A stretch of DNA of 64,000 nucleotides from positions 682,001 through 746,000 of the forward strand of contig NZ_FPAF01000001.1 of assembly GCF_900116295.1 (NCBI RefSeq). Reading direction: 5' to 3'. Numbering within the stretch: the first letter of the stretch is position 1; each line of letters begins with the position of its first letter. The notes beneath the pieces were generated by a model. That model saw nothing but the letters and a program-made list of their open reading frames with translations. It did no database searches and was not told the origin of the DNA. Of this stretch, positions 1 to 64,000 are shown piece by piece. Source of the stretch: Bacillus sp. 103mf (GTDB lineage: Bacteria; Bacillota; Bacilli; Bacillales; Bacillaceae_G). The position numbers and the translations under genes are program-made.

Positions 1-530
1 TCAAATACCTCTTCTAATACAACACCGGCTGTATCTCCCGTTAAATTATCATCAATTGCATTTAAATGATCTTCAATATAATATACAGGAGCAAAATAAT
101 CATCGACAATTTGGTCAATAATCATATGGGTCACATGAAGGGTACTTCTCTTTATGCGCTGTTTTTCTCCCAGTTTATTCCACGCCCGTTCAATCGCCTT
201 ATTATGCGAAAAGTGAAAAGATACAACAAAATGATCACTAACAAATAAATCAATTTCATGAGGCTCTAGTCCCTCTTCACTAAAAGCATGAAGAACTAAA
301 AAATTATACCCTTCATAAAAGTCAACTTTCGGCCTCTGTACGTACTCTAAACAATCTTCAATCGCAAGGGGATGGAATTTAAAATAATCTTGTAAAATAT
401 ATGTATACTCTTCTTTCGTCGGTTTACATAAGTCTAACCAAAACCATACGATATCTTCTCGCTTCGTTTCTTCTAATGATACGTCATATAATACTTCATT
501 TTCCTTTGTTACTGCACAAATTCTTATCAT
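1..530 (-). CDS. corA: CorA-family Mg2+/Co2+ transporter, N-terminal part (runs off window)
   Basis: The frame reads from an ATG at 530 to the left edge without a stop (about 176 codons) and starts MIRICAVTKENEVLYDV. The visible part is the acidic cytoplasmic N-domain of CorA-type channels, including an IEDCLEY stretch and a later VDDYFAPVYYIED segment. CorA proteins form pentameric inner-membrane channels for Mg2+ and other divalent cations. The two C-terminal membrane helices and the GMN motif would lie beyond position 1 and cannot be checked. A terminator at 563-584 separates it from the upstream nucleoside operon, so it should have its own promoter in the short gap. The family call is good; the true substrate is not established. 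Confidence 0.85.
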   Translation of the reverse strand, partial: MIRICAVTKENEVLYDVSLEETKREDIVWFWLDLCKPTKEEYTYILQDYFKFHPLAIEDCLEYVQRPKVDFYEGYNFLVLHAFSEEGLEPHEIDLFVSDHFVVSFHFSHNKAIERAWNKLGEKQRIKRSTLHVTHMIIDQIVDDYFAPVYYIEDHLNAIDDNLTGDTAGVVLEEVF

Positions 531-562
531 AATTTCACCCATTATTATTATATGCAAAAAAA

Positions 563-584
563 GCTAAGGAGAAAACTCCTTAGC
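563..584 (-). terminator. Terminator downstream of pdp (bidirectional shape)
   Basis: A perfect 9-bp stem (GCTAAGGAG/CTCCTTAGC) with a 4-nt loop is followed by T-runs on both strands. It lies between the pdp stop at 620 and the corA start at 530 and should end the deoB-pupG-pdp transcript. Confidence 0.85.
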
Positions 585-619
585 CTTTTTATCTCACAAT
601 TTGTGAACAAATTGTCACT

Positions 620-1924
620 TTATTTTTTTACGATGCCGTGTACTAACTTCGGTGCATCTACGTGCTCCGAAGACACTTTCATGTTTTCGTAAATTTTTTG
701 TTTTACATCTTCTACATTTTCACGGTTTGCGTAAATCGTTACAAGTGATTCACCCTTCTTCACGCTATCGCCAACTTTTTTACGAAGCATTAGACCAACT
801 GCTAAATCGATTTCAGATTCTTTCGTTGCTCGTCCTGCACCAAGAAGCATCGCTGCTGTACCAATTTCATCTGCTACAATTTCAGATACATAGCCATCTT
901 CTTTTGCTTCTACTTCAATCATATATTGTGCTTGCGGAAGTTTCGCTGGATCATCAACAACAGATGCATCGCCGCCTTGTGCTGCTAAGAACGTTTTAAA
1001 CGCTTCTAGTGCCTTGCCATTGTTCATCACTTCAATTAGCTTTTCACGTGCATCCTCTAAAGAAGAAGCTTGTCCAGCTAAGTAGACCATTTGACTTCCA
1101 AGTGTTAAACATAACTCTTCTAAATCTTTTGGTCCTTTTCCTTGCAATGTATCAATCGCTTCCTTCACTTCTAGAGCGTTACCGATTGCCTCACCAAGCG
1201 GCTGACTCATATCAGAGATAACAGCCATTGTTTTACGTCCAACATTGTTACCAATACGAACCATCGCTTCTGCTAATTGCTTCGCATCCTCATCCGTTTT
1301 CATAAATGCACCCGCACCTGTTTTTACATCAAGAACGATTGCATCCGCACCAGCTGCAATTTTTTTACTCATAATAGAGCTGGCAATTAACGGGATAGAG
1401 TTTACCGTTGCCGTCACGTCACGAAGTGCATATAACTTTTTGTCAGCAGGTGTTAAATTCCCGCTTTGCCCAATAACAGCAATTTTGTTTTCATTTACAA
1501 GACGAATAAATTCCTCGTTTTCAATTTCTACATGGAATCCTGGAACCGCTTCTAGTTTATCAATTGTACCACCTGTATGTCCAAGACCACGACCAGACAT
1601 TTTCGCAACTGGTACACCTAAAGCAGCTACTAATGGACCTAATACAAGTGTAGTTGTATCACCAACACCACCTGTTGAATGCTTATCTACTTTTACGCCT
1701 TCAATTGCTGATAAATCAATTGTATCTCCACTATTTACCATTGCCATCGTTAAATCAGCACGTTCCTGCTCATTCATATCTTGGAAGAAAATTGCCATTG
1801 CAAGTGAACTCATTTGGTAATCTGGAATATCACCATTTGTGTACCCTTCAATGATAAAATTAATTTCTTCTGTCGTTAATGCTTTGCCATCACGCTTTTT
1901 CGCAATTAGGTCCACCATTCTCAT
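620..1924 (-). CDS. pdp: Pyrimidine-nucleoside phosphorylase
   Basis: This 434-residue protein catalyses phosphorolysis of uridine and thymidine/deoxyuridine to the base and (deoxy)ribose-1-phosphate. The thymidine/pyrimidine phosphorylase signature is visible: KHSTGG at about residues 81-86 and [11 protein letters not shown] at about 110-120, both phosphate- and substrate-binding. Its length is normal for the family. It is the last gene of the minus-strand operon deoB-pupG-pdp, 7 nt after pupG. The pentose-1-phosphate it makes feeds DeoB upstream. In B. subtilis pdp lies elsewhere with dra-nupC, so joining it to deoB-pupG gives a compact salvage operon. Confidence 0.97.
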
Positions 1925-1931
1925 TGTAAAC

Positions 1932-2753
1932 TCATCCCTTCATTTGTTTTACAATTTCTTTTACAAGTGCTAAGAAGTTTGCTTTTACACGCTCTGTTGT
2001 TTCAATTACTTCCTCATGATTAAGCGGCTGATCTAAAATACCCGCTGCCATATTTGAAATACAAGAAATACCAAGTACTTTCATACCAGCATGACGCGCT
2101 ACAATAACTTCTGGTACAGTTGACATTCCAACTGCATCGCCGCCAACTGTACGGATCATACGAATTTCTGCAGGTGTTTCGTATACAGGACCTGTCATCC
2201 CAGCGTATACGCCTTCTTGTACTTTAATATTTAAATCAGCTGCAACTTGTTTCGCCATTGCACGAAGATCTTTACTATACGATTCAGACATATCAGGGAA
2301 ACGTACACCCATTTCAGAATCATTTGGTCCGATTAATGGATTGTAGCCCATGAAATTAATGTGATCTGAAATTAGCATTAAATCGCCTGGCTCATATGAT
2401 GTATTTACACCACCAGCTGCGTTAGTAACAACAACTGTTTCTACACCTAATTCTTTCATAACACGAACTGGGAATGTTACTTTTTGCATATCGTATCCTT
2501 CATAGTAATGGAAACGACCTTGCATTGCTACAACTGTCACTCCTTGAAGTGTACCGAATACTAATTGACCAGCATGACCTTCAACTGTAGATACAGGAAA
2601 CTCAGGAATTTCATTATAAGGTACAGCTACTGCATTTTCGATTTCATCAGCTAATACACCTAAACCTGAACCAAGGATTAGTCCTACTGTTGGTGTTTCT
2701 TGAAATTTACCTTTTAAATATGATGCAGATTTTGAAATTAATTCACGATTCAT
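1932..2753 (-). CDS. pupG: Purine-nucleoside phosphorylase (PNP I)
   Basis: This 273-residue trimeric-type purine-nucleoside phosphorylase cleaves inosine, guanosine and their deoxy forms with phosphate. Visible family features are GSG at residues 28-30 (phosphate loop), RFHYYEG at about 80-86, NAAGG at 111-115 and a late GMSTVPE segment of the base/ribose site. The ATG start is preceded by a clear AGGAGGAA site. It sits 12 nt after deoB and 7 nt before pdp and is surely cotranscribed. The deoB-pupG pair next to xerD-fur is conserved with B. subtilis drm-pupG. Confidence 0.97.
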
Positions 2754-2765
2754 TTTATATTCCTC

Positions 2766-3950
2766 CTATTTACCTAGCTCGTTTAAGAAGCTTTTTCCGT
2801 ATTTTGGCATTGTTACATTAAAGTTTTCTGCAACTGTTGCACCGATATCAGCAAATGTTTGACGAAGTGGCAATTCTTGTCCACCATTTTTCATACTTGG
2901 GCTATACGCTAATAATGGTACATATTCACGCGTATGGTCTGTACCGTAGTGAATTGGGTCATTACCATGGTCAGCTGTGATAAGTAATAAGTCGTCTTCT
3001 TTTAACTTCTCAAGTACTTCAGGAAGACGTGCATCATATTCTTGCAGTGCTTCTCCATAGCCTTGAGGATCACGGCGATGACCGAATAATGCATCAAAGT
3101 CAACAAGATTTACAAAGCTTAAACCTGTAAAGTCCATATTCACTGTATCTGCAAGCTTATCCATACCATCCATGTTGGATTTTGTACGAAGTGACTCTGT
3201 TACGCCTTCTCCATCATAAATATCAGAGATTTTACCGATTGCAATTACATCATAATTGGAATCTTTTAATTCGTTCATAACTGTACGACCAAATGGTTTT
3301 AAAGCGTAGTCATGACGGTTCGGTGTACGTGTAAAGTTTCCTGGCTCCCCAACGAATGGACGAGCAATAACACGACCAACCATATATTTTTCATCGAGTG
3401 TTAACTCACGTGCAATTTTACAAATGTTATACAATTCTTCAAGTGGTACAACTTCTTCATGAGCAGCAATTTGCAGTACGCTATCAGCAGATGTATACAC
3501 AATTAATGCACCTGTTTCCATATGCTCCTGTCCAAGCTCATCTAGAATTCCTGTTCCAGAAGCTGGTTTATTCCCAATGATTTTACGCCCTGTTCTCGCT
3601 TCTAGCTCGTCCAGCAATTCTTTTGGGAATCCTTCTGGGAACACTTGGAATGGCGTGTCAATGTAGAGACCCATAATTTCCCAGTGTCCTGTCATTGTAT
3701 CTTTACCCATAGATTTTTCTTGCATTCTTGTATAATATGCAAGCGGCTTCTCTACTTTTGAAATCCCTTTCATTTCACGGATATTACCAAGACCTAAATT
3801 CATCATGTTTGGCATCTGTAATCCATTCATATGCTCTGCAATATGACCTAATGTGTCAGACCCTTTATCACCATATTTCTCAGCATCTGGTGCTTCTCCA
3901 ATTCCTACGGAGTCCATTACGATAAGGAAAATACGTTTATATTTGCTCAC
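2766..3950 (-). CDS. deoB: Phosphopentomutase
   Basis: This 394-residue member of the alkaline-phosphatase superfamily interconverts ribose-1-phosphate and ribose-5-phosphate (and the deoxy forms), linking nucleoside breakdown to the pentose phosphate pathway. Metal-binding residues appear in [10 protein letters not shown] near the N-terminus and in ITADHGNDP and TDHTREYVP near the C-terminus. Thr85 in KDTMTGHWE matches the phosphorylated threonine known from B. cereus phosphopentomutase. The start is GTG, set by AGGAGG 8 nt upstream. It is the first gene of the salvage operon. Confidence 0.98.
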
Positions 3951-4025
3951 AACTGTAACCTCCTATATATGCTACTAATGTAGTATGTTCAAATTGCTGT
4001 AAAAACTTCCTTCTTCTTCTAAGTC

Positions 4026-4040
4026 AGATGTCAGACATCT
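4026..4040. promoter_or_regulatory. 15-bp perfect palindrome in the deoB leader region
   Basis: AGATGTC-A-GACATCT is a perfect inverted repeat about 75 bp upstream of the deoB GTG. A -10-like TATGAT for deoB lies just upstream on the minus strand, at about 4053-4058, so the site would sit around the start of transcription, where an operator would act. I do not know the cognate regulator; a nucleoside-responsive repressor is only a guess. Confidence 0.4.
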
Positions 4041-4155
4041 CCCACAGCTATCATAACATGTTCACGCTTTCTTTTTAAGGAATTTTTATCACATTTCATA
4101 TTTTCTACACATTTTCATTGTAATCTATTCTGCACAGAAGTGCTAATAAAACCAA

Positions 4156-4352
4156 TATATAAATCCATTTTGATTTTTTAACATATCAGTCGCTGCTATG
4201 CAGAACAACACGTGATCTGCATTCGTTTTCTCTCTTTGTTTTAATTCTTGCATGTGGCAGGAAAAGGTCCTGACCGCTTCTATGCATGGCCAGATCCTCT
4301 CGCCCACCGAAAAAGAAAGACTTTTCTTATTTTTTAATTGGCATATATATTA
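4156..4352 (-). repeat. bcr1-type repeat (minus orientation)
   Basis: About 197 bp. It has the conserved core seen many times in this window (GTGGCAGGAAAAGG, CTGACCGCTTCTATGCATGG, CCAGATCCTCTCG) and AT-rich TATATAAAT ends. It matches my recollection of the bcr1 element of the B. cereus group. No coding capacity. Confidence 0.75.
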
Positions 4353-4358
4353 ATAATA

Positions 4359-4603
4359 GTAACTGCTCAGCCATACATTTCATTTGGAAGTTTGGTAAGG
4401 AGTATAATTCCAGCGAAAATACGCTAACCTATAATTGCTGCCATGAAGATAAAAATGGACCTACACCTCGCTGCCTTTCTTTGTTTTAAAACTTTGCGCG
4501 TGGCAGGAAAAGGCACTGACCGCTACTATACATAGCCAGTCCCTCTCGACCATTTAAAAAAATGCTTTTCTATCGTTTTTTCATAGAGTGACTGAATAGT
4601 TAC
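4359..4603. mobile_element. 245-bp MITE with IS66-like ends, intact copy
   Basis: It begins GTAACTGCTCAG and ends CTGAATAGTTAC, imperfect 12-bp inverted repeats starting 5'-GTAA. Flanks are TAATAATA and CAATAATA, an 8-bp duplication with one mismatch. A second copy at 25960-26308 has perfect ends and a perfect 8-bp duplication. GTAA ends plus 8-bp duplications are features of IS66-family insertion sequences. There is no room for a transposase. The right half carries a diverged bcr1-like core, so the element looks chimeric. Confidence 0.75.
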
Positions 4604-4617
4604 CAATAATAAATAAA

Positions 4618-4640
4618 AACAGCTCTCTCAAAGAGCTGTT
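4618..4640 (-). terminator. Terminator of the YtkA-type lipoprotein gene
   Basis: AACAGCTCT/AGAGCTGTT with a short loop, followed on the minus strand by TTTATTTATT, directly after the stop at 4643. Confidence 0.8.
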
Positions 4641-4642
4641 CC

Positions 4643-5386
4643 TTATTTCACTTCAACCGTTTCTTCTTTATGATCATGAAGATCACCTTTTCGTACATGA
4701 ACCTTCACTTTATATGTGCCTGCTTCTTTAAATGTATGAGCGCTTGTATATTCACCTTTGTTACCTTCTTTTGCTGGAACAAACTCGTGCTTATCTGCAC
4801 CATCTTTCCAAATTTCAAGTTGAACTTCCGCACCAGTTAATGTTTCTTCTTTTTGTTTTAAGTGTACTTTCATTGTAGATTCTGTATTTGCTTTTACACC
4901 ATCTGCCATAAGATGAATCATTGTCTCACTTTTATGATCACCATGACCTGCCCCATGACTATCATGAGCTTTCTTTTCTTCTGTTACTTTTGCATTTCCA
5001 ACAGCTACTTTTACTTCTGGCATCACATGCATATCACGTGCATTTGTATGTGCAATAATATGATAAACACCGTCAGATGGGAATGTTTTATCGATTGTAT
5101 AAACGCCGTTTCCTTTATGCTTCGCATTTACCATTTCTTTTTTCTCTTCGCCATCTTTCCAAATTTCAAATTTCACATCATCTGCATCTGTTACTTTTTC
5201 TTTCCCTTGTGTAACAATTGCTTGAACTTCCACTTTTTCATTTGGCTTGATTGTTTCAGGATTTGTTTTTACTTCTACTTTTACTTCTTCAAGCGGCTTA
5301 TCCTTTTTCGCTTTCTCGTCTGATTTCGTATTACAACCAGCTAATGCTAGTATAGTGATAAATAATGTAATTAAAAGTTTCTTCAT
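4643..5386 (-). CDS. Lipoprotein with two YtkA/FixH-like domains
   Basis: A 247-residue exported lipoprotein. The signal peptide ends in the lipobox LALAGC with the lipidated cysteine at about residue 18. Two similar beta-sandwich units follow, each with a KFEIWKDG or QLEIWKDG strand and a closing GVYTIDKTF or GEYTSAHTF strand, so the protein is a tandem duplication of the YtkA-like domain. A His-rich linker (HDSHGAGHGDHK, about residues 141-152) and a His-rich tail suggest metal binding, perhaps copper, but this is inference. It is monocistronic, with its own terminator at 4618-4640. The substrate is unknown. Confidence 0.8.
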   Translation of the reverse strand: MKKLLITLFITILALAGCNTKSDEKAKKDKPLEEVKVEVKTNPETIKPNEKVEVQAIVTQGKEKVTDADDVKFEIWKDGEEKKEMVNAKHKGNGVYTIDKTFPSDGVYHIIAHTNARDMHVMPEVKVAVGNAKVTEEKKAHDSHGAGHGDHKSETMIHLMADGVKANTESTMKVHLKQKEETLTGAEVQLEIWKDGADKHEFVPAKEGNKGEYTSAHTFKEAGTYKVKVHVRKGDLHDHKEETVEVK

Positions 5387-5524
5387 TATAACTTCCTCCT
5401 TCGTCCTATATAGTATAGAGGAAATATACGTTCATATTCTAGCCTTCTGCTGAAAACAATGTACGAAATGTTTGTGAAGTTTTTGTGAAGTTTTTTCACC
5501 ATAATAGCAAAAGGACATGAAAAT

Positions 5525-6415
5525 TCATGCCCTTGGATGGAACTGGTTATATACATCTTTTAATCTAGTTTTTGAAACATGCGTATAAATTTGCGTTGTT
5601 GAAATATCAGCATGACCAAGCATCTCTTGTACCGCCCTTAAATCCGCCCCATTCTCTAATAAATGCGTTGCAAAAGAATGACGTAACGTATGCGGTGTAA
5701 GTTCTTTTTGAATATTTGCTTCTTTTGCAAGTCTCTTTAAAATTTTCCAAAACCCTTGGCGAGATAAACGATTTCCATGATGATTTAAAAAGAGTGCTTC
5801 AGCGGTCTTCTTTCCTAACAGTTCCGGTCTTCCTTTTTCAATATAATGTTGGATCGCTTCGGCCGCTAAGCTGCCAAGAGGGATAATTCTCTCTTTATTT
5901 CCCTTTCCAATGCAACGAACAAAACCCATCGTTAAATGTACATCAGCTAAGTTTAATTCAATTAATTCAGAAACACGTAATCCTGTTGCATATAATAACT
6001 CCAGCATAGCCTTATCACGAATTCCGAAGGCACTTGTTCCTTTTGGCGTTTGTAATAACGCTTCTACCTCATCAATGGATAACACTTTCGGTAATTTACG
6101 CTCAGCTTGAGGCGTTTCAATATGTACAGATGGGTCATGTTCTACAACACGTTCACGTAATAAAAATTGATGAAACGATCGTACAGATGCAATGTGACGC
6201 GCCATCGTTTTCGAAGATTTATCATTCTCTTTTAGATGGTGTAAAAAATTAACAATATGCATGCGTGTCACATCATGAAAAGATGTAATCTCCTCTACTT
6301 TTTGTAAATACTTCATATAACTTTTTAGATCACGTTCATATGATACAACTGTATTTTTAGCTAATCCTTTTTCAACAACCATATAATGAATAAAGTCTTG
6401 TAATTGATCTTCCAA
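5525..6415 (-). CDS. xerD: Site-specific tyrosine recombinase XerD
   Basis: This 296-residue tyrosine recombinase acts with XerC at dif to resolve chromosome dimers. It has the N-terminal SAM-like core-binding domain and a C-terminal catalytic domain with the family residues: Arg in [12 protein letters not shown], HxxR in [12 protein letters not shown], a second His in [11 protein letters not shown] and the Tyr nucleophile in IYTHVS. The position next to yqzK, fur and spoIIM, upstream of deoB-pupG, matches B. subtilis ripX, which supports XerD rather than XerC. A weak hairpin (about 5510-5535) overlaps its stop. Confidence 0.96.
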
Positions 6416-6421
6416 TCTTCT

Positions 6422-6652
6422 CTACTCCCCATTTTCATAGAAAAAAATCATTCTGTTTACGAAAGCATCTTTCGCAGGTTCTTCTGTTCCGGATACTTTT
6501 TCTACCATTTCTTCTTTCGGTTTTTCATAACGATGGTAACTTTCATATTCTTCATTTATCCATAGTATAGCGAAATAAAACAAAATGGTACAACTGGTAA
6601 ACAATAAAAATACTTTCATACCATCAAAAATAATTTTCATTGCTCGGCGCAT
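6422..6652 (-). CDS. yqzK: YqzK-like small membrane protein (DUF4227)
   Basis: A 76-residue protein. The start is placed at the ATG at 6652 (MRRAMKIIFDGMKVF) because GGAGG lies 9 nt upstream; the open frame continues to 6706 without a better site. A single hydrophobic segment (about residues 12-30) is followed by a charged tail, so it should be a one-pass membrane protein. It sits between fur and xerD as in B. subtilis, 6 nt before xerD. Function unknown. Confidence 0.85.
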   Translation of the reverse strand: MRRAMKIIFDGMKVFLLFTSCTILFYFAILWINEEYESYHRYEKPKEEMVEKVSGTEEPAKDAFVNRMIFFYENGE

Positions 6653-6728
6653 TGTAAATTCCTCCAAAATATATGTTATTACAACATATGCCAAGCTTTT
6701 CATCATTTATACCTAATTATGAACAAAA

Positions 6729-6758
6729 AACCTCTTCCTAATTAAATAGGAAAAGGTT
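6729..6758 (-). terminator. Terminator of fur
   Basis: A 12-bp stem pairing AACCTTTTCCTA with TAGGAAGAGGTT on the minus strand, followed by a T-run and overlapping the fur stop codon. Confidence 0.85.
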
Positions 6759-7212
6759 AATTTTCTTCTGTTAATTTTTCTTGACAATTTTCACAAATAC
6801 CGTGAAACGTTAAACGATGGTCTTTTACTTTAAAGCGCCACTCTTGTTCTACTCTTTTTTCTACTTCGCCAAGTAAATCTTCTTGAATTTCTTCTACTGC
6901 ACCGCACTCCGTACAAATTAAATGATGATGAAAACGTGATGCTCCTTCTTGGCGTAAGTCATAGCGCGAAACACCGTCACCGAAATTAATCTTGTCGACA
7001 ATCTTTAACTCGGATAATAATTCCAAAGTCCGATAGACGGTTGCAAGTCCGATCTCTGGCGACTTTTCTTTTACAAGGAGGTAAACATCTTCTGCGCTTA
7101 AATGGTCTTCTTCATTTTCTAGCAGCACGCGAACCGTAGCTTCACGTTGTGGTGTTAATTTATAACTCGCTGCATGTAACTGCTTCTTAATTCGATCAAT
7201 TCTTTCTTCCAT
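6757..7212 (-). CDS. fur: Ferric uptake regulator family repressor
   Basis: A 151-residue Fur-family winged-helix regulator. It has an N-terminal DNA-binding domain (LTPQREATVRVLLE, then GLATVYRTLELL as recognition helix) and a C-terminal metal/dimer domain with FHHHLICTECG and a second CENCQ pair, giving two CxxC motifs that hold the structural zinc. Position beside yqzK-xerD and spoIIM is that of B. subtilis fur rather than perR or zur. It should repress iron uptake genes with Fe2+ as corepressor. A sigma-A promoter lies at 7247-7274. Confidence 0.95.
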   Translation of the reverse strand: MEERIDRIKKQLHAASYKLTPQREATVRVLLENEEDHLSAEDVYLLVKEKSPEIGLATVYRTLELLSELKIVDKINFGDGVSRYDLRQEGASRFHHHLICTECGAVEEIQEDLLGEVEKRVEQEWRFKVKDHRLTFHGICENCQEKLTEEN

Positions 7213-7246
7213 TCGGTACTACTCCCTCCCTCGCCACTCTTACCCC

Positions 7247-7274
7247 ATTATATCAGAAGAAGGGCAACTGTCAA
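7247..7274 (-). promoter_or_regulatory. Sigma-A promoter of fur
   Basis: TTGACA (7269-7274) and an extended TGATATAAT with TATAAT at 7247-7252 are separated by 16 bp, pointing at fur. Confidence 0.75.
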
Positions 7275-7289
7275 AAGAAAAATAATCAA

Positions 7290-7307
7290 AATTACTTGAT
7301 AGTAATT
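7290..7307. promoter_or_regulatory. 18-bp palindrome between fur and spoIIM
   Basis: AATTACT-TGAT-AGTAATT is a perfect 7-4-7 inverted repeat 16 bp upstream of the fur -35. It could be an operator or the remains of a spoIIM terminator; there is no T-run. It does not fit the PerR, Fur or Zur box consensus well. Confidence 0.35.
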
Positions 7308-7319
7308 CTCAAAGTATAA

Positions 7320-7970
7320 TTACTTTTTATTAATAGTATCCATGACTTGTTTCATAAAATTTGGCGATAAATATGCCTCAATTCCCGAAGAAGCCGCTAA
7401 CACCGCACCGATAATAAGAAAAAAGCAAGTGTAGCGCATAAAAAGTGGTAACAATGGCTCATTTACTTTGCGAATAAATTGATGACGAATCATACGCAGC
7501 GAAAAACTAGCTGCAATCGTCGTCATAATAAGAAACGTTGGTATGATAATTAAATTTTGGGGAAGTACAGCTACAAATGCTAATAATAAGCCGTTCCATC
7601 CAAGTTGACTTACTAAAAAACCTACTGTAAATCCAACAACGACTCCTTTTAAAAATAATAAAATAAAAATAAGTGGTAAACCAATGATGGAAATACCTAA
7701 AATCCAAATAAAGCCAATGTATTTCAGTTGCGATAAGTAACTTTCTCGAAACATCTCACCCGCATTTGCAAATTGCCCTTTGGAAACTTGTCCAAAAAAA
7801 CGACTCAAATAAAAGTACAAATCTTGCTTTTGACTTACTTGTAAACTATTCACAAGAATTGCTCCAAAAATAACTCCCATTAATAAAAGGACAGCTACAA
7901 ATACATATAATGAAGCGTGTTCTTGTACATGATATGTTACACGATCTTGCCAAGATGATTTCCTTAGCAT
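7320..7970 (-). CDS. spoIIM: Stage II sporulation protein M
   Basis: A 216-residue polytopic membrane protein, with start at the ATG at 7970 (MLRKSSWQDR), 8 nt after GGAGGG; the open frame extends further without support. Five or so hydrophobic segments are visible: one near the N-terminus, then a cluster including the GLPLIFILLFLKGVVVGFTVGFL and VLPQNLIIIPTFLI stretches. SpoIIM is part of the SpoIID-IIP-IIM machine that remodels septal peptidoglycan during engulfment. An excellent sigma-E promoter lies just upstream at 8001-8029, as expected for mother-cell expression. Confidence 0.95.
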   Translation of the reverse strand: MLRKSSWQDRVTYHVQEHASLYVFVAVLLLMGVIFGAILVNSLQVSQKQDLYFYLSRFFGQVSKGQFANAGEMFRESYLSQLKYIGFIWILGISIIGLPLIFILLFLKGVVVGFTVGFLVSQLGWNGLLLAFVAVLPQNLIIIPTFLIMTTIAASFSLRMIRHQFIRKVNEPLLPLFMRYTCFFLIIGAVLAASSGIEAYLSPNFMKQVMDTINKK

Positions 7971-8000
7971 ATTATGTCCCTCCGTTCTTCCTCTTACTAG

Positions 8001-8029
8001 AATGTATGAGAGAAAGAAAAAAGTATGAC
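8001..8029 (-). promoter_or_regulatory. Sigma-E promoter of spoIIM
   Basis: On the minus strand GTCATACT (8022-8029), a 13-bp spacer and CATACATT (8001-8008) match the sigma-E consensus at 7 of 8 positions in each hexamer-like block. It lies about 30 bp upstream of the spoIIM start. Confidence 0.8.
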
Positions 8030-8094
8030 GAATTAGCATTGAAATTCCACGTCACTTTGCTAAACTTAAAAGAAGAGAATAGGAGGGATTTCGT

Positions 8095-8646
8095 TTGAAA
8101 CAACTATTATTAGATTTTCCAACATTATTTCAAACTGAGCGCTTACAAGTGCGGAAACCATTCCCAGGTGATGGGGCGGAAGTTTACGAAGCAATTCAAT
8201 CTTCTTTAGAAGACTTACAGCCATGGATGGCTATTACACATGAAACTGAAGAAAGTGCAGAGTCAGCAGTTAGAGAAGCACATGGAAAGTTTTTACTTCG
8301 TGAAACATTACCGTTTCATCTATACGATAAAACATCGGGTACTTTCATCGGTGCACTCACTCTTCACCCAGAAAATTGGGATATTCCAAAGTTTTCGATT
8401 AACTTTTGGCTTCATAGCTCTTATACAAAACAAGGATATATGACAGAAGCATTAAAAGGAGCTGTTCAATTCGCTTTCGATAAACTTGGAGCAAAACGTC
8501 TTGAAATTCGCTGTGATGCGAATAATACAAATGCACGATTAGTTGCAGAACGCCTAGAATTTATTCTAGAAGGTACGCTCGAAAATGATTTCCTTGCTCC
8601 TGATGGTAGTTTATGTGATACGTGTGTATATGCAAAAATACAATAA
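8095..8646 (+). CDS. GNAT-family N-acetyltransferase (RimJ/RimL type)
   Basis: A 183-residue protein with the Acetyltransf_3 layout: TERLQVRKP near the N-terminus, FSINFWLHSSYTKQGYMTEAL as the acetyl-CoA loop, and RLEIRCDANNTNARLVAERL as the late conserved block typical of ribosomal-protein alanine acetyltransferase relatives. It starts with TTG at 8095, chosen because AGGAGG lies 8 nt upstream. It is divergent from spoIIM and convergent with nudF. The acceptor substrate cannot be deduced. Confidence 0.85.
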   Translation: MKQLLLDFPTLFQTERLQVRKPFPGDGAEVYEAIQSSLEDLQPWMAITHETEESAESAVREAHGKFLLRETLPFHLYDKTSGTFIGALTLHPENWDIPKFSINFWLHSSYTKQGYMTEALKGAVQFAFDKLGAKRLEIRCDANNTNARLVAERLEFILEGTLENDFLAPDGSLCDTCVYAKIQ

Positions 8647-8680
8647 AATGAGTATCTAGTCATTTTTACATTCTAAAAAA

Positions 8681-8709
8681 ATAAACACTTGCATGAAGCG
8701 AGTGTTTAT
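8681..8709. terminator. Bidirectional terminator between acetyltransferase and nudF
   Basis: A 12-bp stem (ATAAACACTTGC/GCGAGTGTTTAT) has T-runs on both strands and overlaps the nudF stop codon. Confidence 0.85.
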
Positions 8710-9245
8710 TTTTTTAATTGTAAATATTGAATTGCAAACATTGTCTTTGCATCATGGATACGTTGTTCTTTTATTAGTTGCAGCGCTTCTTCTAATGATA
8801 CTTCCATTAACTCGACGAACTCATCCTCATCAAGATCCGCTTTGTTTTCCTTCTTCTTCAATCCAGTCGCTTCATATACGTACACAATTTCATCTGCAAA
8901 CCCCGGTGAAGTGTAGAATGACGTAATGAGCTCCATGTTCTCACATATGTACCCTGTTTCCTCTTCTAATTCACGAATTGCTGTTACTTCAGGTTTTTCC
9001 CCCTGCTCCAACTTTCCAGCAGGAATTTCTACAAGCGCTTTTTCCATCGCTTTACGGTACTGTTCAACTAACACAATTTTCTCATCATCTGTAATTGCAA
9101 TAATTGCTACCGCACCAGGATGCTTCACAATTTCACGTTTACTTGTCTCACCATTTGGCAATACTACTTCATCAACACGAACTTTAATTACTCTTCCATC
9201 AAAAATAGGCTCAGTCGCAACCGTTCTTTCTTCAAGATTACTCAC
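8706..9245 (-). CDS. nudF: ADP-ribose pyrophosphatase (Nudix)
   Basis: This 179-residue Nudix hydrolase splits ADP-ribose into AMP and ribose-5-phosphate. The full Nudix box is visible: G, five residues, E, seven residues, then RELEEETGY, starting at the GKLEQGE segment. Length and N-terminal beta extension fit the ADP-ribose class, and the position (beside mciZ and a YqkF-like reductase) is that of B. subtilis nudF (yqkG). The start ATG is 9245. Convergent with the acetyltransferase gene. Confidence 0.93.
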   Translation of the reverse strand: MSNLEERTVATEPIFDGRVIKVRVDEVVLPNGETSKREIVKHPGAVAIIAITDDEKIVLVEQYRKAMEKALVEIPAGKLEQGEKPEVTAIRELEEETGYICENMELITSFYTSPGFADEIVYVYEATGLKKKENKADLDEDEFVELMEVSLEEALQLIKEQRIHDAKTMFAIQYLQLKK

Positions 9246-9261
9246 AAGACTTCATCTCCCT

Positions 9262-9291
9262 GTTCTATTTCCTAGTCTTTCTTCATACATT
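9262..9291 (+). promoter_or_regulatory. Candidate sigma-E promoter of mciZ
   Basis: GTTCTATT (9262-9269), a 14-bp spacer and CATACATT (9284-9291). The -10 block is identical to that of spoIIM; the -35 matches the GTCATATT consensus at 6 of 8 positions. B. subtilis mciZ is known to be sigma-E dependent. Confidence 0.6.
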
Positions 9292-9319
9292 CTATCACAT
9301 CGAAAGGAGCGAAACGAAA

Positions 9320-9448
9320 ATGAAAGTGTATATTTTACCAAATCGAGTAACGTTAGTCGGAAAAGCTTGGGAAATTCGTCATACGCTAAAACAATATGAA
9401 CAACGTTATAAAACTGTTCATAACTGGATTACAAATACACAAAAGTAA
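9320..9448 (+). CDS. mciZ: MciZ-like mother-cell inhibitor of FtsZ
   Basis: A 42-residue peptide, easily missed because of its size. It starts at ATG 9320, with AAAGGAG 10 nt upstream. From memory B. subtilis MciZ (40 residues) has the same plan: MKV start, a central VLVGKAWEIR stretch and an aromatic WI near the end. Here the equivalents are MKVYILP, TLVGKAWEIRHTLKQY and HNWIT. MciZ caps the minus end of FtsZ filaments and blocks Z-ring formation in the mother cell during sporulation. The place between nudF and the yqkF homologue also agrees, and a sigma-E-like promoter precedes it. Confidence 0.85.
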   Translation: MKVYILPNRVTLVGKAWEIRHTLKQYEQRYKTVHNWITNTQK

Positions 9449-9501
9449 AGTGTTTGTGTAACTCCTTACGCTTTCGTACAATAAAAGTAAGGAGGAGAAT
9501 T

Positions 9502-10416
9502 ATGAAAACACGTCAATTGGGAAATTCAGATTTATATGTAAGTGAAATTGGACTTGGATGCATGTCACTTGGAACAAATGAAACAGAGGCCATTCAAATC
9601 ATTCATGAAGCGTTAGATTTAGGCATTAATTTTTTGGATACAGCTGATTTATACAATTACGGATTAAATGAAGAGTTTGTTGGAAAAGCACTGCAAGGAA
9701 AACGAGAGCAAGTTGTCCTTGCCACAAAAGTTGGGAACCGTTGGACAGAAGAAAAAAATGGTTGGTCCTGGGATCCTTCTAAGACATATATAAAAGAAGA
9801 AGTAAAAGAAAGCCTACGCCGATTAAAAACGGATTATATCGATTTATATCAGCTGCACGGCGGAACAATTGAAGATAATGTAGACGAAGTCATTGAAACA
9901 TTTGAAGAACTAAAACAAGAAGGATTCATTCGTCATTACGGTATTTCTTCCATCCGTCCTAATGTCATTCGCCAATATGCAGAGCGCTCTAATATTGTAA
10001 GTGTTTTAATGGAATATAACATGTTCAATCGCCGCCCTGAAGAATGGCTTCCGCTCTTACAGGAACACCGTATTAGTGTAATTGCCCGCGGCCCACTTGC
10101 AAAAGGCTTATTAACGAATAACAATGAGCAAAAGTTAGCTAAAGTGAAAGAAAAAGGCTATCTCTCTTACAACTTTAATGAAGTAAAACACGCTGTATCT
10201 CGTATAAAAGAAATAACTGATGAGCGCTCTCTAACAGAAACCGCGCTCCAATATTGCCTGCATACTTCAGCAATTGCAGCTCTTATTCCAGGCGCTAGCT
10301 CAATTGACCAATTACGCGAAAATGTAAAAGCAGGTACTACACATGCATTGACAGACGAGCAATATAAACACATTCAAGCACTCTTGAAATTGGATACATA
10401 TGAATCTCATCGTTGA
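9502..10416 (+). CDS. yqkF: Aldo/keto reductase (YqkF-like)
   Basis: A 304-residue NADP-dependent aldo/keto reductase. The start is ATG 9502, directly after AAGGAGGAG; the frame is open upstream without a site. The catalytic tetrad can be followed: Asp and Tyr in NFLDTADLYNYG, Lys in LATKVGNRW and His in YQLHGG. The cofactor-binding GPLAKGLLTN and PGASSIDQL segments occur near the C-terminus. The position after nudF-mciZ matches B. subtilis yqkF. Substrate unknown. It ends at a bidirectional terminator. Confidence 0.92.
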   Translation: MKTRQLGNSDLYVSEIGLGCMSLGTNETEAIQIIHEALDLGINFLDTADLYNYGLNEEFVGKALQGKREQVVLATKVGNRWTEEKNGWSWDPSKTYIKEEVKESLRRLKTDYIDLYQLHGGTIEDNVDEVIETFEELKQEGFIRHYGISSIRPNVIRQYAERSNIVSVLMEYNMFNRRPEEWLPLLQEHRISVIARGPLAKGLLTNNNEQKLAKVKEKGYLSYNFNEVKHAVSRIKEITDERSLTETALQYCLHTSAIAALIPGASSIDQLRENVKAGTTHALTDEQYKHIQALLKLDTYESHR

Positions 10417-10420
10417 AAAA

Positions 10421-10439
10421 GCTACCGAAAATCGGTAGC
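10421..10439. terminator. Bidirectional terminator between two aldo/keto reductase genes
   Basis: The stem GCTACCGA/TCGGTAGC with a 3-nt loop has A- and T-runs on either side, between convergent genes ending at 10416 and 10443. Confidence 0.85.
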
Positions 10440-10442
10440 TTT

Positions 10443-11270
10443 TTACATCGTATCATATTTCTCTGGATTGGTTCCTGAACGCTTATTACAATCTAATTGA
10501 TCAATTTGGTGCACTTCTTCTTCTGTTAATGAAAAATCAAAAATATGAAAATTTTCTGCAATGCGAGATGGTGTAACAGATTTCGGAATTGTTACAATGC
10601 CGCTTTGAATATCCCAGCGCAAAATAATTTGAGCAGGTGTTTTTCCATATTTCTTAGCAATTTCTTGAATAATAGGATGTTCAAACACCTCTCCGCCTCG
10701 CATAAGCGGACTCCATGCTTCCATTTGAATTTGTTCTTGCTGACAAAAATTACGAAGCTCAAATTGTGCTAACATTGGATGGAGCTCGACTTGATTCACC
10801 ATCGGCTTAATGTGACAGTTTGCTAATAAATGTTTTAAATGATGAATATGAAAGTTTGACACACCAATCGCACGCACTTTACCTTCTTCATACAATTTTT
10901 CAAGCGCACGATATGTATCTACATACTTCCCACGTATCGGCCAATGAATTAAATATAAATCAACATAATCCATCTGTAATTTCTTTAAACTTGTATCGAA
11001 AGCTTTCAGCGTCGTTTCATATCCTTGTTCATCGTTCCATACTTTCGTTGTAATAAACAACTCTTCGCGAGCAATTCCAAATTCACGAATCGCTTCTCCG
11101 ACACCGCTTTCATTTTCATAAATGGCAGCTGTATCAATAGAACGATATCCGATCTCAAGAGCAGTCTGCACTGCTCGTTTTACTTCCTCTCCTTCTTTCG
11201 CTTTATATACGCCTAAACCGAGCATTGGCATTTTCACGCCGTTATGAAGTGTTGTTGTTGGGATATACAT
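10443..11270 (-). CDS. yvgN: Aldo/keto reductase, glyoxal/methylglyoxal reductase type (YvgN-like)
   Basis: A 275-residue AKR5-class reductase. It closely follows B. subtilis YvgN in segments such as YRSIDTAAIYENE (catalytic Asp and Tyr), ELFITTKVWN (Lys), LYLIHWP (His), EAWSPLM and TIPKSV. The family reduces glyoxal, methylglyoxal and other aldehydes with NADPH. It is convergent with the YqkF-like gene but belongs to a different AKR subfamily, so the two are not a recent duplication. The gene symbol is by similarity. Confidence 0.88.
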   Translation of the reverse strand: MYIPTTTLHNGVKMPMLGLGVYKAKEGEEVKRAVQTALEIGYRSIDTAAIYENESGVGEAIREFGIAREELFITTKVWNDEQGYETTLKAFDTSLKKLQMDYVDLYLIHWPIRGKYVDTYRALEKLYEEGKVRAIGVSNFHIHHLKHLLANCHIKPMVNQVELHPMLAQFELRNFCQQEQIQMEAWSPLMRGGEVFEHPIIQEIAKKYGKTPAQIILRWDIQSGIVTIPKSVTPSRIAENFHIFDFSLTEEEVHQIDQLDCNKRSGTNPEKYDTM

Positions 11271-11371
11271 AAAAAAATCCTCCTTTCCTTCATTTCAACA
11301 AGAAAGAAATAAAAAGTCAAAAGAAAAGCGATTTGTTCACAAAATTTTGTTATGTTAAAAATTAGAAGGAG

Positions 11372-11736
11372 ATATATAAATTGAAAAACGGCATAAAAAC
11401 CCTCTTTCTTTTTAGGGAGGCGAGAGCATCTGGCCATGCATAGAAGCGGTCATGACCTTTTTCTGCCACATGCGAGGTTAAAAAAAAGAGAAAAAACAAG
11501 TGCAAGTTCCTTTTTGTTCTGCATGGCAGTGGCTTATACAGAAAAGCGGAAGCGGCTCGCTCAGAACAAGAGGGGGATGGAGCTTCTGACATAGAGGCGC
11601 TTTTTGCCTCGGCGGAAGACGCGAAGCCACCGACTGTTCTAGCCGCTGGAGCTGGATCATAAAGAAAGGTGGAGCCGACAGGACTAGGAGGCAGAGCTAG
11701 ACAAAGATGTTGAAAAATTAAAATGAATTTATATAG
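11372..11736 (+). repeat. bcr1-type repeat interrupted by a family-3 repeat
   Basis: The bcr1 left part (11372-11538) has the ACGGCATAAAAACC start and the CTGGCCATGCATAGAAGCGG core. The right end resumes at 11706 (TGTTGAAAAATTAAAATG, then TTTATATAG). Between them lies an insertion of a GC-richer repeat (11539-11705). The rest of the 11271-11837 gap shows nothing else. Confidence 0.75.
11539..11705 (+). repeat. Family-3 GC-rich repeat inserted in bcr1
   Basis: It begins GAAAAGCGGAAGCGGCTCG, contains the hairpin AGAGGCGCTTTTTGCCTC and ends near CCGCTGGAGCTGGA. A shortened second unit (AAAGGTGGAGCCG to GAGCTAGACAA) follows. Two tandem copies occur at 50147-50390. No coding potential. Confidence 0.7.
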
Positions 11737-11837
11737 ATGTTACTTTGATCAAATATGTACTAACAACCGTTGATAAATTGATAAACTTTAAGAGCATGTT
11801 TTGAACGTTAGCAGAATAACATGTCGCATCACTTATT

Positions 11838-12380
11838 TTAGTAGACTTCTTTTTTTATCGTTATTTCCTTCTCTTCTTTATACCATTTGCGAAGTTGATT
11901 AATGTGAGCCTGGTGATATCTATTATGATCTGCTATATGCCAAATGCCCCATCGGATAGTTGCAGTTGCTCCATTCTCATAATCAACTATTTTATTCAAT
12001 TGTTTGTCAGTTAACTGAAAGCAAATAGACTTAAACATGTTAAATATCTCATCATAATCAGAAAGAATCCTTTCTAAAGAAACTCCATAAATCAATGGGA
12101 TTTCATTGTTTTTATCTAACATAGGTCCGTACTTATCTTCAAGAAGTTCCGGTACTGGCTCACCCTTAATTCTAAAAACCCAGTTAAGGTCTACATATGC
12201 CAAATGCCTTATTAATTGTGCTGTACTGTTATATTTCTGATTTGGCCCCTTATAATCTAATTCCTCCTGTGACATATCTGCAACAATAGATATTAATCGC
12301 TTATAATTACCATCTACAGCAGAATAAAGCATACCTACAATGGGCTCCATTTTGGATTCACCTTTTAAATCTAAAATCAT
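11838..12380 (-). CDS. DinB/YfiT-family putative metalloenzyme
   Basis: About 180 residues in the DinB-like four-helix-bundle family. The three metal-binding histidines are expected in RHLAYVDLNW and in the C-terminal IWHIADHNRYHQAHI block. Two starts are plausible: ATG 12380 after GAGGTGGAG, and ATG 12350 (MEPIVGML) with AAAGGTGA at ideal spacing. Family members are thiol-dependent S-transferases or stress proteins; the substrate here is unknown. The gene is isolated, between repeat debris and a divergent oxidoreductase. Confidence 0.8.
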   Translation of the reverse strand: MILDLKGESKMEPIVGMLYSAVDGNYKRLISIVADMSQEELDYKGPNQKYNSTAQLIRHLAYVDLNWVFRIKGEPVPELLEDKYGPMLDKNNEIPLIYGVSLERILSDYDEIFNMFKSICFQLTDKQLNKIVDYENGATATIRWGIWHIADHNRYHQAHINQLRKWYKEEKEITIKKEVY

Positions 12381-12449
12381 TAATCTCCACCTCACTCAAA
12401 ATTAAATGAAAGCTTTCATCCTACGATAATACAATTCAACTTTGTTTCA

Positions 12450-12500
12450 AACCACCCCCAGAGCACCTGGCCATACCTAGAAGCGATTCGCCCCTTTCCC
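12450..12500 (+). repeat. Fragment of a bcr1-type repeat
   Basis: Only the central core (GAGCACCTGGCCATACCTAG and following bases) is left, between the divergent genes at 12380 and 12591. Confidence 0.5.
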
Positions 12501-12590
12501 ATTTTTTCCAAAACGTAACCCCTTGCTTTCCTCATCCTTTTATCTTACAGTGTAAGCGTAAAACAAAATACACAAAGTAGAGGAAAAAAG

Positions 12591-13556
12591 ATGAAAGCTC
12601 TTATATTTAACACATTTGGAGAACCAGAAGTATTACAATATAAAGAAATCCCTAATCCTGTTATCGGACCTAATGAAATTCTTGTAAAAATGAAAGCAAT
12701 TGGCTTAAATTTTGCCGATGTTTATAGAAGAAAAGGTAATTATCACCTTGCTGGTAAACCACCATATATTTTAGGGTACGAAGGTGCTGGAATTGTAGAA
12801 ATGGTCGGAAATAATGTTACGACAATAAAGCAAGGAGACTCTATCGCATTTGCAGATGTTCCTTATGCAAATGCAGAACTTGTAGCAGTTCCAGTAGAGA
12901 AAGCAATTCCACTTCCTCATCATATTTCACATGAAACTGCTGCTTCTATTTTACTACAAGGTTTAACAGCTCACTATTTAACTCGCGATAGCTATGCGGT
13001 AAAAGAAGGAGATATTGTACTCGTACACGCTGCTGCCGGTGGTGTTGGGCAACTTCTTGTACAAATTATAAAGTTATTAGGTGGCAAAGTGATTGCACTT
13101 ACTTCTTCTATTCAAAAAGCAAAAACTGCTGAAGCAGTTGGTGCAGACTGGACCTTTTTGTATGAGGATGATTGGAAACAGAAAATCATGCATACGACTA
13201 ACGGAAAAGGTGTAGATGTCGTATATGAATCTGTTGGTTCTACGTTGACGGATAGCTTTGAAGCAACACGCATTGGAGGAACCGTTGTTTTTTACGGAAT
13301 GGCAGGAGGCGATCCAGCGCCTGTAGACCCGCGCATGCTTATGGATACATCTAAGACGCTAACTGGTGGGGATTTATGGAATGTACTCACTTCTCAGAAA
13401 GAACGCGCTATTCGTTCTAACGAGCTATTCACGTGGATTCAACAAGGAAAGATTAAGTTATCTAAACCAACTACATTTCCATTAAGTGAAGGTGCAAAAG
13501 CACACCATCATTTAGAAAGTAGAAAAAGCACAGGGAAAATTTTATTACTTCCGTAA
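12591..13556 (+). CDS. Quinone oxidoreductase / zinc-free alcohol dehydrogenase-like protein
   Basis: A 321-residue MDR-superfamily reductase of the QOR type. The N-terminal GroES-like domain has IGLNFADVYRRKG and ILGYEGAGIV. The Rossmann domain has AAAGGVGQLLVQIIKLLG as the NADPH-binding glycine motif at about residues 147-164. The catalytic zinc ligands of alcohol dehydrogenases are absent, as expected of quinone reductases. It should reduce quinones or enones with NADPH. It is monocistronic and ends at a shared terminator. Confidence 0.9.
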   Translation: MKALIFNTFGEPEVLQYKEIPNPVIGPNEILVKMKAIGLNFADVYRRKGNYHLAGKPPYILGYEGAGIVEMVGNNVTTIKQGDSIAFADVPYANAELVAVPVEKAIPLPHHISHETAASILLQGLTAHYLTRDSYAVKEGDIVLVHAAAGGVGQLLVQIIKLLGGKVIALTSSIQKAKTAEAVGADWTFLYEDDWKQKIMHTTNGKGVDVVYESVGSTLTDSFEATRIGGTVVFYGMAGGDPAPVDPRMLMDTSKTLTGGDLWNVLTSQKERAIRSNELFTWIQQGKIKLSKPTTFPLSEGAKAHHHLESRKSTGKILLLP

Positions 13557-13570
13557 AACAATGATAAAAA

Positions 13571-13600
13571 TAACGTGCCACATCTATATGGCACGTTATT
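13571..13600. terminator. Bidirectional terminator
   Basis: TAACGTGCCA pairs with TGGCACGTTA around a short loop, between convergent genes; the stop of the downstream minus-strand gene lies within the stem. Confidence 0.85.
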
Positions 13601-14111
13601 TGTTCTTCATCCACTCTATAGCTCTTTGCTCCCTCTCACGAACAAATGCATCTTTTCCTTCAATATATCGCTCGATATCATATGTAAATTGTTTCGCAAG
13701 CTCTTGCTTTAACGTTGCATATGCTTCTGCCTCTTCACAATGCTCCATCATATAATCACGAAAAGAGAGATGACGTATAATTTCTTGGTTACCTGTTTCA
13801 TATACATGTAAATGATAGCTTCGCTTTTCTTCTGTACCGTGTATGTAGAAACGCCGTCCCGAAATACCATTTTCACCTTTTGATGTATAACCGAGTTTTT
13901 GGAAGATATCATTCCAACTCTCCACTTTGTCAATATTCGTAACTTCCATAATCATATCAATAATCGGTTTTGCCGCTAATCCTGGCACAGATGTACTGCC
14001 AATATGATGAACTTTCACATGTTCTGGCATTGCTTCCTTTAAACGTTTCGCTTCTTTCTGAAACTTTTCTGCCCAATGATTTTCATAGGGTACTACTTCC
14101 ACTTTTCTCAT
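13596..14111 (-). CDS. GrpB/UPF0157-family protein
   Basis: About 171 residues. The start is placed at ATG 14111 (MRKVEVVPY) because the GGGGGG site is too close to the ATG at 14117. Family signatures are VHHIGSTSVPGLAAKPIIDMIM near residues 34-55 and the YHLHVYE strand. UPF0157 proteins have a nucleotidyltransferase-like fold and are related to the C-terminal part of some CoaE fusions. Their function is not settled. Followed closely by yqkE upstream on the same strand, with a 19-nt gap. Confidence 0.85.
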   Translation of the reverse strand: MRKVEVVPYENHWAEKFQKEAKRLKEAMPEHVKVHHIGSTSVPGLAAKPIIDMIMEVTNIDKVESWNDIFQKLGYTSKGENGISGRRFYIHGTEEKRSYHLHVYETGNQEIIRHLSFRDYMMEHCEEAEAYATLKQELAKQFTYDIERYIEGKDAFVREREQRAIEWMKNK

Positions 14112-14136
14112 GCCCATCCCCCCTTATACTCGTTTC

Positions 14137-14397
14137 TTACTTAAAGTCTTTCCATGACAAACTACTTTCACTTAATAATTCTTCAAATGATTTATTTTTT
14201 TCACGTTCACGCTGCTCTTTACGCTTTCTCTCTAACTCAATTTCTTTTTTCTGCTCTTCTTGCTCTTTTAATACTTTCTGTTTACTTTTTAGCTGCTTCA
14301 TTAGAGCCTCGTTCAATTGATCCCCAATTGTTATTGTTTCCTTTTCCATCTTCATTGCTGTTTGGTTCTGCGTACGCTTTTGTTTTTTCTTTGCCAT
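14137..14397 (-). CDS. yqkE: YqkE-like charged coiled-coil protein
   Basis: An 86-residue, strongly Lys/Glu/Gln-rich protein. A long charged helix (about residues 34-68, rich in KEQEEQKKEIELERK) is predicted to be coiled coil. The conserved C-terminal tag FEELLSESSLSWKDFK resembles B. subtilis YqkE. It lies 19 nt upstream of the GrpB-family gene, perhaps cotranscribed. Function unknown. Confidence 0.8.
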   Translation of the reverse strand: MAKKKQKRTQNQTAMKMEKETITIGDQLNEALMKQLKSKQKVLKEQEEQKKEIELERKRKEQREREKNKSFEELLSESSLSWKDFK

Positions 14398-14512
14398 AAT
14401 TAAATCACCTTTTACTTTTTTCTTTATTATAGTAGAAATTGTGAATTAGCAGCAACCAAAAGGACAGTTTCGCTATTTTGCTACACAAATCCTAGCTTTC
14501 TCTATATACAAG

Positions 14513-14624
14513 CGAGGTGAAAAACGACATAAAAACCTCTTTTCGTTTTAGGAGGGGCGAGACCATCTAAAACGAAAAGGGGTTTATGTCAGATTTTCAA
14601 TTTGGATTTATATATATAAATCCA
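14513..14624 (+). repeat. bcr1-derived inverted-repeat fragment
   Basis: A bcr1 left end (ACGACATAAAAACC) meets its own reverse copy (GGGGTTTATGTC). The result is a stem of roughly 24 bp around the sequence GAGGGGCGAGACCATC. It is an internally deleted or folded-back bcr1. Confidence 0.6.
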
Positions 14625-14817
14625 AATTGACTTTCCAACACACAAGTCGCCGCTATGCTGAACAAAAAATAACCTGCCACTTTCTTTCTCTCTTTGTTTG
14701 AACTTCGCGCGTGGAAGAAAAAGGCCCTGGCCGCTCCTACGCATGGCCAGATGCTCTCGACCATCTAAAAAGAAAAAGGGTTTATGTCAGGTTTTTAATT
14801 TGGATTTATATATATTG
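14617..14817 (-). repeat. bcr1-type repeat (minus orientation)
   Basis: Full-length copy with CGCGTGGAAGAAAAAGG and CCAGATGCTCTCGACCATC core blocks, bounded by TATATATAAATCC at the left and GGATTTATATATA at the right. The gap 14398-15000 holds nothing else except AT-rich sequence upstream of the next gene. Confidence 0.7.
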
Positions 14818-15000
14818 AACACTCCAAATAGGTTTATAGAGTTAACCGCTTTCAATTAATTATTTATTTTCTATATAAAAATAAAAGTTTTTTTTGTGAA
14901 TTCTTTTAAAATAGCAATTTTTTTATAGATTGTTTTCTCGTAATCTATTAAAATTGTGTCGTATGATGTCAGATTTATATAAAAGGGGAGAAACAAAAAC

Positions 15001-16590
15001 ATGTGGAAAAAAATTATACCTGCAGTTGCTGTTTTAAGCACAGTTACATTCTCAAGCGTCTTTGCAGCACCACCAACTTCTACACCAGCACAAGAAAATC
15101 GTTACATTGATGTTCAAATGCTGGGCATTAATGACTTCCACGGTCAATTAAACACAGTAACAAAAATAAACAATAAGGATGCGGGTGGTGTCGATTACTT
15201 AGCTACATATTTGCGTGATCGCGAAAAGCAAAACCCAAATACATTACTTGTTCATGCCGGAGATGTAGTTGGAGGAAGTCCACCAATTTCTGCTTTATTA
15301 CAAGATGAGCCAACAATTGAGATCCTCAATGATCTTGGCTTTGATGTTGGTACACTTGGAAACCATGAATTTGATGAAGGTATAAATGAAATGCGTCGCC
15401 TTATTTACGGTGGGTATCACGAGAAAACAGGAAACTTTAAAGGCGCTCAGTTCCCTTACGTTGCAGCTAACGTCTATAATAAGACAACAGGACGCTTATT
15501 CTTACCACCATTTACAGTTAAAATGGTACAAGGTGTTCCAGTCGGTTTTATTGGTGTTGTCACAACAGAAACGCCAAACGTCGTTATGCCAAAAATGATT
15601 GAAAATGTACAGTTCACAGATGAAGTAGAAGCAATTAACAAATCTGCCGAGCAATTAAAACGATTAGGCGTAAAATCAATTGTTGTACTAGCACACAATC
15701 CTGGTACAACAGATGATAAAGGAATTACAGATGGGGATCTCATTCGCTTAGCTCAAAATACCGATTCAGAAGTCGATGTCATTTTTGGCGGGCATAACCA
15801 CGCATATGTAAATGGCACTGTAAATGGGAAACTTCTTGTACAAGCCTATTCATACGGTGCTGCTTTCGCAGATGTTGATTTAAAAATTGACAAGAAAACA
15901 AAAGATATTGTAGAGAAAAAGGCTGAAATTGTTCCAACATTCCGCGACGGCATACAACCAGATTCACAAATTCAGAAAAAAGTCGAACAGTATAAAGAAA
16001 AAGTTGCTCCTCTTGTAAATGAAGTTGTCGGCAAATCTGCAACTGCTTTAGACAGAAAACAATCACCTGCTGGAGAATCAACGCTCGGTAACTTAATTGC
16101 TGATGCACAGCGCAGTGCGATGAATGGACAAATTGCCCTTATGAATCCTGGCGGCATTCGCAACGATTTAGACGCAGGAGATATTACGTGGGGAGAATTA
16201 TATGGCATTCAACCTTTTGGCAATCAATTAATAAAGTCAACATTGACTGGAAAAGATATTCGTGACATTTTAAATCAGCAGTGGCAAAAAGATAAAACAC
16301 GTATGCTCCAAATTTCTGGCATCACATATAAATGGGATGATAATAAAGCAGTTGGTGAAAAAGTCGTTGATGTACGCCTATCAAACGGTGAATCCCTCGT
16401 TGATTCACAAACATATACTGTCGTGGCAAATGCCTTTTTAGCTTCTGGCGGGGACGGTTTTGTTTCATTTAGAAATGGAAAAAATGCAGAGGCAGGCCCG
16501 AATGATTTAGATGTACTAGTAAATTATGTGAAACAAGCAAAATCACCAATTGAAGCAAAAATTGATGGTCGTATTCAAAAAATAAATTAG
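15001..16590 (+). CDS. Secreted bifunctional metallophosphatase / 5'-nucleotidase
   Basis: A 529-residue exported enzyme with a signal peptide of about 22 residues ending SVFA-AP. The calcineurin-like phosphatase domain has the metal ligands in GINDFHGQL, AGDVVGG, TLGNHEFDEG and FGGHNHAY. The 5'-nucleotidase C-terminal domain has NPGGIRNDL and a substrate-binding LASGGDGFVSF near the end. It should release nucleosides and phosphate from extracellular nucleotides (UshA/YfkN-like). It has no sorting signal, so it is secreted or loosely bound, unlike the LPxTG enzyme at 39700-41919. A ribosome-binding site AGGGGAG lies just upstream. Confidence 0.92.
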   Translation: MWKKIIPAVAVLSTVTFSSVFAAPPTSTPAQENRYIDVQMLGINDFHGQLNTVTKINNKDAGGVDYLATYLRDREKQNPNTLLVHAGDVVGGSPPISALLQDEPTIEILNDLGFDVGTLGNHEFDEGINEMRRLIYGGYHEKTGNFKGAQFPYVAANVYNKTTGRLFLPPFTVKMVQGVPVGFIGVVTTETPNVVMPKMIENVQFTDEVEAINKSAEQLKRLGVKSIVVLAHNPGTTDDKGITDGDLIRLAQNTDSEVDVIFGGHNHAYVNGTVNGKLLVQAYSYGAAFADVDLKIDKKTKDIVEKKAEIVPTFRDGIQPDSQIQKKVEQYKEKVAPLVNEVVGKSATALDRKQSPAGESTLGNLIADAQRSAMNGQIALMNPGGIRNDLDAGDITWGELYGIQPFGNQLIKSTLTGKDIRDILNQQWQKDKTRMLQISGITYKWDDNKAVGEKVVDVRLSNGESLVDSQTYTVVANAFLASGGDGFVSFRNGKNAEAGPNDLDVLVNYVKQAKSPIEAKIDGRIQKIN

Positions 16591-16640
16591 TCATTATAAA
16601 ATACAGATTTAGAGTCTTTTTCAAACCTTATTACCTATAA

Positions 16641-16821
16641 TATATAAATTTTTAAAAAGCGACATAAAAACCCCTTTCTTTTTAGGGAGGACGAGAGCAT
16701 CTGGCCGTGCATAGAAGCGGTCAGGACCTTTTCTTGCCACATGCGAGGTTTAAAACAAAGGGAACATGCATTCTGTATAGCAGCAACTCATATGTCGAAA
16801 AATGAAAATGGATTTATATAG
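16641..16821 (+). repeat. bcr1-type repeat (plus orientation)
   Basis: Full-length copy from TATATAAATT to ATTTATATAG with GCGACATAAAAACCCC, CTGGCCGTGCATAGAAGCGG and TTGCCACATGCGAGG blocks. It sits just downstream of the nucleotidase gene and just before the terminator of the following minus-strand gene. Confidence 0.75.
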
Positions 16822-16824
16822 TGG

Positions 16825-16852
16825 AATAAAAGCGGGAAATCCCGCTTTTATT
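16825..16852 (-). terminator. Terminator of the HTH/RHH protein gene
   Basis: A 12-bp stem AATAAAAGCGGG/CCCGCTTTTATT with a 4-nt loop, symmetric enough to work on both strands; the gene stop at 16851 is within it. Confidence 0.8.
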
Positions 16853-17306
16853 ATTTTTCACGATATCTTTTTAAATATTCTTCCAGCGCAATTTCAACAA
16901 TTTTTGACTTGTGCACACCATTTCTAACAGAAAAACAATCTAACTGTTCTAATATTTGCTTTGAAAGAGAAAACGTACGTTTTTTTTTCTCTCCTTGTTG
17001 GATAGAAGTAATACACATTCCATACTCCTGTTTTTGCAACAACTTATAAATATTTTGCAATTGCTCATAAATGAGACGTTGATAATCTATTTTTTCCTGT
17101 TGTATGCTCACAGCTTCTTTTAATTGTAAATGACGAGGCTCTGCTCCCTTCCCAACAAACATCCTTTTTTTCTGTTCATTATCATATTCATATCCGAGCA
17201 ATCGTAATTTTTTTGATAGTGTATATGGACTCATTTCTAGTCGTTTCGCAACAATTGCTATCGGTTCATGATTATTTAAACGATCAATAATTTCACCAAT
17301 CTCCAC
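16851..17306 (-). CDS. Putative DNA-binding protein with HTH and ribbon-helix-helix-like ends
   Basis: I do not recognise a named family. The N-terminal part (EPIAIVAKRLEMSPYTLSKK) looks like a helix-turn-helix. A basic, Gln-rich middle follows, then a C-terminal block (RTFSLSKQILEQLDCFSV to IVEIALEEYLKRY) resembling a CopG/ribbon-helix-helix unit. I place the start at GTG 17306 after GGAGGG. The frame stays open to 17369, but those codons lie inside a family-2 repeat (17335-17388), so a start there would be repeat-derived. It is divergent from the hydrolase at 17485 and could regulate it; that is inference. Confidence 0.6.
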   Translation of the reverse strand: MEIGEIIDRLNNHEPIAIVAKRLEMSPYTLSKKLRLLGYEYDNEQKKRMFVGKGAEPRHLQLKEAVSIQQEKIDYQRLIYEQLQNIYKLLQKQEYGMCITSIQQGEKKKRTFSLSKQILEQLDCFSVRNGVHKSKIVEIALEEYLKRYREK

Positions 17307-17334
17307 CTCCTCCCTCCTCTCCCTTAAACATAAC

Positions 17335-17388
17335 GTGAAACTTCTATCTTTAAGCATCTTACTGCTCATTCGTGCGGGATAAAGTTAT
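17335..17388 (+). repeat. Short family-2 repeat
   Basis: It starts GTGAAACTTCTATC and ends GTGCGGGA, flanked by TAAC and TAAA (3 of 4 matching). It is a shortened copy of the element seen complete at 22696-22844. It occupies the divergent promoter region and reaches into the open frame of the HTH/RHH gene. Confidence 0.6.
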
Positions 17389-17484
17389 TATGTTATGATA
17401 CAATGATTTCTTATTAGTATATTTAGTATATGATGAAAAAAACGACACCGTTCACTATATTGCGCTCAAAAGGAGGTCTCTCTC

Positions 17485-18486
17485 ATGTTCAGTCGCAGCA
17501 GCACTCCCTCTTTTTACGATAAAAATAAGCAATTGATTTCAAATAGCATTGCTACAATTGAAAATGTTCTTATAAACAATCGCAAACAATCGTTGCTCAT
17601 TCGTGGGCAAGATCTCAAACAACCGCTTTTATTATGTTTACACGGTGGACCAGGAATGGCTCATATTGGCTTTACACGCCATTTCCAAGAAGAACTTGAG
17701 AAACATTTTATTGTTGTCAACTGGGATCAACGCGGAGCAGGAAAATCCTTTTCATGGAGAGATTTCAAAGAACCGCTAACAATTGAGCAATTTATTTTGG
17801 ATACACATAAACTAATTGACTATCTTCTAAACAAGTTTCAAAAAAAGAAGTTATTTCTTGTTGGGCATTCCTGGGGGAGTATCATTGGATTATCTGCTGC
17901 ACGGCAATCTCCCCAATCCATCGAAGCCTATATTGGAGTTGGTCAAATTGTGCATATGAAACAAAACGAGAAATTACTTTTTGAACATTTAATTCAATCC
18001 GCAAAACAGCACGGACATGACCAGGCACTCGCTTCTTTAAAAAAACTTGGAAAACCACCATTTCTAGATAAAAAACGATTACTTATTCAAAGGAAATGGC
18101 TTGGTATCTTTGGGGGTGCTATTCAAAATGGGACATTTTTTTCGTTCATTCGAAAAGGATTTTCTTCATCTGAATACTCATGGATAGATTGGATAAAATT
18201 TTTTAGTGGAAATATAAAATCCGGAGAATTATGGAGAGAAATGTTAACAATTGATTTCTTTTCACAAATTCCAAGCGTCTCGTTTCCTGTCTATTTTTGC
18301 TCTGGACGCTATGACTATCAAACACCTTATGCACTTGTACAACAATATTGCGATGTTCTGAACGCGCCTATCAAAAAAATGATTTGGTTTCCTAACTCAG
18401 CCCATTCTCCACACTTTGAAGAACATGAACGTTTTGCGGAAACGTTACTCGAAATTAAACAAGAACACTTCTTACTGCACCCTTGA
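17485..18486 (+). CDS. Alpha/beta hydrolase, prolyl aminopeptidase-like
   Basis: A 333-residue hydrolase. HGGPGMAHIG (about residues 53-62) is the oxyanion-hole HGGPG motif typical of proline iminopeptidases, WDQRGAGKS follows, and the nucleophile elbow is GHSWGS. The catalytic Asp is expected in CSGRYDYQTP and the His in NSAHSPHFEE. It is a cytoplasmic enzyme without a signal peptide. The start ATG 17485 follows AAAGGAGG. Substrate specificity is not provable; an epoxide hydrolase-like or other esterase activity is possible. Confidence 0.88.
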   Translation: MFSRSSTPSFYDKNKQLISNSIATIENVLINNRKQSLLIRGQDLKQPLLLCLHGGPGMAHIGFTRHFQEELEKHFIVVNWDQRGAGKSFSWRDFKEPLTIEQFILDTHKLIDYLLNKFQKKKLFLVGHSWGSIIGLSAARQSPQSIEAYIGVGQIVHMKQNEKLLFEHLIQSAKQHGHDQALASLKKLGKPPFLDKKRLLIQRKWLGIFGGAIQNGTFFSFIRKGFSSSEYSWIDWIKFFSGNIKSGELWREMLTIDFFSQIPSVSFPVYFCSGRYDYQTPYALVQQYCDVLNAPIKKMIWFPNSAHSPHFEEHERFAETLLEIKQEHFLLHP

Positions 18487-18554
18487 ATACTTCGACTTTT
18501 TCTATATTTTATAAAAAGGATTGTGCACTGCATGAAGCATGTTTCTTGTTCAAA

Positions 18555-18597
18555 GTGAAACTTCTATCAATCGAACTCTTACTGCCTACAAGTAGCG
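18555..18597 (+). repeat. Decayed short family-2 repeat
   Basis: GTGAAACTTCTATCAATCG at the left and AGTAGCGAAA at the right keep the ends of family 2, but most of the interior is missing and no duplication is recognisable. Confidence 0.5.
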
Positions 18598-18603
18598 AAA
18601 TAG

Positions 18604-18630
18604 AAAAGGTGCGTGTTCTCACGCCCTTTT
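18604..18630 (-). terminator. Terminator of the LacI-family gene
   Basis: The stem AAAGGTGCGTG/CACGCCCTTT contains a G-T pair and is flanked by A/T-rich runs, just after the stop at 18630. Confidence 0.65.
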
Positions 18631-19574
18631 CATTTGGTTGATTCTCTCTCAATTAGAATGAAATCTAACTTCTCTATATCTTGGTTATATTCCGCTTTTT
18701 TTATTTTTGCGATTAATTTATGAATAGCAACTTTCCCTATACTTGTTATCGGCTGCACAATTGTCGTTAAAGACGGCGTAGACCACTCTCCTTGCACAGT
18801 TCCGTTCAAACCAATAACCTGTAAACGTTCTGGAATGGAGATATGTAATTTTTGCGCAGCACGGATAAAACCAATTCCGACGGTATCACTACAAGTAACG
18901 ATTCCATCTATATATGGATGTTTTCTCAATACCTCTGCAGCTATTTGTTCTAAATCTGTCTCTCTTCTATGCGTTTCTATCACTCGATAAGATATCTTTT
19001 TCTTCCACACCGCGTCTAAAAAACCAGTGAAATGTTCTTCTATCGCTTCATTACTTGGTTCTTCATGAATATAAGCAAGAAAGTGACATCCTTTCTCTTC
19101 TAGAAACGAAACAGCTCGCATTGCTCCATTATAGTACTGCGAAGCCATTTCCTCGATTGAATCTACAATTACAAATGGAACTGATACTCTTTCTTTTTGT
19201 AATCCTTCATATACATCACGTGTCATAAGAATACCAGCGATATTATTTTGTTCCAATATATCCATGTAACCACGCTTACGTTTCACATTACATATCACGA
19301 TTTGATACCCTTCTTTATAAGCTTCTTCTTCAATAACCGTAAGAAAGGATAAGGATGCTGGGTCTTGTAAGTCAGATACAAGTAAAGCAATCATGGTGGA
19401 AGACTTTTTAAATAAAGCTTTGGCTACCGCATTTGGTTTATATTGCAACTCCTCAATTGCACTCTTCACTTGTTTTACCGTATCTTCATGGACATATCCT
19501 TTTTCATTTAACACTCGTGAAACTGTCGCGACTGAAACTCCTGCCAACTTTGCAACATCACGTATCGTTGCCAC
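18630..19574 (-). CDS. LacI-family transcriptional regulator
   Basis: A 314-residue regulator. The N-terminal HTH and hinge are classic: TIRDVAKLAGVSVATVSRVL, then YKPNAVAKAL at about residues 46-55. The rest is a periplasmic-binding-protein-like sensor domain (IALLVSDLQDPASLSFL at the start). Unlike many family members it has no sugar-catabolic operon next to it; neighbours are an antiporter and a hydrolase. The effector is unknown. It probably has its own promoter in the 114-bp gap after the antiporter terminator. Confidence 0.93.
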   Translation of the reverse strand: MATIRDVAKLAGVSVATVSRVLNEKGYVHEDTVKQVKSAIEELQYKPNAVAKALFKKSSTMIALLVSDLQDPASLSFLTVIEEEAYKEGYQIVICNVKRKRGYMDILEQNNIAGILMTRDVYEGLQKERVSVPFVIVDSIEEMASQYYNGAMRAVSFLEEKGCHFLAYIHEEPSNEAIEEHFTGFLDAVWKKKISYRVIETHRRETDLEQIAAEVLRKHPYIDGIVTCSDTVGIGFIRAAQKLHISIPERLQVIGLNGTVQGEWSTPSLTTIVQPITSIGKVAIHKLIAKIKKAEYNQDIEKLDFILIERESTK

Positions 19575-19677
19575 ATCTTCACCCCTCAGTATGGAAATGG
19601 TTTACAATTTTAACGTAAAACAAATTGACCACCACGTCAAGGTTATTGTTTTATATTTCTGAAAATTGTTACATAAA

Positions 19678-19704
19678 AAAGAAGTGCTTACAGAGCACTT
19701 CTTT
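19678..19704 (-). terminator. Terminator of the antiporter gene
   Basis: The 11-bp stem AAAGAAGTGCT/AGCACTTCTTT overlaps the 3' end of the gene at 19688 and is followed on the minus strand by TTTTTTATG. Confidence 0.8.
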
Positions 19705-20854
19705 CCTCTTTCAATTGTTTGTCTTTTATCGCAAATGTTTTCTTCAACATTGGTGGTGTAATCATCGTTGTCAAAATAACAACAATAACGATTGCTGTAA
19801 AATAATCTTTTGCTAATAATCCTGACGTAAGACCTTGCCCAGCAATAATTAGTGCTACTTCACCACGCGAAATCATTCCAGAACCAATGATTGTAGAAGA
19901 CTGTAAATTAAAGCCCGTCATCCGCGCTCCAAGACCACAACCAATTAATTTTGTTAACACAGCAATTACTGTTAAAATGGCAATAAACCAAATTTGATCT
20001 CCAATTCCTGCAAACGTAATATTCATCCCAATACTTACAAAGAAAATAGGAACAAACATTGCATATGCAATTGGTTCAACTTTCTTCTCAACTTCATGTT
20101 TATAATCTGTTTGAGAGATAGCAATCCCTGCCGCAAACGCTCCGATAATTCCCGCTATTCCTAATAATTCTCCGAAATAAGCAAAAGAAAAACAAATAAT
20201 AAGGGCTGCGCTAATAATAGATTCTGAAACGCGAAGCGGAGAAAGCCAGCGCATAATCATCGGAACGCCTTTCCATCCGATTAAGATTATAGCTGCAAAG
20301 AAAACAACCTTTTTCAAAATAACCATTGTTAAATTCACATCATCTGCACCTAAGAAGCTCATTGCAAATGCAAGTAAAATAACAACAAGGATATCATCAA
20401 ACACAGCGGCGCCAAGCATTGTTGTACTTTCGCGCGTTTTCATTTTCCCTAAATCTCGAAGCGTTTGCACAGAGATGCTAACGCTAGTTGCACAAAGAAG
20501 TAAGCCTAAAAATACTGCATTTGCTTGCTCCATTCCCATAATAAGACCAGCAACATAGCCGCCTAGAAACGGCAAAATAATTCCACCAACTGCTACTGCG
20601 AAAGAAGAATTGCGATTTTCATTCAGTTCCTTTAAGTCCGTTTCTAATCCAGCCATAAACATGAGGAGAATAACCCCAACCTCACTTAACTGCTTTAGTA
20701 AATCCGTATTATCAATTAATCCTAGTACCGCTGGACCAATTATAATACCAACAATAAGCTTACCAAGTACAGATGGTTGCCCTAATCTGACACTTAAGTC
20801 ACCTGCAAGTTTTGTACTTAGCAAAATTACTGCTAATTGAAAGAAAAATATCAT
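19688..20854 (-). CDS. CPA2-family monovalent cation/proton antiporter (GerN/NapA type)
   Basis: A 388-residue membrane protein with about 11-12 hydrophobic segments. The start block LSTKLAGDLSVRLGQPSVLGKLIVGIIIGP and the LMFMAGLETDLKEL block are those of the NapA/GerN group. The transport-site acidic pair is seen in GAAVFDDILVVI. Known relatives are Enterococcus hirae NapA and B. cereus GerN, an Na+/H+-K+ antiporter needed for inosine-triggered spore germination. Whether this copy is GerN, GerT or a vegetative paralogue cannot be told from sequence alone. Confidence 0.88.
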   Translation of the reverse strand: MIFFFQLAVILLSTKLAGDLSVRLGQPSVLGKLIVGIIIGPAVLGLIDNTDLLKQLSEVGVILLMFMAGLETDLKELNENRNSSFAVAVGGIILPFLGGYVAGLIMGMEQANAVFLGLLLCATSVSISVQTLRDLGKMKTRESTTMLGAAVFDDILVVILLAFAMSFLGADDVNLTMVILKKVVFFAAIILIGWKGVPMIMRWLSPLRVSESIISAALIICFSFAYFGELLGIAGIIGAFAAGIAISQTDYKHEVEKKVEPIAYAMFVPIFFVSIGMNITFAGIGDQIWFIAILTVIAVLTKLIGCGLGARMTGFNLQSSTIIGSGMISRGEVALIIAGQGLTSGLLAKDYFTAIVIVVILTTMITPPMLKKTFAIKDKQLKEERSAL

Positions 20855-21204
20855 TTCATCTCTCCTTTTCCTATTTTACTCATTTGAATAATTATATATG
20901 ATTTATACTAGTCTGTGAAATTATCAAATCCATACCTTTACGTAATTATTATGTGTATTTTTTCCCAATAATTTCTTGTTATAAAAAAACTTCCTATTTA
21001 TAAAACATAGATATTTTTCTTAGTCAAATCCCTTATTAATCTTACAAAAAAATTTTTCAAACTTAACTTTAAGTAAGATTATATCTCTATCATAGTCAAT
21101 ATTTCCCCTTTATATTGTGAATTCCTACCATCCTTGCTGCTCTCACCTTTTCATATGGTTATGATACAATGTAATTATCATATGTACTATATGGAGGATA
21201 GAAT
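20855..21204. other. AT-rich intergenic region, no gene seen
   Basis: About 350 bp between the divergent antiporter and hydrolase genes. It is AT-rich and contains no repeat of the families seen elsewhere and no convincing small gene. A TATGATACAATG stretch at about 21160-21171 could serve as a -10 region for the hydrolase gene. Confidence 0.5.
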
Positions 21205-22128
21205 ATGAAAGCGTTTTGGACAGCATTACTATCGATAATCGGTACTCTTATTGGAATTGGCATGTTCTTTACGAATAAAGTCATGTATTTAAAGAAAAAA
21301 ACAGAAGAAGAAATTTTAGAACGTGAAACAAAGCAACATTTTCGCTTGGAGGATTTTGAAGCTCTACAGAAAGAAGAAGTATACCTCTCTTCTCAATTTG
21401 GTTATAACATCCATGGTTACTATATTCCTGTTAGCCATTCAAATAAGTTCATGATTTTTTGTCACGGCGTCACCGTCAACAAAATAAATTCTATTAAGTA
21501 TGCAAATTTATTTTTAAACAGAGGATTCAACGTGTTTATTTATGATCATCGCCGCCACGGCCAAACAGGCGGCAAAACAACAAGTTATGGTTATTACGAA
21601 AAACACGATTTAAAAACGGTAGTGGATTGGCTCAAACAACGATTCGGTTCAAATATTACACTTGGTATTCATGGTGAATCTATGGGAGCAGCAACGCTCC
21701 TGCAATATGCAGGTATGGTTGAGGACGGTGCTGATTTTTACATTGCTGACTGTCCGTTCTCTGATTTTTACGAACAGCTTCATCACCGTTTAAAAGTTGA
21801 GTTTCATTTACCAAAATGGCCACTTTTACCAATGGCCAATGCATTTTTAAAAGTACGTGATGGTTATACGATTCGGGAAGTTTCGCCAATTGAATGTGTG
21901 AAAAACATTAAAAATCCTGTATTATTCATCCACAGTAAAGATGATGATTACATTTTATGCAATATGACGCAATCATTGTATGAAGCAAAAGAAGGAGCAA
22001 AAGAACTCTTTATTGCCGAAAAAGGCGCTCATGCTTGTTCGTATGCAGAAAATAAAGAAGAATATGAAGCTGCAGTTGATCAATTTTTAACAGCATATGT
22101 AAACGAAACAAAAAACAGGCTCGCATAA
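21205..22128 (+). CDS. yqkD: Membrane-anchored alpha/beta hydrolase (YqkD-like)
   Basis: A 307-residue hydrolase. A hydrophobic N-terminal helix (about residues 4-25) suggests membrane anchoring with the catalytic part outside. The alpha/beta fold motifs are FCHGVTVN (oxyanion hole), DHRRHGQTGG, and the nucleophile elbow GESMGA. Asp in HSKDDDYI and His in KGAHACSY complete the triad. This is the YqkD arrangement, and it keeps the yqk gene order. The start has GGAGG 8 nt upstream. Substrate unknown. Confidence 0.9.
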   Translation: MKAFWTALLSIIGTLIGIGMFFTNKVMYLKKKTEEEILERETKQHFRLEDFEALQKEEVYLSSQFGYNIHGYYIPVSHSNKFMIFCHGVTVNKINSIKYANLFLNRGFNVFIYDHRRHGQTGGKTTSYGYYEKHDLKTVVDWLKQRFGSNITLGIHGESMGAATLLQYAGMVEDGADFYIADCPFSDFYEQLHHRLKVEFHLPKWPLLPMANAFLKVRDGYTIREVSPIECVKNIKNPVLFIHSKDDDYILCNMTQSLYEAKEGAKELFIAEKGAHACSYAENKEEYEAAVDQFLTAYVNETKNRLA

Positions 22129-22138
22129 GCCTGTTTTT
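22111..22138. terminator. Bidirectional terminator
   Basis: The 11-bp stem AAAAACAGGCT/AGCCTGTTTTT encloses the stop of the plus-strand hydrolase and abuts the stop of the convergent lipoprotein gene. Confidence 0.85.
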
Positions 22139-22598
22139 ATTTTAAGGAAATAACAATCGGTTTATCTTTAGCAAAAGAAGGAGCAAATAATAATTCAGAT
22201 GCCATCTCTTCTTTAGGTATTTCAAATATAATGCTCGATTGCAATGAATCGTATGATTTTAGCTTTCTATCATGCAATACACTTGTATTCCTTTTCGTTT
22301 GAACAACTCCATATATTTTTCCCGTTTCCGAAATAACATTAAACTGAGAAGGCTTAACAATAATACTTTTGTTTCTACTGTTCTTTAAAGAAAAGTTTAC
22401 AACAAGAAGCGTGTAATTATTTTTTGCAGTCCATACATCATAATGCGGTACACGATTTACATTTTTTATAACAAAATCTATTTGATGATCGGATAAAATA
22501 CCTTTTACACTTGATTTATTAGCCTGCTCTTCCCTATTGCATCCAGCTATGCAAAAAGAAATAATAACACTTATTATGACCATTCGTTTCCACAACAA
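22137..22598 (-). CDS. Small lipoprotein, DUF4352-like
   Basis: A 153-residue predicted lipoprotein. The signal peptide ends in the lipobox SFCIAGC. The mature part has an immunoglobulin-like pattern (NNYTLLVVNFSLKNSRNKSI, then a conserved P-x-FN and a late SSIIFEIP strand) similar to DUF4352 domains of Firmicute surface lipoproteins. It is convergent with the YqkD-like gene. No role can be assigned. Confidence 0.75.
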   Translation of the reverse strand: MLWKRMVIISVIISFCIAGCNREEQANKSSVKGILSDHQIDFVIKNVNRVPHYDVWTAKNNYTLLVVNFSLKNSRNKSIIVKPSQFNVISETGKIYGVVQTKRNTSVLHDRKLKSYDSLQSSIIFEIPKEEMASELLFAPSFAKDKPIVISLK

Positions 22599-22695
22599 CT
22601 TCCACCTTCTTTGCTGTTTCTATCGATTGTATGTTGCACACATTGGATGTTTTTATGCATTAGGAATTAAATCCATGGTACTGGTACAAATTTTA

Positions 22696-22844
22696 TCCCG
22701 CATTAACGGGCAGTAAGACCCCCACCTCAAGATTGAGAGAGAAGCGAAGAAGATAGGTGGGGGTCTTACTGCCCGTAAAAGCCCGATTGGTTCAACTAAC
22801 CATCAGTGGGGGATGAAAAAAACCTCCACTGATGGAAGTTTCAC
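22696..22844 (-). repeat. Family-2 repeat, full-length copy in a palindromic target
   Basis: Read on the minus strand it starts GTGAAACTTCCATCAG and ends ATGCGGGA. It has a strong hairpin (CATCAGTGG/CCACTGATG) and a second stem (ACCCCCACCT/AGGTGGGGGT). It is flanked by TTTA on both sides (22692-22695, 22845-22848), and outside that by GGTACAAA and TTTGTACC, which formed a hairpin before insertion. The remainder of the 22599-23018 gap has no gene. Confidence 0.8.
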
Positions 22845-23018
22845 TTTATTTGTACCAATAATTACTTCAGCTTTACTCGTCATTCGAGGTGTTTGGATAT
22901 GTAAAATTTCATTCCAGAAAAACAAAATTGGTAACTCGTGTAATAAAAGGTAATTTTATGATATAATTATATTACAAAAGTTTACAAAATAATTAGACAG
23001 ACAGAAGGAGAAGTTGAG

Positions 23019-24113
23019 TTGAAACTCATTAAAAGACTAGGAATTATATTACTAATCATTTTCATTTTCTTTATTGTACATAAACAAAAAGAAAATTATG
23101 ACCCTGTTATGGAGTATTTAAAGACACATAAGACAGATAAAAATGTATCTTTTATTCTACAAAGAAACGGAAAAGATCTAGTTAATATACATTCTGATGA
23201 GGTAATCCCTTTAGCAAGCATGATGAAACTAATGATTGCTGTAGAATTTGCTAAACAATCTGCAGAAGGAACAATTAAAGCTGATCAACAAATTCCTTTA
23301 AATGATTTAGAAGCTTATTATGTGAAAGATACAGATGGCTCTGCTCATCCAGATTGGATTCATTATTTAAAAGAAAAAAACCTTATTCAAAATAATCAAG
23401 TAACGTTAGAACAAGTTGCAAAAGGGATGTTGCAGTTTAGTTCTAATGCAAATGCCGATTATTTAATAGACAAATTAGGTCTTGAAAACATTAATCAAAC
23501 GATAAAAAATTTACAATTGCCTCACCATCAAGAAATATATCCCCTTGTATCTGGTTTATACGTTGCTGGCAATTTAAAAAAAGAAGAGAACTTAACCGAA
23601 GGCGAAACCTTTAAAAAACTGAAAGCTATGTCACAACAAGAATTTTCTAGGGAATCTATTAAGATTCACCAATGGATGAAAAATCCTACTGAATTTAAAC
23701 AGCTTAATATTCCATTACTTGGCGATATGAAATTTCAAAGAATTTGGTCGGATAATTTACCAGCCGCATCTGCAAAAGACTATCTGCTATTGATGGAACG
23801 ACTGAATCGTAAAGACTATTTTCCACAGAACGTGCAAAAAGAGTTAGACAAGATTGTCGAATCATTTATGGAGGACCCTAATAGCAAGGAATGGTTAATA
23901 CATGCAGGGCAAAAAGGTGGTTCAACAGCATTTCTATTGACAAACTCCTTTTATGCAAAAGATAAAGATGGAAATATGACAGAAATAGTGTTCATGTTTA
24001 ATAACTTAACTGAAACTGATTATGTGAACCTGCATGAACATTACTATGAATTTCTATTAAAAATTTTGAATGACTCAAAATTTAGGGACCACTTTGTTAA
24101 AAATTTAAATTAA
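23019..24113 (+). CDS. Serine hydrolase, class A beta-lactamase/penicillin-binding fold
   Basis: A 364-residue protein with one N-terminal membrane helix (about residues 5-21) and an outside domain. The SxxK nucleophile motif is in LASMMKLM (about residue 67), the SxN-like motif in FSSNANADYL, and the KTG-like triad in GQKGGSTAF near the C-terminus. This is the beta-lactamase class A/D,D-peptidase fold, but the KTG is replaced by KGG, so beta-lactamase activity is doubtful. It starts with TTG after AAGGAG. Some family members sit in germination or cell-wall roles; here the role is open. Confidence 0.82.
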   Translation: MKLIKRLGIILLIIFIFFIVHKQKENYDPVMEYLKTHKTDKNVSFILQRNGKDLVNIHSDEVIPLASMMKLMIAVEFAKQSAEGTIKADQQIPLNDLEAYYVKDTDGSAHPDWIHYLKEKNLIQNNQVTLEQVAKGMLQFSSNANADYLIDKLGLENINQTIKNLQLPHHQEIYPLVSGLYVAGNLKKEENLTEGETFKKLKAMSQQEFSRESIKIHQWMKNPTEFKQLNIPLLGDMKFQRIWSDNLPAASAKDYLLLMERLNRKDYFPQNVQKELDKIVESFMEDPNSKEWLIHAGQKGGSTAFLLTNSFYAKDKDGNMTEIVFMFNNLTETDYVNLHEHYYEFLLKILNDSKFRDHFVKNLN

Positions 24114-24151
24114 TTACCAGATATACCTTATCGCTATCAATTTAACGTAAC

Positions 24152-24335
24152 TATATAAATACAAATTAAAAAACCTTTCCCTTTTAGATGGGTAAGGGGA
24201 TCTGGCCATGCATAGAAGCGATCAGTTCCTTTTCCTGCCACGTACACAGGTTAAAATAAAAGAAGAAAGCAATTGCAGGTCATGTTTTGCAGAGCAGAGA
24301 CTGATATGTCGAAAAACTAAAATGTATTTATATAG
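24152..24335 (+). repeat. bcr1-type repeat (plus orientation)
   Basis: Full copy from TATATAAATACAAATT to TATTTATATAG with the CTGGCCATGCATAGAAGCG core, downstream of the serine hydrolase gene. Nothing else is seen in 24114-24452. Confidence 0.75.
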
Positions 24336-24452
24336 TTACTCTCAAAATAATAAAAACACACTATATTACTATGACAATATAATTTCAAACGATCCTTTCT
24401 GTTTACTCAGGTCGTCTTTGCTGGCTATGAAATCCCCCACATGATTACATAC

Positions 24453-24490
24453 AAAAAGGCTAATTCATCTCCAAATGAATTAGCCTTTTT
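24453..24490. terminator. Bidirectional terminator
   Basis: A 16-bp perfect stem (AAAAAGGCTAATTCAT and its complement) with a 6-nt loop, between the convergent serine hydrolase and yqkC units. Confidence 0.9.
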
Positions 24491-24543
24491 CTTATCTCAA
24501 CCAACAGCACAAATTTTATTACATTCACAATGGCGAGCTTGTA

Positions 24544-24786
24544 TTACGCCAATACATCTGTAACTTGATCCATATTTTCAGAAATCCACTTTACTGCTTC
24601 ATCAAGTGATGGAAACTCTGTTGTTTGAAATGTCACTTCATCTTGTAATAACCATACATCCTTCACTTCTTGTTGCACACCAGCAATTGACCAATGAAGT
24701 AAGCTGTACGGATGATTATCATTTAAAAACGATACCCACGTTCGCTCTGTTGCAATGTTTTGTAATGTACGTAATTGTTTGTTCAT
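24544..24786 (-). CDS. yqkC: YqkC-like protein (DUF2552)
   Basis: An 80-residue soluble protein. The start is placed at ATG 24786 because AAGGTG lies 9 nt upstream; the GTG at 24798 is part of that site. It has a conserved [21 protein letters not shown] region and a [14 protein letters not shown] tail resembling B. subtilis YqkC. Gene order again follows the yqk region. Function unknown. Confidence 0.8.
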
Positions 24787-24929
24787 ATTTATGTTCACCT
24801 TAATATATTTTTAGTATATGACTTATTATATCATTTCTATTTTCTCACAAAAAGCATTGTTTCTAAACATTGTCAAGTCATTCTAGTAAGTATATGATAA
24901 ACATATGCGTTTGGTAAGGAGGTGTAACA

Positions 24930-25133
24930 ATGGGGAAAGTACAAATTAAAGTAAATGATAATGGTTCGTTCCGCATTACAGGGGATGTGGAACTAATCGA
25001 TGCAGAAGGAAATATATTTCCAGCAAAGCCGGCATTTTCACTATGCCGTTGCGGGTTATCCAAAAATATGCCGTATTGCGATGGTTCACATAAAGGAAAA
25101 TTTGAATCTGTTGTACGTGCACCGAAGGAATAA
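24930..25133 (+). CDS. CDGSH iron-sulfur domain protein
   Basis: A 67-residue protein. The CDGSH signature is complete: CRCGLSKNMPYCDGSHKGKF (about residues 39-58), giving the three Cys and one His that bind a 2Fe-2S cluster as in mitoNEET. The short N-terminal strand region is typical of the bacterial single-domain form. Its role may be electron or cluster transfer. A GGAGGTG site precedes the ATG. Its gene ends in a terminator shared with the fluoride-channel genes. Confidence 0.92.
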   Translation: MGKVQIKVNDNGSFRITGDVELIDAEGNIFPAKPAFSLCRCGLSKNMPYCDGSHKGKFESVVRAPKE

Positions 25134-25134
25134 A

Positions 25135-25168
25135 AAAACACGCGCACAAGAAAATGTGCGCGTGTTTT
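25135..25168. terminator. Bidirectional terminator
   Basis: A 14-bp stem (AAAACACGCGCACA/TGTGCGCGTGTTTT) between the convergent CDGSH gene and crcB. Confidence 0.9.
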
Positions 25169-25521
25169 TACATCCTTCCCATATAAAATCCAGCAAAAGC
25201 ACTGGCAATACCTATTACATAACTCATAACAAAATATAGTAATGCTTTCTGCCCTTCTCGTTTATGTATAAATTGTACCATTTCAAGTTGGTATGTCGAA
25301 AACGTCGTAAATGCTCCCATAAATCCTGTGCCGCATAACAATAGCCACATTTTAGCTACTCCAGCACCGTATAATATACCGAGTAAAAACGAACCAATTA
25401 TATTTATAAAAAATGTTCCATACGGAAAAGAATCCCCATATTTTTCTTTCGCTATCGTACTAATAAAAAAACGGCCAATTGCACCGAAAAAGCCACCGAT
25501 ACTGACAAGTAAAATATTCAT
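25168..25521 (-). CDS. crcB2: Fluoride channel subunit CrcB/Fluc
   Basis: A 117-residue, four-helix membrane protein. Family motifs are GGFFGAIGRF at the N-terminus, YGTFFINIIGSFLLG (the conserved Asn of the ion path) and GTGFMGAFTTFSTYQLE (the Phe/Thr/Ser pore region). CrcB proteins export fluoride as dimers. Its ATG overlaps the end of the other crcB gene by 4 nt, so the two subunits are made together and probably form a heterodimer. Confidence 0.95.
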   Translation of the reverse strand: MNILLVSIGGFFGAIGRFFISTIAKEKYGDSFPYGTFFINIIGSFLLGILYGAGVAKMWLLLCGTGFMGAFTTFSTYQLEMVQFIHKREGQKALLYFVMSYVIGIASAFAGFYMGRM

Positions 25522-25922
25522 ACGTTTCCTTCTTTCCTCACACCGCGTTCATATAGCATATTCCCAACATAAAATCCGCCAAAAGAGAAAAGCAATCCCC
25601 CTATCATACTCGCACTCACATATAAAAAAGCCACCCTGAACGCTTCATGCTGCAATAGCTTCAGCGTGTCCACACTAAACGTTGAAAACGTTGTATATGA
25701 ACCAATTATCCCTGTACCAATAGCACTTATCATAAGCGGCGAAACTTGTTTCATCCGAAAGATAGACATCGTTAAAAATGCTAATAAAAAACTGCCACTC
25801 ATATTAGCTAACCATGTTGCGAATGGAAAACCAGTAAAAGATGTTGTTTCAAAAAGCAATCCTACTCCATAGCGAGCTAAAGCTCCAATAACACCGCCTA
25901 CTCCTACAGCAATATATTTCAT
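25518..25922 (-). CDS. crcB1: Fluoride channel subunit CrcB/Fluc
   Basis: A 134-residue four-helix membrane protein with the same motif order: GGVIGALARYGV, ATWLANMSGSFLLAFL (conserved Asn) and GTGIIGSYTTFSTFSVD. It is the first gene of the pair. I looked for a crcB-motif fluoride riboswitch upstream and saw none. Instead a MITE lies 38 bp upstream (25960-26308) and may have replaced or displaced upstream control. Confidence 0.95.
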   Translation of the reverse strand: MKYIAVGVGGVIGALARYGVGLLFETTSFTGFPFATWLANMSGSFLLAFLTMSIFRMKQVSPLMISAIGTGIIGSYTTFSTFSVDTLKLLQHEAFRVAFLYVSASMIGGLLFSFGGFYVGNMLYERGVRKEGNV

Positions 25923-25959
25923 ACTTTCACCTCATTTTAGACGCTATATAAAATTTTTC

Positions 25960-26308
25960 GTAACTACTCAGCCATACATTTCATTTAGAAGTTTGGTAAG
26001 GAGTATAATTCCAGCGAAAATACGCTTACCTATAATTGCTGCCATAAAGATAAAGTGAAACTTTAATCAGTGGGGGTTTTCTTCATCCCCCACTGATTAT
26101 CAGCCCTCACCAATCAGGCTTTTACGGGCAGTAACACTCCCACGAATAGCGGAGTAAAAATGGACCTACACCTCGCTGCCTTTCTTTATTTTAAAACTTT
26201 GCGCGTGGCAGGAAAAGGCCCTGACCGCTACTATACATAGCCAGTCCCTCTCGACCACTAAAAAAAATGCTTTTCTATCGGTTTTTCATAGAGTGACTGA
26301 GTAGTTAC
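25960..26308. mobile_element. IS66-like MITE, second copy, carrying a family-2 insertion
   Basis: The ends are perfect 12-bp inverted repeats GTAACTACTCAG/CTGAGTAGTTAC. They are flanked by a perfect 8-bp duplication AATTTTTC (25952-25959 and 26309-26316). Without the 104-bp insertion at 26055-26158 the copy is 245 bp, the same as the copy at 4359-4603, and the two are nearly identical. No transposase gene is present. Confidence 0.85.
26055..26154 (+). repeat. Family-2 repeat (100 bp) inside the MITE
   Basis: It starts GTGAAACTTTAATCAG and ends ATAGCGGAG. TAAA flanks it on both sides (26051-26054, 26155-26158). The other MITE copy shows the unoccupied site with a single TAAA, so the 4-bp target duplication is read directly. 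Confidence 0.85.
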
Positions 26309-26450
26309 AATTTTTCTACACTAGTATAACAAATTTATTCTCTTCGCTAATGCATGATTTAAGCTCCCCTTTATTTTCATACAATTCTTCACATTCAAAT
26401 ATTTTTTTATAGCCTTTTGTCTTTTTTGTGCTATAATGTGAGCAAACAGC

Positions 26451-26588
26451 ATCCTTCGGGGTCGGGTGAAATTCCCAACCGGCGGTGATGAAGTGCACAC
26501 TTCTAAGTCCGTGACCCGTTTTCAAATTGAAAACGGTGGATCTAGTGAAACTCTAGGGCCGACAGTATAGTCTGGATGGGAGAAGGAT
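26451..26588 (+). promoter_or_regulatory. FMN riboswitch (RFN element)
   Basis: The conserved RFN blocks are in order: ATCCTTCGGGGTCGGGTG, AAATTCCCAACCGGCGGTGAT, AGTCCGTGACCC, a variable hairpin, TGGATCTAGTGAAACTC, GGGCCGACAGTATAGTC and TGGATGGGAGAAGGAT. FMN binding should favour the terminator at 26840-26869. A TATAAT at 26432-26437 is the likely -10. The leader of about 250 nt after the aptamer includes GTATCCTTCTT (26802-26812), complementary to the 3' end of the aptamer and to the terminator arm, a good antiterminator candidate. Confidence 0.97.
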
Positions 26589-26839
26589 ATGTTTTCTAGT
26601 ACGTATAATAGGATACTATGTTTATTTCAGCATACACATATGTACTGTTTATTTTTAAACATACATATGTTGTCTTTCGTATACCATTCTTTTTTTTGCT
26701 GAAATCATACGATAACACTAGCATGTAAAAAATAGATGTTTGCTAGGCTTCTTTTCTGTGCAAACATATCGATCAATGCTAGGTTTCTTTCGCATACTCT
26801 CGTATCCTTCTTATATTTCTAGAAACATCGTCTCTCTCA

Positions 26840-26869
26840 CCCCAAGGATTATAATCCTTGGGGTTTTTT
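26840..26869 (+). terminator. Riboswitch-controlled terminator before ribD
   Basis: The 11-bp stem CCCCAAGGATT/AATCCTTGGGG is followed by six T, 24 nt upstream of the ribD ATG. Confidence 0.93.
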
Positions 26870-26893
26870 GATTTTTTTAGGAGAGGTGAGTTT

Positions 26894-28006
26894 ATGACAG
26901 ATCAAGAATATATGGCACTTGCTTTGCAATTAGCAAAAAATACAGCTGGGCAAACAAGTCCTAATCCAATGGTCGGTGCTGTTGTTGTAAAAGATGGGAA
27001 TATCATTGGAGTAGGGGCCCATTTGCGAGCAGGAACTGAACACGCTGAAGTTCACGCTCTTCGCATGGCCGGTGAAAATGCTCACGGCGCAACAGTATAT
27101 GTAACGCTAGAGCCGTGCAGTCATCACGGAAAAACACCTCCTTGCTGTGACTTACTCATAGCAAAGAATGTAAAACGAGTTGTTGTTGCGGTACTCGATA
27201 GCAACCCGCTCGTTTCAGGTCAAGGTGTCAAGCGATTACAGGAAGCTGGAATTGACGTAACAATTGGTGTATTAGAAAAAGAATCAAAAGAATTAAATTG
27301 TTACTTTTTTCACTACATGCAAGCAAAGCGCCCATTTGTAACGCTAAAAACAGCCATGAGTTTAGATGGAAAAATTGCTACTCGTACAGGAGAAAGTAAA
27401 TGGATTACAGGTGAAGAATCACGTGCTGATGTACACCGTTATCGCCATACACACGATGCCATTCTCGTCGGTGTAAATACAATTATTACCGATAATCCGC
27501 ATTTAACAACGCGGATTGTAAATGGCGGAAAAAATCCGATTCGCATCGTGCTTGATACACATTTACGAACCCCGCTTTCATCTCACGTAATTACAGATGG
27601 CGAGGCTCCAACATGGCTTATCGTTGGAAATGACGTTTCAAAAGAGAAAATCGCAAAATTCCAATCAGGTATGGTATCTGTATTGCAAATGAAGACGAAT
27701 CATATTGAAATAAACGAACTGCTCAATCTTCTCGGAGAAAAAAATATTCTTTCTCTCTTTGTCGAAGGCGGACAAACAGTTCATGCAAGTTTCTTAGAAG
27801 CAAATTGTTTTCAGGAACTGATTACTTACATTAGTCCAAAGCTAATTGGTGGTAAAGAAGCCCCAACATGCTTTGGCGGAAATGGTTTTACACAACTGGA
27901 AGATGCACTCACGCTGCACATTCAATCGATGGAACAAATTGGTGATGATATAAAAGTAGTTGCCACTCCGAGAAAAGAGGTACCTTATGTTTACAGGAAT
28001 TGTTGA
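26894..28006 (+). CDS. ribD: Bifunctional riboflavin biosynthesis deaminase/reductase RibD
   Basis: A 370-residue bifunctional enzyme that deaminates the GTP-derived pyrimidine and then reduces its ribosyl chain. The N-terminal deaminase has the zinc site HAEVHAL (about residue 50) and PCSHHGKTPPCC. The C-terminal reductase begins near RPFVTLKTAMSLDGKIA and contains the LFVEGGQTVHASFL substrate/NADPH loop. The start is ATG 26894 behind GAGAGGTGAG. It overlaps ribE by 20 nt. First gene of the riboswitch-controlled operon. Confidence 0.97.
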   Translation: MTDQEYMALALQLAKNTAGQTSPNPMVGAVVVKDGNIIGVGAHLRAGTEHAEVHALRMAGENAHGATVYVTLEPCSHHGKTPPCCDLLIAKNVKRVVVAVLDSNPLVSGQGVKRLQEAGIDVTIGVLEKESKELNCYFFHYMQAKRPFVTLKTAMSLDGKIATRTGESKWITGEESRADVHRYRHTHDAILVGVNTIITDNPHLTTRIVNGGKNPIRIVLDTHLRTPLSSHVITDGEAPTWLIVGNDVSKEKIAKFQSGMVSVLQMKTNHIEINELLNLLGEKNILSLFVEGGQTVHASFLEANCFQELITYISPKLIGGKEAPTCFGGNGFTQLEDALTLHIQSMEQIGDDIKVVATPRKEVPYVYRNC

Positions 28007-28631
28007 GGAACTTGGAACAATCGCTAATATGCAGCAAACCGGCGAAGCTATGAAACTGACAATTTCAGCACAGATCATTTTAGTAGATGTAAACTTAGGT
28101 GACAGCATTGCTGTAAACGGGATATGTTTAACTGTCACTTCTTTTACACCCTATTCTTTTACCGTTGATGTCATGCCCGAGACGATGCGGGCAACGTCGT
28201 TACAGTCACTTAGCCGCGGTTCAAAAGTAAATTTAGAGCGTGCTATGAGTGCAAACGGCCGCTTCGGTGGGCATTTTGTTACAGGACACATTGACGGCAC
28301 TGGAACAATTATCGATAAAAAACGAAGCCATAACGCTGTATATTACAAAATACAATTACCAAATGAATTGCTTCGATATTGTTTACAAAAAGGGTCTGTT
28401 GCCATTGATGGTACAAGCCTTACAATTTTCGGAATAGACGAATCTTCCATCATAATCTCTCTCATTCCACACACATTAAGTCAGTCAGTAATCGGAACAA
28501 AAATTGCTGGCGATATCGTGAACATTGAGTGCGATATGATTGGAAAATATATTGAACGTTTTATTACACAACCAACATCAAAAAAGAGCTCAATTACAGA
28601 AAGCTTTTTACAAGACAATGGGTTCCTATAA
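27987..28631 (+). CDS. ribE: Riboflavin synthase alpha chain
   Basis: A 214-residue enzyme that dismutates two 6,7-dimethyl-8-ribityllumazine molecules into riboflavin. The start [12 protein letters not shown] is the invariant N-terminus of the family, and the second lumazine-binding repeat opens with [18 protein letters not shown] at about residue 90. The ATG at 27987 lies within ribD, preceded by AAAGAGG. The gap to ribBA is 13 nt with a strong AAGGAGGAG. Confidence 0.97.
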
Positions 28632-28644
28632 AGGAGGAGATAAA

Positions 28645-29838
28645 ATGTTTCATCGAATTGAAGAAGCACTAGAAGATTTAAAGCAAGGGAAAGCGGTTAT
28701 CGTATGCGATGATGAAAATAGAGAAAATGAAGGGGATTTTATTTCTTTAGCCGAGTATATTACGCCAGAAACAATCAATTTTATGATTACACATGGGCGC
28801 GGTCTTGTATGTGTTCCCGTTACAGAAGAATATGCCCATCGTTTAGAGTTAGAGCCAATGGTTTCACAAAATACAGATTCACATGGTACGGCTTTTACAG
28901 TTAGTGTTGATCACATTTCAACGACAACTGGTATTAGCGCTCATGAACGTGCAACAACTGTACGCGAACTATTAAACCCTACAGCGAAAGCAAGTGATTT
29001 TAAACGCCCTGGACATATTTTCCCCTTAATCGCAAAAGCAGGGGGTGTTCTTCGCCGCGCTGGGCATACAGAAGCTGCTGTAGATTTAGCAAAATTATGC
29101 GGCGCAGAGCCAGCAGGTGTTATTTGTGAAATTATAAATGAAGATGGCACGATGGCACGAGTGCCTGATTTATTAGAAATTGCCAAGCAATTTAATCTAA
29201 AAATGATTACAATTGAAGACTTAATTGCGTACCGCCGTCATCATGAAACGTTAGTGCAACGCGAAGTCGAAATTACATTACCAACCGACTTTGGTACATT
29301 TAGGGCCATTGGCTATTCTAATTCTCTGGATAATCAAGAACATATTGCTCTTATAAAAGGCGATGTTTCTACAGGTCAACCAGTGCTTGTGCGCGTCCAT
29401 TCCGAGTGCTTAACTGGCGATGTATTTGGATCTTGCCGCTGCGACTGTGGCCCGCAGCTTCATGCAGCGCTCGCTCAAATTGAACGAGAAGGAAAAGGAG
29501 TTCTTCTATATATGCGTCAAGAAGGACGAGGCATTGGACTGCTTAATAAATTACGAGCATATAAACTGCAGGAAGAAGGTTACGATACTGTAGAGGCAAA
29601 TGAAAAACTTGGCTTTGCAGCTGATCTTCGTGATTACGGTATTGGCGCACAAATTTTAAAGGATTTAGGGTTACAACAGCTTCGCCTTTTAACAAATAAC
29701 CCACGAAAAATCGCAGGCTTACAAGGTTATGATTTAGAAGTTGTGGAACGCGTGCCGCTCCAAATGCCAGCAAAAGAAGAAAATAAAGCATATTTACAAA
29801 CGAAATCAACCAAATTAGGTCATTTATTAAATTTATAA
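28645..29838 (+). CDS. ribBA: Bifunctional DHBP synthase / GTP cyclohydrolase II
   Basis: A 397-residue fusion. The N-terminal RibB half makes 3,4-dihydroxy-2-butanone 4-phosphate ([11 protein letters not shown] acidic loop, [10 protein letters not shown]). The C-terminal RibA half opens GTP; its zinc site is visible as [18 protein letters not shown] (about residues 252-269), followed by RQEGRGIGL. The start is ATG 28645 with AAGGAGGAG upstream. Unusually, a 409-bp repeat-filled gap separates it from ribH. Confidence 0.97.
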
Positions 29839-29845
29839 TATATAA

Positions 29846-30046
29846 CTATATAAATACAAATTTTAAAAACGACATACCCCCCTTTTTTTAGGGGAGGGCG
29901 AGAGCGTCTGGCCGCGCATAGGAGCGGTTGGGGCCTTTTCCTGCCACATGCCAGGTTTAAAACAAGAGGCGCAGACAAGTAGCCGGCATATTATATTCTG
30001 CATATGAGCAATTTGTTTGTTAAAAAATCAAAGTGTATTTATATAC
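29846..30046 (+). repeat. bcr1-type repeat inside the rib operon, first of two
   Basis: Plus orientation, from TATATAAATACAAATT to GTATTTATATAC. It carries the ACGACATACCCC start, CTGGCCGCGCATAGGAGCGG and CCTGCCACATGCCAGG blocks. It begins 7 bp after the ribBA stop. Confidence 0.75.
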
Positions 30047-30229
30047 AATTTGAAAAACGGACATTACAAAACCTTTCTTTTTGGGCGGGCGAGAGCATCT
30101 GGTCATGCATAGAAGCGGCCAGGACCTATTCCTGCCACATACAAAGTTTAAAACAAAGGTTTAAAGCGAGAGCAGGTCTTATTTTTCTTTTCACAGCAGT
30201 CACTTCTATATTGGAAAAATTAAAATAAA
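30041..30229 (+). repeat. bcr1-type repeat inside the rib operon, second of two
   Basis: Plus orientation, head-to-tail with the first copy and sharing its TATAC boundary. It ends AAATTAAAATAAATT, 4 bp before the ribH ribosome-binding site. The two copies are clearly diverged from each other, so they are not one recent tandem duplication. Confidence 0.75.
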
Positions 30230-30247
30230 TTAAGGGAGAGATACATG

Positions 30248-30709
30248 ATGGTATTTGAAGGTCATTTAGTTGGTACAGGATTAAAAGTAGGTATTGTCGT
30301 TGGGCGTTTTAACGAATTTATTACAAGTAAACTATTAGGCGGTGCATTAGATGGTTTAAAGCGTCACGGGGTAGAGGAAAATAACATTGATGTCGCTTGG
30401 GTTCCTGGTGCATTTGAAATTCCGTTAATCGCCAAGAAAATGGCAAACAGCGGAAAATACGATGCTGTTATTACGCTTGGAACAGTGATACGCGGCGCAA
30501 CAACGCATTATGATTATGTTTGTAATGAAGTAGCAAAAGGCGTAGCTTCACTTTCATTACAAACAGAAATTCCTGTTATCTTTGGCGTGTTAACAACAGA
30601 AACGATTGAACAGGCGATTGAACGTGCTGGTACAAAGGCTGGAAATAAAGGCTGGGAATCTGCAGTTGCAGCGATTGAGATGGCAAACTTATCCCGCCAG
30701 TGGGCATGA
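30248..30709 (+). CDS. ribH: 6,7-dimethyl-8-ribityllumazine synthase
   Basis: A 153-residue enzyme that condenses the RibB and RibD products to lumazine and builds the icosahedral capsid. Family motifs are IGVV-like [14 protein letters not shown] at the N-terminus, [23 protein letters not shown] and GTKAGNKG near the end. ATG 30248 (MVFEGH) is preferred over the adjacent ATG 30245 for spacing from GGGAG. Two bcr1 repeats separate it from ribBA. A family-2 repeat abuts its TGA stop, which lies in the target duplication. Confidence 0.97.
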
Positions 30710-30710
30710 A

Positions 30711-30828
30711 GTGAAACTTCCTCTTGTGAGACACTTTTTCTCACAAGGGGTTAGCCCACCCAATCGAGCTCTTATGGCTGGTTAGATTTTCTTCCTGTTC
30801 TTACTTCTTACCAGACGTTTGAGCGGAA
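30711..30828 (+). repeat. Family-2 repeat at the ribH stop codon
   Basis: It starts GTGAAACTTCC and ends GAGCGGAA. It is flanked by TGAA on both sides (30707-30710, 30829-30832); the left TGAA contains the ribH stop codon. The interior has diverged, with the hairpin CTTGTGAG/CTCACAAG in place of the usual one. Confidence 0.8.
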
Positions 30829-30856
30829 TGAACTGATTGCATTTCAAATACAAAAT

Positions 30857-30878
30857 AAAAGAGGCTTCGGTCTCTTTT
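30857..30878 (-). terminator. Terminator of the small secreted protein gene
   Basis: AAAAGAG/CTCTTTT with an 8-nt loop and flanking A/T runs, at the stop of the minus-strand gene; it may also end the rib transcript. Confidence 0.65.
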
Positions 30879-31117
30879 TATTTTTCTGTTTTTCCTTCTC
30901 TCTGTCCTTCTTGCAAAATTTGAAGTTCTTGACGCACTTCTTTTAATTTTTTACCTTCTGTTTCGATTCCAAAGTACTCAGCTTGGTGTCGAAAATGCTG
31001 TTCGACCCTCTTTTGCAAATCTTTCTGTTCAGGATTTTCAGCCGCTTTTACTGGATCTGCACTAACCGCTTTTAATAAAATAAGAAAACTCATAACTGCT
31101 AATATATATCTATGCAT
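30878..31117 (-). CDS. Small secreted protein with a GIxxEGK motif
   Basis: 79 residues; start at ATG 31117 with GGAGG 8 nt upstream. The signal peptide is about 20-25 residues (LAVMSFLILLKAVSADP). The mature part is charged and helical and contains AEYFGIETEGKKLKEVRQE. The same AxxFGI-x-TEGK unit occurs twice in the protein at 37363-37710, on the other side of the biotin operon. This resembles the YckD/DUF2680 group of small exported proteins. Function unknown. Confidence 0.75.
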   Translation of the reverse strand: MHRYILAVMSFLILLKAVSADPVKAAENPEQKDLQKRVEQHFRHQAEYFGIETEGKKLKEVRQELQILQEGQREGKTEK

Positions 31118-31310
31118 GCGAATCCTCCAAATCACGATTAAATTCTCTCTTACTATGCACAATTACAGAATGGGAAATTCAAATACATATTATGTAATCT
31201 CTTTACAAATCCAGTAATCGCAACACTTATATACGCTTTATTACATTTTATTTACAAAAAAAGAAAGCTCCTTCATGAAGAGCTTTCTTCTCAAGTTATC
31301 ACTAGGTTTA

Positions 31311-31454
31311 TCCCGCATTAACGGGCAGTAAGACCCCCACCTCAAGATTGAGAGAGAAGCGAAGAAGATAGATGGGGGATAACTGCCCATAAAAGCCCGA
31401 TTGGTTCAACTAGCCATCCGTGGGGATAAAGCCCCCCACGGATGGAAGTTTCAC
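31311..31454 (-). repeat. Family-2 repeat at the bioB stop codon
   Basis: On the minus strand it starts GTGAAACTTCCATCCG and ends ATGCGGGA. TTTA flanks it on both sides (31307-31310, 31455-31458), and the right copy contains the bioB stop (TAA on the minus strand). Both inner hairpins are preserved. Confidence 0.8.
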
Positions 31455-31455
31455 T

Positions 31456-32454
31456 TTATAATGCACATTCCTCAATTTCAAACCCTAAATCTTCAATCAT
31501 TCCCCAATCTGCTGTTGGCTCTTGGCCAGCAGTTGTTAAATAATCGCCAACGAAGATTGAGTTTGCCGCAAATAAGCCAAGAGGTTGAACAAATCGTAAA
31601 TTGATTTCACGTCCGCCAGAAATACGAATTTCTTTTGACGGATTCACAAAACGCATCATTGCTAATACTTTTAAGCACTGCATTGGTGTTAATTCTTTTT
31701 GTCCTTCTAACGGTGTTCCTTTTACAGCAACAAGGAAGTTACATGGTATAGAATCTGCATCTAAACGATTTAATTCAAATGCAATCTCTACGCGTTGTTC
31801 CTTCGTTTCACCCATTCCGAAAATAGCACCAGAACACGGTGATATACCCGCATGCTTCGCTTTTTCAACTGTATCAACACGATCGTCATACGTATGAGTT
31901 GAACAAATGCTTTCGTAATTATCTACATGTGTATTTAAATTATGATTGTAACGATGTACACCAGCTTCTGCAAGGCGCTGCGCTTGATCTTCATTCAAAA
32001 ATCCTAAACAGCAACAAATCTTCAAATCAGTCGTTTCGCGGATTTCTTTTACAGCTCCAATAACATGCTCTACTTCTTTATTAGTTGGGCGACGACCAGA
32101 AGCAACGATACAATATGTACCTGCCTTACGCCTGATTGCTTCATGCGCACCTTCTACAATCTTCTCTTGTGTTAACCAAGCATATTTATCAATCGGAGCT
32201 TCTGATACGATTGATTGGGAACAATACCCACAATCTTCTGGACATAAGCCTGACTTCGTATTAATAATCATATTTAGTTTTACTTTTTTTCCGAAATAAT
32301 GATGACGAATCACATACGCCGCATTCATAATTTCTAAAATTTCTTCGTCATTTGCTTGCAAAATACTTAGTGCCTCTTCTTTCGTTACCTCTCTTCCCTC
32401 TAATACTTCAAATGCGATTTGCTTCCAATCTGTTTTCGTTTGTACATGTTTCAT
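31456..32454 (-). CDS. bioB: Biotin synthase
   Basis: A 332-residue radical SAM enzyme that inserts sulfur into dethiobiotin. The radical SAM cluster motif is CPEDCGYC at about residues 72-79. The second 2Fe-2S cluster ligands are expected in the later conserved CCCLGF, SGAIFGMGE and RISGGREINL regions. The start ATG 32454 lies inside the end of bioC (47-nt overlap), behind GGGGAAGAG. It is the last gene of the operon, and its stop codon forms part of a family-2 target duplication. Confidence 0.97.
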   Translation of the reverse strand: MKHVQTKTDWKQIAFEVLEGREVTKEEALSILQANDEEILEIMNAAYVIRHHYFGKKVKLNMIINTKSGLCPEDCGYCSQSIVSEAPIDKYAWLTQEKIVEGAHEAIRRKAGTYCIVASGRRPTNKEVEHVIGAVKEIRETTDLKICCCLGFLNEDQAQRLAEAGVHRYNHNLNTHVDNYESICSTHTYDDRVDTVEKAKHAGISPCSGAIFGMGETKEQRVEIAFELNRLDADSIPCNFLVAVKGTPLEGQKELTPMQCLKVLAMMRFVNPSKEIRISGGREINLRFVQPLGLFAANSIFVGDYLTTAGQEPTADWGMIEDLGFEIEECAL

Positions 32455-33265
32455 TTCTTCTCTTCCCCTCTTTTTTCATATAAGAAAATAAAGCATGATA
32501 TGTTGCTGCAATTCGTTCACCTTCTGTAAAATCTTGTTCATATATGCGAAGCATACTGCGAAAGATAGAAGGACTTTGACAATAAGACCCTTCATTACTA
32601 TTCGTTGCTCCAACTTTACGAATAGATTGTAAAAATTCACGAACTGTAGCAAATGTTTCTATGTAACATGTTTCAGCCACATGTATATCCCCTGTTATTC
32701 TTTTACATAATTCTTGTAGTTGTAATCTTGTAAAAAAAGTTTGTCCAACAGTTGTTGTATCTTCTACTGCATACGCTGTTTTCGCACGCTGAAATGATGT
32801 ATGAAGCTCATGAAACGTTTCATTTCCAAATGTCGAAAACAATAGCACACCATCTTCACGTAAATTTTTATATAGATTCACTAATGTAGCTGATAAATCA
32901 TTTAACCATTGAAATGTTGCATTGGAGATAATTACATCATATTGTTCATGAAGTGTAATTCGTTCAATGTCCTCACATTGAAATGTAACAGACTCTACAT
33001 CACACCTTGTTTTTGCTTTCGTAATCATGCTTTCTGCAAAATCAACAGCTGTAATCGCTGCCTTGGGAAAAGATGCTGCCAGTTGCTCTGTTACATAACC
33101 TGTGCCGCAGCCAAGCTCTAAAATATGAATTTGTGCCGCTTCATCGTAATGTTCTTTCATATGAGTAAGCAGCCGATCTGCCATCTGTTTTTGAATATTT
33201 GCATATTGATCATAGGATACAGCAGCTTGATTAAATCGTTTTTGTAACAACGCCTTGTTAATCAT
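32408..33265 (-). CDS. bioC: Malonyl-ACP O-methyltransferase BioC
   Basis: A 285-residue SAM-dependent methyltransferase that caps malonyl-ACP so it can enter fatty acid synthesis toward pimeloyl-ACP. It has the class I motif LELGCGTGYV at about residues 50-59, AVDFAESM (acidic SAM ribose contact) and NATFQWL. The C-terminal tail is hydrophilic (KKEGKRRNETCTNENR), is the part overlapping bioB, and is probably dispensable. BioC with BioH shows that this bacterium makes pimelate by the fatty-acid route, unlike B. subtilis BioW/BioI. Confidence 0.94.
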   Translation of the reverse strand: MINKALLQKRFNQAAVSYDQYANIQKQMADRLLTHMKEHYDEAAQIHILELGCGTGYVTEQLAASFPKAAITAVDFAESMITKAKTRCDVESVTFQCEDIERITLHEQYDVIISNATFQWLNDLSATLVNLYKNLREDGVLLFSTFGNETFHELHTSFQRAKTAYAVEDTTTVGQTFFTRLQLQELCKRITGDIHVAETCYIETFATVREFLQSIRKVGATNSNEGSYCQSPSIFRSMLRIYEQDFTEGERIAATYHALFSYMKKEGKRRNETCTNENRLEANRI

Positions 33266-33269
33266 TTCG

Positions 33270-33980
33270 CTATATCTCCTTTACAAACTGTATAATTTCT
33301 TTTGCACATCGCTTTGCTTGTGTGAAACAAAGTGCATGTCCAGCTTCTTCTATAATTATGAGTGATGCGTTTATTTTTTCTTGTATATACTCCGCTGCAG
33401 ACAGAGGACAAATAACATCATCTTTTCCATGAAGAAGCAATACTGGCACATCTATTTGCAATAGCTGTTCTCTAACATCTGTTTCTATTAAGTAATGGAG
33501 TCCACATTGCAAAGAGTGAATTGAATCACCTTGGAATTGTTCAGCTATTTTAAGAAATGCAATGTCCTGTCCATTTTCCTGCTCCGCCTTTGAAAACATA
33601 CTCACATAAAATCTTTTTAACGTATCACTTTTTTGTTTCAAAAGATTTCGGTTCATTCGTTCGACGAAAGAGTTTTTCCAACCATATACGTAATCGGAAT
33701 CTGTTGTAAATTTCGCTGTTCCTCCTAGTAAAACAATCCCTTTCGTTTGCAATAAATGATGCACTTGAAGAGCGGCCAGTGCCCCAAGTGACCAACCAAC
33801 TAAAATTACTTCTTTCCCTTGCGCTCCCTCTATAATTCGACGTTGCAACTCATGCCCCTCTTCACTATTACGCCAATGAACAACATGTACGGGAAAATCA
33901 TGTAAATACGGAAGGACTGCTTCCCAAACCGGTTCTTCCATGCCCCACCCTGGAATAAGCATAATACTAGGCTCTGTCAT
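33270..33980 (-). CDS. bioH: Pimeloyl-ACP methyl ester esterase BioH-type hydrolase
   Basis: A 236-residue alpha/beta hydrolase; start at ATG 33980 ([15 protein letters not shown]) after AAGGAG, overlapping the bioF stop by 4 nt. The nucleophile elbow is [11 protein letters not shown], with the Asp in [10 protein letters not shown] and the His in EEAGHALCF. It should remove the methyl group put on by BioC after two elongation cycles. The assignment rests partly on operon context, since the fold is common. Confidence 0.9.
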
Positions 33981-35164
33981 GAAATCACTCCTTCTTTTTT
34001 TCCAATTTGTACAATCCGCTGCGTTGCCCATTGTAAATCATCATTCGTATGATGCGCTGTTACGGCAAAGCGGATGCGAGAACTACACTGCGGAACAGTA
34101 GGTGGCCTAATAGCAATTGCTGCTATTCCTGCTTCTTGCAATTTCATACTAAAACGAAGTACTGCTTCATTAGAGCCTACAATAACAGGAACAATATGCG
34201 TGGTGCTGTCTCCAATATGAAAACCAGCTTCTTGTAGGGTTGTTCGAAAATATCGGCCATTTTCTATTAATCTTTGACGATTTGCTTCATCTTTTCTTAC
34301 AATTTCAATTGCTTTCCCGATTGCTCCAAGCGTTCCTGGAGGTAAAGCAGTTGTAAAAATAAAACTACGCATCGTATTGATCATATACTCAGTGCAAACA
34401 GCACTTCCGGTAATATACGCACCATAACAGCCCATCGCTTTACTAAATGTACCTATATGAATATCTATCGATTTAGCTAATTGGGGATGCTCATGAGCAA
34501 GACCCGCTCCGTTTTCCCCATATATTCCACCGGCATGTGCCTCATCAACCATAAGAAGTGCTCCATATTTTTCTTTCAGCATCACTAAATCTTCTAAGTG
34601 AGCCCTATCTCCATCCATGCTAAAAATAGTATCCGTAACAATAAGTTTTCGTTTTTCTACCTTAGCAGATTTCAGTAATTTCTCTAAATGTTCTAAATCA
34701 TTATGACGATAGCGCTTATGCTCGGCACCGCTTAATACGATGCCATCTACAATACTTGCATGATTTAACTTATCGCTAAACACGACGTCATGACGACTTA
34801 CAAGTGAAGAAATTGCTCCGACGTTTGCTGTATAACCGCTATTCACAATTAGCGCTTTTTCAGTTTCTTTCCAAGCACATATACACTCTTCAATTTCTTC
34901 ATATAGCGGATAGTTCCCTACAACAAGACGAGATGCCGTTGCTCCGGTCCCATACCTTTTTGTCGCTTCCATTGCCGCCTCTTTTAATCGTTCATCACCA
35001 GCTAATCCTAAGTAATTGTTTGAAGCTAAATTTAATAACCTCTTTCCATTTCGAACGAGCCACGCTTGTTCGGCGTGCTCCGTCGCCAACAATTTTCGGT
35101 GCTGTGAAGTTTCTATAAGACTCGATAACTTAGACTGAAAATGAGCTTCCCACACTGAATTCAT
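33977..35164 (-). CDS. bioF: 8-amino-7-oxononanoate synthase
   Basis: A 395-residue PLP enzyme joining alanine and pimeloyl-ACP/CoA with loss of CO2. Motifs are [29 protein letters not shown] (Asp for the PLP ring) and GTFSKAMG, where the Lys binds PLP. The end overlaps bioH and the start overlaps the end of bioD by 35 nt, so translation of the operon is tightly coupled. Confidence 0.97.
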
Positions 35165-35858
35165 TTCGTAAAAACTCCTCTAACCTTGAGATAGCAATAC
35201 TCTCTTCTGCCGCTTGTAATAGTTCATTTCTCGTAAAATTTTCAGGAAGCGCTGGCAGCAATCCAATAACTGGCACGCCGCTTAATTCTTCTATCATTTC
35301 TTTATTTTCTAGCACTCTTTCTTTTTCATGTTCTCTGCATCCAGATAAAATGATACCTGCGATTGATAAGCCGTGTGCTTTTGCATAAGAAACTGTTAAA
35401 ATAGTATGATTCACTGTCCCAAGTGTTGGTCTTGCTACAATAAGTAATGGTAATTGCAGTTGTTTCGCAAAATCGACAACGAGAGCATCGTCTGTGTATG
35501 GAACTACAAGTCCGCCAGCGCCTTCCACAAGCAAAGAGTCAAATTGTTTCGATAATTCTCCGTAATGACTTGTAATATCTGATAATAATACTTGCCTTTC
35601 TGCCCGCTTCATTGCTAGACGAGGCGCAAGCGGTTCTTCAACTGAATAAGGGCAAATCTCTTCACATGATATTGTTACACCCGCAGCTGCTTTCAACCGA
35701 GCGGCGTCTCCTTCTGGATGGGAGGAAAGATGACCGCTTTGCAATGGTTTATACACACCTATGTTATATCCACGCTCACGAAGTACACCTGCTAATGCAC
35801 CTGTTACAACCGTTTTTCCTACTTCCGTATCAGTTGCTGTTACAAAGAAACCACTCAT
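35130..35858 (-). CDS. bioD: Dethiobiotin synthetase
   Basis: A 242-residue ATP-dependent carboxylase that closes the ureido ring. The P-loop is in [14 protein letters not shown] at residues 4-17, and the conserved [11 protein letters not shown] follows near residue 110. Of two adjacent ATGs (35861 and 35858) the second is chosen for its 7-nt spacing from GGAGG. It overlaps the bioA stop. The last 35 nt overlap bioF. Confidence 0.96.
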
Positions 35859-37237
35859 CATTCTCCCTCCGTTACCTCTTGAATGGCTTGCTGTAAAATC
35901 GCAATCATATCATCAAGTTCTTCTATCGTAGAAGCAAGCGGCGGCATAAAGACAATGACATTCCCAAGCGGACGAAGAATCATTCCTAAATCACGTGCTC
36001 TTTTGCAAACCTTCACACCGACTCGTTCCTGCCAAGAATATGCCTCCTTCGTTTCTTTATTTTGCACAAGCTCAATGCCAATCATAAAGCCTCGCTGACG
36101 AATATCTCCCGCATGCTTAAACTCACGCAAAACTTCTAAGCGTTTTGCGATATATTCTGCTTTATGACTAACAGCTTCTATAAGATTAGTAGTTTCAAAT
36201 AATTTTAAATTTGCAAGTGCTACGGCACATCCTAGTGGATTTCCTGTATAACTATGACCATGAAAAAACGTTTTTTGTTCCTCATAATCACCTAAAAAAG
36301 CACGATAAATTTCTTCTGTGGTTACGGTAATTGCAACCGGTAAATACCCTCCTGTTAATCCTTTTCCAGCAGTTAAAATATCTGGTGTGATTCCCTCATG
36401 CTCGCATGCAAACATTTTGCCTGTTCTGCCAAATCCAGTTGCTACTTCATCTGTAATAAGAAGAACATCGTATGCTGTGCAAAGCTCTCTTAATCCTTTT
36501 AAATAACCATCTGGCATTGTAATAATCCCGCTCGCTCCTTGGACAAGTGGTTCGACAATAACAGCTGCTACTTCTTCGTGATTGCTTTGCAATAAATCTT
36601 CCATTTCTTCTAAATGCTTTTTCACAATCATTTGCCCATCTTCTCCATAAGGAGAACGATATGTATACGGATATGGTACTTTTAACGTATCAAATAAAAG
36701 CGTACTATACGCTTGGTGAAACATATCAATGGCCCCGACAGATACAGCTCCTATTGTGTCACCATGATACGCTTCTTTCATCGTAATAAATTTTTTCTTT
36801 TTAGACTTTCCTTTATGCTGCCAATATTGAAAGGCCATTTTAATTGCAATTTCAACTGATGTTGCACCGGAATCAGAGTAAAAAACTTTCTTCAGTCCAT
36901 TGGGTACAATTTCAATAATTTTTTCGGCTAATAAAATACTTGGTACATTCGCAATACCTAGCAATGTAGAATGCGCAATTTTATTTAATTGCTCACGAAT
37001 CGCATCATCTAGCTCTTGAACATGGTGACCATGAACATTGAGCCAAATAGAAGACACACCGTCCCAATAGCCTTTCCCATTCACATCATATAATTTTCTT
37101 CCTTCTCCTCGTTCAATAATGACAGGATCATCCTCCAAATAATCTTTCATTTGAGTAAATGGATGCCACACATAATTTTTATTTTTTTGAGCTAGTTCCT
37201 CATATGTAAAAGTTTGATCCATGCTCCTTACAGTCAT
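35858..37237 (-). CDS. bioA: Adenosylmethionine-8-amino-7-oxononanoate aminotransferase
   Basis: A class III PLP aminotransferase of about 459 residues that uses SAM as amino donor to make 7,8-diaminopelargonate. It has [11 protein letters not shown] near the start, [27 protein letters not shown] and [14 protein letters not shown] with the PLP lysine. The start is placed at ATG 37237 behind AGGGGTGA; a GTG at 37246 is in frame. It is the first gene of the biotin operon, directly downstream of the BirA-type operator. Confidence 0.95.
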
Positions 37238-37250
37238 GACTATCACCCCT

Positions 37251-37283
37251 AATGTTAACTCATTTTAAATTAAAGTTAACATT
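37251..37283 (-). promoter_or_regulatory. BirA-type biotin operator overlapping the bioA promoter
   Basis: AATGTTAAC (37251-37259), 15 bp, and GTTAACATT (37275-37283) form the perfect inverted repeat with N15 spacing typical of Gram-positive BirA sites. On the minus strand TTGACA (37297-37302) and, 17 bp on, TTAACT (37274-37279) make a promoter whose -10 lies in the operator. Biotinyl-AMP-loaded BirA would block it. Confidence 0.93.
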
Positions 37284-37362
37284 ACAAAACAAATACTGTC
37301 AATTCTTTTTCATGGAATCATATTCTCAAAAAAAAGAACGACCTATCCTATGATAAGCCGCC

Positions 37363-37710
37363 TTATTTACCGTGCTGAATTTTCCCAATCTCTTGAATTA
37401 ATTGTTCATCCGTTTTACCTTCTATTTCAATTCCGAGCTCTTTTGCATGCTCCCGAAGAAGCTCTTGGCGCTTTTCATAACGCACTGCACCTATTTCTTT
37501 TTGGATTTGTTCTTTTGTTTTTCCTTCTGTAGAAACCCCGAATTTATCTGCTGTTTTTTGCATGTTTTCTTCTTCATTTTGCCTTACTGTTTCTTTTGGC
37601 TTTTCAACACTTTTCTTTATTGAATTAGGAGATGACGCAAATGCTGTATAAATTCCAGCACCACCAATGACTGTGAACAACATTGAAATAATTATGATTT
37701 TTATTTTCAT
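37363..37710 (-). CDS. Small secreted protein with two GIxxEGK repeats
   Basis: 115 residues with a signal peptide or anchor (MKIKIIIISMLFTVIGGAG). The mature part is charged and carries two copies of a unit: ADKFGVSTEGKTKEQIQKEI and AKELGIEIEGKTDEQLIQEI. This is the pattern of YckD/DUF2680-like exported proteins. It is related to the shorter protein at 30878-31117. A good AGGAGG precedes the ATG at 37710. Monocistronic; function unknown. Confidence 0.8.
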   Translation of the reverse strand: MKIKIIIISMLFTVIGGAGIYTAFASSPNSIKKSVEKPKETVRQNEEENMQKTADKFGVSTEGKTKEQIQKEIGAVRYEKRQELLREHAKELGIEIEGKTDEQLIQEIGKIQHGK

Positions 37711-37844
37711 ATTTTGTCCTCCTTACATTCATTATAACGAACAAAAATATAATTTGTACTCTTTTTCTATATCATACAACTTCAAAAATAACTATTGACA
37801 CCCTCCTATTTTATATGATAAAAATTTACTAACACGACATGATT

Positions 37845-38085
37845 CGGCGATGATAGGATTTAGTAGTATTTCGCTTCATGATTTCAGAGAGCTGGTGGTT
37901 GGTGCGAATCAGTACAGAACGAAGTATGAATTACCCCCTTGAGCTTCTTTTACGAAACAGTTGGAGTAGTGAAAGACGGTTACAGACCGTTATTTCTGCA
38001 AAGTGGTGAAATGTTTTTATTTCACAATTTAGGGTGGTACCGCGATGTTTTCGTCCCTGCATATATTGCAGGGACGTTTTTTATT
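37845..38085 (+). promoter_or_regulatory. T-box riboswitch leader of the NhaC-type transporter
   Basis: A TTGACA at 37795-37800 begins the promoter. The leader has the stem I signals AGAGAGCTGGTGGTTGGTGCGAA and CAGTACAGAACGAAG, then the T-box AGGGTGGTACCGCG (38031-38044) and a terminator (38052-38076, CGTCCCTGCA/TGCAGGGACG and T-run). The specifier after GTATGAA is best read as TAC (Tyr); TTA (Leu) is the alternative. Uncharged tRNA would stabilise the antiterminator and turn on the transporter. Confidence 0.92.
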
Positions 38086-38135
38086 TTCATCAATCGATGT
38101 ATACCTTTAATTGTCATACGTACATTTCACAAGCT

Positions 38136-38190
38136 AGGGTGGTACCGCGATTATTTTCGTCCCTGCATATATTGCAGGGGCGTTTTTTAT
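38136..38190 (+). promoter_or_regulatory. Second T-box antiterminator/terminator module
   Basis: A second AGGGTGGTACCGCG (38136-38149) and a second terminator (38158-38182) follow the first by 105 bp, with nearly identical sequence. Only about 50 nt separate it from the first terminator, too little for another stem I, so the decision module alone is duplicated. Confidence 0.88.
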
Positions 38191-38213
38191 TTTCAAAAAA
38201 GGAGAGAAGTAAT

Positions 38214-38282
38214 ATGCAAGTTTGGGAGGCCGGAGGAATCATTCGATATTGGCGTATTTTTTCAAACCATAGTAAAACATAA
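38214..38282 (+). CDS. Possible 22-codon leader ORF
   Basis: ATG 38214 is preceded by AGGAGAG at good spacing and reads MQVWEAGGIIRYWRIFSNHS plus KT before the stop. It lies between the second T-box terminator and the transporter. It could be a translated leader, with two Trp and one Tyr, or chance. No similarity recognised. Confidence 0.3.
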   Translation: MQVWEAGGIIRYWRIFSNHSKT

Positions 38283-38304
38283 CATCTAAGGAGAATGTAT
38301 TATC

Positions 38305-39681
38305 ATGATTACAAAACGAGCATCTATTATACTAACAGCTCTTATCTTTTTCTGTATCGGTTTTAGCGTCATTCGATTACAAGTTATGCCTCATATTCCT
38401 ATTTTATTTGGGATTGTCATATTACTAGCATTTGGATTCATAAAGAAAATACCATGGTCTGTGATGGAGAATGGGATGAGAAATGGTATTTCAGCGGGAT
38501 TACCATCTATTTTTATCTTTTTACTTGTCGGTGCATTAATTAGCGTTTGGATCGCTGCTGGTACGATTCCTACATTAATGGTATACGGTTTTCAAATGGT
38601 TTCACCTAAAATTTTCTTACCAACAGTCTTTATCGTCTGTTCTATTATCGGTACTAGTATTGGTAGTGCCTTCACAACAGCTGCAACAGTTGGAATTGCT
38701 TTCATGGGAATGGGAAGTGCTCTTGGTTACGATGCGGCTTTAGTTGCTGGTGCTGTTATTTCTGGATCTTTCTTTGGAGACAAAATGTCACCTCTTTCTG
38801 ATACAACAAATTTAGCGCCCGCTGTCTCTAAAGTAGATATGTTTGATCATATTCGAAATATGTTATGGACAACTGTACCCGCGTTTATTATTTCACTTGT
38901 TATTTTCTATATTCTTGGGAAAGGTACTTCTGGACAACTTCAGTTTGCTTCTTTCACAGAAACATTACAAGAACATGCAACAATTTCTATTATTACTTTA
39001 CTACCGGTCCTTGTTTTATTTGTATTAGCAGTTAAAAAAGTTCCAGCAGTTCCTACATTACTTGCTGGTATTATCTCAGGTATTATCATTCTATTTATTT
39101 TTACTCCAAATACATCTCTTACAAACTTAATTAATATTATGCAAAACGGATATGTATCGCATACAGGTGTAAAAGATATTGATAGTTTATTAACACGCGG
39201 CGGGTTACAAAGTATGTTAATGTCTGTTGCTCTTATTTTCCTTTCACTCGGTATGGGAGGATTACTACAAGAAATGGGGATTATCAAACAGCTTATGGCC
39301 GCAATCTCAAGCTTTGTCACGACGAGCGGACGTTTAATCTTCTCGACAGCAGCTACTGCAATCGGCGTTAACTTTTTGCTCGGTGAACAATACTTATCAA
39401 TCATCTTACCAGGTCAAGCATTTGCCGAAAAATACGATGAGCTTGGCTTAAAGCGCCGCAATCTATCACGTGTATTAGAAGATGCCGGCACGGTGATTAA
39501 TCCGCTCGTACCATGGGGGGTTAGTGGTGTGTTTCTCGCAAGTGTCCTAAACGTACCAACAATGAGTTACCTGCCATATACCGTTTTCTGTTTACTTTGT
39601 CCAATCATTACTTTATTTGTTGGATTCACAGGCTTTGGCCTTTCATGGGAGAAAGAACATAAAGAAAAGTCCGCTGCCTAG
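38305..39681 (+). CDS. nhaC: NhaC-family Na+/H+ antiporter or amino-acid-coupled antiporter
   Basis: A 458-residue membrane protein with about 11-12 hydrophobic segments. NhaC-family motifs are GTSIGSAFTTAATVGIAFMG, GAVISGSFFGDKMSPLSDTTNLAP (about residues 149-172) and the late LEDAGTVINPLVPWGVSG. Family members include MleN (malate-lactate/Na+-H+). The T-box leader ties its expression to an aminoacyl-tRNA, most likely Tyr, so a role in tyrosine or other amino-acid uptake is more likely than simple Na+ homeostasis. That is inference from regulation. Confidence 0.9.
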   Translation: MITKRASIILTALIFFCIGFSVIRLQVMPHIPILFGIVILLAFGFIKKIPWSVMENGMRNGISAGLPSIFIFLLVGALISVWIAAGTIPTLMVYGFQMVSPKIFLPTVFIVCSIIGTSIGSAFTTAATVGIAFMGMGSALGYDAALVAGAVISGSFFGDKMSPLSDTTNLAPAVSKVDMFDHIRNMLWTTVPAFIISLVIFYILGKGTSGQLQFASFTETLQEHATISIITLLPVLVLFVLAVKKVPAVPTLLAGIISGIIILFIFTPNTSLTNLINIMQNGYVSHTGVKDIDSLLTRGGLQSMLMSVALIFLSLGMGGLLQEMGIIKQLMAAISSFVTTSGRLIFSTAATAIGVNFLLGEQYLSIILPGQAFAEKYDELGLKRRNLSRVLEDAGTVINPLVPWGVSGVFLASVLNVPTMSYLPYTVFCLLCPIITLFVGFTGFGLSWEKEHKEKSAA

Positions 39682-39693
39682 CAGTGGACTTTT
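39665..39693. terminator. Bidirectional terminator
   Basis: AAAAGTCCGCTG pairs with CAGTGGACTTTT; the nhaC stop lies in the loop and T-runs occur on both sides, between convergent genes. Confidence 0.85.
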
Positions 39694-39699
39694 TCTTTA

Positions 39700-41919
39700 T
39701 TATTTATTTAATTTCTTTCTTCTAAATAGCGCTATCGCACCTGCACCAATAAATGCAAGACCTGCAGCCAATGTCGCAAACACATTTGCTCCTGTATTTG
39801 GCAAATTGTTGTCTGTTTTTGTTTGCTCTTTACCTGAATCTGCTGCTACTGGCTTCTCTTCGCTGTTTTTATTATCTTCTGTTGTTTTCGGCTGATCTCC
39901 GCCATTGTTATTATCTGTTGGCGTTTTCGGTTGATCCGTTCCATTATCGCCGCCATTTGGCTTGTCTCCACCATTTGGTTCATCTTTTTTTGTTAAATCA
40001 ATTGCATATTTGGCAAATTCATTTTCTGATGAGCCAACATAAGAAATATTTCCGTCTTTCGTTATATATTTCTGGGCATTTGGAGAAGAATCAAACGTAA
40101 CATTTAGTTTATCGCCAGTGATTGGTTTAAATGTCCAGTTTTTATCTGCTTCCGGGTTAATCGTTTTCTTTTCTTTCATATATTCCACAATAATTTGACG
40201 AGTTTCATCAGGAGATTGTAAAAGTACTTCTCCTTTGCTTACGCCTGGGAATGTTTTACTGCTACCACGGTAGTTATTCGTTGCTACAACAAACTCTTGA
40301 CTATCCGTTACTGGCTTTCCGTCATACGTTAAGTTTACAATACGATTTGCAGTTTCATTTACAACTTTTCCCTCTTTGTCATATTTAGCAGGCTGCGTTA
40401 CATCAATTTCATATTTCACGCCATCTAATACATCAAAATTGTACGTTGGATAATCAATATTCACTAATTTTTGCTCATCTTTGTTCTTTGGATCAATTTG
40501 ATTAAATTGACCTGCCGACATTTCTAACCAATCTTTCAACTGAGCGCCATTTACTTTCACTGCATGTAATGTGTTTGGATATACGTATAAGTCCGCAACG
40601 TTTTTAATTGCAAGCGTCCCCACTGGAATATCTGTATAATATGTAGCGCCGTTACGTCCACCTGCTTTAAACGGTGCACCTGCTGATAAAATTGGCAGCC
40701 CTTCAAATTCCGTACCCTTCATCTTCTTCTCTGTATACCACTTCTGTGCATTCGTTACAATTTGAACAGATGGATCGTCTTGTACAAGCGCAAAGTAACT
40801 ATTAATTGGCGCTGTCGTTTCGCCAACTGGTGTATTTACATATTTAATTGTTCCTTCATGATCAGCCTTTATCTCGTCTACTAATTTTTGGTCTGATTCT
40901 ACTAAAGCATTGCCTTTACTATCTGCAATTGGACGAACAGCAGGGTTCGATTTATCTTTTTGTACTTCCCATTTTCCGTTCACTTGCTTTAATTCCATAT
41001 CAATCATTCCTAAATTATTTCCGAAAACACCTGGCATGACAACGGGAACACCATTATTATACTTTTTCGTTACTACTTTATGAGAGTGCCCCATTAGCAC
41101 CGCGTCAACACCAGGAACTTCTGTTGCTAAATAATACGATGCATTCTCCATCCCAGGAATGTAGCCGCTTTCATCAACGCCAGAATGAGCTAACGCAACG
41201 ATGATATCTGCGCCTTCCGCTTTCATTTTCGGCACCATTTCTTTCGCTGTTTCTACAATATCCTTCGCTATTACTTTTCCTTCTAAATTCGCTTTATCCC
41301 ATCCCATAATTTGCGGTGGAACAAAGCCCATTACGCCGATTTTTATTTTATGCTTTTGTCCAGCTTCATCTTCTACTTCTTTTTCTAAAATATGATAGGG
41401 ATTCTTGAAATAATTTTTACCAGTTTTTGCATCATATACATTCGAGTTAATTACAGGAAACTGTGCTTTACTAATCACTTGATTTAAGTAATCTAATCCA
41501 TAGTTAAATTCATGATTTCCAAGAGAGATGACGTCATACTTCATTAAATTCATCATACGATATAACGGATGCACATAGCTTGGATCTAAATTATCTTCTT
41601 TTTTTATTTTATTTGCTACATAATCACCAAGCGGCGTTCCTTGCAAAGCATCTCCATCATCAAATAAAACAGAGTTTTTTGCCTCTTTACGTGCTTCATT
41701 AACAAGAGTCGCTGTTTGAACTAATCCTACTTTATTATCTGTTTTTGTTTGATAGTAATCATAGTTCATTAAGTTCACGTGAATATCAGATGTTTCTAAT
41801 ATTCTTAGTTTTACAGTACTGTCCTCTCCTTCTGCATATGCAGGTGTAGGCCATACTTGCGGAGCAATAACACCTATTGCAAGTGCAGCACCAGCCAACG
41901 TTTTTGTTGATTTTTTCAC
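39700..41919 (-). CDS. cpdB: Cell-wall-anchored 2',3'-cyclic-nucleotide 2'-phosphodiesterase/3'-nucleotidase
   Basis: A 739-residue surface enzyme. The signal peptide ends near PAYA-EG (residue 29). The metallophosphatase domain has ETSDIHVNL, DDGDALQGT, SLGNHEFNYG and MGHSHKV; the 5'-nucleotidase C-domain has GAPFKAGGRNG and later ATNNYRGS. A low-complexity Gly/Asn/Asp/Lys-rich wall-spanning linker follows, then the sorting signal LPNTG with a hydrophobic helix and a Lys/Arg tail, so sortase should attach it to peptidoglycan. It hydrolyses 2',3'-cyclic nucleotides and 3'-nucleotides. It starts at GTG 41919 behind GGGGGG. An unusual structured leader lies upstream. Confidence 0.94.
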   Translation of the reverse strand: MKKSTKTLAGAALAIGVIAPQVWPTPAYAEGEDSTVKLRILETSDIHVNLMNYDYYQTKTDNKVGLVQTATLVNEARKEAKNSVLFDDGDALQGTPLGDYVANKIKKEDNLDPSYVHPLYRMMNLMKYDVISLGNHEFNYGLDYLNQVISKAQFPVINSNVYDAKTGKNYFKNPYHILEKEVEDEAGQKHKIKIGVMGFVPPQIMGWDKANLEGKVIAKDIVETAKEMVPKMKAEGADIIVALAHSGVDESGYIPGMENASYYLATEVPGVDAVLMGHSHKVVTKKYNNGVPVVMPGVFGNNLGMIDMELKQVNGKWEVQKDKSNPAVRPIADSKGNALVESDQKLVDEIKADHEGTIKYVNTPVGETTAPINSYFALVQDDPSVQIVTNAQKWYTEKKMKGTEFEGLPILSAGAPFKAGGRNGATYYTDIPVGTLAIKNVADLYVYPNTLHAVKVNGAQLKDWLEMSAGQFNQIDPKNKDEQKLVNIDYPTYNFDVLDGVKYEIDVTQPAKYDKEGKVVNETANRIVNLTYDGKPVTDSQEFVVATNNYRGSSKTFPGVSKGEVLLQSPDETRQIIVEYMKEKKTINPEADKNWTFKPITGDKLNVTFDSSPNAQKYITKDGNISYVGSSENEFAKYAIDLTKKDEPNGGDKPNGGDNGTDQPKTPTDNNNGGDQPKTTEDNKNSEEKPVAADSGKEQTKTDNNLPNTGANVFATLAAGLAFIGAGAIALFRRKKLNK

Positions 41920-41962
41920 AAAAAATCCCCCCTATAACATAATCCCTAGTAACAAAATAAAC

Positions 41963-42054
41963 GATGGAATCTGTGTCCCTACTTCTTAATCATCCAGGTT
42001 ACAAAGAAGTTAGTTGTCCTACTTCCTTTGCGAGTTGGATAAATTTACCCCATC
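41963..42054 (-). promoter_or_regulatory. Structured leader RNA of the cpdB-like gene, unclassified
   Basis: On the minus strand the promoter is TTGACG (42087-42092), 17 bp, TTATGA (42064-42069). About 10 nt later the RNA folds into a closed domain: GATGGGGT pairs with ATTCCATC, enclosing the hairpin CAAAGGAAGT/ACTTCTTTG and a smaller CCT/AGG arm. The sequence GGGGTAAATTTATCC offers a competing hairpin. I could not match it to any riboswitch class I know. Confidence 0.45.
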
Positions 42055-42220
42055 TAAAATTCATCATAACGAACAGTCGTTTATATCGTCAACAAATTTT
42101 GACGTGCTTCTACAAATTTTTTGTAAAAACAATGTAAATTTTTCATAAAAACGTAATGTATATTCCATTGCTTCTCATCATGAATATGATACAATAACCA
42201 TTTATAAGGAGGATAAAACG

Positions 42221-43000
42221 ATGAAAAAACTTCTTTTGTCTACAATTTGTCTCCTCCTTCTTATCATTACATTTTTGTATTATGAAAAGGATCATGAGAC
42301 AAATATTCAAAAAGAATCTCCAGCAGTAACCGTTTCGCACTGGATTGATACACAAACAGATGCGACGCTTCATCATCTTGTCCTAGGTGATTCTCTTGCA
42401 AAAGGTTACGGGTCTACACAAGGTGGATATGTACAATTTGCTTCTCATACATTAGAAAAACAATTACAAAAACAAATTATAGTCGATAACCTTGCAATAA
42501 ACGGCTTAACAACAGACCGGTTACTGCAAATGATGCAAACCGAAGAAATGAAGCAAAAAATAAAAGAAGCTCATATGATTACAATTAGTATTGGCGGGAA
42601 TAACGTTTTACACATAAAACGAAATGTCGGTGTTATAGAAGGAATGAAATTATTAAATGAAGAAAAAGATCGTTTTGAACAAGATTTACAAAACATTGTA
42701 AAAACGATTCGTGCCTCTAATCCGAATGCACTCATCATTTTATCTGAACTCTATAACCCATTAAAACTTGAGGATTCCATTGCTTCTTATGCAAATGTTT
42801 TCTTAGATAATTGGAACAAAATCATATATTCGATTTCAAAAGAAAATCAACCTTCACTCGTCTTACCGATTCGTAAATTATTACCAAATGATCAAAAAGA
42901 TTTACTGTATGATCAAGTTCATCCAAATGATAAAGGATATGAAAAAATCGCAGAATCATTTGCACAACAAGTGTTATCGTATAAGGTGAAACTTCCATAA
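42221..43000 (+). CDS. SGNH/GDSL-type esterase or lipase
   Basis: A 259-residue exported or membrane-anchored hydrolase with an N-terminal hydrophobic segment (residues 3-20). The SGNH blocks are present: GDSLAKGYGS (nucleophile Ser), NLAINGLTT (Gly), ISIGGNNVL (Asn) and DQVHPNDKGY (Asp-x-x-His). B. subtilis YpmR and related lipases have this layout. The last four residues, VKLP, and the stop are encoded by the start of a family-2 repeat (GTGAAACTTCCATAA), so the original C-terminus was replaced. The SGNH catalytic residues are not affected. Confidence 0.9.
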   Translation: MKKLLLSTICLLLLIITFLYYEKDHETNIQKESPAVTVSHWIDTQTDATLHHLVLGDSLAKGYGSTQGGYVQFASHTLEKQLQKQIIVDNLAINGLTTDRLLQMMQTEEMKQKIKEAHMITISIGGNNVLHIKRNVGVIEGMKLLNEEKDRFEQDLQNIVKTIRASNPNALIILSELYNPLKLEDSIASYANVFLDNWNKIIYSISKENQPSLVLPIRKLLPNDQKDLLYDQVHPNDKGYEKIAESFAQQVLSYKVKLP

Positions 43001-43255
43001 GTAAGCGGGGGTCCTACTTATGGTTATATAAATACAAATTAAAAACCAACATAAAAGCCTCTTTCTTTTTAAGTGAGCTAGAGCGTCTGGCCATGCATAG
43101 AAACGGTCAGTTCCTTTTCCTGCCACGTGCAATATTTAAAACAAAATGAGAAAGCAAGTGGAGGTCATGTTTTATTCTGCATAGCAGCGACTTAAATATT
43201 GAAAAATTAAAATGAGTTTATATAGTTGAACCAATCGGGTCCTTACAGGCGGTTT
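42986..43255 (+). repeat. Family-2 repeat interrupted by a bcr1 repeat
   Basis: The left part (42986-43025) runs from GTGAAACTTCCAT to ACTTATGG. The right part (43225 on) resumes GTTGAACCAATCGGG. Between them lies a complete bcr1. The right end is truncated or diverged, so no duplication can be defined. Confidence 0.65.
43026..43224 (+). repeat. bcr1-type repeat nested in family 2
   Basis: Full-length bcr1 from TATATAAATACAAATT to GAGTTTATATA with the CTGGCCATGCATAGAAACGG core. Uninterrupted family-2 copies read ...TGGTTAGTTGAACC across the junction, which fixes the insertion point. Confidence 0.75.
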
Positions 43256-43342
43256 TTTACCTTAGATTCACAAAAAAATCATTCTATTTTTATAACGTTA
43301 TGTTTTTTTGTTACAATAAGAACAGAAGGGGGGCCCTATTAT

Positions 43343-43789
43343 ATGGATTCACGTGAGTGGGAACGCATCATTGATCATCTCCTTTCGCTAGTGCCTCTTT
43401 TTTATCGCAAGTTTATGCTTCCTGGAGAGTTCTCTTCTCAGCGACATATGCCGCCATCACATACACAGGTGTTATTGTTATTGCATGAGCGAGATACATT
43501 AGCAGTTTCAGAAATCGGCAAACGGTTAGCTATTTCAAGACCGAATATGACACCATTGTTAAATAAACTCATTCAAGAAGAACTTGTAGAGCGCCATTAT
43601 AGCGAAAAAGATCGGCGTGTTATTTTAATGTCTCTTACAGCTGAAGGAAAATCATTAGTTAATCAATACAAACAATTCCTTTTAGGAAAGCTAAAAGAAA
43701 ATTTACAAACGTTATCTGCAAGCGACCGGGAACAATTGACCCATTCATTGCAAACAATCCAAAATTTAATTATGAAAGCAAATATATAA
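43343..43789 (+). CDS. MarR-family transcriptional regulator
   Basis: A 148-residue winged-helix regulator; start at ATG 43343 behind GGGGGG, while the frame upstream is repeat-derived. The HTH is LAVSEIGKRLAISRPNMTPLLNKLIQ and the wing contains VERHYSEKDRRVILMSLT, the classic MarR DRR signature. MarR proteins often repress an adjacent exporter, but here no transporter is next to it. It was probably always a single gene. The effector is unknown. Confidence 0.92.
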   Translation: MDSREWERIIDHLLSLVPLFYRKFMLPGEFSSQRHMPPSHTQVLLLLHERDTLAVSEIGKRLAISRPNMTPLLNKLIQEELVERHYSEKDRRVILMSLTAEGKSLVNQYKQFLLGKLKENLQTLSASDREQLTHSLQTIQNLIMKANI

Positions 43790-43817
43790 AGCTGCTTCTA
43801 ACTCGAAGCAGCTTTAT
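43786..43817. terminator. Bidirectional terminator
   Basis: A 13-bp stem (ATAAAGCTGCTTC/GAAGCAGCTTTAT) between the MarR gene and the convergent Tyr-rich small gene, whose stop lies in it. Confidence 0.88.
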
Positions 43818-43972
43818 GTTTCGTAATAATTTCCGTAATATACATTTGAATACGGCCAAGTAGTTAAATACGGTTTACTTTCTTGCGATGGTTGCACAGT
43901 CTGCCTTATATACGGGACAGGATAATACAAAACACGCGGATAGTATCTCGGATCATAATAAGAAAAAAACAT
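43814..43972 (-). CDS. Tyr/Pro-rich 52-residue protein
   Basis: A small gene with a perfect AAGGAGG 8 nt before ATG 43972. The product begins MFFSYYDPRYYPRVLYYPVP and ends with a YYGNYYET tail; about a quarter of the residues are Tyr, with many Pro and few charges. Such composition is typical of small structural spore coat or crust proteins that can be cross-linked through Tyr, but no named family is recognised. A terminator sits exactly at its end, which supports a real gene. Confidence 0.7.
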   Translation of the reverse strand: MFFSYYDPRYYPRVLYYPVPYIRQTVQPSQESKPYLTTWPYSNVYYGNYYET

Positions 43973-44026
43973 CAGCTTTCCTCCTTTTTAGAAGCATATT
44001 CAAAAAGGAAATTTGATGTGCATTCA

Positions 44027-44578
44027 TTACAGTTGTGCAATGGGTCTTTTTATTTGTTTCTTTCTTTTCGTCAATCGTAATTTGCGGTTTTTCTCGTATA
44101 AATAGTGCATCACAAAGTAAGCAATTATGCCGAGTCCAATCCCTAAAATCGTCATACCTATTATTACATATACTTCACTTTGTAACAGGCTTCTTAAGAT
44201 TGTTAACCCATTACTTGAAAAAAAGTCTCTTATTGTATAATGGTGAAGTGGGATTTTTTTTACCTCAAAAGGATAAATAAGTTTTCCTAATGCATGCGCA
44301 AAAGGAATTAACAGAACAGGTAAAAATGTTAATTTCCCGATAATATTACCGATAACAGCTGCAGGAAACGAACCTTTCAGTAATCGAACAAGTGGATAAA
44401 AAATAAGATATACGAGCGAAGCCGTATGAATAACTAGCATCTCCATTCCAAAACCAACAGCAAATCCTCGTGATACATTTTTCGCGCCTTCTGGTGCCCG
44501 TAATAATTTATAATAATTTAACTTCATTCCTCGCCAAATACGTTGAAAGAATGAATATGTTTTCTTATTTACTCGCAT
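44027..44578 (-). CDS. DUF2062 membrane protein
   Basis: A 183-residue protein with three or four hydrophobic segments. The DUF2062 pattern is seen: an N-terminal amphipathic region, PEGAKNVSRGFAVGFGMEML, then KGSFPAAVIGNIIGKLTFLPVLL. The C-terminal tail is very basic (RKLRLTKRKKQIKR) and should lie in the cytoplasm. Function unknown; it is a single gene between the Tyr-rich protein and argF. Confidence 0.85.
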   Translation of the reverse strand: MRVNKKTYSFFQRIWRGMKLNYYKLLRAPEGAKNVSRGFAVGFGMEMLVIHTASLVYLIFYPLVRLLKGSFPAAVIGNIIGKLTFLPVLLIPFAHALGKLIYPFEVKKIPLHHYTIRDFFSSNGLTILRSLLQSEVYVIIGMTILGIGLGIIAYFVMHYLYEKNRKLRLTKRKKQIKRPIAQL

Positions 44579-44669
44579 CTACATCATCTCTCTTATATTT
44601 TTCTGTTCTTACTATTATAAAGTATGTAAAGAGAAAATGCGAAATCTAGATAAGACATTTGGAACAAAA

Positions 44670-44698
44670 AACAACCTCCTATTATGAAGAAGGTTGTT
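44670..44698 (-). terminator. Terminator of the arginine operon
   Basis: AACAACCT/AGGTTGTT with an interrupted longer stem and a following T-run on the minus strand, just after the argF stop at 44682. Confidence 0.8.
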
Positions 44699-45632
44699 TT
44701 TCTTGTAATAAGCTGGCTAATAATGCCTTTTGTACATGCAGGCGATTTCCCGCCTGCTGAAACACAATTGATTGTGGGCCATCAATGATTTCTGATGTTA
44801 CTTCTTCTTCGCGATGAGCTGGTAAGCAGTGTAAGAAACGATACGTTGATTTTGCTTCTTGAACCAGTTGCTCGTTTACTTGATATGGCTGAAACAATTT
44901 ATATTTCTCTTTATTATCTTCTTGCCCCATACTCATCCAAACATCTGTATAAACAAAATCCGCTTCTTTGACAGCCTCTTTTGCATTATATGTAATGTCA
45001 ATTTTAGCTCCTGTTTTCTTTGCAATTTCGATTGCACGTTTCACAATTTCTTCATTCACTTCATACCCTTGAGGCGTTGCAACTGTAATGTTCATCCCTA
45101 CTTTCGCACTCGCAATGAGCAGTGAATGACAAACATTATTTCCATCCCCAACGTAAGTAAGCTTAATATTTTGAAATGTATTTACTTCTTCATAAATCGT
45201 CATTAAATCTGCCAGCGCTTGACACGGATGATGGTCATCTGTTAATCCATTAATAATAGGAATTGTTGCTTCTTTTGCTAATTCTTCTACTTCCTTATGT
45301 GAAAATGTTCGTATCATAATTCCATCTATATATTGTGATAGCACTTTTGCAGTATCCGCAATACTTTCCCCTCTTCCAAGTTGAAGTTCCTTACCGTTTA
45401 AAAACATACCATGTCCTCCAAGCTGAATCATTCCAGCTTCAAAAGATACACGTGTACGAGTAGAATGTTTGTCAAAGATTAATCCTAAAATTTTACCATT
45501 TAAGAGTGGTAATGTTTTTTCTTTTTTTACGTACATCGCAAACTCAATAATTGCAATGATTTCTTCTTGTGTTAATTCTTCTAATGTTAAAATATCCTTT
45601 GTTTGCAGTTTTGGTACAGACACTGTTTGCAT
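44682..45632 (-). CDS. argF: Ornithine carbamoyltransferase
   Basis: A 316-residue enzyme making citrulline from ornithine and carbamoyl phosphate. The carbamoyl-phosphate motif [12 protein letters not shown] (about residues 52-63), the [10 protein letters not shown] loop, HPCQALADL and the HCLPAHR motif with its catalytic Cys are all present. It is the last gene of argC-J-B-D-F, 13 nt after argD. argG-argH are not in the window. Confidence 0.97.
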
Positions 45633-45645
45633 ACAAATTCCTCCT

Positions 45646-46800
45646 CTATTTTAGTAGTGCTTGTTTGCATACACGACTCATCATATGCACCGCTTCATCT
45701 ATTTCTGCTTTCGTTACAATAAGCGGCGGTAATATACGCAGTATATTGGATCCAGCCTGTAAAACGAGAAGGCCTTCTTTCTCTAACGCTGCTACCAGTG
45801 CACTAACTTCTCCTTTGCAAACAACTCCAATCATGAGCCCTTTCCCGCGAATATCAATGACCCACTCCATATCCCGAAACTCTTCTTGTAATTTCCGTAA
45901 AAAATACGCTCCTTTTTCTTGTACTTCTTGCAAAAAAGAAGGCTGTGAAACAATTTGTAATACTTCTTTTGCAGCTGCCATTGCAATAAAATTCCCGCCA
46001 AACGTCGAGCCGTGTGTTCCTGGAGAAAAAACGGACCCTAGCTCTTTTTTACCAAGCATCGCTCCAACCGGAATACCATTTCCAAGCGCTTTTGCGACTG
46101 TAACAATATCAGGTGAAATTCCCATTTGTTCATATGCAAATAACGTCCCCGTTCTCCCCATTCCGGTCTGCACTTCATCGACGATGAAAAGTGCACCGTA
46201 TCTATGACACAACTTCTCAATTTCACGTAAAAATGGAACATCTGCTGGAAGAACACCGCCTTCTCCCTGTACAATTTCCACCATAACGGCTGCAATTTCT
46301 TCATTCATCGCTTCTTGAAACGCAGTAATATCATTAAAAGGAAAGTGTAGAAAACTTGGAAGAAGTGGTCCAAATCCATCATGAATTTTAGATTGTCCTG
46401 TTGCACTCATCGTTGCAAAAGTTCGTCCATGAAATGATTGTCTGCACGTAATCACAACTGATTTCTCTGTATACTTACGTGCTAACTTCAACGCCGCCTC
46501 ATTCGCTTCCGCTCCGCTATTACAAAAAAATGCATAGCATAACTCTCGGCCCTTTGTTAATAACTTAGCAACTTCTTCTTGTACTGTATGAGGAAATAAA
46601 TTTGAAATGTGCCATATTGTTTGTAATTGCTCTTCAACAGCATTTACTACCGCTGGATGACAATGCCCTAAATTGCATACCGCAATTCCAGAAGTAAAAT
46701 CTAAATATTGCTTTCCTTGTTTATCTGTAACCTTTGTGCCGCTTCCGTTCACAATTTCAATATTTCGTCTACTGTATGTTGGAAAAACATGCTGCCCCAC
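45646..46800 (-). CDS. argD: Acetylornithine aminotransferase
   Basis: A 384-residue class III PLP aminotransferase. Motifs are [41 protein letters not shown] (Asp) and [16 protein letters not shown] (PLP Lys). The start is GTG 46800 behind a GGGGGGAGAGG site, overlapping the end of argB by 32 nt. Operon context separates it from the related BioA at 35.9-37.2 kb and from ornithine aminotransferase. Confidence 0.95.
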
Positions 46801-47563
46801 TACCTCTCCCCCCTTTTGTTACTGTTGTGCCAATCCACTCTCCTTTATTTGTCAAAAAACATTGTGTACCGTTCACAATTACAACATCCTTTACACCTAG
46901 TTCCAATGATGTCAATGCAGCTTTCACTTTCGGAATCATTCCACCGGTAATCGTTTCCTTATCTATAAGCTCGAGAAGCTGCTGTTCATCTACTTTCTCA
47001 AGAAGCTGATCCTTGTACATAACACCATCTACATCTGTAATAAAAATTAATTTTTCCGCATTGATTGCTGTCGCAATTGCCGCTGCTGCTGCATCTGCAT
47101 TCACGTTATATAGCTGTCCATCCATTACTCCAACAGGTGCAACAACAGGAATAAACTGATTTGCTAACAAATATTGTAATAGCGCCTTTCGAACAAATTT
47201 CACTTCACCGACAAAACCAAATTCTGCTTCTAGCGGAGCGACTTGCAATAACATTCCATCACAGCCAGATAATCCAATCGCTTCAAGTTTTTGTTCATTT
47301 AATTTTGAAACAAATGTCTTATTTGCACTGCCGCATAATACCATTTGTACAATTTTCATTACCTCTGCTGTTGTCACACGTAGTCCATCTTTCTTTTCAA
47401 TCGGAATACTTAATTTGTTTAGCATCGCATCAATTTCAGGCCCACCACCATGAACAACAATCACATCATACATTTGCGCAATTTGTTTCATACATTGAAA
47501 AAATGTTTTACCTAAACGAGCCAACATACTGCCGCCGCATTTTATTACAATACGTTCTCTCAT
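46769..47563 (-). CDS. argB: N-acetylglutamate kinase
   Basis: A 264-residue amino-acid kinase. The start is ATG 47563 ([14 protein letters not shown]), 7 nt after AGGAG; upstream in-frame codons are within the intergenic part. Substrate and ATP loops are [21 protein letters not shown] and [11 protein letters not shown]. It phosphorylates N-acetylglutamate, the committing step. It lies between argJ (11-nt gap) and argD (overlap). Confidence 0.95.
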
Positions 47564-47574
47564 CTCTTCTCTCC

Positions 47575-48798
47575 TTATGTGCGATAACAAGCATTAATTT
47601 TTATATATTCATAACTTAAATCGCATCCCCATGCTCTTCCGCTTGCCTTGCCTATATGAAGGTATACATCGATAACAAGCTCTTCTTGTTGCAGCATTTG
47701 TTTCATCTCCTCTTCTGAAAAACATTGAGGTTCACTATTCTTTAACACCGCAATTGACTGAATAGAAATATCCACCGCATGTGGTTCAATCACAATGCCG
47801 CTTTGTCCAATTGCACTAATAATCCGCCCCCAGTTTGCATCCTCACCGTATACAGCAGCTTTCACAAGATTGGAGCCGACAATTTGCTTCGCGATCCTAT
47901 TTGCTTCTTCTACAGTTCGCGAGCCATGCACATTTACTTCAATTAACTTTGTCGCCCCTTCTCCATCTTTCGCAATTTGCTTTGCTAAATCTTCACATAC
48001 CTTTCCAAATGCGAGTAAAAACTTCTCCCATTCTGGATGTTCTTCGCATATTTCGGTTGTATTGGATAACCCACTTGCCATAACAAGTACCATGTCATTT
48101 GTAGACGTATCTCCATCGACTGTAATTTGATTAAATGTATGATTTATAACCTGAGATAAAGCTCTTTGTAATGTTTCACTTTCTATATTCACATCAGTCG
48201 TAATAAACCCGAGCATCGTTGCCATATTTGGATGAATCATTCCTGATCCTTTTGCAGCTCCGGCAATCACAACCTCTTTCCCTTCAATTGAAAACTTGTA
48301 ACATGATTGTTTCGCAACTAAATCTGTCGTCAAAATTGCTTCATAAAATGATGTCGCAATCTCTACTTCTGTTGATGGTTGTAACAAAGAAATACCACTA
48401 CGTACTTTCTCCATTGGTAGAGGCTCTCCGATGACGCCTGTAGACGCTACCGCAACGTAATTCTCATCTATATGAAACTGCTTAGCTGCTAATGCACGCA
48501 TTTCATATGCATCCTGCAGTCCTTTTACACCTGTACAAGAATTCGCATTTGCACTATTCACAACAATAGCCTGTAATTTTTGCTTAGCAGCAATACCTTC
48601 TTTCGTCACGATAATAGGAGCTGCTTGGAATTGATTTTGCGTATAAACAGCCCCGCAACTCGCCGGTACTTCACATACGATGGCTCCCATATCTTTTTTC
48701 TCTTTTCTTAATCCCGCATGAATTCCAATTGCTGCAAATCCTTTTGGTGTTACAATTGAACCGTTTTCTATCTTCGTACATAATACTGTTTCAATCAT
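47575..48798 (-). CDS. argJ: Bifunctional ornithine acetyltransferase / N-acetylglutamate synthase
   Basis: A 407-residue protein of the ArgJ Ntn-hydrolase family. The self-cleavage site is in KGSGMIHPNMATMLGF (about residues 184-199), where Thr becomes the N-terminal nucleophile of the beta chain. VNSANANSCTG and a late VYGEDANWGRII are also conserved. It recycles the acetyl group between ornithine and glutamate, so no argE or argA is needed in the pathway. Confidence 0.97.
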   Translation of the reverse strand: MIETVLCTKIENGSIVTPKGFAAIGIHAGLRKEKKDMGAIVCEVPASCGAVYTQNQFQAAPIIVTKEGIAAKQKLQAIVVNSANANSCTGVKGLQDAYEMRALAAKQFHIDENYVAVASTGVIGEPLPMEKVRSGISLLQPSTEVEIATSFYEAILTTDLVAKQSCYKFSIEGKEVVIAGAAKGSGMIHPNMATMLGFITTDVNIESETLQRALSQVINHTFNQITVDGDTSTNDMVLVMASGLSNTTEICEEHPEWEKFLLAFGKVCEDLAKQIAKDGEGATKLIEVNVHGSRTVEEANRIAKQIVGSNLVKAAVYGEDANWGRIISAIGQSGIVIEPHAVDISIQSIAVLKNSEPQCFSEEEMKQMLQQEELVIDVYLHIGKASGRAWGCDLSYEYIKINACYRT

Positions 48799-48810
48799 GC
48801 TTTATCCCCC

Positions 48811-49848
48811 TTACGGATACAACGGCATAAAGTGTAAATTCTCCGTCTCTTCTACCCCTGCTAATATATTTGCATTTTGCATTGCCTGCCCCGCCGCCCC
48901 CTTCATTACATTATCAATGACTGCAACAATCGTAATTCGCCCGGTTCGTTTATCATAAGCCGTTCCGATGTCACAAAAGTTAGATCCCCTTACTTCTTTC
49001 GGACTTGGAAAAACTCCCTTTTCTCGTATTCTTACAAACGGTGAATGACAATAGCTTTCCTCATAAACCTGCTGAAGCACATCATCTGTTATCTCTTGCT
49101 TCGCCTTTGCATAGAGCGTAACCATAATCCCTCTCGTAATCGGAATCAGATGTGCACTAAACGTAATTGGTTTCATGTTCTCATCCCATTCCCCCAACAT
49201 TTGCTCAATTTCTGGGATATGCTGATGTTCATTTACTTTATAAATGTATAAATTATCGTGAATTTCTGGGAAGTGTGTCATATTTGTTGGCGTCTTTCCT
49301 GCTCCAGAAACTCCTGATTTCGCATCAATAATAAGGGAATCCACTTCAATAATTCCGTTTTTTACTAATGGAGCTACCGCAAGCAAAGTAGCAGTTGCAT
49401 AACATCCTGGATTCGCAATTAAGTTTGCTGTTGCGATTTCGCTTTTTTTCCACTCCGTTAATCCGTACACTGCTTGTTGCAATACTTCTTCTTTTGCAGC
49501 TGTTTTTTTATACCATTCTTCATATATAAAAGGCTTTCGAATTCGAAAATCTCCTGATAAATCAATAACTCTTACACCAGCCTCTAGTAAACTCGGGGTC
49601 AAATTCGCTGACACTCCAGCAGGCGTTGCTAAAAATACAATATCTGTTTCTTTCGCAATCTCTTCAACATCTACCTCTGCTAATGTATGAGAAACAAAAG
49701 TAGATAAATGAGGATATGGTGTTGTCATGAATTCTCCAATTTGCGAAAAAGAATGTACCGATGTCACTGTAAAGCTTGGATGATGTGTTAATAACCGCAA
49801 AAGCTCAAGTCCTCCATATCCGGTTGCTCCAATAATCGCCGTTTTCAT
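48811..49848 (-). CDS. argC: N-acetyl-gamma-glutamyl-phosphate reductase
   Basis: A 345-residue NADPH-dependent reductase. The nucleotide-binding GATGYGGLELLRLL is at residues 7-20, the catalytic Cys is in ANPGCYATA, and the conserved HxPEI block is in HQHIPEIEQ. First gene of the arginine operon; the ATG is preceded by GAGGAGGAA and a strong sigma-A promoter. Confidence 0.97.
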   Translation of the reverse strand: MKTAIIGATGYGGLELLRLLTHHPSFTVTSVHSFSQIGEFMTTPYPHLSTFVSHTLAEVDVEEIAKETDIVFLATPAGVSANLTPSLLEAGVRVIDLSGDFRIRKPFIYEEWYKKTAAKEEVLQQAVYGLTEWKKSEIATANLIANPGCYATATLLAVAPLVKNGIIEVDSLIIDAKSGVSGAGKTPTNMTHFPEIHDNLYIYKVNEHQHIPEIEQMLGEWDENMKPITFSAHLIPITRGIMVTLYAKAKQEITDDVLQQVYEESYCHSPFVRIREKGVFPSPKEVRGSNFCDIGTAYDKRTGRITIVAVIDNVMKGAAGQAMQNANILAGVEETENLHFMPLYP

Positions 49849-49882
49849 AATTCCTCCTCATTACCTTTTTGATTTAAATATG

Positions 49883-49911
49883 ATTATAATATTGTATATT
49901 TATAGAGTCAA
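49883..49911 (-). promoter_or_regulatory. Sigma-A promoter of the arginine operon, with possible ArgR/AhrC boxes
   Basis: TTGACT (49906-49911) and a perfect TATAAT (49883-49888) are separated by 17 bp. The flanking AT-rich sequence contains repeated TATAAATAT-like words around -35 and upstream, resembling ARG boxes for an ArgR/AhrC repressor. The promoter is certain; the operator call is tentative. Confidence 0.75.
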
Positions 49912-50048
49912 TTAAATATTTATAAATTAATAAACAATAAAAATTAGCGTTAAAAAAGTCATTTTACTAATAAAACTTTTACAACAAATGAATTTTTATG
50001 CACAAATAAAGATATAGAGATTTTCTTTTGAAATTCAAGTACAATAAA

Positions 50049-50439
50049 GTGAAACTTCCATCAGTGGAGAGTTTTTTCATCTCCCACTGATGGAAAGCCC
50101 GCCCAATCGGGCTTTTACGGGCAGTTATCCCCACCTATCTTCTTTAGAAAAGCGGAAGCGGCTCGCTCAGAAGCGCAGGACGCCCACGTCCCTGATAAAG
50201 AGGCGCTTTTTGCCTCGTCGGAGGGGGCGAAACGACCGGAGGTTCTAACCGCTAGAGCTGGACAATGAAGAAAAGTGGAAGTGGCTCGTCCAGAATGTGA
50301 GGGGGATGGAGCTTCTGACGTAGAGGTGTATTTTACCTCGTAGGAAGAAGCGAAGCCACCGAACATTCTAGCCACTGGAACTGGACAATACTCTCTCTGA
50401 ATCTTGAGGTGGGGGTCTTACTGCCCACAAATAGCGGGA
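50049..50439 (+). repeat. Family-2 repeat interrupted by two family-3 repeats
   Basis: The ends are GTGAAACTTCCATCAG and ATAGCGGGA, flanked by TAAA on both sides (50045-50048, 50440-50443). The interior keeps both hairpins but is split after CTATCTTCTT by the tandem family-3 units and resumes at 50391 (CTCTCTCTGAATCTTGAGG). Confidence 0.8.
50147..50390 (+). repeat. Two tandem family-3 GC-rich repeats
   Basis: Unit 1 (about 50147-50266) starts GAAAAGCGGAAGCGGCTCG and ends AGAGCTGGACAA. Unit 2 (about 50270-50390) starts GAAAAGTGGAAGTGGCTCG and ends GGAACTGGACAA. They share the AGAGGCGCTTTTTGCCTC-type hairpin and differ at many sites, so the tandem is not very recent. They are clearly more GC-rich than the surroundings. 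Confidence 0.75.
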
Positions 50440-50477
50440 TAAAAACAATACATATATACATGTAGGTGGGAAAAATC

Positions 50478-50663
50478 ATGAATGAAAAATTAATAAAAAA
50501 AATGATTACTAAAAGTTTTCAACAATATCAATGTACGCCAACTTCACAAGAAGACTATGAAACGCTCATAGAACGTATTCAAAATATTATTTCTAACAAT
50601 GCGGAAATTGATTTATATGAGGCTGTAGAAGATGCCGTTTATGAGTATATTACGTTATCGTAA
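50478..50663 (+). CDS. yqzH: YqzH-like small protein
   Basis: 61 residues; ATG 50478 follows AGGTGGG by 7 nt. The sequence is helical and acidic toward the end (MNEKLIKKMITKSFQQYQ, then ALYEAVEDAVYEYIT-like tail). It resembles YqzH of B. subtilis, which also neighbours the yqjQ-type dehydrogenase gene. Function unknown. Its upstream control region is made largely of repeat sequence. Confidence 0.75.
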   Translation: MNEKLIKKMITKSFQQYQCTPTSQEDYETLIERIQNIISNNAEIDLYEAVEDAVYEYITLS

Positions 50664-50694
50664 AAAACGAGAAGATGATATAAACCTATTTTCC

Positions 50695-51021
50695 TTTTTT
50701 AACTTACAAATCACTGCTATACAAAACAAAACTTAACCTGTACTCGCTGAGGCCACTGAAAAAGTCCACTTCATAAGAAAAAGGAGTCCACCACCTACTA
50801 TATACAGGTGATGTACCCCTCACTATTTTCAGCATATTGATAAAATACGTTTTGTTTTTTCAAAGTAATCACTTTTTCAGTGCCTTCGTAATCGCTTCCT
50901 CCCTTTGTTTTTAAACTTTGCACGTGGCACAAATAGGCCCTGACCGCTTCTACGCTCGGCCAGGTGCTCTCGACCATCTAAAAAAAGGGGTTTTTACGCC
51001 CTGTTTTAAATTTGTATTTAC
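50695..51021 (-). repeat. bcr1-type repeat interrupted by a MITE
   Basis: Minus orientation. AACTTACAAATCACTGCTAT and ACCTGTACTCG form the left part. After the insertion it resumes TCGCTTCCTCCCTTTG and continues through CCCTGACCGCTTCTACGC to AAATTTGTATTTAC. Confidence 0.7.
50751..50884. mobile_element. 134-bp MITE with inverted ends (IS1182-like termini)
   Basis: It begins GGCCACTGAAAAAGT and ends ACTTTTTCAGTGCC, near-perfect inverted repeats, and splits a bcr1 element. The end sequence resembles IS1182-type insertion sequences as I remember them. No coding capacity; no clear target duplication. Confidence 0.6.
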
Positions 51022-51030
51022 AAAAAAACA

Positions 51031-51055
51031 GGAGATTCTCTTTTTGAGAATCTCC
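51031..51055 (-). terminator. Terminator of the yqjP-yqjQ unit
   Basis: The 10-bp stem GGAGATTCTC/GAGAATCTCC with a 5-nt loop, A/T runs on both sides, at the stop of the dehydrogenase gene. Confidence 0.85.
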
Positions 51056-51849
51056 TATTTTTTACTTAATGATTTCCCAGCAACACGTTCGAATAAACCA
51101 GGAAACAAGGAAAAGACAATTGGTCCTAAACTCATCCATTTCGGTAAATTCACTTCACGTTTTTTTGTTTCAATCGCTTTTACAATTTGCTGTGCTACAT
51201 AGTTTGGTTTTAATATGTAACGTTCGACACTTTTTACGTATGTACCAGATTCATCAGCTATCGTATGAAAGTTTGTATCAATTGGACCTGGATTAATTGC
51301 TGTTACAGTAACGTTTGTATTTGCAAGTTCCATGCGCAAGCTATTTGTAAACCCTAACACCGCATGTTTCGTTGCTGCATATGCACTTGATTTCGGCGTT
51401 GCAATTTTCCCTGCTAGTGAAGCGATATTCACAATATGTCCACTATTTCGTTCAATCATATAAGGTAAAACTGCTTTTGTACACGCTACTAAACCGAATA
51501 CATTTACATCAAACATATCCTTTACTTCTTGCACAGATGCATCGACAAACATTTTAAACACACCAAAACCAGCATTATTGACTAAGATATCAATACTCCC
51601 TATATCTTGAAGCACTTGTGTAAAAACAAGTTCCACTTCTTCTTCATTACTTATATCCAAAACATAATAATGACAAGAAATATGATATGTTGTTTCGATT
51701 TTTTGTTTGAGCGCTCGTAATTTTTCTTCTGTACGAGCGATTAGTACAGGAATTGCACCGCGCTCCGCTGCTTGCATTGCTAACTCTTCCCCAATTCCAC
51801 TTGAAGCTCCTGTTATGACGATTACTTTATCTTGTAAGCGCCTATTCAT
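51055..51849 (-). CDS. yqjQ: Short-chain dehydrogenase/reductase (YqjQ-like)
   Basis: A 264-residue classical SDR. The Rossmann glycine motif TGASSGIGEELA is at about residues 14-25, NNAGFG follows, and the catalytic residues are in IASLAGKIATPKSSAYAATKHA (Ser, Tyr-x-x-x-Lys). It prefers ATG 51849 over the upstream GTG because AGGTGA lies just before it. It overlaps or abuts the metallo-hydrolase gene as in B. subtilis yqjP-yqjQ. Substrate unknown. Confidence 0.9.
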   Translation of the reverse strand: MNRRLQDKVIVITGASSGIGEELAMQAAERGAIPVLIARTEEKLRALKQKIETTYHISCHYYVLDISNEEEVELVFTQVLQDIGSIDILVNNAGFGVFKMFVDASVQEVKDMFDVNVFGLVACTKAVLPYMIERNSGHIVNIASLAGKIATPKSSAYAATKHAVLGFTNSLRMELANTNVTVTAINPGPIDTNFHTIADESGTYVKSVERYILKPNYVAQQIVKAIETKKREVNLPKWMSLGPIVFSLFPGLFERVAGKSLSKK

Positions 51850-51858
51850 GGCTGTCAC

Positions 51859-52809
51859 CTACTTTGCATAGTAAATCCATTGCTTTGATGACTTATCAAT
51901 CATCACCTGTTGATTATATGCTAAAAAGTCTAATTGTCCAACTGTTTCAGAGATTGTAAGCGGCAACTGCTTTTCATATAGCACAGGAAATAGTTTAACG
52001 CACACTTCAAATGCTGTCATCGGTTGTTTCTTTAATAAATTTAACACTTTAAATGCACGCGCCTCTTGTTTTTGTAGACGCTCATTTACCAATCTTTTCA
52101 CATCAATAATATCATCCCCATGCCCAGGTAAAACACGTGAAATATTCATACGAGCTAAGCGTTTTAATGTTTCATTGTACTGCAGCATCGGCTTTGCTCG
52201 CTCTGTTTCTCCTTCATATGGCGGTTCTAAAATCGGATTAGAGGAAATATGTCCAATTAAGGCATCACCACCAATTAGCAATCCATCCCTTTCACGATAT
52301 AAAGAAATATGGGTAGAAGCATGCCCTGGTGTTTCAATCACTGTAAATTCCGGCAACGAAGCAATGCCATCCCCTTCTCTTACAGTATGTGTAAGAGAAC
52401 GTTTACAGGAGTATATCATTGTTTTCGTTAGCGATGCACTTTGTCTTAAAAATGTTTCTGGAACTCCAAATTGTCTAGATGATTCTAAAAAGAATTGCTG
52501 ATATCGCTTTAGAAATTGCGGATCTTGCGTAATCCACGGTTCATTCCACGGATGGCCCACAATATTTGTTTGATTAGAGAATATATCCAATAATCCGCAA
52601 TGATCTGCATGATGGTGCGTCAGCACAACTGTTTCAATATCTTCTACCTTATATCCTAGTGCATTTAGTTGCTTCTCTAATGCTAATCTCGCTTCTTCTG
52701 TATTCGTTCCTGTATCAATTAATGTAAGTGTTTCTCCCTCTACTAAAAAAACGTTAACTATTTCTACCGCAAATGGAACAGGAATTTCCATTCTATGAAT
52801 AACTGTCAT
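51859..52809 (-). CDS. yqjP: Metallo-beta-lactamase-fold hydrolase (YqjP-like)
   Basis: A 316-residue MBL-fold protein. The metal site motif is THHHADHCG (about residues 65-73), with further ligands in ETPGHASTH and LPGHGDDI. A C-terminal winged-helix-like region, rich in Leu and Lys (VLNLLKKQPMTAFEVCVKLFP), is typical of the LACTB2/YqjP group. It is the first gene of a two-gene unit with the SDR gene. Substrate unknown; thioesterase or nuclease activity is seen in relatives. Confidence 0.88.
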   Translation of the reverse strand: MTVIHRMEIPVPFAVEIVNVFLVEGETLTLIDTGTNTEEARLALEKQLNALGYKVEDIETVVLTHHHADHCGLLDIFSNQTNIVGHPWNEPWITQDPQFLKRYQQFFLESSRQFGVPETFLRQSASLTKTMIYSCKRSLTHTVREGDGIASLPEFTVIETPGHASTHISLYRERDGLLIGGDALIGHISSNPILEPPYEGETERAKPMLQYNETLKRLARMNISRVLPGHGDDIIDVKRLVNERLQKQEARAFKVLNLLKKQPMTAFEVCVKLFPVLYEKQLPLTISETVGQLDFLAYNQQVMIDKSSKQWIYYAK

Positions 52810-52980
52810 ACCTTTATGCCTCCCCTATTTCACCGTTTCAAAAAAATGAATCTCCCTTCAGTTTACATCTAACATGAAAATTTGTCATTATTTTCAGATA
52901 AAAAGAAGGGATTTTCTACGAAGAGCCGAATGTATGTAAATTTAATAAGTTATTCTTATATACATAAAGGGGGACACATC

Positions 52981-53820
52981 ATGTCATTACAAAAAATTGC
53001 TTTTGTCGGTGCAGGCTCAATTGCCGAAGCTACAATTGCTGGATTATTACAAGCCCAAGTTGTAAAAGGAGAACAGATTACTGTTAGTAATCACTCTAAT
53101 AAAAGAAGACTACAAGAGTTGCATCACCGTTACGGTGTACATGGTACACATAATAAAAAAGAGCTGATCGCTAACGCTGACATTATATTTTTAGCAATGA
53201 AACCAAAAGATGTTGTAGAAGCTCTTACTCCATTACGAGATTACATTACGAAGAATAAATTAATTATTTCATTGCTAGCAGGCGTATCCACAACATCCAT
53301 TGTCAATTTACTGAAAAAAAATGTTCCTATTATTAGGGCAATGCCAAATACATCATCAGCAATTTTAAAATCAGCTACTGCCATTTCTCCTTCTGTTCAT
53401 GCAAAAGAAGAACATATCATGCTCGCAAAAACGCTTTTTGAAACAATTGGTCTTGTATCTGTTGTAGAAGAAAAGCATATGCATGCTGTCACCGCTTTAT
53501 CAGGAAGCGGTCCAGCTTATATTTATTACGTTGTGGAAGCAATGGAAAACGCAGCAAAACAAATCGGCTTAGAGGAAGCTGTTGCAAAATCCCTTATTCT
53601 CCAAACAATGATTGGCGCCGCAGAGATGTTAAAAACAAATGAAAAGCACCCTTCTATATTAAGAAAAGAAATTACATCACCAGGAGGAACGACAGAAGCT
53701 GGCATTGAAGTGTTGAAAAGCTTTCAATTTCAAGAAGCACTTATTCAATGTATTACAGAAGCAACAAAACGTTCTCACGAGCTTGGTGAAACGTTGGAGA
53801 AGTTTGTAAATGAAAAATAA
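52981..53820 (+). CDS. proI: Pyrroline-5-carboxylate reductase
   Basis: A 279-residue enzyme for the last step of proline synthesis. The start is ATG 52981 after AAAGGGGGA. The N-terminal NADPH-binding AFVGAGSIAEA and the P5CR signature region near the end (ITSPGGTTEAGIEVL, about residues 230-244) are clear, with ALSGSGPAYIY in between. It matches the position of B. subtilis proI (yqjO), next to yqjP. Divergent from the yqjP-like gene. Confidence 0.94.
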   Translation: MSLQKIAFVGAGSIAEATIAGLLQAQVVKGEQITVSNHSNKRRLQELHHRYGVHGTHNKKELIANADIIFLAMKPKDVVEALTPLRDYITKNKLIISLLAGVSTTSIVNLLKKNVPIIRAMPNTSSAILKSATAISPSVHAKEEHIMLAKTLFETIGLVSVVEEKHMHAVTALSGSGPAYIYYVVEAMENAAKQIGLEEAVAKSLILQTMIGAAEMLKTNEKHPSILRKEITSPGGTTEAGIEVLKSFQFQEALIQCITEATKRSHELGETLEKFVNEK

Positions 53821-53849
53821 AAAAACCTTGCTGAGTAAGCAAGGTTTTT
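53821..53849. terminator. Bidirectional terminator
   Basis: AAAAACCTTGC/GCAAGGTTTTT between the convergent proI and sdaAA genes. Confidence 0.88.
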
Positions 53850-53851
53850 CC

Positions 53852-54730
53852 TTATTCGCTTTTCTTCCCAAAAATTTCTTCCTGTAGACGACGTCCTGTT
53901 GGCGTTGCTGCAAGACCGCCTTCTGCTGTTTCACGAAGCGCACTTGGCATCGTTTGTCCGATGCGATACATTGCTTCAATTACTTCATCACACGGAATGA
54001 TACTCGTTACACCAGCTAATGATAAATCAGCTGCAATCATGGCATTTGATGCACCAGCTGCGTTACGTTTTACACATGGTACTTCTACAAGTCCTGCAAC
54101 AGGATCACATACTAATCCAAGCATATTTTTAAGTGCAATACTCATTGCTGTTGCTGCCTGTTCTGGTGTACCTCCAGCCATTTCAACAGCAGCTGCAGCC
54201 GCCATTCCACTTGCTGAACCAACTTCCGCTTGACACCCACCAGCTGCCCCGGCAATGCAAGCGTTGTTCGCTACAACCATACCAAATGCACCCGCTGTAA
54301 ATAGAAATTCAATCATCTCTTCACGCGTTGGGTTTAATTTTTCTTTTAATGCAAATAGCACACCTGGTACCGTTCCCGCTGAACCAGCTGTTGGCGTTGC
54401 ACAAATAATCCCCATTGCAGCATTTACTTCATTCGTTGCGACAGCTTTACTTACTGCATCTAAAATTGTATCCCCAGACAAACCTTTTCCACTTTTCATA
54501 TACGCCTGTACTTTCACTGCATCTCCACCAGTAAGTCCAGTCGGAGATTTCACACCTTGAATTCCGCGTTCAACTGCTTTTTCCATTACAACTAAGTTTT
54601 TTTCCATACCAGCGATTACTACTTCACGAGAAAGGTTTCTTGTTTCCATTTCACATTGAATCATAATCTCTGCAATTTTTACATTTTGCTCTTCTGCTTG
54701 TGCAACTAGTTCCGCTACATTCCGAAACAT
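53852..54730 (-). CDS. sdaAA: L-serine dehydratase, alpha subunit
   Basis: A 292-residue subunit of the iron-sulfur L-serine deaminase that makes pyruvate and ammonia. It has the Gly/Ala-rich SDH-alpha core (GSAGTVPGVLFAL, AGAAGGCQAEVGSASGMAAAAAVEM). Cysteines expected to bind the 4Fe-4S cluster lie in ICATPTAGS, GGCQAEVG and VCDPVAGL. It is the second gene of the pair, 18 nt after the beta subunit. Confidence 0.95.
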   Translation of the reverse strand: MFRNVAELVAQAEEQNVKIAEIMIQCEMETRNLSREVVIAGMEKNLVVMEKAVERGIQGVKSPTGLTGGDAVKVQAYMKSGKGLSGDTILDAVSKAVATNEVNAAMGIICATPTAGSAGTVPGVLFALKEKLNPTREEMIEFLFTAGAFGMVVANNACIAGAAGGCQAEVGSASGMAAAAAVEMAGGTPEQAATAMSIALKNMLGLVCDPVAGLVEVPCVKRNAAGASNAMIAADLSLAGVTSIIPCDEVIEAMYRIGQTMPSALRETAEGGLAATPTGRRLQEEIFGKKSE

Positions 54731-54748
54731 GTTGTGTCCCCCCTGCTA

Positions 54749-55408
54749 TTAATCCATAATTGTTACTTGACAAACATTTTGCTGCGCTTTAATTTCATCA
54801 ATGATTTCATCTGCTAACAACTCATCTGTTTCAATAACCATTAGCGCTTTTCTTCCTTTTTCCTTACGTGAAACACTCATCATACTAATATTAATTTCAT
54901 GCTTTGCAAGAATAGATGTAACAGAAGCAATTGTTCCGAAACGATCATTATTTACAATTAGAAGCGCTGGACTTGTACCTGTTAATTGCAAGTCAAATCC
55001 ATTGAGCTCTACAACTTCAATTTTCCCGCCGCCGATTGAACAAGCAACAACTTCAATTTCATCCTCATCTTTATACAAACGAATTTTCGCTGTATTTGGA
55101 TGGATTGCTTGTGCTTCCTCTTCAATAAATGTGACGTCAATTCCGCGTTCCTGTGCAATTTCAAGTGCTTGAGGAATCCGAGGATCATCCGTTTCAAACC
55201 CTAATATTCCCCCCACAAGTGCTACATCAGTACCATGACCTCGATATGTTTTTGCGAACGAACCGTATAACGAAATGATAATTTTCTCAGGTTCATAGCG
55301 AAACAACTGACGAGCAACTTGCCCCATTCTTGCTGCACCTGCTGTATGCGAACTAGATGGTCCGATCATAACTGGGCCAATAATATCAAAAACTGAACGA
55401 TACTTCAT
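54749..55408 (-). CDS. sdaAB: L-serine dehydratase, beta subunit
   Basis: A 219-residue subunit. The N-terminal half has IGPVMIGPSSSHTAGAARM, the serine-binding SSSHT loop at about residues 17-21. The C-terminal part is an ACT domain (LLIVNNDRFGTIASVTSIL, about residues 148-166), probably the serine sensor. First gene of the pair. Confidence 0.95.
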   Translation of the reverse strand: MKYRSVFDIIGPVMIGPSSSHTAGAARMGQVARQLFRYEPEKIIISLYGSFAKTYRGHGTDVALVGGILGFETDDPRIPQALEIAQERGIDVTFIEEEAQAIHPNTAKIRLYKDEDEIEVVACSIGGGKIEVVELNGFDLQLTGTSPALLIVNNDRFGTIASVTSILAKHEINISMMSVSRKEKGRKALMVIETDELLADEIIDEIKAQQNVCQVTIMD

Positions 55409-55485
55409 AACAGTACCCCCTAAATCTTCATTATGAAAAAGTTACTTACTAATAATCTATTAAGTTGCTGCTTTCTTTGCTTTTT

Positions 55486-55690
55486 TATATAAATACAAAT
55501 TAAAAAATCGACATAAAAGTTCTCTTTCTTTTTAGACGGGCAAGAGCATCTTGGCCATGCATAGAAACGGTCAGGGCTTTTTTCTGCCACATGCAAGGTT
55601 GAAAACAAAAGGAGAAAGCAAGTAGCGGTCATGTTGTATTCTGCATAGCAGCAACTTATATGCTGGAAATTTAAAATGGATATGTATATT
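55486..55690 (+). repeat. bcr1-type repeat (plus orientation)
   Basis: Complete copy upstream of sdaAB with TCGACATAAAAG, TTGGCCATGCATAGAAACGG and CTGCCACATGCAAGG blocks. The rest of the 55409-56006 gap (55691-55963) is AT-rich and shows no gene or further repeat. Confidence 0.75.
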
Positions 55691-55963
55691 TGTACTAATA
55701 AATTTATAGAATCCATTTAATAAACTGATACACACCATCAGCTATCATAATATATAAGAGCTCTCTTGTCACTTTTTGATTTACTACATTTTTTTACAAA
55801 AATAAATAAAATATAAACTTATACTGTACAGATATAATGAACACGCTTTCATTATATCTCTTTTTTGGCAGAATTGAAGTTTTTTAATATTTCAAATTAA
55901 GGACATGCTTTTTCACATATGCTACTGTTAAAGTTTTTTCTCCGTTTTGCGAGAATAACAAAA

Positions 55964-56000
55964 AACAATGACAGATGTAGTGGATACCTCTGTCATTGTT
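55964..56000 (-). terminator. Terminator of rnz
   Basis: The 12-bp stem AACAATGACAGA/TCTGTCATTGTT with a 13-nt loop, followed on the minus strand by a T-run, 7 nt after the rnz stop. Confidence 0.85.
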
Positions 56001-56006
56001 TTTTCA

Positions 56007-56930
56007 TTATCTTGATATGAGAAAATGTTTCAAATCCGCTGCAATTTCCGTATTTGGAAATACTCGCTTCGCTTCTTCAAGAAGTATTTTACATGCTTCC
56101 CCTTGATAGCGAGAACTAATATGAGTTAAAATCATTTGTTTTACATTTGCTTGCAACGCAATATTTGCCGCTTGTTCTGTTGTAGAATGATAATAATCGT
56201 GAGCCTGCTGTGAATCTTCTGCGCCGAACGTTGCTTCATGTACAAGTACATCAGCATCTTGTGCTAATTGAATACTCGCTTCGCAATAACGTGTATCTCC
56301 TAAAATTGTAATAATTCGGCCTTTTTGTGGTGGTCCGATGAAATCCTGCCCGCAAAGTACACGTCCATCCTCAAGTTCTACTGTTTCTCCATCTTTTAAA
56401 CGCTTAAAGATTGGCCCTGGTTTAATTCCTTCTTCTAATAATTTATCTACAAGAAGATGCCCTGGAATATCTTTTTCGACAATGCGATAGCCAAAACATT
56501 CAATACCGTGTGATAATCGCTTCATTTCCACAAGAAATTGTTTATCTTCATATACAATACCTTCTTCGGTAATTTCGATAATCTCTAGTGGATATTTCAC
56601 ATGTGTTGTACTTACTGCCAATGCGACTTCAACAAACTGTTTAATTCCTTTTGGACCATATACAGTTAACGGCGTTGTCCCTCCTTGAAAAGAACGGCTT
56701 CCTAACAAACCTGGCAGTCCAAAAATATGATCCCCATGTAAATGAGTAATAAATATTTTCTCAATGCGACGCGGACGCACTGATGTATGTAAAATTTGAT
56801 GCTGAGTTGCCTCACCGCAGTCAAATAGCCACGTTTCACCTCTCTCTTCCAATAATTGCAAAGCTATTGCTGATACGTTTCTTCCTTTTGCAGGAACGCC
56901 AGCTCCTGTTCCTAAAAACACAAATTCCAC
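56007..56930 (-). CDS. rnz: Ribonuclease Z
   Basis: A 307-residue tRNA 3'-end endonuclease. The start is GTG 56930 ([11 protein letters not shown]), placed 7 nt after GGAGG; B. subtilis RNase Z begins at the same point. The zinc/nuclease motif [13 protein letters not shown] (about residues 62-74) and the [10 protein letters not shown] and LTHISSRY segments are conserved, and the long flexible-arm region is present, so it is the tRNase Z long-arm type. Confidence 0.96.
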
Positions 56931-57119
56931 GTTGCATCCTCCAAGCATTTCATAATCTCTATCATTATCTTACGGAATATATACAAAAATGGCAAATCAA
57001 CTTTGTACGAATCGCTCATATAGACAACTATATAAAACGAACGTTAACAACAAAAAAATCACATTCATTCGTGTTTTGTAGTAAAATAATATCATCATTT
57101 ATAGAAGGTGGCTAAAACA

Positions 57120-57368
57120 ATGAAAGAAGCATTTCGTTTACAAACTGACTTTTCTTCTTCTTTTGATCGTTGGGTAAGTTTATTTATTTCTGAAAAACCA
57201 GCAGAATTACAATGGTCTACGTTAAAAGAGTTAATTCATGAATATATAGCATTGCATACAGTTCAAACCGTACCAGAATACATCCCTTCTTCCATCACAT
57301 ATTATGCACAACGAATTTCTACTCCAACCAATACAGACATTGTAATTTACGAAATCCCTTCTATATAA
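57120..57368 (+). CDS. Hypothetical 82-residue protein
   Basis: The start ATG 57120 follows GAAGGTGG. The product (MKEAFRLQTDFSSSFDRWVS at the start) is soluble, with amphipathic helices and a beta-like C-terminus (TDIVIYEIPS). No family recognised. It is divergent from rnz, has its own terminator at 57376-57401 and lies between rnz and the yqjL-like gene. Confidence 0.65.
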   Translation: MKEAFRLQTDFSSSFDRWVSLFISEKPAELQWSTLKELIHEYIALHTVQTVPEYIPSSITYYAQRISTPTNTDIVIYEIPSI

Positions 57369-57375
57369 AACATAA

Positions 57376-57401
57376 AAAAGGTATCGGCTTCCGATACCTT
57401 T
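57376..57401 (+). terminator. Terminator of the hypothetical gene
   Basis: AAAGGTATCGG/CCGATACCTTT with a 3-nt loop and a T-run, 8 nt after the stop. Confidence 0.88.
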
Positions 57402-57529
57402 TTATGTTGGGATAAACAAAACGCTTTGTTTAAACACAAAGTGAAGTACCTAAACAGGCACCATTTTTGAATTATAATGCATACAAATCACGGATCTATC
57501 ATTTTGAAAAAATCCCTAAAAGTTAATCT

Positions 57530-57590
57530 ATATATACAAGTTAAAAAACCTCCTGTCTTTTTAGGGGGTGACAAGAGCATATGAGTGATA
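57530..57590 (+). repeat. Fragment of a bcr1-type repeat
   Basis: Only the left end remains: TATATATACAAGTTAAAAAACC and the TTTTTAGGGGG stretch up to CAAGAGCATATG. Confidence 0.55.
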
Positions 57591-57605
57591 AATACAAAAT
57601 GCCTA

Positions 57606-58379
57606 TCAATTGTCATGTATTGTCGCAAATTGCTTAATCATTTCATTTAAATCTCTCGCTGCTTTTGTAGGAATTTGATGCTTTACATTATTAATAAAAT
57701 TTAATTTATTACATGGCAATTTTTCATACAATAGCTTCGCATAACCGTAAAATGGTTTATCTTCCTTACCATAAACTAACAAAACAGGAAGCTTAATCTT
57801 TCTAAGTTGATTTGTACAATTATAATACAAACTATAACGGTAATATTGTTCGATATTTTTCGCATTTCCTTTTCGCGCTTCTGTAAACATCTTTATGAAT
57901 AATTTCTGTGTATTCGAATTGCTCCATGCAATGGACAACGCTAAAACATGAATAGCTCGTGCTTTTGCAAGTGTCATACCTAAAGAAATTTTATTCTTTA
58001 GATAGTTATCCTTTACCTCTGACATCCCTCCGATTAGAATACCCCCTAAGGACCTTTCGGCATAATTCAACAAAAATTCCAATGCAATCGAACTTCCAGT
58101 TGAATACCCGCATATGAATGCTCTCTTGATGTTCAAATGATCCAATAAACACCTAATATCTTCAACAATCAATGGATAAGTTAGCGATTGTTTTGAAGAC
58201 TGACTTCTTCCGTGACCTCTAATATCAAAAGTAATAACTTGAAACTTTTGAGCTAACTCTTCTACTTGGTACTCAAAATTTACAGAAGTGAGAACAGGAG
58301 GATGAATAAAAACAATAGGAATCCCGTTTCCCTTTACAGTATAGTATAGACTGCTACCGTCCACACCCAACATTGGCAT
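57606..58379 (-). CDS. yqjL: Alpha/beta hydrolase (YqjL-like)
   Basis: About 257 residues; ATG 58379 preferred, as GAGGTGA lies 6-8 nt upstream. Fold motifs are PIVFIHPPVL (oxyanion hole), FDIRGHGRSQ, the nucleophile elbow CGYSTGSS, LLVYGKEDKPF and a late VKHQIPTKA where His completes the triad. It sits next to rnz as does B. subtilis yqjL, a hydrolase linked to oxidative stress resistance. Substrate unknown. Confidence 0.87.
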   Translation of the reverse strand: MPMLGVDGSSLYYTVKGNGIPIVFIHPPVLTSVNFEYQVEELAQKFQVITFDIRGHGRSQSSKQSLTYPLIVEDIRCLLDHLNIKRAFICGYSTGSSIALEFLLNYAERSLGGILIGGMSEVKDNYLKNKISLGMTLAKARAIHVLALSIAWSNSNTQKLFIKMFTEARKGNAKNIEQYYRYSLYYNCTNQLRKIKLPVLLVYGKEDKPFYGYAKLLYEKLPCNKLNFINNVKHQIPTKAARDLNEMIKQFATIHDN

Positions 58380-58683
58380 ATATGTAATCACCTCATTGCC
58401 TTTTGTTTTTTAGACATTAGCTAAAAGTATAATGCCGTTTTTAACGTTATCCTTTCATTAGCAATTCTTTTATAATTTGTGAAGGCTCTTATGGGATGAA
58501 AATTTTACTATCGATTAATGCGTGATGAATATATTTTGCATATTTCAATAAAAAATATTTAAGAAAGAAGCAGAAAATATATTAACATAAGTTGCCATCA
58601 TAAATTCCTATAAATATCGCAATATAAATCATGCGGAATGAGGCTAATTATCTATTCCTAAATTTTTCTACAAGGAGTCGAAC
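58380..58683. other. AT-rich intergenic region, no gene seen
   Basis: About 300 bp between divergent genes. No repeat of the known families and no small gene recognised; AT-rich promoter-like sequence only. Confidence 0.4.
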
Positions 58684-58971
58684 ATGAATATTCTAAATTG
58701 GTTCATATCATTATTCACTTTTGGAAGAGGAACTCAGCGAGTGTTTCAATTGTTTAGAAATAGACGAAATAATAGAAATTGGATTTGGATTTCTTTACTA
58801 AGTATAGGAACAATTTTTGGTTTAGCAGCAAGCCGAAACACCAATATGATGCGACCGTTTCAGCGGTTCTTTCGAGGCCTGCAAAATAGAACAGTTATGC
58901 CGATGAATTTAAATTTAACAAATATGGAAATTGCTAATGAAATAACTCCCAATAAGCAAAAAAAATACTAG
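58684..58971 (+). CDS. Hypothetical 95-residue Arg/Asn-rich protein
   Basis: The start ATG 58684 follows AAGGAG. The N-terminal half has a short hydrophobic stretch (ILNWFISLFTFGRG), then a basic RNRRNNRN region and a second hydrophobic helix (WIWISLLSIGTIFGLAAS, about residues 33-50). The tail is Asn- and Lys-rich. It looks like a small, one- or two-pass membrane protein. No family recognised. No terminator other than the hairpin at 59043-59068. Confidence 0.6.
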   Translation: MNILNWFISLFTFGRGTQRVFQLFRNRRNNRNWIWISLLSIGTIFGLAASRNTNMMRPFQRFFRGLQNRTVMPMNLNLTNMEIANEITPNKQKKY

Positions 58972-59042
58972 TATAACTGATACTAATTAAACACGGTTAA
59001 TAAATTTATTACGTTTCTTAAGAAGAACAATTATACTAAAAA

Positions 59043-59068
59043 CCTCGCAGGAGATACCACATGCGAGG
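59043..59068. terminator. Terminator hairpin
   Basis: CCTCGCA/TGCGAGG with a 12-nt loop, A-rich before and TTTTG after; could end either the small plus-strand gene or dinB transcripts. Confidence 0.65.
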
Positions 59069-59076
59069 TTTTGTCT

Positions 59077-59256
59077 TATATAAATACATTTTAATTTTTC
59101 GACAGATAAGTCATGGTTATGCAAAATACAACATGACCTTCACTTGCTTCCTCCATTTGTTTTAAACCTCGCATGTGGCAGGAAAAGGCCCTGACCGCTT
59201 CTACGCACGGCCAGATGCTCTCGTCCTCCCCTAAAAGGAAAGGGGGCTTTCATGTG
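59077..59256 (-). repeat. bcr1-type repeat at the dinB stop codon
   Basis: Minus orientation copy from TATATAAATACATTTT to GGGGGCTTTCATGTGAAT. Its left end in element terms (ACATGAAAGCC) supplies the last codon and stop of dinB. Confidence 0.72.
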
Positions 59257-60488
59257 AATTTATTCTCTAATTTTTGTTGAAATGTTCTCTCTTGCTGCCG
59301 AAACAATTGACTACCGTGCTGAATAACCTTCGCTCCATATTTATTATTTAATTGCTCCATCACTGTCAAAAGCGGTTCTGCCTTCGCATCTTCTTCAAAT
59401 GAAAATAAATCAAGCTGCTTAATTGCTTCTGTTTTCCATTCTAATTCACAAGCGGTTATTCCAAGTAATCGAACAGGGTCACCATCCCAATGTTTTTTCC
59501 ATAGCCGTATTGTCGCCTGAAAAATGTCCGACCATTCCCAAATTGCATTTTCTAACATTTTACTGCGGGTAATCGTTCGGCGATTATAGTATTTAATCGT
59601 GATTTGAATATTATATGTAACAAGAGTACGTTTTTGTAATCTTCGGCTGACAGATTGAGACAAGCGCTCTAACGTACTTAACAACTCCTTCTCTTCATCA
59701 ACATCTTTTGGCAGCGTTATAGAATTTCCGATCGTTTTATATTGCCCCATTTGACTTGGATCAACATCTCTATTATCGATACCGTTTGCACGTTTTTGTA
59801 AATCCAATCCATGATTTCCAATGACAGAACGAATAATAGGGGCTTTTCCAGTAGCTAAATCCCCAATCGTATGTATATGTACATCTTTTAATTTTTCTGC
59901 TGTTTTCTTTCCGATTCCATGCATTTTTTCAACTGGAAGCGGCCAAAGCAACTCTTGTATATCACGTTTACGAAGTACTGTAATACCTAGAGGCTTTTTC
60001 ATATCAGAGGCTGTTTTAGCTAGAAATAAGTTCGGAGCAATCCCAATGCTGCATGGAAGCTGTAATTCTGTGAGTAGTGTTTGTTGAATCATTTGAGCAA
60101 TTTCTAACGGTGACCCGAGCCCGTAGCAATCTGTAATATCTAAATACCCTTCATCGATTGAGACTGGTTGAATTTTTTCTGTAAATCGTGCCAGAATTTG
60201 AAACAACGTAAAAGAAGCCTCCCGATATAACTCAAAGTTTGGATGTTTTATAATGAGTTCCGGACATAACCGCTTTGCTTCCCAAACAGGCATTGTTGCA
60301 CGAACTCCTTTCGCTCTTGCTTCATAACTACAAGTTACAATAATGCCTTTTCGTTCTTTCACATTACCAGCTATCGCTAATGGTTTTCCTTGCAGCGATG
60401 CATCATGGGCAATTTCAACCGATGCATAAAAACAATTCATATCAACATGCAAAATGACACGACCATTTTTCGGATACATTTCACGCAT
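59250..60488 (-). CDS. dinB: DNA polymerase IV (Y-family, error-prone)
   Basis: A 412-residue translesion polymerase. Start at ATG 60488 (MREMYPKNGRVILHVDMNCFYASVE) behind GGTGGTGAG. Catalytic acidic residues are in VDMNCFYASVE and in VSIDEGYLDIT; the HhH region (GKKTAEKLKDVHIHTIGDLA) and little-finger domain follow. No clamp-binding motif could be confirmed at the C-terminus; QLDLFSF near residue 360 is a plausible QxxLF beta-clamp motif. It is like B. subtilis PolY1 (yqjH)/PolY2. Its stop codon lies in a bcr1 repeat. Confidence 0.95.
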   Translation of the reverse strand: MREMYPKNGRVILHVDMNCFYASVEIAHDASLQGKPLAIAGNVKERKGIIVTCSYEARAKGVRATMPVWEAKRLCPELIIKHPNFELYREASFTLFQILARFTEKIQPVSIDEGYLDITDCYGLGSPLEIAQMIQQTLLTELQLPCSIGIAPNLFLAKTASDMKKPLGITVLRKRDIQELLWPLPVEKMHGIGKKTAEKLKDVHIHTIGDLATGKAPIIRSVIGNHGLDLQKRANGIDNRDVDPSQMGQYKTIGNSITLPKDVDEEKELLSTLERLSQSVSRRLQKRTLVTYNIQITIKYYNRRTITRSKMLENAIWEWSDIFQATIRLWKKHWDGDPVRLLGITACELEWKTEAIKQLDLFSFEEDAKAEPLLTVMEQLNNKYGAKVIQHGSQLFRQQERTFQQKLENKFT

Positions 60489-60625
60489 CTTTCTCACCAC
60501 CAAAGGAACGTTTGTTCTTATTTTATCAAAAACATTGTAAAAAAATCAATATTTGAAAGGATGGAATCGTTACTATATAGAAGTATGCCTACATACGAAA
60601 TCTAAGGGGGAGGTAAAAAGAAGAA

Positions 60626-60826
60626 ATGACTACACATCTAAAACCACTTTATCTAATTTTACTAGTTATTTTCTTTTTGTTGCTCATCTATTTCCTACTT
60701 CCAATCATAGGCATTGATGCTTATGGGCTTCTTTCGTCTCTACTGTCATTTTCGACTTTGTACATTCTTCCATGGATTTTTCTGTACTGGTTTATTCGCC
60801 TTGTGAAGGCAGTAGAATCAAAATAG
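60626..60826 (+). CDS. Small membrane protein
   Basis: 66 residues with two hydrophobic helices (LYLILLVIFFLLLIYFLLPI and LLSFSTLYILPWIFLYWFI) and a short basic/acidic tail. The strong GGGGGAGG lies 13 nt before the ATG, slightly far. It is 25 nt upstream of the MBL hydrolase gene and probably cotranscribed with it. No family recognised. Confidence 0.65.
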   Translation: MTTHLKPLYLILLVIFFLLLIYFLLPIIGIDAYGLLSSLLSFSTLYILPWIFLYWFIRLVKAVESK

Positions 60827-60851
60827 CTAACACTTTTAAGGAGAGAAGAAA

Positions 60852-61772
60852 ATGAATGAAACATTTGATAGCAAACATTTTAGACTCGAAAAAATTCGTA
60901 ACGGGATATATGCAGCAATTGCAAAAGAAGGTGGCGGTGCTGCAGCAAATGCTGGTTTTATTGATTTAGGGGATACAACTATTGTTTTTGATACATTTAA
61001 TACACAACAAGCTTCTGAAGATTTAAAATATGCAGCAGAAACGATAACAAATAAGCCCGTTACGTGGGTAATAAATAGTCATTGGCACGGAGACCACATT
61101 CGGGGGAACCAAACGTTTAAGGAAAGTACCATTATTTCAAGTCAAATGACATACGACAAAATGAAAACTGCTCATCCATCACGAATCAATAAACAAAAAA
61201 ATGATATTCATGGTCTAAAAAATTATATTCAATCTTTACAGGATCAATTAACGCAAACTTATGATATGAACTTAGAACATCAAATTAATTTTTTAAGTGA
61301 ACTAGAAATCTCATTACCTACACTAGAGTTAGTACTACCACAACAAACATTTATAGATGAAGTCATCTTCCATGGAACGAAGCGCAGTGCAAAGCTTTTC
61401 ACATTAGGCGACGGACATTCTCATTGCGATGCTATGCTGTATATTCCAGAAGATAAAGTAATATTCATGGGTGATTTATTATTTGTTGATTGCCATCCTA
61501 CATTTTTTGAAGAATCAAATCCGCAAAATTGGATTCATATTTTAAAAGAGGTTGAAAGAATGGATATTGATATAGCCATACCAGGTCATGGCTCGGTAGG
61601 TACAAAGATTAATTTCTTACAAGTAATCGATTATATACATAACTTAACTGCAATTGCACAAAAAAACAACGAGATTGAAACGATTCCATTACCTAACGAC
61701 TACAAAAATTGGCCTTCCCCGCAAATCTATCATCAAAATGTAAAAACACTAAAAGAACTATTGCATTGTTAA
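60852..61772 (+). CDS. Metallo-beta-lactamase-fold hydrolase
   Basis: A 306-residue MBL-fold enzyme. The metal motif is NSHWHGDHIRGN (about residues 75-86), with the third His in GDGHSHCDAML and Asp in MGDLLFVDCHP, and the last His in PGHGSVG. The B3/class B-like layout with a WHGDH motif is shared with quorum-quenching and cyclase-like hydrolases. Substrate unknown. Start ATG 60852 after AAGGAGAG. Confidence 0.88.
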   Translation: MNETFDSKHFRLEKIRNGIYAAIAKEGGGAAANAGFIDLGDTTIVFDTFNTQQASEDLKYAAETITNKPVTWVINSHWHGDHIRGNQTFKESTIISSQMTYDKMKTAHPSRINKQKNDIHGLKNYIQSLQDQLTQTYDMNLEHQINFLSELEISLPTLELVLPQQTFIDEVIFHGTKRSAKLFTLGDGHSHCDAMLYIPEDKVIFMGDLLFVDCHPTFFEESNPQNWIHILKEVERMDIDIAIPGHGSVGTKINFLQVIDYIHNLTAIAQKNNEIETIPLPNDYKNWPSPQIYHQNVKTLKELLHC

Positions 61773-61784
61773 GCTATACGAATC

Positions 61785-61975
61785 CATTTTAATTTTTCGA
61801 CGTAAAAGTCGCTGCTATGGAGAAAAAATTGACCTGTACTCGTTTTCTCTCTTTGTTTTAGCTCTTTCCCGCGACAGGAAAAGGCCCTGACCGCTACTAT
61901 GCATGGCCAGATGCTCTTGCCCATCTAAAAAGAAAAGGGTTTGTATATATCGTTTTTTCAACTTATGTTTATATA
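61785..61975 (-). repeat. bcr1-type repeat (minus orientation)
   Basis: Complete copy after the MBL gene, with TTTCGACGTAAAAGTCGC, GCGACAGGAAAAGGCCCTG and CCAGATGCTCTTGCCCATC blocks. Confidence 0.73.
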
Positions 61976-62005
61976 GTTGAAAAACATTTACGTAAAGTAA
62001 TAAGA

Positions 62006-62034
62006 AAACGCATGGGTCATTTACCCATGCGTTT
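62006..62034 (-). terminator. Terminator of the M20 peptidase gene
   Basis: AAACGCATGGGT/ACCCATGCGTTT with a 5-nt loop, 20 bp after the stop at 62055. Confidence 0.88.
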
Positions 62035-62054
62035 CAACTTGGCCAATTTTTTGA

Positions 62055-63173
62055 TTACTTCGCTACTTCCTCAATAATCGCAACAACCATCTCTGCTGTT
62101 TTCACTAATTCTTCAACAGGAATTTTTTCGTTTGTTGTATGAATTTCTTCATAACCAACTGCTAAGTTTACTGTTGGAATACCGTGACCCGCAATTACGT
62201 TTGCATCGCTACCGCCACCGCTTTGGTGAAGAGATGGTGTACGACCGATTTTTTCAGCAGCACGTTTCGCAACTTCTACAACATGATCGCCATCAGCAAA
62301 TTTAAATCCTGGGTACATTACTTTTACTTCTACTTCTGCTTCTCCGCCCATTTCTTTAGCTGTAGATTCAAATGCTTCTTTCATTTTACGAACTTGCTCT
62401 TGCATTTTTTCGTCTACTAAAGAACGTGCTTCAGCAAAGATTTCTACATAGTCACAAACGATATTTGTTTGTGTACCACCTTCAAAACGACCGATATTCG
62501 CAGTTGTTTCAGAATCAATGCGGCCAAGTGGCATTTTTGCAATGGATTTTGCTGCAATTGTAATTGCAGATACACCTTTTTCTGGTGCTACACCAGCGTG
62601 AGCTGTTTTACCGCGAATAATTGCATTTACTTTCGCTTGCGTTGGTGCTGCAACAACGATTTCCCCAACTTTTCCATCGCTGTCTAATGCATAACCATAT
62701 TTTGCTGTAATGCGTTCACGATCTAATGCTTTTGCACCAACAAGACCAGATTCTTCACCAACTGTAATGATGAATTCTATTTTTCCGTGCGCAATGTTTT
62801 TCTCTTTTAACACTCGAATTGCTTCAAACATAGATGCAAGCCCAGCTTTATCATCAGCACCTAAAATTGTTGTACCGTCAGATACGATATAACCATCTTG
62901 AATAGAAGGCTTAATTCCTTTACCAGGAACAACTGTATCCATATGAGAAGTAAAGTAGATTGTATCTACTCCTTCTTTTGTTGCTGGTAATGTACAAACT
63001 AAGTTACCAGCACCGTGACCAGTCTCACCCATTGTATCATCTTCAAATACTTCAACGCCTAAAGAAGAGAATTTTTCTTTTAACACTTTGCAAATCTCAG
63101 CTTCGTATTTTGTTTCAGAGTCTACTTGCACAAGTTCCATAAATTCATTCACTAAACGTTCTTGATTAATCAT
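62055..63173 (-). CDS. yqjE: M20 family metallopeptidase, tripeptidase T-like (YqjE)
   Basis: A 372-residue aminopeptidase-like enzyme. The zinc ligands and catalytic residues are SHMDTVVPG (His and Asp), LGADDKAGLAS, VGEESGLVGAKA (Glu-Glu) and a later YALDSDG; the dimerisation insert opens IIRGKTAHAGVAPEKG. The C-terminal SGGGSDANV and HTTNEKIPVEEL match PepT/YqjE. Annotated often as peptidase T; B. subtilis YqjE is the orthologue by place and length. It is likely cytoplasmic. Start ATG 63173 after AGGAGG. Confidence 0.93.
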   Translation of the reverse strand: MINQERLVNEFMELVQVDSETKYEAEICKVLKEKFSSLGVEVFEDDTMGETGHGAGNLVCTLPATKEGVDTIYFTSHMDTVVPGKGIKPSIQDGYIVSDGTTILGADDKAGLASMFEAIRVLKEKNIAHGKIEFIITVGEESGLVGAKALDRERITAKYGYALDSDGKVGEIVVAAPTQAKVNAIIRGKTAHAGVAPEKGVSAITIAAKSIAKMPLGRIDSETTANIGRFEGGTQTNIVCDYVEIFAEARSLVDEKMQEQVRKMKEAFESTAKEMGGEAEVEVKVMYPGFKFADGDHVVEVAKRAAEKIGRTPSLHQSGGGSDANVIAGHGIPTVNLAVGYEEIHTTNEKIPVEELVKTAEMVVAIIEEVAK

Positions 63174-63319
63174 GAGAATGCGCCTCCTGTTATGTATGTA
63201 ACAATGACTATTATAACAGAATTCTGGAAAAGTTTCGAAGGAGAAGATATATAAAGTAAAATTTTACTTAGTTGAAGCTTTTCCTTGCTAATTATACAAT
63301 TCAAACTTTACAGGTTAAG

Positions 63320-63494
63320 CCCTGTGTATAAAAACTCTTTTTAAGTTGGCGAGAGCACCTGGCCATGCATAGAAGCGGTCAGAGCCTTTTTCTGCCACGT
63401 ACGAGGGTGAAAACGAAAGAAGGAAACAAGTGCAGGTCATGATTACTACATAGCAACGACTTATATGTTGAAAAATGAAAATAGATTTATGCAG
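63320..63494 (+). repeat. bcr1-type repeat (plus orientation)
   Basis: CTGGCCATGCATAGAAGCGG core with TGTGTATAAAAACTC at the left and AGATTTATGCAG at the right, ends somewhat decayed. It is the only feature in the 63174-63576 gap besides the upstream region of prli42. Confidence 0.7.
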
Positions 63495-63576
63495 AAAATG
63501 TCTCTTAATAGACCCTTGTACCAAATTTCGTTTGTATATACAATAGGATTGAGGAGATTCGCAAGGAGGATCGATC

Positions 63577-63672
63577 ATGATGAGTAAAAAAATGCAAAAA
63601 ATTATGGTTTATGTCATGTTAATTTCCATGCTTGTCACAACATTACTTACTGGCATAAGTATGTTTTGGTAA
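63577..63672 (+). CDS. prli42: Prli42-like stressosome-associated miniprotein
   Basis: 31 residues (30 if the second ATG at 63580 is used). AAGGAGGA precedes by 6-9 nt. The product is MMSKKMQKIMVYVMLISM followed by a hydrophobic stretch ending GISMFW. From memory, Listeria Prli42 has the same plan: a short basic N-terminus, one membrane helix, and a tail of a few residues. Prli42 anchors the RsbR stressosome to the membrane. The position beside the YqjE-type peptidase fits what I recall for Bacillus. It has its own terminator. Confidence 0.82.
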   Translation: MMSKKMQKIMVYVMLISMLVTTLLTGISMFW

Positions 63673-63673
63673 A

Positions 63674-63700
63674 AAAAAGGGGGGATATTCTCCCCTTTTT
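63674..63700. terminator. Bidirectional terminator
   Basis: AAAAAGGGG/CCCCTTTTT between convergent prli42 and the small membrane protein gene. Confidence 0.85.
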
Positions 63701-63938
63701 ATGTTGCCATAATAATAAGTCCTGTAATACTAAATGCAATTCCCATTCCAAGCGAAAGAACAAAGTTTGCATATTGCTGCTCATAAAAAGCACTTAATGC
63801 AAAAGTAAAATTAAGAAGAGAAATAGAAAAGACAGATAATGAAAATGGACATATATTAAAAGTTGCCAATATGAAAGTAATAATTGCAAGAGCACCAATT
63901 AAGAACTGAATGTATGGTAGTCTATTATTCGTATACAT
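63699..63938 (-). CDS. Small membrane protein (DUF3953-like)
   Basis: 79 residues with three hydrophobic segments (FLIGALAIITFILATFNI, SVFSISLLNFTFALSAFY and FVLSLGMGIAFSITGLII). The layout resembles DUF3953 proteins common in the B. cereus group, but the match is from general appearance only. AAGGAG lies upstream of ATG 63938. Function unknown. Confidence 0.65.
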   Translation of the reverse strand: MYTNNRLPYIQFLIGALAIITFILATFNICPFSLSVFSISLLNFTFALSAFYEQQYANFVLSLGMGIAFSITGLIIMAT

Positions 63939-64000
63939 AACAGCAACTCCTTTTCACATAACCTTTATTTATACTGTATTCACGAGCAGTACTAGTTCTC

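Follow-up and report, generated by a model that had tools for sequence, protein, structure and literature searches.

The bcr1 repeat was reportedly described by Okstad in 2004 as a unit of about 155 bp with TTTAT at each end, and the title of that report is said to call it specific to the Bacillus cereus group. Elsewhere in print, bcr1 is a MITE-like repeat with TTTAT motifs in genomes of the B. cereus group (PMC6542083, PMC3446304); lengths of 147 and 167 bp are given for bcr1-type repeats (PMC2267715), and copies are also present on plasmids (PMC6542083). In the accessible portions of this literature, the movement of bcr-type repeats is related to the TTTAT motif and to possible site-specific recombination by a serine or tyrosine recombinase, and is taken no further. 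Judged by titles and abstracts, with subscription papers mostly uncovered, no report states the insertion rule set out below (N^TAAA) or an IS200/IS605-like mechanism for bcr1, and none describes bcr1 outside the B. cereus group or a link to the Bacillaceae-1 RNA. A search of paper texts for the letters of the element returned nothing relevant.

Several other systems bear on such repeats. For IS608 and ISDra2 of the IS200/IS605 group, insertion takes place 3' of TTAC or TTGAT, duplicates no bases and favors a particular base at +1 (PMC5934647, PMC8612924). T-rich pentamers, TTTAT among them, are the sites downstream of which group A IStrons insert (PMC4227781), REP repeats have a size of 20-40 bp (PMC3733652), and Bacillaceae-1 is entered in a table of PMC2864571.

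The insertion analyzed here belongs to a repeat family termed family 2 and is located in a window of 64,000 nucleotides (the whole stretch of DNA analyzed) from Bacillus sp. 103mf, where it interrupts one of two copies of a MITE. MITE copy 2, which harbors the insertion, is 349 bp long (25960..26308, + strand) with the ends GTAACTACTCAG...CTGAGTAGTTAC and the flanks AATTTTTC, and MITE copy 1, which provides the empty site, is 245 bp long (4359..4603, + strand). When aligned, they show about 96% identity on either side of one 104-bp gap. At the site, copy 1 reads GATAAAAATGG (GA-TAAAAATGG, junction 4449/4450) and copy 2 reads GA-TAAA-GTGAAACTT...AATAGCGGAG-TAAAAATGG, the extra 104 bp being located between two TAAA. 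The sequence-only reading of this DNA had contrasted a single TAAA in copy 1 with TAAA, an element and TAAA in copy 2, and had noted that 349 minus 104 is 245; sequence and alignment bear out the former, and the latter is exact.

With borders set by the N^TAAA rule, the element is a 104-bp sequence, TAAA-GTGAAACTT...GCGGAG (26051..26154, + strand). Sites in other genomes suggest that the left TAAA (26051..26054, + strand) is the element's own end and that the right TAAA (26155..26158, + strand) is the original target; in sequence and alignment, the counterpart of the latter in the empty copy is 4450-4453, within the unoccupied target A^TAAA (4449..4453, + strand). The 104-bp insert is a family-2 member without genes and with a shortened interior; because it terminates in G (GGAG|TAAA, not GGGA|TAAA), it shows just TAAA, not ATAAA. 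The paired TAAA around this copy are probably not a duplicated target, because related copies use a fixed four-letter site and appear to bring their own copy of it.

With about 96% identity, the two MITE copies could recombine with each other, and the pair might be explained by loss or gain of the insert through homologous recombination instead of transposition. However, loss between two TAAA would need very short homology, and gain by recombination, an objection that the sequence-only reading had itself raised, is unlikely because this junction recurs at many loci, the flanks of which are unrelated. The other objection it had raised, a site with both TAAA present and the element lacking, was not seen within the window. 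Overall, a recombinational origin of the pair is extremely improbable.

The full ends of the host MITE are GTAACTRCTCAG...CTGARTAGTTAC. By eye, copy 2 is bordered by 8-bp direct repeats AATTTTTC (25952-25959 and 26309-26316) and copy 1 by TAATAATA/CAATAATA (4351-4358 and 4604-4611; 7/8 matching). Because of the 8-bp direct repeats at its borders, the host MITE, unlike family 2, does look like a target-duplicating MITE. Sequences similar to the MITE's 3' half (GTGGCAGGAAAAGGCCCTGACCGCTTCTATGCATGGCCAGATGCTCTCGCC) are present at 13 further places in the window with about 72-82% identity, which is very dense for 64 kb (4230, 11382-11493, 14688, 16654-16760, 24197-24260, 29883-29962, 30051-30158, 43038-43180, 50892, 55503-55611, 59135, 61819 and 63338-63399); one pattern taken from this half gave 0 matches in viral_contigs.

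The window contains further members of family 2. Similarity and sequence identify two full-length copies with ATAAA at both ends, one of 153 bp (22696..22848, - strand) and one of 148 bp (31311..31458, - strand); a copy without the far end is recognized by similarity (50045..~50125, + strand), and a pattern scan detects a 49-bp short form with the left core ATAAC and the right core ATAAA (17335..17383, + strand) and a remnant of the GTGAAACTT end (18555..18573, + strand). The common unit of about 150 bp consists of (A)TAAA-GTGAAACTT, a hairpin, the spacer CCAATCGGGC, a second hairpin and GCGGG-ATAAA. The lengths of 141 complete units extend from the 40-59 bin up to 520, most commonly 140-179 bp, and the short forms keep both ends and have lost the interior. 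None of the copies examined contains genes. A full-length copy has one hairpin near each end, and terminal inverted repeats are absent by inspection, which agrees with the earlier statement that family 2 has no inverted ends.

The hairpin adjoining the GTGAAACTT end (TAATCAGTGGGGG...CCCCCACTGATTA) is located at 26064..26099 (+ strand) in the inserted copy and covaries in 30 full-length copies, an alignment comprising 28 of the 34 listed references and two window copies. In this alignment, 12 of the 31 predicted pairs have two-sided changes, and the GTGAAACT end is predicted to pair with AGTTGAAC. Long forms of 376-520 nt (L056, G408, G002) contain a common core with AAGTTTCACTGTATCTCACCAATCGGGC or a sequence close to it, the first nine bases of which are complementary to GTGAAACTT, and other long copies (L062, L097) contain different internal modules. 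In head-to-tail arrays (L017, L077, L119), units of about 140-155 bp have one ATAAA common to each junction.

At a prophage-side locus, the same insertion is present in 27 contigs (L329, L330, L332-L336, L338, L340, L341 and L369-L385), which, judged from neighboring genes, would belong to the B. cereus group. Three interiors are found, giving lengths of about 155 bp (n = 2), 104 bp (n = 8) and 101 bp (n = 17), and the 104-bp window copy is of the same shortened sort as the short forms at this locus. A search with one exact pattern did not find an empty form of the locus, all 27 right-flank contigs being occupied.

The covarying structure, together with the long forms, for which elaborate folds are predicted and in which an internal AAGTTTCAC is complementary to the 5' GTGAAACTT, might point to RNA-mediated mobility, in which a reverse transcriptase supplied in trans would turn the structured element RNA into DNA at ATAAA. 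However, a DNA strand with hairpin ends would give the same covariation, and the junction logic described below is explained without an RNA step. Also, at Rfam gathering scores, just Bacillaceae-1 is found inside the elements, the group I/II introns of the genome G408 being outside. This mode of mobility is thus regarded as quite improbable.

Analysis of the element ends defines the target motif. ATAAA is located directly before GTGAAACTT at 169 of 204 distinct left ends, the flank positions -6 to -25 of which are near background. At the right side, G-ATAAA is found at 96 of the 105 alignable ends (110 in all), where variation is underestimated because the alignment allowed at most one mismatch. 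The first core position is A in 94%, which corresponds to T at +1 on the other strand. The counts at the left and right ends indicate, therefore, that the motif has five bases, not four: the four-base TAAA of the sequence-only reading does not hold as the general motif across copies, which is the pentamer ATAAA. This pentamer is asymmetric, and the orientation of the element to it is fixed. A preference for hairpin loops at the targets was considered and rejected on the basis of 116 sites and 339 control ATAAA (p 0.65).

Sites lacking the element were sought in three genomes of one genus (G002, G408 and G410), two of which share about 90% identity with G002 along most of a 3-kb probe. A counterpart was required to retain both flanks, ungapped, in at least one relative, and 57 of 106 copies have a counterpart that lacks the copy in question. 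Together with the window pair, these three related genomes substantiate the mobility that had been proposed for family 2.

All relatives read ATAAA for 23 of the 57 copies, and at least one relative differs for the remaining 34. Eighteen of these 34 have ATAAA on both sides and are uninformative as to the side, eight fit a cut after core position 1 (copies 17, 22, 37, 52, 64, 84, 89 and 93), and seven fit no model. As copies 22 and 37 are one locus by synteny, the eight copies represent seven loci. For copy 43, cutting after position 4 or 5 would apply only if its occupied G002 relative were counted as empty. When seven models are compared, the cut after position 1 explains the highest number of copies (8) and duplication explains 0; cuts after positions 0, 2, 3, 4 and 5 explain 5, 5, 4, 5 and 4 copies, respectively. 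A clean set was obtained by limiting relatives to those with at least 80% identity (49 copies) and dropping neighbors of another copy (44 copies). In this set, 27 of the 44 copies have a variant relative: seven fit N^TAAA (copies 17, 37, 52, 64, 84, 89 and 93), none fits duplication, 14, with ATAAA at either side, are uninformative, and six fit neither.

Variants at position 1 (GTAAA, CTAAA and GTAAA; three loci) stay at the left with ATAAA at the right, and variants at positions 2-5 (ACAAA, AGAAA, ATTAA and ATAAC; four loci) stay at the right with ATAAA at the left; the left-side and right-side evidence is mutually independent. As variants are one-sided in both ways, the element is defined as TAAA-GTGAAACTT...GCGGG-A, which lands between N and TAAA. 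A first reading, in which the whole left pentamer was the target and the whole right pentamer was the element's, was dropped, as right-side variants matched the relatives. Seven copies have altered cores even though their relatives all read ATAAA, and these cores are read as probable later mutations. The N^TAAA rule comes from seven loci in one genus, which are few, and its application to the family in the window would be an extension of these results.

These junctions bear directly on the possibility that family 2 is a DDE-type MITE making a 4- or 5-bp duplication of a strongly preferred target. Direct ATAAA repeats at most copies agree with such duplication, the window pair looks exactly so, and the copies with ATAAA on both sides are compatible with it. 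However, target duplication explains 0 variant-target copies, with or without the identity and array filter, and an asymmetric target, fixed orientation and the lack of inverted ends are not what a DDE element whose ends are symmetric would show. A DDE-type MITE is very improbable, and the 4-bp target duplication claimed by the sequence-only reading is likewise not supported, fitting 0 of the 27 clean copies for which a relative's site differs from ATAAA.

The N^TAAA rule can be read on the opposite strand, where the target would be TTTA and the element would be TCCCGC...AAGTTTCAC-TTTA. The element would insert directly 3' of TTTA, keeping this TTTA in its left flank, and would supply its own TTTA at the right end, so that no bases would be duplicated. 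T is preferred at +1 next to TTTA, which gives the "TTTAT" motif. Such insertion could be performed by single-strand peel-and-paste, with an IS200/IS605-type Y1 transposase acting in trans on a non-autonomous element, and in a circular form the element ends would be joined as GCGGGA-TAAAGTGAAACTT. Head-to-tail arrays would arise because the target is regenerated at each end. The Y1-type mechanism and enzyme are what we infer from these features; a bcr1-like family that inserts 3' of TTTA, brings its own TTTA, duplicates no bases and depends, as a non-autonomous element, on a Y1 enzyme in trans is, on balance, a somewhat probable explanation.

Some of the same features could be generated if a serine or tyrosine recombinase acted on a circular form by conservative site-specific recombination, with crossover at A^TAAA. 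The core is common to the element and the target, arrays share cores, and the products would look similar for a double-strand recombinase that acts at a circle junction and leaves no overlap to segregate. However, just five bases are conserved and nothing is visible beyond them; at the seven loci, although few, variants assort to a single side in both ways and no heteroduplex overlap is apparent, and no recombinase gene is recurrent near orphan ends. This explanation is unlikely but not negligible.

In peel-and-paste insertion by a Y1 transposase, the preferred explanation, some lagging-strand bias would be in line with IS200/IS605 elements. The TTTA strand is located on the lagging-strand template for 131 of 214 copies in six genomes (p 0.001) and, with G412 added, for 138 of 228 copies in seven genomes (p 0.002). 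By genome, the numbers are 40/58 in G410, 29/42 in G417, 15/24 in G413 and 12/19 in G411; the bias is weak in G414 (12/22) and absent in G412 (7/14) and G409 (23/49). For these counts, dnaA was located and the terminus was assumed to be opposite, halfway around the chromosome; only listed positions, which are incomplete, were used, matches with two mismatches were excluded (in G413, also those with one mismatch), and G415 and G416 were unused. Orientation to neighboring genes shows no bias (--, 31; ++, 28; +-, 20; -+, 16; another 40 copies lacked flanking genes that could be used), and inspection of the alignment reveals no conserved guide tetranucleotide beside the hairpins.

An enzyme or autonomous copy was sought in several ways. 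No autonomous copy is present among LE-RE pairs 350-6000 bp apart, and a candidate 4.4-kb end pair in G408 was rejected as it spans ordinary genes, which by eye are mreB-like and flagellar-like. When open reading frames near orphan ends were clustered, the recurrent ones shown looked like housekeeping genes. Two IS200-type genes are located inside family-2 copies (L166:1340-2010 and L174:1350-2020), both after TTTAA; as candidates for the family's own transposase they were rejected, being separate insertions in opposite orientations.

Matches to Y1_Tnp are found in all 17 genomes profiled, some of them fragments or with stops, and in 293 of the 397 genomes of the order sample, so that they are common overall. 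G408 has a single Y1 match, placed among other repeats, and no linkage of Y1 transposases to family 2 was found. An end scan around long Y1 genes of about 170-220 aa (L168, L169, L177-L180, L187 and L188) detected no family-2 ends, L168 and L169 being also read by eye. In L169, a RAYT-like gene (1340-2080) is flanked by GGGGTCAGACCC repeats, and in L168, RAYT-like genes are in tandem; these genes are a separate REP-like system in Bacillus-like bacteria.

Of the 20 genomes with at least 20 copies, three (G077, G319 and G338) have no Y1_Tnp match. As some high-copy genomes thus show no Y1 match, it is conceivable that gene-less modular elements of 49 to about 520 nt, some with a nested Bacillaceae-1, have spread over Bacillus-like bacteria by peel-and-paste at TTTA performed by a non-Y1 enzyme, although this is rather unlikely.

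Family 2 is widely distributed. The GTGAAACTT-end pattern, searched with one genome per species, matches at least 120 stretches, and among the matches listed, all but two are from Bacillus-like genera according to their titles. The two exceptions are a 4.6-kb contig named Modestobacter (L044) and an acidobacterial contig with a different context (L115). Among 397 genomes sampled from the order of G001, 87 contain TAAAGTGAAACTTNNATCNGTGG at least once with no more than one mismatch, and 20 contain at least 20 copies. A close relationship of the window organism to the B. cereus group is indicated by its DeoB, which is a near match to the phosphopentomutase 3m8w, from a species presumably of this group. 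No genome near the window organism was found in the order sample. Among the plasmids and phages searched, matches comprise three plasmid records in all and 0 phage records; B. cereus-group plasmids gave no match with three family-2 queries (two from the window and one from the prophage flank) and one Peribacillus query. A Klebsiella grimontii plasmid (CP079755.1:221562-221624) matches a family-2 end over 67 bases with 83.6% identity, which is odd for a Bacillus-type repeat.

A relationship to a described RNA is also seen. In 280 kb of G408, all five matches to Bacillaceae-1 (RF01690) at the Rfam gathering score are inside family-2 elements, and nine other Rfam matches are all outside them; two adjacent group I introns (Rfam; L251:4954-5781) are likewise outside. 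Bacillaceae-1 is also found within element stretches at other loci, which were chosen for holding elements. In L006, L021, L039, L049, L119, L256 and L259, it is present on either strand, in different loops and sometimes more than once. Bacillaceae-1 RNA is one inserted module of long family-2 members, on either strand, and not the whole element. From its presence inside family-2 elements, this Rfam "small RNA" would seem to be at least partly a piece of a mobile element.

Family 2 can be compared with known systems. A DDE MITE has a target-site duplication and terminal inverted repeats, and neither is seen in family 2. Group A IStrons similarly have T-rich pentamers such as TTTAT upstream of their insertions, but they consist of a group I intron and IS genes with a TCAG end, and these are not found in family 2. 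Like REP repeats, family-2 elements are gene-less hairpin repeats, a type associated with Y1 transposases; unlike them, they are about 49-520 bp long, not 20-40, and the RAYT-like genes examined adjoin other repeats.

The IS200/IS605 elements IS608 and ISDra2 share several features with family 2: subterminal hairpins but no inverted ends, placement 3' of a fixed short target, retention of the target at the left with the element's own copy at the right, no duplication (seven loci with TTTA^N, 0 with duplication) and a +1 preference; a lagging-strand bias like theirs is seen in the pooled counts but not in G409 or G412. In contrast, the family-2 copies examined have no tnpA or tnpB of their own, no guide was evident by inspection and no source enzyme was found; nor, at the loci examined, are ends shared with a Y1-encoding element, as is typical of non-autonomous IS200/IS605 elements. 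Because no autonomous partner was found and 3 of 20 high-copy genomes have no Y1 match, family 2 is better said to work like an IS200/IS605-type non-autonomous element than to be a member of this group.

Family 2 resembles bcr1, which is also a small structured repeat with TTTAT (ATAAA on the other strand) motifs, a likeness of features and not of consensus sequence. A unit of about 155 bp, as reported for bcr1, is matched by the window copies of 153 and 148 bp and by prophage-flank copies of about 155 bp, all of which have ATAAA at both ends; TTTAT at each end corresponds to ATAAA at 169/204 left and 96/105 right ends, and a conserved secondary structure corresponds to the two-sided changes in 12/31 pairs. 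In contrast to the restriction of bcr1 to the B. cereus group, family 2 is present in many genera and in 87/397 genomes of the order sample, and whereas bcr1 on plasmids is described in print, the four queries used for family 2 have no match on B. cereus-group plasmids. Given this wide distribution, repeats of this kind are not diagnostic of the B. cereus group. The N^TAAA rule, insertion 3' of TTTA without duplication, is a sharp, testable statement that separates bcr-type repeats from the target-duplicating MITEs listed beside them. Overall, family 2 looks like a bcr-type repeat (bcr1-bcr3, group A repeats) in a wider and better defined form.
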